A stretch of 7,741 bases of DNA from Allobaculum sp. (GTDB taxonomy: Bacteria > Bacillota_I > Bacilli_A > Erysipelotrichales > Erysipelotrichaceae), in NCBI GenBank assembly GCA_014803815.1, contig JAAVAY010000121.1:1-7741 (forward strand), in the 5' to 3' direction. Positions 1-7,741 of the stretch are shown here, one piece after another (positions within the stretch are counted from its first letter, which is position 1; each line of letters opens with the position of its first letter). The notes under the pieces are model-generated. The model ran no database searches. It worked only from the letters and a program-made list of their open reading frames with translations, and was not told the DNA's origin. A program made the position numbers and the translations under genes.

Positions 1-999
1 TAATAAAATCGTTTCCATAGCGTTTATGAGTTCTCCTAATTCGGTATATTTTTCGACAGTTGCGGATTCTTCTCCCACACTAGAGATTTGGTCAGGAGTG
101 ATCTTTTCAACTCGGGGGAATTCTACTAAACGCTCAGAACCTTCTAATGAATTTAACTCATCTATTCCTGATAGCTCTTTATTTTTTGTAAAATTATTAC
201 TAAGCACAGAATCGGACTTGAAAGTGCACTCTTCTAAAGGGAATTTTGTTGACTTTTCTTCTAGACTTTCGTCTTTAGAAAAATCTTGAGTAGGAATTTT
301 TTCTAGGAATTCCGATATCTCTTCTTCGCTTAAAGAAAGATCTTGGCTAGTCAACTCTTCTTTTTCTAAGGAATCTAGCCCATTAAGAGATTTTTCCCAC
401 TTCCTATTGGTTTGACGAACGATTAAGTTTTCCAATGAATTAAATTTTTGATGCTTAATCGACTCTTCTTGAGCTATCCCCTTTTTGGATGGGATGGAGG
501 AGAAAAGGTCTGGCTTAGAGGAATCAAAAAGCTTGTCTTTTGCTTCTTCCTCAAGCACTTTAATAGAGCTTACCTCTTGTTCTTGTGTACTCTTTTCTAG
601 AGCAGAGGCAGCTTGAATAATAACAATTTCTTTGAGTTCGTCTACTTTCTCATGAGTCTCTTTTGATTTTTCATCAAGTCCTTCTAAAATAGAATCTTTT
701 CCTTCCACTTCTTTTTCTGTTAATTTTTCTACTTCTTGATCTTGAAGCGACAAGAATTCCTCCTGCCTCTCTAAGCTTTCTTGAATATCTTTTTCTATCC
801 CTTCCTGAGTCAAAGAGTCTTGAAGCGAAAGAGTATTAAATTCCTCTAGTCTAGTCATCTCTTCTTTTAAACTAAATTCTTCTAATTCTTCCCTACCTAA
901 CAGAAAGGGATTTGGCGCTGTTGGCATTTTTTCAAGAATAAATTCTTCTTGAAAGCTAGACTTTTCTTGAGAAGCTAAAGCTGGAAAGGAAGAGGAACG
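1..999 (-). other. Acidic low-complexity tail of the giant protein
   Basis: From about residue 1347 to the window edge, the composition becomes dominated by Glu, Ser, Leu, Lys and Gln, with almost no Trp, Cys or Gly-rich motifs. EEF recurs at residues 1386, 1398 and 1426, twice followed within a few residues by LSLQD, which suggests internal duplication. The tail has no motif I can assign and is likely disordered or partly coiled-coil. The frame is open throughout, so it is translated with the helicase and is not a decayed neighbour. What follows the last visible residues (LGELINAMETILL) is outside the window and could be another domain. Confidence 0.7.
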
Positions 1000-3900
1000 G
1001 TTTATGATTTTGAGAAAAACCTCCGGTTTTCGAATCTTAATGGATTCTTTGTTGACGCGATGGACTTGAATATCGATCGCATTGTACTCCACTCGTACTT
1101 CATATCGGCGCTCAGGGACAGAATAGACATTCACATCCTGATGTGAGGTAAAGAACGTATTGTTGGCTAAGTAATTTTCATCTTTAAAGAGCATCTCTTC
1201 AAGCTCTTGAGCTGACCATTCTTGAAGCGCATTGGACTGATAGAGAAGTTGCTTAAGATGGGTCAATTGTTCAAAACTCTCAAGGTGTTCCGTTTCCTCA
1301 TCTGGCATCAACACGAACAAATAGTCCCGGGCCCGACTGATGGATACATTTAAAATGTTTCTATTGTTGACGTGAGTTTGCTCTGTACGATAGTTCTTAA
1401 AAGGGATATTCAAAACCGCAAGGATTAAGTCACACTCATCCCCTTGAAAGCCATGAACCGTTCCTACTTGCACTTTTACTTGACGAGGCCACTTTTCCGT
1501 TGTGATTAACTTACCAATCAAATCCATTTGAGCATGATAAGGTCCGATGATCCCAATTTTGAATGGCTCTTCTAGATTGGACTGGCTAATCTCTTTGGCT
1601 AAATGAGAAATAAACTCAAAGGCAAATAAGGCCGAATAAATTTGATAAGAGCTGTTTCTGAGTTGCCTGGATTGAAACAAACCATCATAAGACCGCACTG
1701 GAAATTTGATGAGATTTAAAGGTTGGATATCCAAACCATTTTCTAAATGAAGAGGTTTTTGACTGTTAGAAGATCGATAATTCTCTAATTTTCCTTCATA
1801 AGCAAAGTGACTAAAGATTTTTCCGATTTCGGGAATGCTGCGATATTGCGTATTGAGAGGCACGATTTCATAGGAATAGGGAGTCGTTTTTGGATTGGTA
1901 AACGAGTCTAAATGGACCATAGTATAAATACTTTCGTTTTTCCAAGTGGCTTCCTTGACAATAGGTTCAATTTGGAAGGGGTCCCCTGCCACAATAAATT
2001 TTTTGGGGGAAAGCTTGTAAAGAAGATAGACGAGCTCAGCTAATGAAATCATTGAGGCTTCATCGACTACGACATAGTCCCACTTCACCTCGTTTAAAAA
2101 AACTTCTTCTAGTGAGGAAGTATAAAATCGATCATAGGAAAGACGAGCGATCGTTGTGACGGTGACATTTTTCGAAACCTCTTGGATATCAAATGATTTC
2201 CCCTTAAAAATCGCACTATTCTCAATTTTCTCATCATCAGTAGAACCAAAACGAACTAACCAATCTTCATAAGAATTTTGATTTAAATCCGATTCCATGA
2301 TTTTGCGCGTCAAAACATCGGCCGCTTTATTAGTCGGAGCTAGCACTAAAACTTTACATTCCTGTTGTTGCATTAAAGGAGTAAGAATTTTTTGGGCTAA
2401 ATACGTTGTCTTTCCCGTACCTGGAGGCCCAAAAACAAATTGGATATTTTCACAGAGATTTGTTTGTAGATCGAAAGCCTCAGAATACTTAAAATTGAGC
2501 ATTTCCTGCAAAAGAGCTCTTGTAAGAAAGGTAACGGACTTACTTTCCATCTCTACGTATTTCACATCGTCTAAATCAATACCTTGAATATCTTGAATGT
2601 TTTGAAGTTTCACACGCAGACGATCTTCTTGAATTTCCGCACTTTCGATTGGAATGCTTTTGGTGGTTTCCTTTAGATGTAAGATAAGAGGAATCCTTGA
2701 AAAATCCTTAAGTCCTTTTGGAATCTTGGTTTTTGGTTGAGTGAGGATAAGTATCCGTTTCGTATTGGCTTCTCGCTCCACTCGATCAAAGCGTAACCAG
2801 AAAGATTCCGTCTTTTTTTTGCTCTTTTCTCTAGATTGGCGATTAGACCAAATTTCGGCCACTAGAAGTCGAGTAAACCAACCAAAAGAATATTTAGGAA
2901 ATTTTTGGGCTTCCTGAACCGCTTTTTCTTGAGAGCCAAAATAATCGATAAAATCATCCACATTTCCTAAATCTCTTTGGATTCCTGTGACAGAAGTAGA
3001 TGCTTTCGGCTCTACAGATTGAGAAGCGGAATCAAAGGCTTCTTGCTCAGAAAAAAGTGACTTTTCTTGATTAGAATTTTTGGCTTTTGTCCATGAAAAA
3101 TCGGTTGGAATGGAGGAATATGGATTGGAAATTTGATCGTAAGGAAGTCTTACGAAATCGTCCTTTTTTCTCTTTTCGCGAATCGTCTTTTCTTCCTGAA
3201 TCCAAGCTGTGGATTTATCTTCTTTCATCCAATCCATTTGGCTTTCTTCATATCCTAGACTGACAAACAGTCGGACAAGCGTATCTAAACTAAAAGATCC
3301 GTCTTTTACCATCGAAGGCCGAATGCCAAATTGGTAAAGAAGACAGGGAGTTCCCACTTTTTTCAATAAGTTTGGATGAATGGTTTCTCCATGACCTTGA
3401 GAGGAATATGGAAATAAAATTTGTTGATCATCCTCAAAAGCAGCTATCGCCTTTCCCTCTCGATTAAGAAAGATCGGCTTATTTTGCATCAATTTCCAAC
3501 GCAAAGGCGATTGGGCTAACCATAAATAAAAGGAGGAAAGCCAGTCAAAGGATTGTCTTTCAATAAAGCTAGGTGTAATTCCAGAAATGGAAGTATCATC
3601 ATGAATCGAATAATTGGAATTGGTTCTTCCCTTTAATAAGTCTTTCTCAGTAATGGTATCTTTTACCAATCCTTGAATAAAATTGGCCAATTCCGGATTT
3701 TTGGATTGAACACGATTCGCTCCTAAAGAAGGAAAAGCCCAAAAGGCTTGAGGATCATGAAGAAGAAAGGCTAACTTCTCATTGGAAAAGAGTTTAGGCA
3801 ATTGATAGGTATCTGCCCAATAAGCATTTTTAGCTAATCCATATTCTTTCTGCGTGGAAGGAAGAATAGGAAACCTTTGAAAAGTAGAGCGTATGGTGTT

Positions 3901-5037
3901 GAAAAAAGATCGTAAAGCCACCTTATCTTTTCCAGTCACAAGACTGAGTTCTTGAAGATCGTAGGGAACCACCGAAAGAATGGAATCTTCCAAGAGCGAT
4001 TGATTTTCTTTTTCTCCTAAAGGCTTGAAACACCGAATCGCATGAGCTGTCATCTCGGCTAAAAAGCTAATCAAGTTACTATTTATGGATTCATTCCAAC
4101 GAATCTTCTTTCGATTTTCACTGAGAAGAAAGGGAGCCTGAATTAAAAATTTTAAGCCTGTCTTTTCTTGAGTGGGGAAAAAACAAAAGGCAGGCTGGTT
4201 AGGTAACGGCCTTAGACTTCCATTAGATCCAGCAAGAAAGGCCACACTGCATGGATACGATTTCCCCTTTTCCTGGTAGGTTTGCTGAAAAACCCAAAAC
4301 ACATCTTTATTTTTTACTTGCCCATTCACAATATGAGTGAGACAAATTTTTTTGACTCCTAAAGAGATCTTTTTAAAGGAATATTGCTCAAGAATCTCTT
4401 TTTGATAAAGATGGCTTCCACTAGACCACTGACAAGAAATTTCCTTCAGATGAGAAAGAAACAAAAGGGGATAGGAAAGCGATTGAAGTTTGGTCAAAAT
4501 CTCGTGAGAGGGATTCAAATCAAAGTGAGGGATGCGATCAAGCAGAAAGGTCATTAATGTTTCTTCCATTTTGCGATCAGGATGATCCTTATCTAAGGGA
4601 TGAGGAACGATGTAGTTGTCGATTTGAAAGCAAAAATGTGGGTCATAAATTTGAGGCGCAGAGGTATAGGCAAAAATCGATCGAAAGCCAAATTTCCCCA
4701 TCGTGGTTTGCCCTTTTTGAAAATGTTCTGGTAAAGTGAGTCCATTGATTGAACCTTTCTGGGCATAGCCTTGACTCTCTTTAGTAACATCAGATATAGA
4801 AAAACCGTGTCCATTATGGGCAAACACCAAACGGATTGGCTTTAAAACGAAGCGGGCCGAAGTGGCTTGAGCTTCATCAGCATTTTTCAATAATTCGTAA
4901 ACAAAATGTGCGGGAGCTAAATCTTGCTCCAAGCTCTTTTGATTCAACCGGATTTGAGAAAGAAAACCAGGATTCTTCACTTTCTCTTCTCTATTTTTTG
5001 TTAAAGCATGAAACAATTGCTCTTGGTATTCATTCAC
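1..5037 (-). CDS. Giant GHKL ATPase-SF1 helicase fusion, C-terminus off window
   Basis: This frame is open for 1,679 codons from a GTG at 5035-5037 to the window edge, and its stop codon lies outside. The GTG is chosen because AAAGGAGG sits 7 bases upstream; going further upstream in frame, a TAA comes before any ATG, GTG or TTG. Residues about 30-145 form a GHKL ATPase: N-box ELLKNADEA (48-56), HNGHGF (74-79) and MGKFGFRSIF (113-122), resembling the sacsin/NOV-like branch. Residues about 150-850 are unassigned. A complete superfamily-1 Upf1/Dna2-like helicase follows: Walker A GPPGTGKTT (870-878), Walker B DEAS (992-995), GDPFQ (1018-1022), QYR (1064-1066), HGFQGDE (1195-1201) and SRAR (1234-1237). 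A conserved-looking segment near 1290-1330 and an acidic tail come last. Coupled ATP-dependent work on DNA or RNA is likely; an anti-phage role is only inferred. No transmembrane segment or signal peptide is evident. The domain calls are firm, the biological role unknown. Confidence 0.93.
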   Translation of the reverse strand, partial: MNEYQEQLFHALTKNREEKVKNPGFLSQIRLNQKSLEQDLAPAHFVYELLKNADEAQATSARFVLKPIRLVFAHNGHGFSISDVTKESQGYAQKGSINGLTLPEHFQKGQTTMGKFGFRSIFAYTSAPQIYDPHFCFQIDNYIVPHPLDKDHPDRKMEETLMTFLLDRIPHFDLNPSHEILTKLQSLSYPLLFLSHLKEISCQWSSGSHLYQKEILEQYSFKKISLGVKKICLTHIVNGQVKNKDVFWVFQQTYQEKGKSYPCSVAFLAGSNGSLRPLPNQPAFCFFPTQEKTGLKFLIQAPFLLSENRKKIRWNESINSNLISFLAEMTAHAIRCFKPLGEKENQSLLEDSILSVVPYDLQELSLVTGKDKVALRSFFNTIRSTFQRFPILPSTQKEYGLAKNAYWADTYQLPKLFSNEKLAFLLHDPQAFWAFPSLGANRVQSKNPELANFIQGLVKDTITEKDLLKGRTNSNYSIHDDTSISGITPSFIERQSFDWLSSFYLWLAQSPLRWKLMQNKPIFLNREGKAIAAFEDDQQILFPYSSQGHGETIHPNLLKKVGTPCLLYQFGIRPSMVKDGSFSLDTLVRLFVSLGYEESQMDWMKEDKSTAWIQEEKTIREKRKKDDFVRLPYDQISNPYSSIPTDFSWTKAKNSNQEKSLFSEQEAFDSASQSVEPKASTSVTGIQRDLGNVDDFIDYFGSQEKAVQEAQKFPKYSFGWFTRLLVAEIWSNRQSREKSKKKTESFWLRFDRVEREANTKRILILTQPKTKIPKGLKDFSRIPLILHLKETTKSIPIESAEIQEDRLRVKLQNIQDIQGIDLDDVKYVEMESKSVTFLTRALLQEMLNFKYSEAFDLQTNLCENIQFVFGPPGTGKTTYLAQKILTPLMQQQECKVLVLAPTNKAADVLTRKIMESDLNQNSYEDWLVRFGSTDDEKIENSAIFKGKSFDIQEVSKNVTVTTIARLSYDRFYTSSLEEVFLNEVKWDYVVVDEASMISLAELVYLLYKLSPKKFIVAGDPFQIEPIVKEATWKNESIYTMVHLDSFTNPKTTPYSYEIVPLNTQYRSIPEIGKIFSHFAYEGKLENYRSSNSQKPLHLENGLDIQPLNLIKFPVRSYDGLFQSRQLRNSSYQIYSALFAFEFISHLAKEISQSNLEEPFKIGIIGPYHAQMDLIGKLITTEKWPRQVKVQVGTVHGFQGDECDLILAVLNIPFKNYRTEQTHVNNRNILNVSISRARDYLFVLMPDEETEHLESFEQLTHLKQLLYQSNALQEWSAQELEEMLFKDENYLANNTFFTSHQDVNVYSVPERRYEVRVEYNAIDIQVHRVNKESIKIRKPEVFLKIINRSSSFPALASQEKSSFQEEFILEKMPTAPNPFLLGREELEEFSLKEEMTRLEEFNTLSLQDSLTQEGIEKDIQESLERQEEFLSLQDQEVEKLTEKEVEGKDSILEGLDEKSKETHEKVDELKEIVIIQAASALEKSTQEQEVSSIKVLEEEAKDKLFDSSKPDLFSSIPSKKGIAQEESIKHQKFNSLENLIVRQTNRKWEKSLNGLDSLEKEELTSQDLSLSEEEISEFLEKIPTQDFSKDESLEEKSTKFPLEECTFKSDSVLSNNFTKNKELSGIDELNSLEGSERLVEFPRVEKITPDQISSVGEESATVEKYTELGELINAMETILL
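679..846 (-). repeat. Degenerate 28-residue tandem repeat in the tail
   Basis: Two successive units begin EEFNTLSLQD (residue 1398) and EEFLSLQD (residue 1426), 28 codons apart, and both continue into Glu/Lys-rich sequence. At DNA level, the plus strand shows tcttgaagcga at both places, near 740 and 823. A shorter EEFSL occurs at residue 1386. The similarity is limited to the start of each unit, so this may be low-complexity drift rather than a true duplication. Confidence 0.4.
1288..2490 (-). other. Superfamily-1 helicase core of the giant protein
   Basis: Residues about 850-1250 of the 5037-1 frame. All characteristic SF1 motifs appear in the right order: I (GPPGTGKTT), Ia (VLAPTNKAADVL), II (VVVDEAS), III (VAGDPFQIEP), IV (NTQYRSIPEI), V (GTVHGFQGDECD) and VI (NVSISRARDYLFVL). 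The DEAS box, the QYRSIPEI motif IV and the HGFQGDE motif V place it with Upf1/Dna2/NAM7-like helicases (AAA_11/AAA_12 type) rather than UvrD/Rep. These enzymes move 5' to 3' on single-stranded nucleic acid, so that polarity is expected here. No catalytic residue appears to be lost. Confidence 0.92.
4603..4950 (-). other. GHKL (Hsp90-like) ATPase module of the giant protein
   Basis: Residues about 30-145 of the 5037-1 frame. The N-box glutamate and asparagine (E48, N52) and the following D54 are all present, as expected for Mg-ATP binding. The second motif reads HNGHGF instead of the DxGxG of gyrase, MutL or Hsp90; an H-N-G version is usual in sacsin- and NOV-type proteins. The lid-side glycine motif is MGKFGFRSIF, against the family-typical IGxFGxGFKSVF, so one glycine is replaced (GFG to KFGFR). 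The following residues include a SAPQIYDPHFCFQID stretch that fits the next strand of the fold. The module is probably active, although the lid substitution leaves some doubt. The boundaries are estimated by eye. Confidence 0.82.
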
Positions 5038-5044
5038 AGCGGGT

Positions 5045-5052
5045 CCTCCTTT
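5045..5052 (-). promoter_or_regulatory. Ribosome binding site of the giant helicase gene
   Basis: Read on the minus strand, AAAGGAGG lies 7 bases before the GTG at 5037. It is an almost perfect anti-16S match at the best spacing. It decides the non-ATG start, and it implies efficient translation initiation for a very long protein. Confidence 0.85.
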
Positions 5053-5063
5053 CCAAATTGGAA
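5051..5063. promoter_or_regulatory. Perfect TTCCAA-A-TTGGAA palindrome before the helicase
   Basis: Two 6-base half-sites surround a single central base. The palindrome ends inside the AAA of the helicase ribosome binding site and lies about 15 bases downstream of a candidate -10 box. It could be a repressor operator, or a weak RNA hairpin touching the ribosome binding site; a one-base loop makes the DNA-operator reading more plausible. No known regulator consensus is recognised. Confidence 0.4.
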
Positions 5064-5078
5064 TAACAATTTGAGCAT

Positions 5079-5084
5079 TTTATA
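5079..5084 (-). promoter_or_regulatory. Candidate -10 box of the helicase gene
   Basis: Read on the minus strand, TATAAA matches five of six bases of the sigma-A -10 consensus and sits about 40 bases before the GTG. I see no convincing TTGACA-like element 16-18 bases upstream, and the region is AT-rich, so chance matches are expected. It is supported mainly by the need for a promoter downstream of the terminators at 5201-5301. Confidence 0.3.
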
Positions 5085-5200
5085 GAGAGTCTAATTCTTT
5101 TTTCTATCATATTGATATCTAAATTTCCACTTCTTTTTTTATATTTAGTCCTAAAATCAGGATTCCTTTTTGGAAAATGAAATAATAATTCATAAATATT

Positions 5201-5243
5201 AAAAGACTAGCTCCAAATCAAGCATTATAGCTAGTCTTTTTTT
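5201..5243 (+). terminator. 12-bp terminator-like hairpin, better in plus orientation
   Basis: AAAAGACTAGCT at 5201-5212 pairs perfectly with AGCTAGTCTTTT at 5229-5240 around a 16-base loop. On the plus strand the second arm runs into seven Ts, a good U-tract. On the minus strand only four Us and then AAUAUUU follow, so it would be a weaker second terminator behind the permease. No plus-strand gene ends here, so its likely use is backup termination of the permease transcript or blocking of antisense transcription into that gene. Confidence 0.6.
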
Positions 5244-5256
5244 GGTCAATATATGG

Positions 5257-5301
5257 AAAAAAGAAAAAAGGGCTTGAACGATTCGATCGTTACAAACCCT
5301 T
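5257..5301 (-). terminator. Intrinsic terminator of the permease gene
   Basis: Starting 12 bases after the permease stop, the minus strand forms a long hairpin. The core AACGAT/ATCGTT surrounds a three-base loop, then TTG pairs with CAA past one bulged base, then AAGGG pairs with CCCTT past one C-A mismatch. It is followed by CUUUUUUCUUUUUU. This should end the permease transcript efficiently and separate it from the helicase gene. Confidence 0.85.
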
Positions 5302-5313
5302 GAGAATCAAAAA

Positions 5314-6924
5314 TTATGCTCCTTTGCGATCTTGAGCTTTGCGGATTTCTGGCATAACCAGACCTAAAGCGATAAGAACAAATGGCATTAAAGCATTTAA
5401 GATAGTACGTGTCATGTCACCGTCAACCCATACACCGAGTAAGCAGCAAGCCGCGGTAACGAAGAAGCACCATCCACCAACACACATGGCAAGATTGGAG
5501 TTCTTAATGAATACATAATCGCTGTGGAATTTGTTTCCCGCTTTGCGAAGCATGATGTAAGCAAAGAATACCCACAAGTAACGCATTGGCATACATACAG
5601 AATTGAGCTTAGTAAGCCAAGCGATGATGTCGGAAGCACCAGTACCGAGAAGTTGAATAGCAATAATAGCTCCAGAAAGAATACCAACCAAGATAATACC
5701 GTTGATATAGGCTCCTTTGGAGTTTTGTTTGAGAAGTCCTTTTGGAACGAATTGACGAGCGGATTCGTCGTCAAGAAGCATACGAAGAGGAGCATCGATG
5801 GAAAGAACGAGAGTGGAAAATTGACCAATCGCGTTGCAAGCTCCATAAACTACTACAAAGAAACTACCTAGTCCCCAATATTCTCCAAGTTTTTCAAAAG
5901 CTAAATAAGCACCGTTAGCAATAAAGCTTCCAGAAGTAACGGCTGCTCCTTCATTTATATACGTTTGCAAAACCACTGGGTCAATGGGTCCTTGTTTTGC
6001 CAACTCCAATAAGTCTGCCGCATCCTGGCCCATCGCAAAGACTTGCGCTGTCGCTCCTTGAGCAACACTCGCACCTGCATATTCGCCGGCTTCTGCAAAA
6101 GTAAACGTCACGGGTTGGAAAGCAAGTCCCATAGCAATTGTTCCCAAAATCGCGCAGATCATAACCATAATGGCCAAAGCGATCATACCTTTTGGGAAAT
6201 CCTTACCAGGATTTGCCACTTTATTTACATAAGGAGAAATCTTTTCGCAACCACCTACCGCAAAAACTAAGATAGATAGTGAAGTAAAGTAATTCGCATT
6301 AAATTGAGGAATCAAGTTTTCCCAGCTGAAGTCGAGATTAGCGAAGACATGATTTTGTCTTAATACCATTGCCGCAAAGATCATCATGACAATGTAGAGC
6401 AAAGACATGACAAACATACTTGATCCAGCAATAGAGGTTAAGGCTTTTAAAGGAGAAAGACCTTGAGAAGCCACCCACAAAAAGAATACAAATACGACCC
6501 CTGTCGCAAGCTGTACTTGCCATGATGGTAAGGAATCGTACCAAGCGTTTGAAAGGCACATCCAAGCTAATGCTTTCAAACCGCCACTTCCTTTTGATGC
6601 AATATATGGAATGTGTACTACCCAATAGGTGTAGCCAGCGTAATAGGCTAGCTTTGGATTCGTGGTTTCAAGTACCCAGCTTGTTACACCGCCGCCAGCG
6701 GTTTTGAAAGCTGAACCAAGCTCACCAACCATAAGAGCGTAGGGCACAAAATATAACGCGAACATCAGGATCCATGAGAAGATGACCTGTGTTCCGTTAA
6801 AGTAGGCAAAGCCGTTTACGACGTTTCCAAAACCCCATACAGTCGAAAACGCCATGAATGCTAGAGTTATCCACGAGATCTTTTTCTGATCCGCTGCTCC
6901 ACTAGCATTACCAGGTTTAGCCAT
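5314..6924 (-). CDS. APC-superfamily amino-acid permease
   Basis: A complete 536-residue integral membrane protein with about 12 hydrophobic segments, expected to carry amino acids or related amines across the cytoplasmic membrane. TM1 (about 17-40) holds WGFGNVVNG at 30-38, matching the unwound substrate-binding stretch of the LeuT/APC fold. TM6 (about 214-232) holds FAVGGCEKISPY with E227, the other unwound helix of this fold. The GELGSAFKTAGGG motif after TM2 is typical of the AA_permease_2 group, close to the YjeM-like and Gram-positive GABA/glutamate-antiporter-like proteins. A long, Ala/Gly-rich segment (about 270-335) separates TM7 and TM8. The ATG start is supported by AAAGGAG 10 bases upstream. 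It has its own promoter candidate and terminator. The substrate cannot be read from the sequence. Family confidence is high, with no frameshift or missing segment. Confidence 0.93.
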   Translation of the reverse strand: MAKPGNASGAADQKKISWITLAFMAFSTVWGFGNVVNGFAYFNGTQVIFSWILMFALYFVPYALMVGELGSAFKTAGGGVTSWVLETTNPKLAYYAGYTYWVVHIPYIASKGSGGLKALAWMCLSNAWYDSLPSWQVQLATGVVFVFFLWVASQGLSPLKALTSIAGSSMFVMSLLYIVMMIFAAMVLRQNHVFANLDFSWENLIPQFNANYFTSLSILVFAVGGCEKISPYVNKVANPGKDFPKGMIALAIMVMICAILGTIAMGLAFQPVTFTFAEAGEYAGASVAQGATAQVFAMGQDAADLLELAKQGPIDPVVLQTYINEGAAVTSGSFIANGAYLAFEKLGEYWGLGSFFVVVYGACNAIGQFSTLVLSIDAPLRMLLDDESARQFVPKGLLKQNSKGAYINGIILVGILSGAIIAIQLLGTGASDIIAWLTKLNSVCMPMRYLWVFFAYIMLRKAGNKFHSDYVFIKNSNLAMCVGGWCFFVTAACCLLGVWVDGDMTRTILNALMPFVLIALGLVMPEIRKAQDRKGA

Positions 6925-6934
6925 GTAAAGAACA

Positions 6935-6941
6935 CTCCTTT
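6935..6941 (-). promoter_or_regulatory. Ribosome binding site of the permease
   Basis: Read on the minus strand, AAAGGAG lies 10 bases before the ATG at 6924. The spacing is slightly long but functional, and it supports this ATG over others nearby. Confidence 0.75.
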
Positions 6942-6987
6942 CTTAATTTTCTTCTTTTGACATTATTCCATAAAGTTCCCTGAATGT

Positions 6988-7010
6988 GGATAAAAAATAT
7001 AAATTTATCC
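6988..7010. promoter_or_regulatory. Leader inverted repeat GGATAAA-9-TTTATCC
   Basis: A perfect 7-base inverted repeat with a 9-base AT-only loop in the permease leader. It shares three bases (7008-7010) with the TCCCAA palindrome next to it, so in RNA the two hairpins could not both form fully. This could be a simple attenuation switch or part of a compound operator; the AT-rich context weakens it. Confidence 0.35.
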
Positions 7011-7023
7011 CAAATTCTTGGGA
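7008..7023. promoter_or_regulatory. Operator-like palindrome TCCCAA-ATTC-TTGGGA
   Basis: A perfect 6-base inverted repeat with a 4-base spacer, one base downstream of the candidate -10 box and so over the expected transcription start of the permease. This is the classic position for a repressor operator. The RNA form would be a small hairpin at the 5' end of the transcript. No known regulator consensus is recognised. Confidence 0.45.
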
Positions 7024-7024
7024 A

Positions 7025-7030
7025 ATTATA
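7025..7030 (-). promoter_or_regulatory. Candidate -10 box TATAAT of the permease
   Basis: Read on the minus strand, this is an exact TATAAT about 100 bases before the permease ATG and downstream of the tuf terminator. No good -35 match is seen at 16-18 bases (TTCCTT at the 17-base position), so it may need an activator or be weak. Confidence 0.45.
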
Positions 7031-7131
7031 AAGAGTGAGGTGGCTAAAAGGAAAGAAAATTAGGGCGTTAAGCATTTTTATAGACATTTTCAAAAACAAT
7101 GATACTCCCTAACAATATAAAAACGGAGAAT

Positions 7132-7161
7132 AAAAAAAGGGACAACCTAAGCTGTCCCTTT
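7132..7161 (-). terminator. tuf: Intrinsic terminator of tuf
   Basis: AAAGGGACA pairs with TGTCCCTTT in a perfect 9-base stem with an 8-base loop, and on the minus strand it leads into a run of seven Ts that includes the closing pairs. It lies 36 bases after the tuf stop codon. This is a textbook strong terminator ending the tuf transcript. Confidence 0.92.
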
Positions 7162-7197
7162 GATGTCTGTATAGAGTTTTAACAATGGTGTTGAAAA

Positions 7198-7741
7198 TTA
7201 TTCAACGATTTCAGTAACGTTACCAGCACCTACAGTATGTCCACCTTCACGGATAGAGAAAGTAGTACCATTTTCGATAGCGATAGGAGCGATAAGTTCA
7301 ACGTTCATTTCAACGTTATCGCCAGGCATAACCATTTCAACGCCATCTGGTAAAGTGATAACACCTGTTACGTCAGTTGTACGGAAGTAGAACTGAGGAC
7401 GATAGTTGGAAACGAATGGTGTATGACGTCCACCTTCTTCTTTGCTCAATACGTAAACTTGAGCTTTGAATTTTGTATGTGGATGAACAGAACCAGGTTT
7501 TGCAAGAACTTGTCCACGTTGTACTTGGTCACGAGCAACACCACGGAGCAATGCACCAATGTTGTCACCAGCTTGAGCTTCATCAAGTTGTTTATGGAAC
7601 ATTTCAAGACCAGTTAATACAGTTGTACGAGTTGGTTTGATACCAACGATTTCAACGTTGTCAGCCAAGTGAGCCGTACCACGTTCAACACGTCCAGTCG
7701 CAACGGTACCACGACCAGAAATAGTCATAACGTCTTCGACA
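7198..7741 (-). CDS. tuf: Elongation factor Tu, C-terminal part (domains II-III)
   Basis: The last 180 codons of EF-Tu and its TAA stop; the GTPase domain lies beyond the right edge, so this is truncation by the window and not a pseudogene. EF-Tu carries aminoacyl-tRNA to the ribosome as a GTP complex in the cytoplasm. Clear family signatures are [11 protein letters not shown] at the domain II start, [56 protein letters not shown] and the ending [15 protein letters not shown]. The sequence is closest in feel to Bacillota EF-Tu. A strong terminator follows. The preceding gene, usually fusA and the str operon or a translation gene, is not visible. Confidence 0.98.

Follow-up and report, generated by a model that had tools for sequence, protein, structure and literature searches.

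An Allobaculum sp. gene joins, in a single frame, a GHKL-type module and an SF1 helicase. The window, that is, the whole 7,741-nucleotide stretch of DNA analysed, ends inside this gene on the downstream side, leaving 1,679 amino acids visible in an uninterrupted frame of 1,679 codons (Table 1); the relatives P0003 and P0004 have 1,890 and 1,857 amino acids. That the two modules lie within one chain, as the sequence-only reading had claimed, was confirmed by domain searches, fold match and motifs. Pfam recognised no effector nuclease in the chains of P0001, P0003, P0113 or the L071 protein, and none of the libraries searched (Pfam, NCBIfam and PADLOC) has a separate name for the fusion. Structure prediction without an alignment was unusable (pLDDT 33).

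Table 1. Features of the window, with residue numbers of the GHKL-SF1 protein where they apply
Feature	Position	Strand	Basis or remark
GHKL-SF1 helicase gene	1..5037	-	Starts with GTG; runs off the window's low end
Acidic Glu-rich lineage insert, residues 1331–1679 visible	1..1047	-	23% Asp+Glu
Conserved block straight after helicase, residues 1280–1326	1060..1200	-	Alignment motifs
UPF1/SEN1-like SF1 helicase, residues 843–1260	1258..2511	-	Profile and structure-library matches
Walker B/motif II DEAS, residues 992–995	2053..2064	-	Motif
Walker A GPPGTGKT, residues 870–877, K876	2407..2430	-	Motif
Middle region, residues 346–600	3238..4002	-	Structure model mostly confident
Transducer/S5-like domain, residues 215–345	4003..4395	-	Spanned by MutL, GyrB and topoisomerase VI alignments
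GHKL fold (sacsin SR1/Hsp90 N-domain), residues 22–214	4396..4974	-	Profile searches, structure prediction, fold comparison
G2 box GKFG--FRSI, residues 114–121	4675..4698	-	Motif comparison
N box, residues 44–59, catalytic-type Glu48	4861..4908	-	Motif and alignment
Shine-Dalgarno AGGAGG	5045..5050	-	7 bases 5' of GTG; by-eye reading
Perfect 12-bp inverted repeat, second hairpin, between permease and GHKL-SF1 genes	5201..5240		Strand unassigned
Terminator-like hairpin 3' of permease gene, then T run	5268..5301	-	Folding, z -4.6
APC amino-acid permease, upstream neighbour	5314..6924	-	Profile matches
EF-Tu, C-terminal part	7198..7740	-	Profile matches

The N-terminal module has the Bergerat fold of sacsin-type GHKL proteins. 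A MORC affinity was considered and rejected: sacsin ranks first in the fold comparison, with the remaining GHKL families closely spaced. E48 and N52 of the N box are invariant across the 68-row alignment, as is R309 in the transducer domain, where the alignments with MutL, GyrB and topoisomerase VI extend to about residue 335–345. By analogy, Arg309 may occupy a functional position like Arg380 of Hsp90, whose role is taken from the available part of PMC9880540.

The G2 box (GxxGxG) is complete in 117 of the 120 listed proteins, and 19 of the 20 locus proteins also have it in full. The window's box is two residues shorter than in those 117, a shortening found in P0001, P0003 and P0004, and SREGI is altered to NRKKI or NRKMI in this lineage. 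The window copy falls short of the curated NCBIfam GHKL profile (37 of 50 bits) and its Pfam listing lacks SACS, for which P0003 and P0113 score 17 and 58 bits (cut-off 32.8). Its GHKL kinship is thus drawn from the fold and from canonical relatives, and an active ATPase is not claimed for it. Since the G2 phosphate loop is truncated, the module is probably a structural or nucleotide-sensing dimeriser, and to judge from its motifs it has probably lost its ATPase. The earlier suggestion of a dimer clamp gating the helicase is kept as a proposal for canonical members; the same truncation makes gating by ATP doubtful in the window copy.

The helicase half is of the UPF1/SEN1-like SF1 type, with motifs I, II, III and V/VI and matches to the AAA_11 and AAA_12 profiles, and its nearest solved helicases are SEN1, UPF1 and NAM7. 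The helicase motifs, searched as loose patterns, were found in 118–120 of the 120 listed proteins and 17–20 of the 20 locus proteins, and those examined in the window copy are intact.

The visible neighbours of the window gene are a permease, whose closest matches with a taxon name are from Erysipelotrichaceae, and EF-Tu. An Rfam search of the window gave no match, and a promoter scan gave two weak sites (1.2 expected). The hairpin behind the permease gene is absent from the output of a simpler terminator scan.

The family is rare. Seeds included, it was found in 2 of 200, 3 of 291, 5 of 348 and 4 of 345 genomes in four surveys (ca. 1%; one of the five members in the 348-genome survey is a 232-residue fragment), and this occupancy rules out a universal housekeeping gene. 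A genome scan with the single window protein found nothing, a result probably due to lineage-specific peptide patterns. An alignment query succeeded: its loci, which are minimum counts, represent several phyla among the matches listed. Two copies are on plasmids. The relatives are annotated merely as "AAA domain-containing protein", in keeping with the earlier remark on similar uncharacterised large proteins elsewhere. A phage-borne gene was also considered and rejected: 50,697 phage records yielded a single match, which covered 17% of the query, and at least 24 viral-contig loci had helicase stretches only, among the matches listed. In a tree built by a quick method, the window's three proteins group next to the P0005–P0113 rows on a long stem branch (1.88). 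Only this grouping is used, because other branches are long (L013, L071, L009, L046, L070 and L004) and P0001 and P0004 have an odd letter make-up.

Defence genes are enriched near the relatives. For 23 loci, the 72 proteins of the nearest genes matched 59 PADLOC families at E≤1e-30 and 72 control proteins (12 regions, seven of the same genomes) matched 4, in sets of equal protein number and unequal length (40,985 vs 26,480 residues), with two control regions sharing a contig with a family gene (G003:C6 and G005:C11, at least 30 kb apart). The 23 loci leave out short contigs (L006, L053), fragments (L068, L072), L049 (the same place as L064), other helicases (L015–L020), and short copies or pieces of loci present at greater length (L047, L048, L050–L052, L054–L062). 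The PADLOC tally itemises 25 of the 59 families without giving their members, so counts by locus rest on singly scanned proteins and PDC-S68 matches, not on every neighbour. On this basis, 14 of the 23 loci have a defence-type gene nearby. Type III restriction genes are found in L045, L046 and L069, a type I enzyme in L066, Qat and AbiEi in L071, SIR2 in L070, an HmaB/DrmD-like protein in L067, DrmD pieces in L003, and DruE 23 bases upstream of a giant variant of the family protein in L009. On two plasmids the order is methylase, res-type helicase, GHKL-SF1 gene, with a PADLOC type III methylase match in both. For nine loci (L001, L002, L005, L008, L010, L011, L012, L064 and L065) the nearest genes, where scanned singly, include no clear defence gene; L065 gives a single weak match (E=9e-16), at L001 a type II cytosine methylase lies 6.7 kb away, and L008, L011 and L012 start at or near a contig end, where a full upstream partner could not appear. 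Patchy distribution and defence-gene neighbours back the defence role first suggested from sequence, for the relatives and not at the window's own locus.

The protein had also been taken to stand alone, which is often not so: some copies lie beside restriction-modification genes, and PDC-S68, a RecD-like PADLOC defence candidate, is adjacent in 6 of the 23 loci (L004, L007, L013, L014, L063 and L066), with a 4-base overlap of the two frames in L013 and L014. In L046 it lies upstream in the same cluster. PDC-S68 is a separate helicase protein, a partner and not a full-length homologue. An obligate partnership was rejected, each being found without the other: three of the four genomes carrying PDC-S68 lack the family, and six of eight family genomes in two paired surveys lack PDC-S68 at the threshold used.

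Known systems resemble the family in part. The GHKL and middle part of the window protein matches the front of Tiamat TmtA (42–423 of 1302, E=4e-27), and the relative at L045 matches 38–938 of 1302 (E=2e-47); the best matched stretch ends ahead of the helicase, and the final part of the TmtA model lies outside it. For the helicase half, the match is to the helicase end of Mokosh MkoA (788–1072 of 1112, E=1e-36). Mokosh has a phospholipase-D feature. The best stretches with MkoA and MkoC lie in the helicase alone, whereas the window protein has a GHKL part and no phospholipase-D family by Pfam. With PADLOC profile matches only partial, and none full-length to TmtA, MkoA or MkoC, membership of Tiamat or Mokosh was rejected. 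The available part of PMC2292703 ties the GHKL and S5 module of MORC/paraMORC to helicases, methylases and a type III restriction context; there the helicase is SF2 and in a neighbouring gene, whereas here it is SF1 and fused, and the best fold is sacsin. Shedu type I-D VcSduA, a tested defence system, likewise carries, in a single polypeptide, a GHKL module on the N-terminal side of a nucleic-acid effector, but the effector is a nuclease, which its authors hypothesise to be under GHKL control (PMC12137116, available sections). CnuH of CoCoNuT types II/III is an SF1 helicase of UPF1-like type, encoded in an operon predicted to serve defence; these operons include a McrB-type GTPase gene, and "GHKL" was not found in the accessible text of PMC11090510. 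A figure legend in DefensePredictor (PMC13092281) names a HATPase domain, and the available parts of PMC3710099 and PMC12839542 hold nothing on the fusion. The open-access library searched, from which most subscription papers and bioRxiv are absent, yielded no paper describing a GHKL-SF1 fusion and no experiment on a family member.

The window protein probably belongs to an unnamed, horizontally mobile family acting against phage or other mobile DNA, built of a sacsin-type GHKL module, a transducer and a UPF1-like SF1 helicase. The permease and EF-Tu beside the window gene, and the nine loci without a clear defence gene, count against an anti-phage role. They would suit an accessory factor of UPF1/SEN1 kind for DNA/RNA repair or RNA quality, with a chaperone-like dimeriser, found in islands since islands collect accessory genes, as would the identity of the closest solved helicases. 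Such a factor is nevertheless rather unlikely given the ca. 1% occupancy, the spread over several phyla among the matches listed, the plasmid copies, and the recurrent close linkage to a defence candidate and to restriction genes. Those restriction genes could instead point to a restriction-modification subunit, a GHKL-helicase looping or remodelling the DNA that lies between a recognition and a cleavage site, as the available part of PMC2292703 proposes for MORC/paraMORC. The plasmid gene order and the enzymes of L066 and L069 favour it, but restriction genes were recognised near four of the 23 loci only (L045, L046, L066 and L069) and belong to two types, a pattern that fits a defence island and not an obligate subunit, which makes this account decidedly unlikely.

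For the window lineage alone, the stem branch, the G2 deletion with the altered SREGI, and the acidic insert might indicate a decaying, fast-evolving remnant. This is very improbable: the frame stays open over its whole visible length, the examined helicase motifs are intact, and the altered form persists in three related proteins, both full-length ones keeping the C-terminal block.

In canonical members of the proposed defence family, the GHKL dimer most likely closes upon binding ATP, thereby gating the helicase, which would load onto nucleic acid that is damaged or comes from an invader, then translocate. As no nuclease domain is seen in the chain, cutting would probably occur in trans, by a partner or by neighbouring systems such as restriction enzymes. 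In the window copy the helicase would be retained and the GHKL part would probably act as a dimeriser. More tentatively, PDC-S68 might join the GHKL-SF1 protein in an undescribed defence system of two helicases, with a UPF1-like motor licensed by an Hsp90/sacsin-type clamp; in the Erysipelotrichaceae lineage the clamp may have become a pseudo-ATPase, leaving the helicase to work alone.

Bacterial immunity makes repeated use of GHKL ATPases and of UPF1-like helicases, while their fusion is unnamed in the libraries searched. Its repeated coupling to PDC-S68 provides a concrete two-gene hypothesis. The clamp of the gut-bacterial window copy looks damaged, and the lineage with the truncated G2 box offers a natural comparison between ATPase-competent and ATPase-impaired clamps.

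The fusion of a GHKL ATPase to an SF1 helicase that the sequence-only reading described is a real open frame, uninterrupted over 1,679 residues as far as base 1 of the window, and its GTG start lies 7 bases 3' of a Shine-Dalgarno sequence (AGGAGG). The nearest relative among the best 120 listed proteins, P0003, is 84% identical and 1,890 residues long, so that about 200 residues of the window protein lie beyond the window. The protein belongs to a large family that has no name, rather than being a unique fusion. Of 7,995 candidates in a database search, 2,300 proteins had scores at E≤1e-3, though some of these are possibly not full-length family members. In 117 of the best 120, the window protein included, the precomputed domains (table read by eye) were SACS, AAA_11 and AAA_12, and 115 of these 117 are 1,600–1,800 residues long. 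The best fold match was sacsin, which does not support a MORC-type assignment.

The distribution of the family is accessory and mobile, judging from survey counts and plasmid copies. Members were present in 2 of 200, 3 of 291, 5 of 348 and 4 of 345 genomes – counts that include the seed genome each time and, in the 5 of 348, one 232-residue fragment – so the spread is patchy rather than universal, as a defence protein had been expected to show. At least two clear plasmid members (69% and 54% query coverage) were found among 20 listed of 65 matching records. A genome scan gave at least 20 loci: 14 with family members (L001–L014, some truncated where the contig ends), which come from Bacillota, Bacteroidota, Desulfovibrio and a Thiotrichaceae bacterium, and 6 with helicase relatives only. 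Two giant variants, of 2,645 (L009) and 2,307 residues (L071, adjoining Qat genes), have a GHKL front, a helicase end and a long extra middle. A 221-residue ORF (232 residues in the genome search) is a remnant of the family next to transposase-like genes (by eye), perhaps a loss in progress.

Features of the window and of other loci
Feature	Location	Strand	Remark
GHKL-helicase gene	window 1–5037	minus	GTG at 5037; no stop to base 1
Inverted repeat	window 5201–5240		perfect, 12 bp
APC permease gene	window 5314–6924	minus	5' of GHKL-helicase gene
EF-Tu gene, end part	window 7198–7740	minus	
Giant variant	L009:4085–12022		
Giant variant	L071:8226–15149		
Family remnant	L068:9606–10271		
Split family gene	L007:10001–14365		3 ORFs
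PrimPol protein	L063:2948–5941		
DinG-like helicase and primase/polymerase gene	L046:17449–21084		Hymenobacter plasmid
OLD-like and possibly UvrD-like proteins	L092:13131–17193		

Among the visible genes of the window there is no defence-type neighbour. The nearest taxon-named relatives of the permease, among 120 listed of which few carry such a name, are from Erysipelotrichaceae (74% identity), and the window probably comes from a member of this family. A strong hairpin and a T run follow the permease gene, and beyond them is a second hairpin on the inverted repeat (AAAAGACTAGCT/AGCTAGTCTTTT), which may be a second terminator or an operator. Because these hairpins separate the two genes, the GHKL-helicase gene probably has its own transcript start. 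A simple terminator scan of the window called neither hairpin, and promoter-like sites in a simple scan were no more numerous there than expected by chance.

Elsewhere the family gene often has company, and the earlier description of a stand-alone protein is not supported. PDC-S68, a RecD-like helicase and candidate system in PADLOC, directly adjoins it in 6 of 23 loci, and in L046 the two genes share a cluster. For five of the adjoining six, PDC-S68 is upstream on the same strand, with a gap of 33 (L007) or 14 bases (L063), an overlap of 4 bases (L013 and L014), or an overlap of 20 as called (L066, where the PDC-S68 gene is broken); in L004 the genes are convergent, 128 bases apart. The pairing is frequent but optional, as survey co-occurrence indicates: among 348 genomes PDC-S68 was in 4 and the family in 5, with both in one (G499), adjoining, and among 291 genomes they were in 1 and 3, with both in the seed genome only. 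In L007 the family gene behind the intact PDC-S68 gene is split, which may be an assembly error or real decay. Directly 3' of the L063 pair is a PrimPol protein whose later part resembles a helicase (weak PbeA match); this protein may be a third component. Near a family-free PDC-S68 gene (L092) lie two proteins reminiscent of Gabija, one OLD-like by eye and the other possibly UvrD-like (42 bits). PDC-S68 profiles also matched Methanocaldococcus jannaschii, a control genome.

Neighbours were the two closest genes on each side with 150 codons or more, fewer at contig ends or where overlapping frames were dropped. The 72 neighbour proteins of the 23 loci matched 59 PADLOC families (E≤1e-30), compared to 4 families, one protein each (at most 4 proteins), among 72 proteins of 12 control regions placed arbitrarily in 7 of the same genomes; the ratio is approximate because the sets are unequal in summed length (40,985 vs 26,480 residues) and a single protein can match many families. 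A defence-type gene was nearby in 14 of the 23 loci. Besides PDC-S68, these include type III restriction genes (L045, L046, L069), a type I restriction enzyme (L066), Qat A, C and D with AbiEi (L071), HmaB/DrmD-like proteins (L067), DrmD pieces (L003), a DruE gene 23 bases 5' of the 2,645-residue variant, the PrimPol protein of L063, and a weakly matched SIR2 protein (L070, E=9e-14) whose own neighbour is McrB-like by eye, with PADLOC matches to other models only. Nothing clear was found among the nearest genes, singly scanned, of L001, L002, L005, L008, L010, L011, L012, L064 and L065. On the Hymenobacter plasmid, the family gene is followed by a primase/polymerase gene and a DinG-like helicase, the latter matched by PADLOC type IV CRISPR-associated DinG models.

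The window lineage is altered in its GHKL part. The G2 box, the phosphate-binding motif, is G-x-F-G-x-G in 117 of 120 proteins and GKFGFRS, 2 residues shorter, in the window protein (P0001), P0003 and P0004, in which the SREGI motif around Arg309 is also changed, to NRKKI or NRKMI. A study of sacsin places Hsp90 glycines 118, 121 and 123 in the invariant set that binds ATP, with Arg380 as the putative residue of the catalytic loop (PMC9880540). In the tree, a long stem branch, of 1.88 changes per column, leads to these three proteins, which stand next to the P0005–P0113 rows of homologues. Beyond the post-helicase motif, the two full-length proteins of the lineage continue for 557 and 502 residues, 449 and 394 of them before a C-terminal block common to both; other homologues have a median of 126 there (range 2–158; motif found in 102 of 117). 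The window's insert after this motif is 23% Asp+Glu. Such motif changes suggest that the GHKL ATPase is weakened or lost in the window copy.

GHKL modules with a transducer are ATP-dependent dimer clamps, as established for MutL, GyrB and Hsp90. These clamps, together with the two precedents given below, suggest by analogy that the fused SF1 motor would be gated by the GHKL module; this proposal of the sequence-only reading is still the likeliest mechanism for the family, but ATP gating is doubtful in the window copy with its shortened G2 box. As the GHKL-helicase chain showed no nuclease domain, degradation would fall to partners. VcSduA, a tested defence protein, has a GHKL module N-terminal to a nuclease, and control of the nuclease by that module is its authors' hypothesis (PMC12137116). 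MORC proteins encoded in restriction operons next to SF2 helicases have been proposed to loop DNA in an ATP-driven manner (PMC2292703). Defence is the best reading of the role of the GHKL-helicase family, and we consider it moderately probable.
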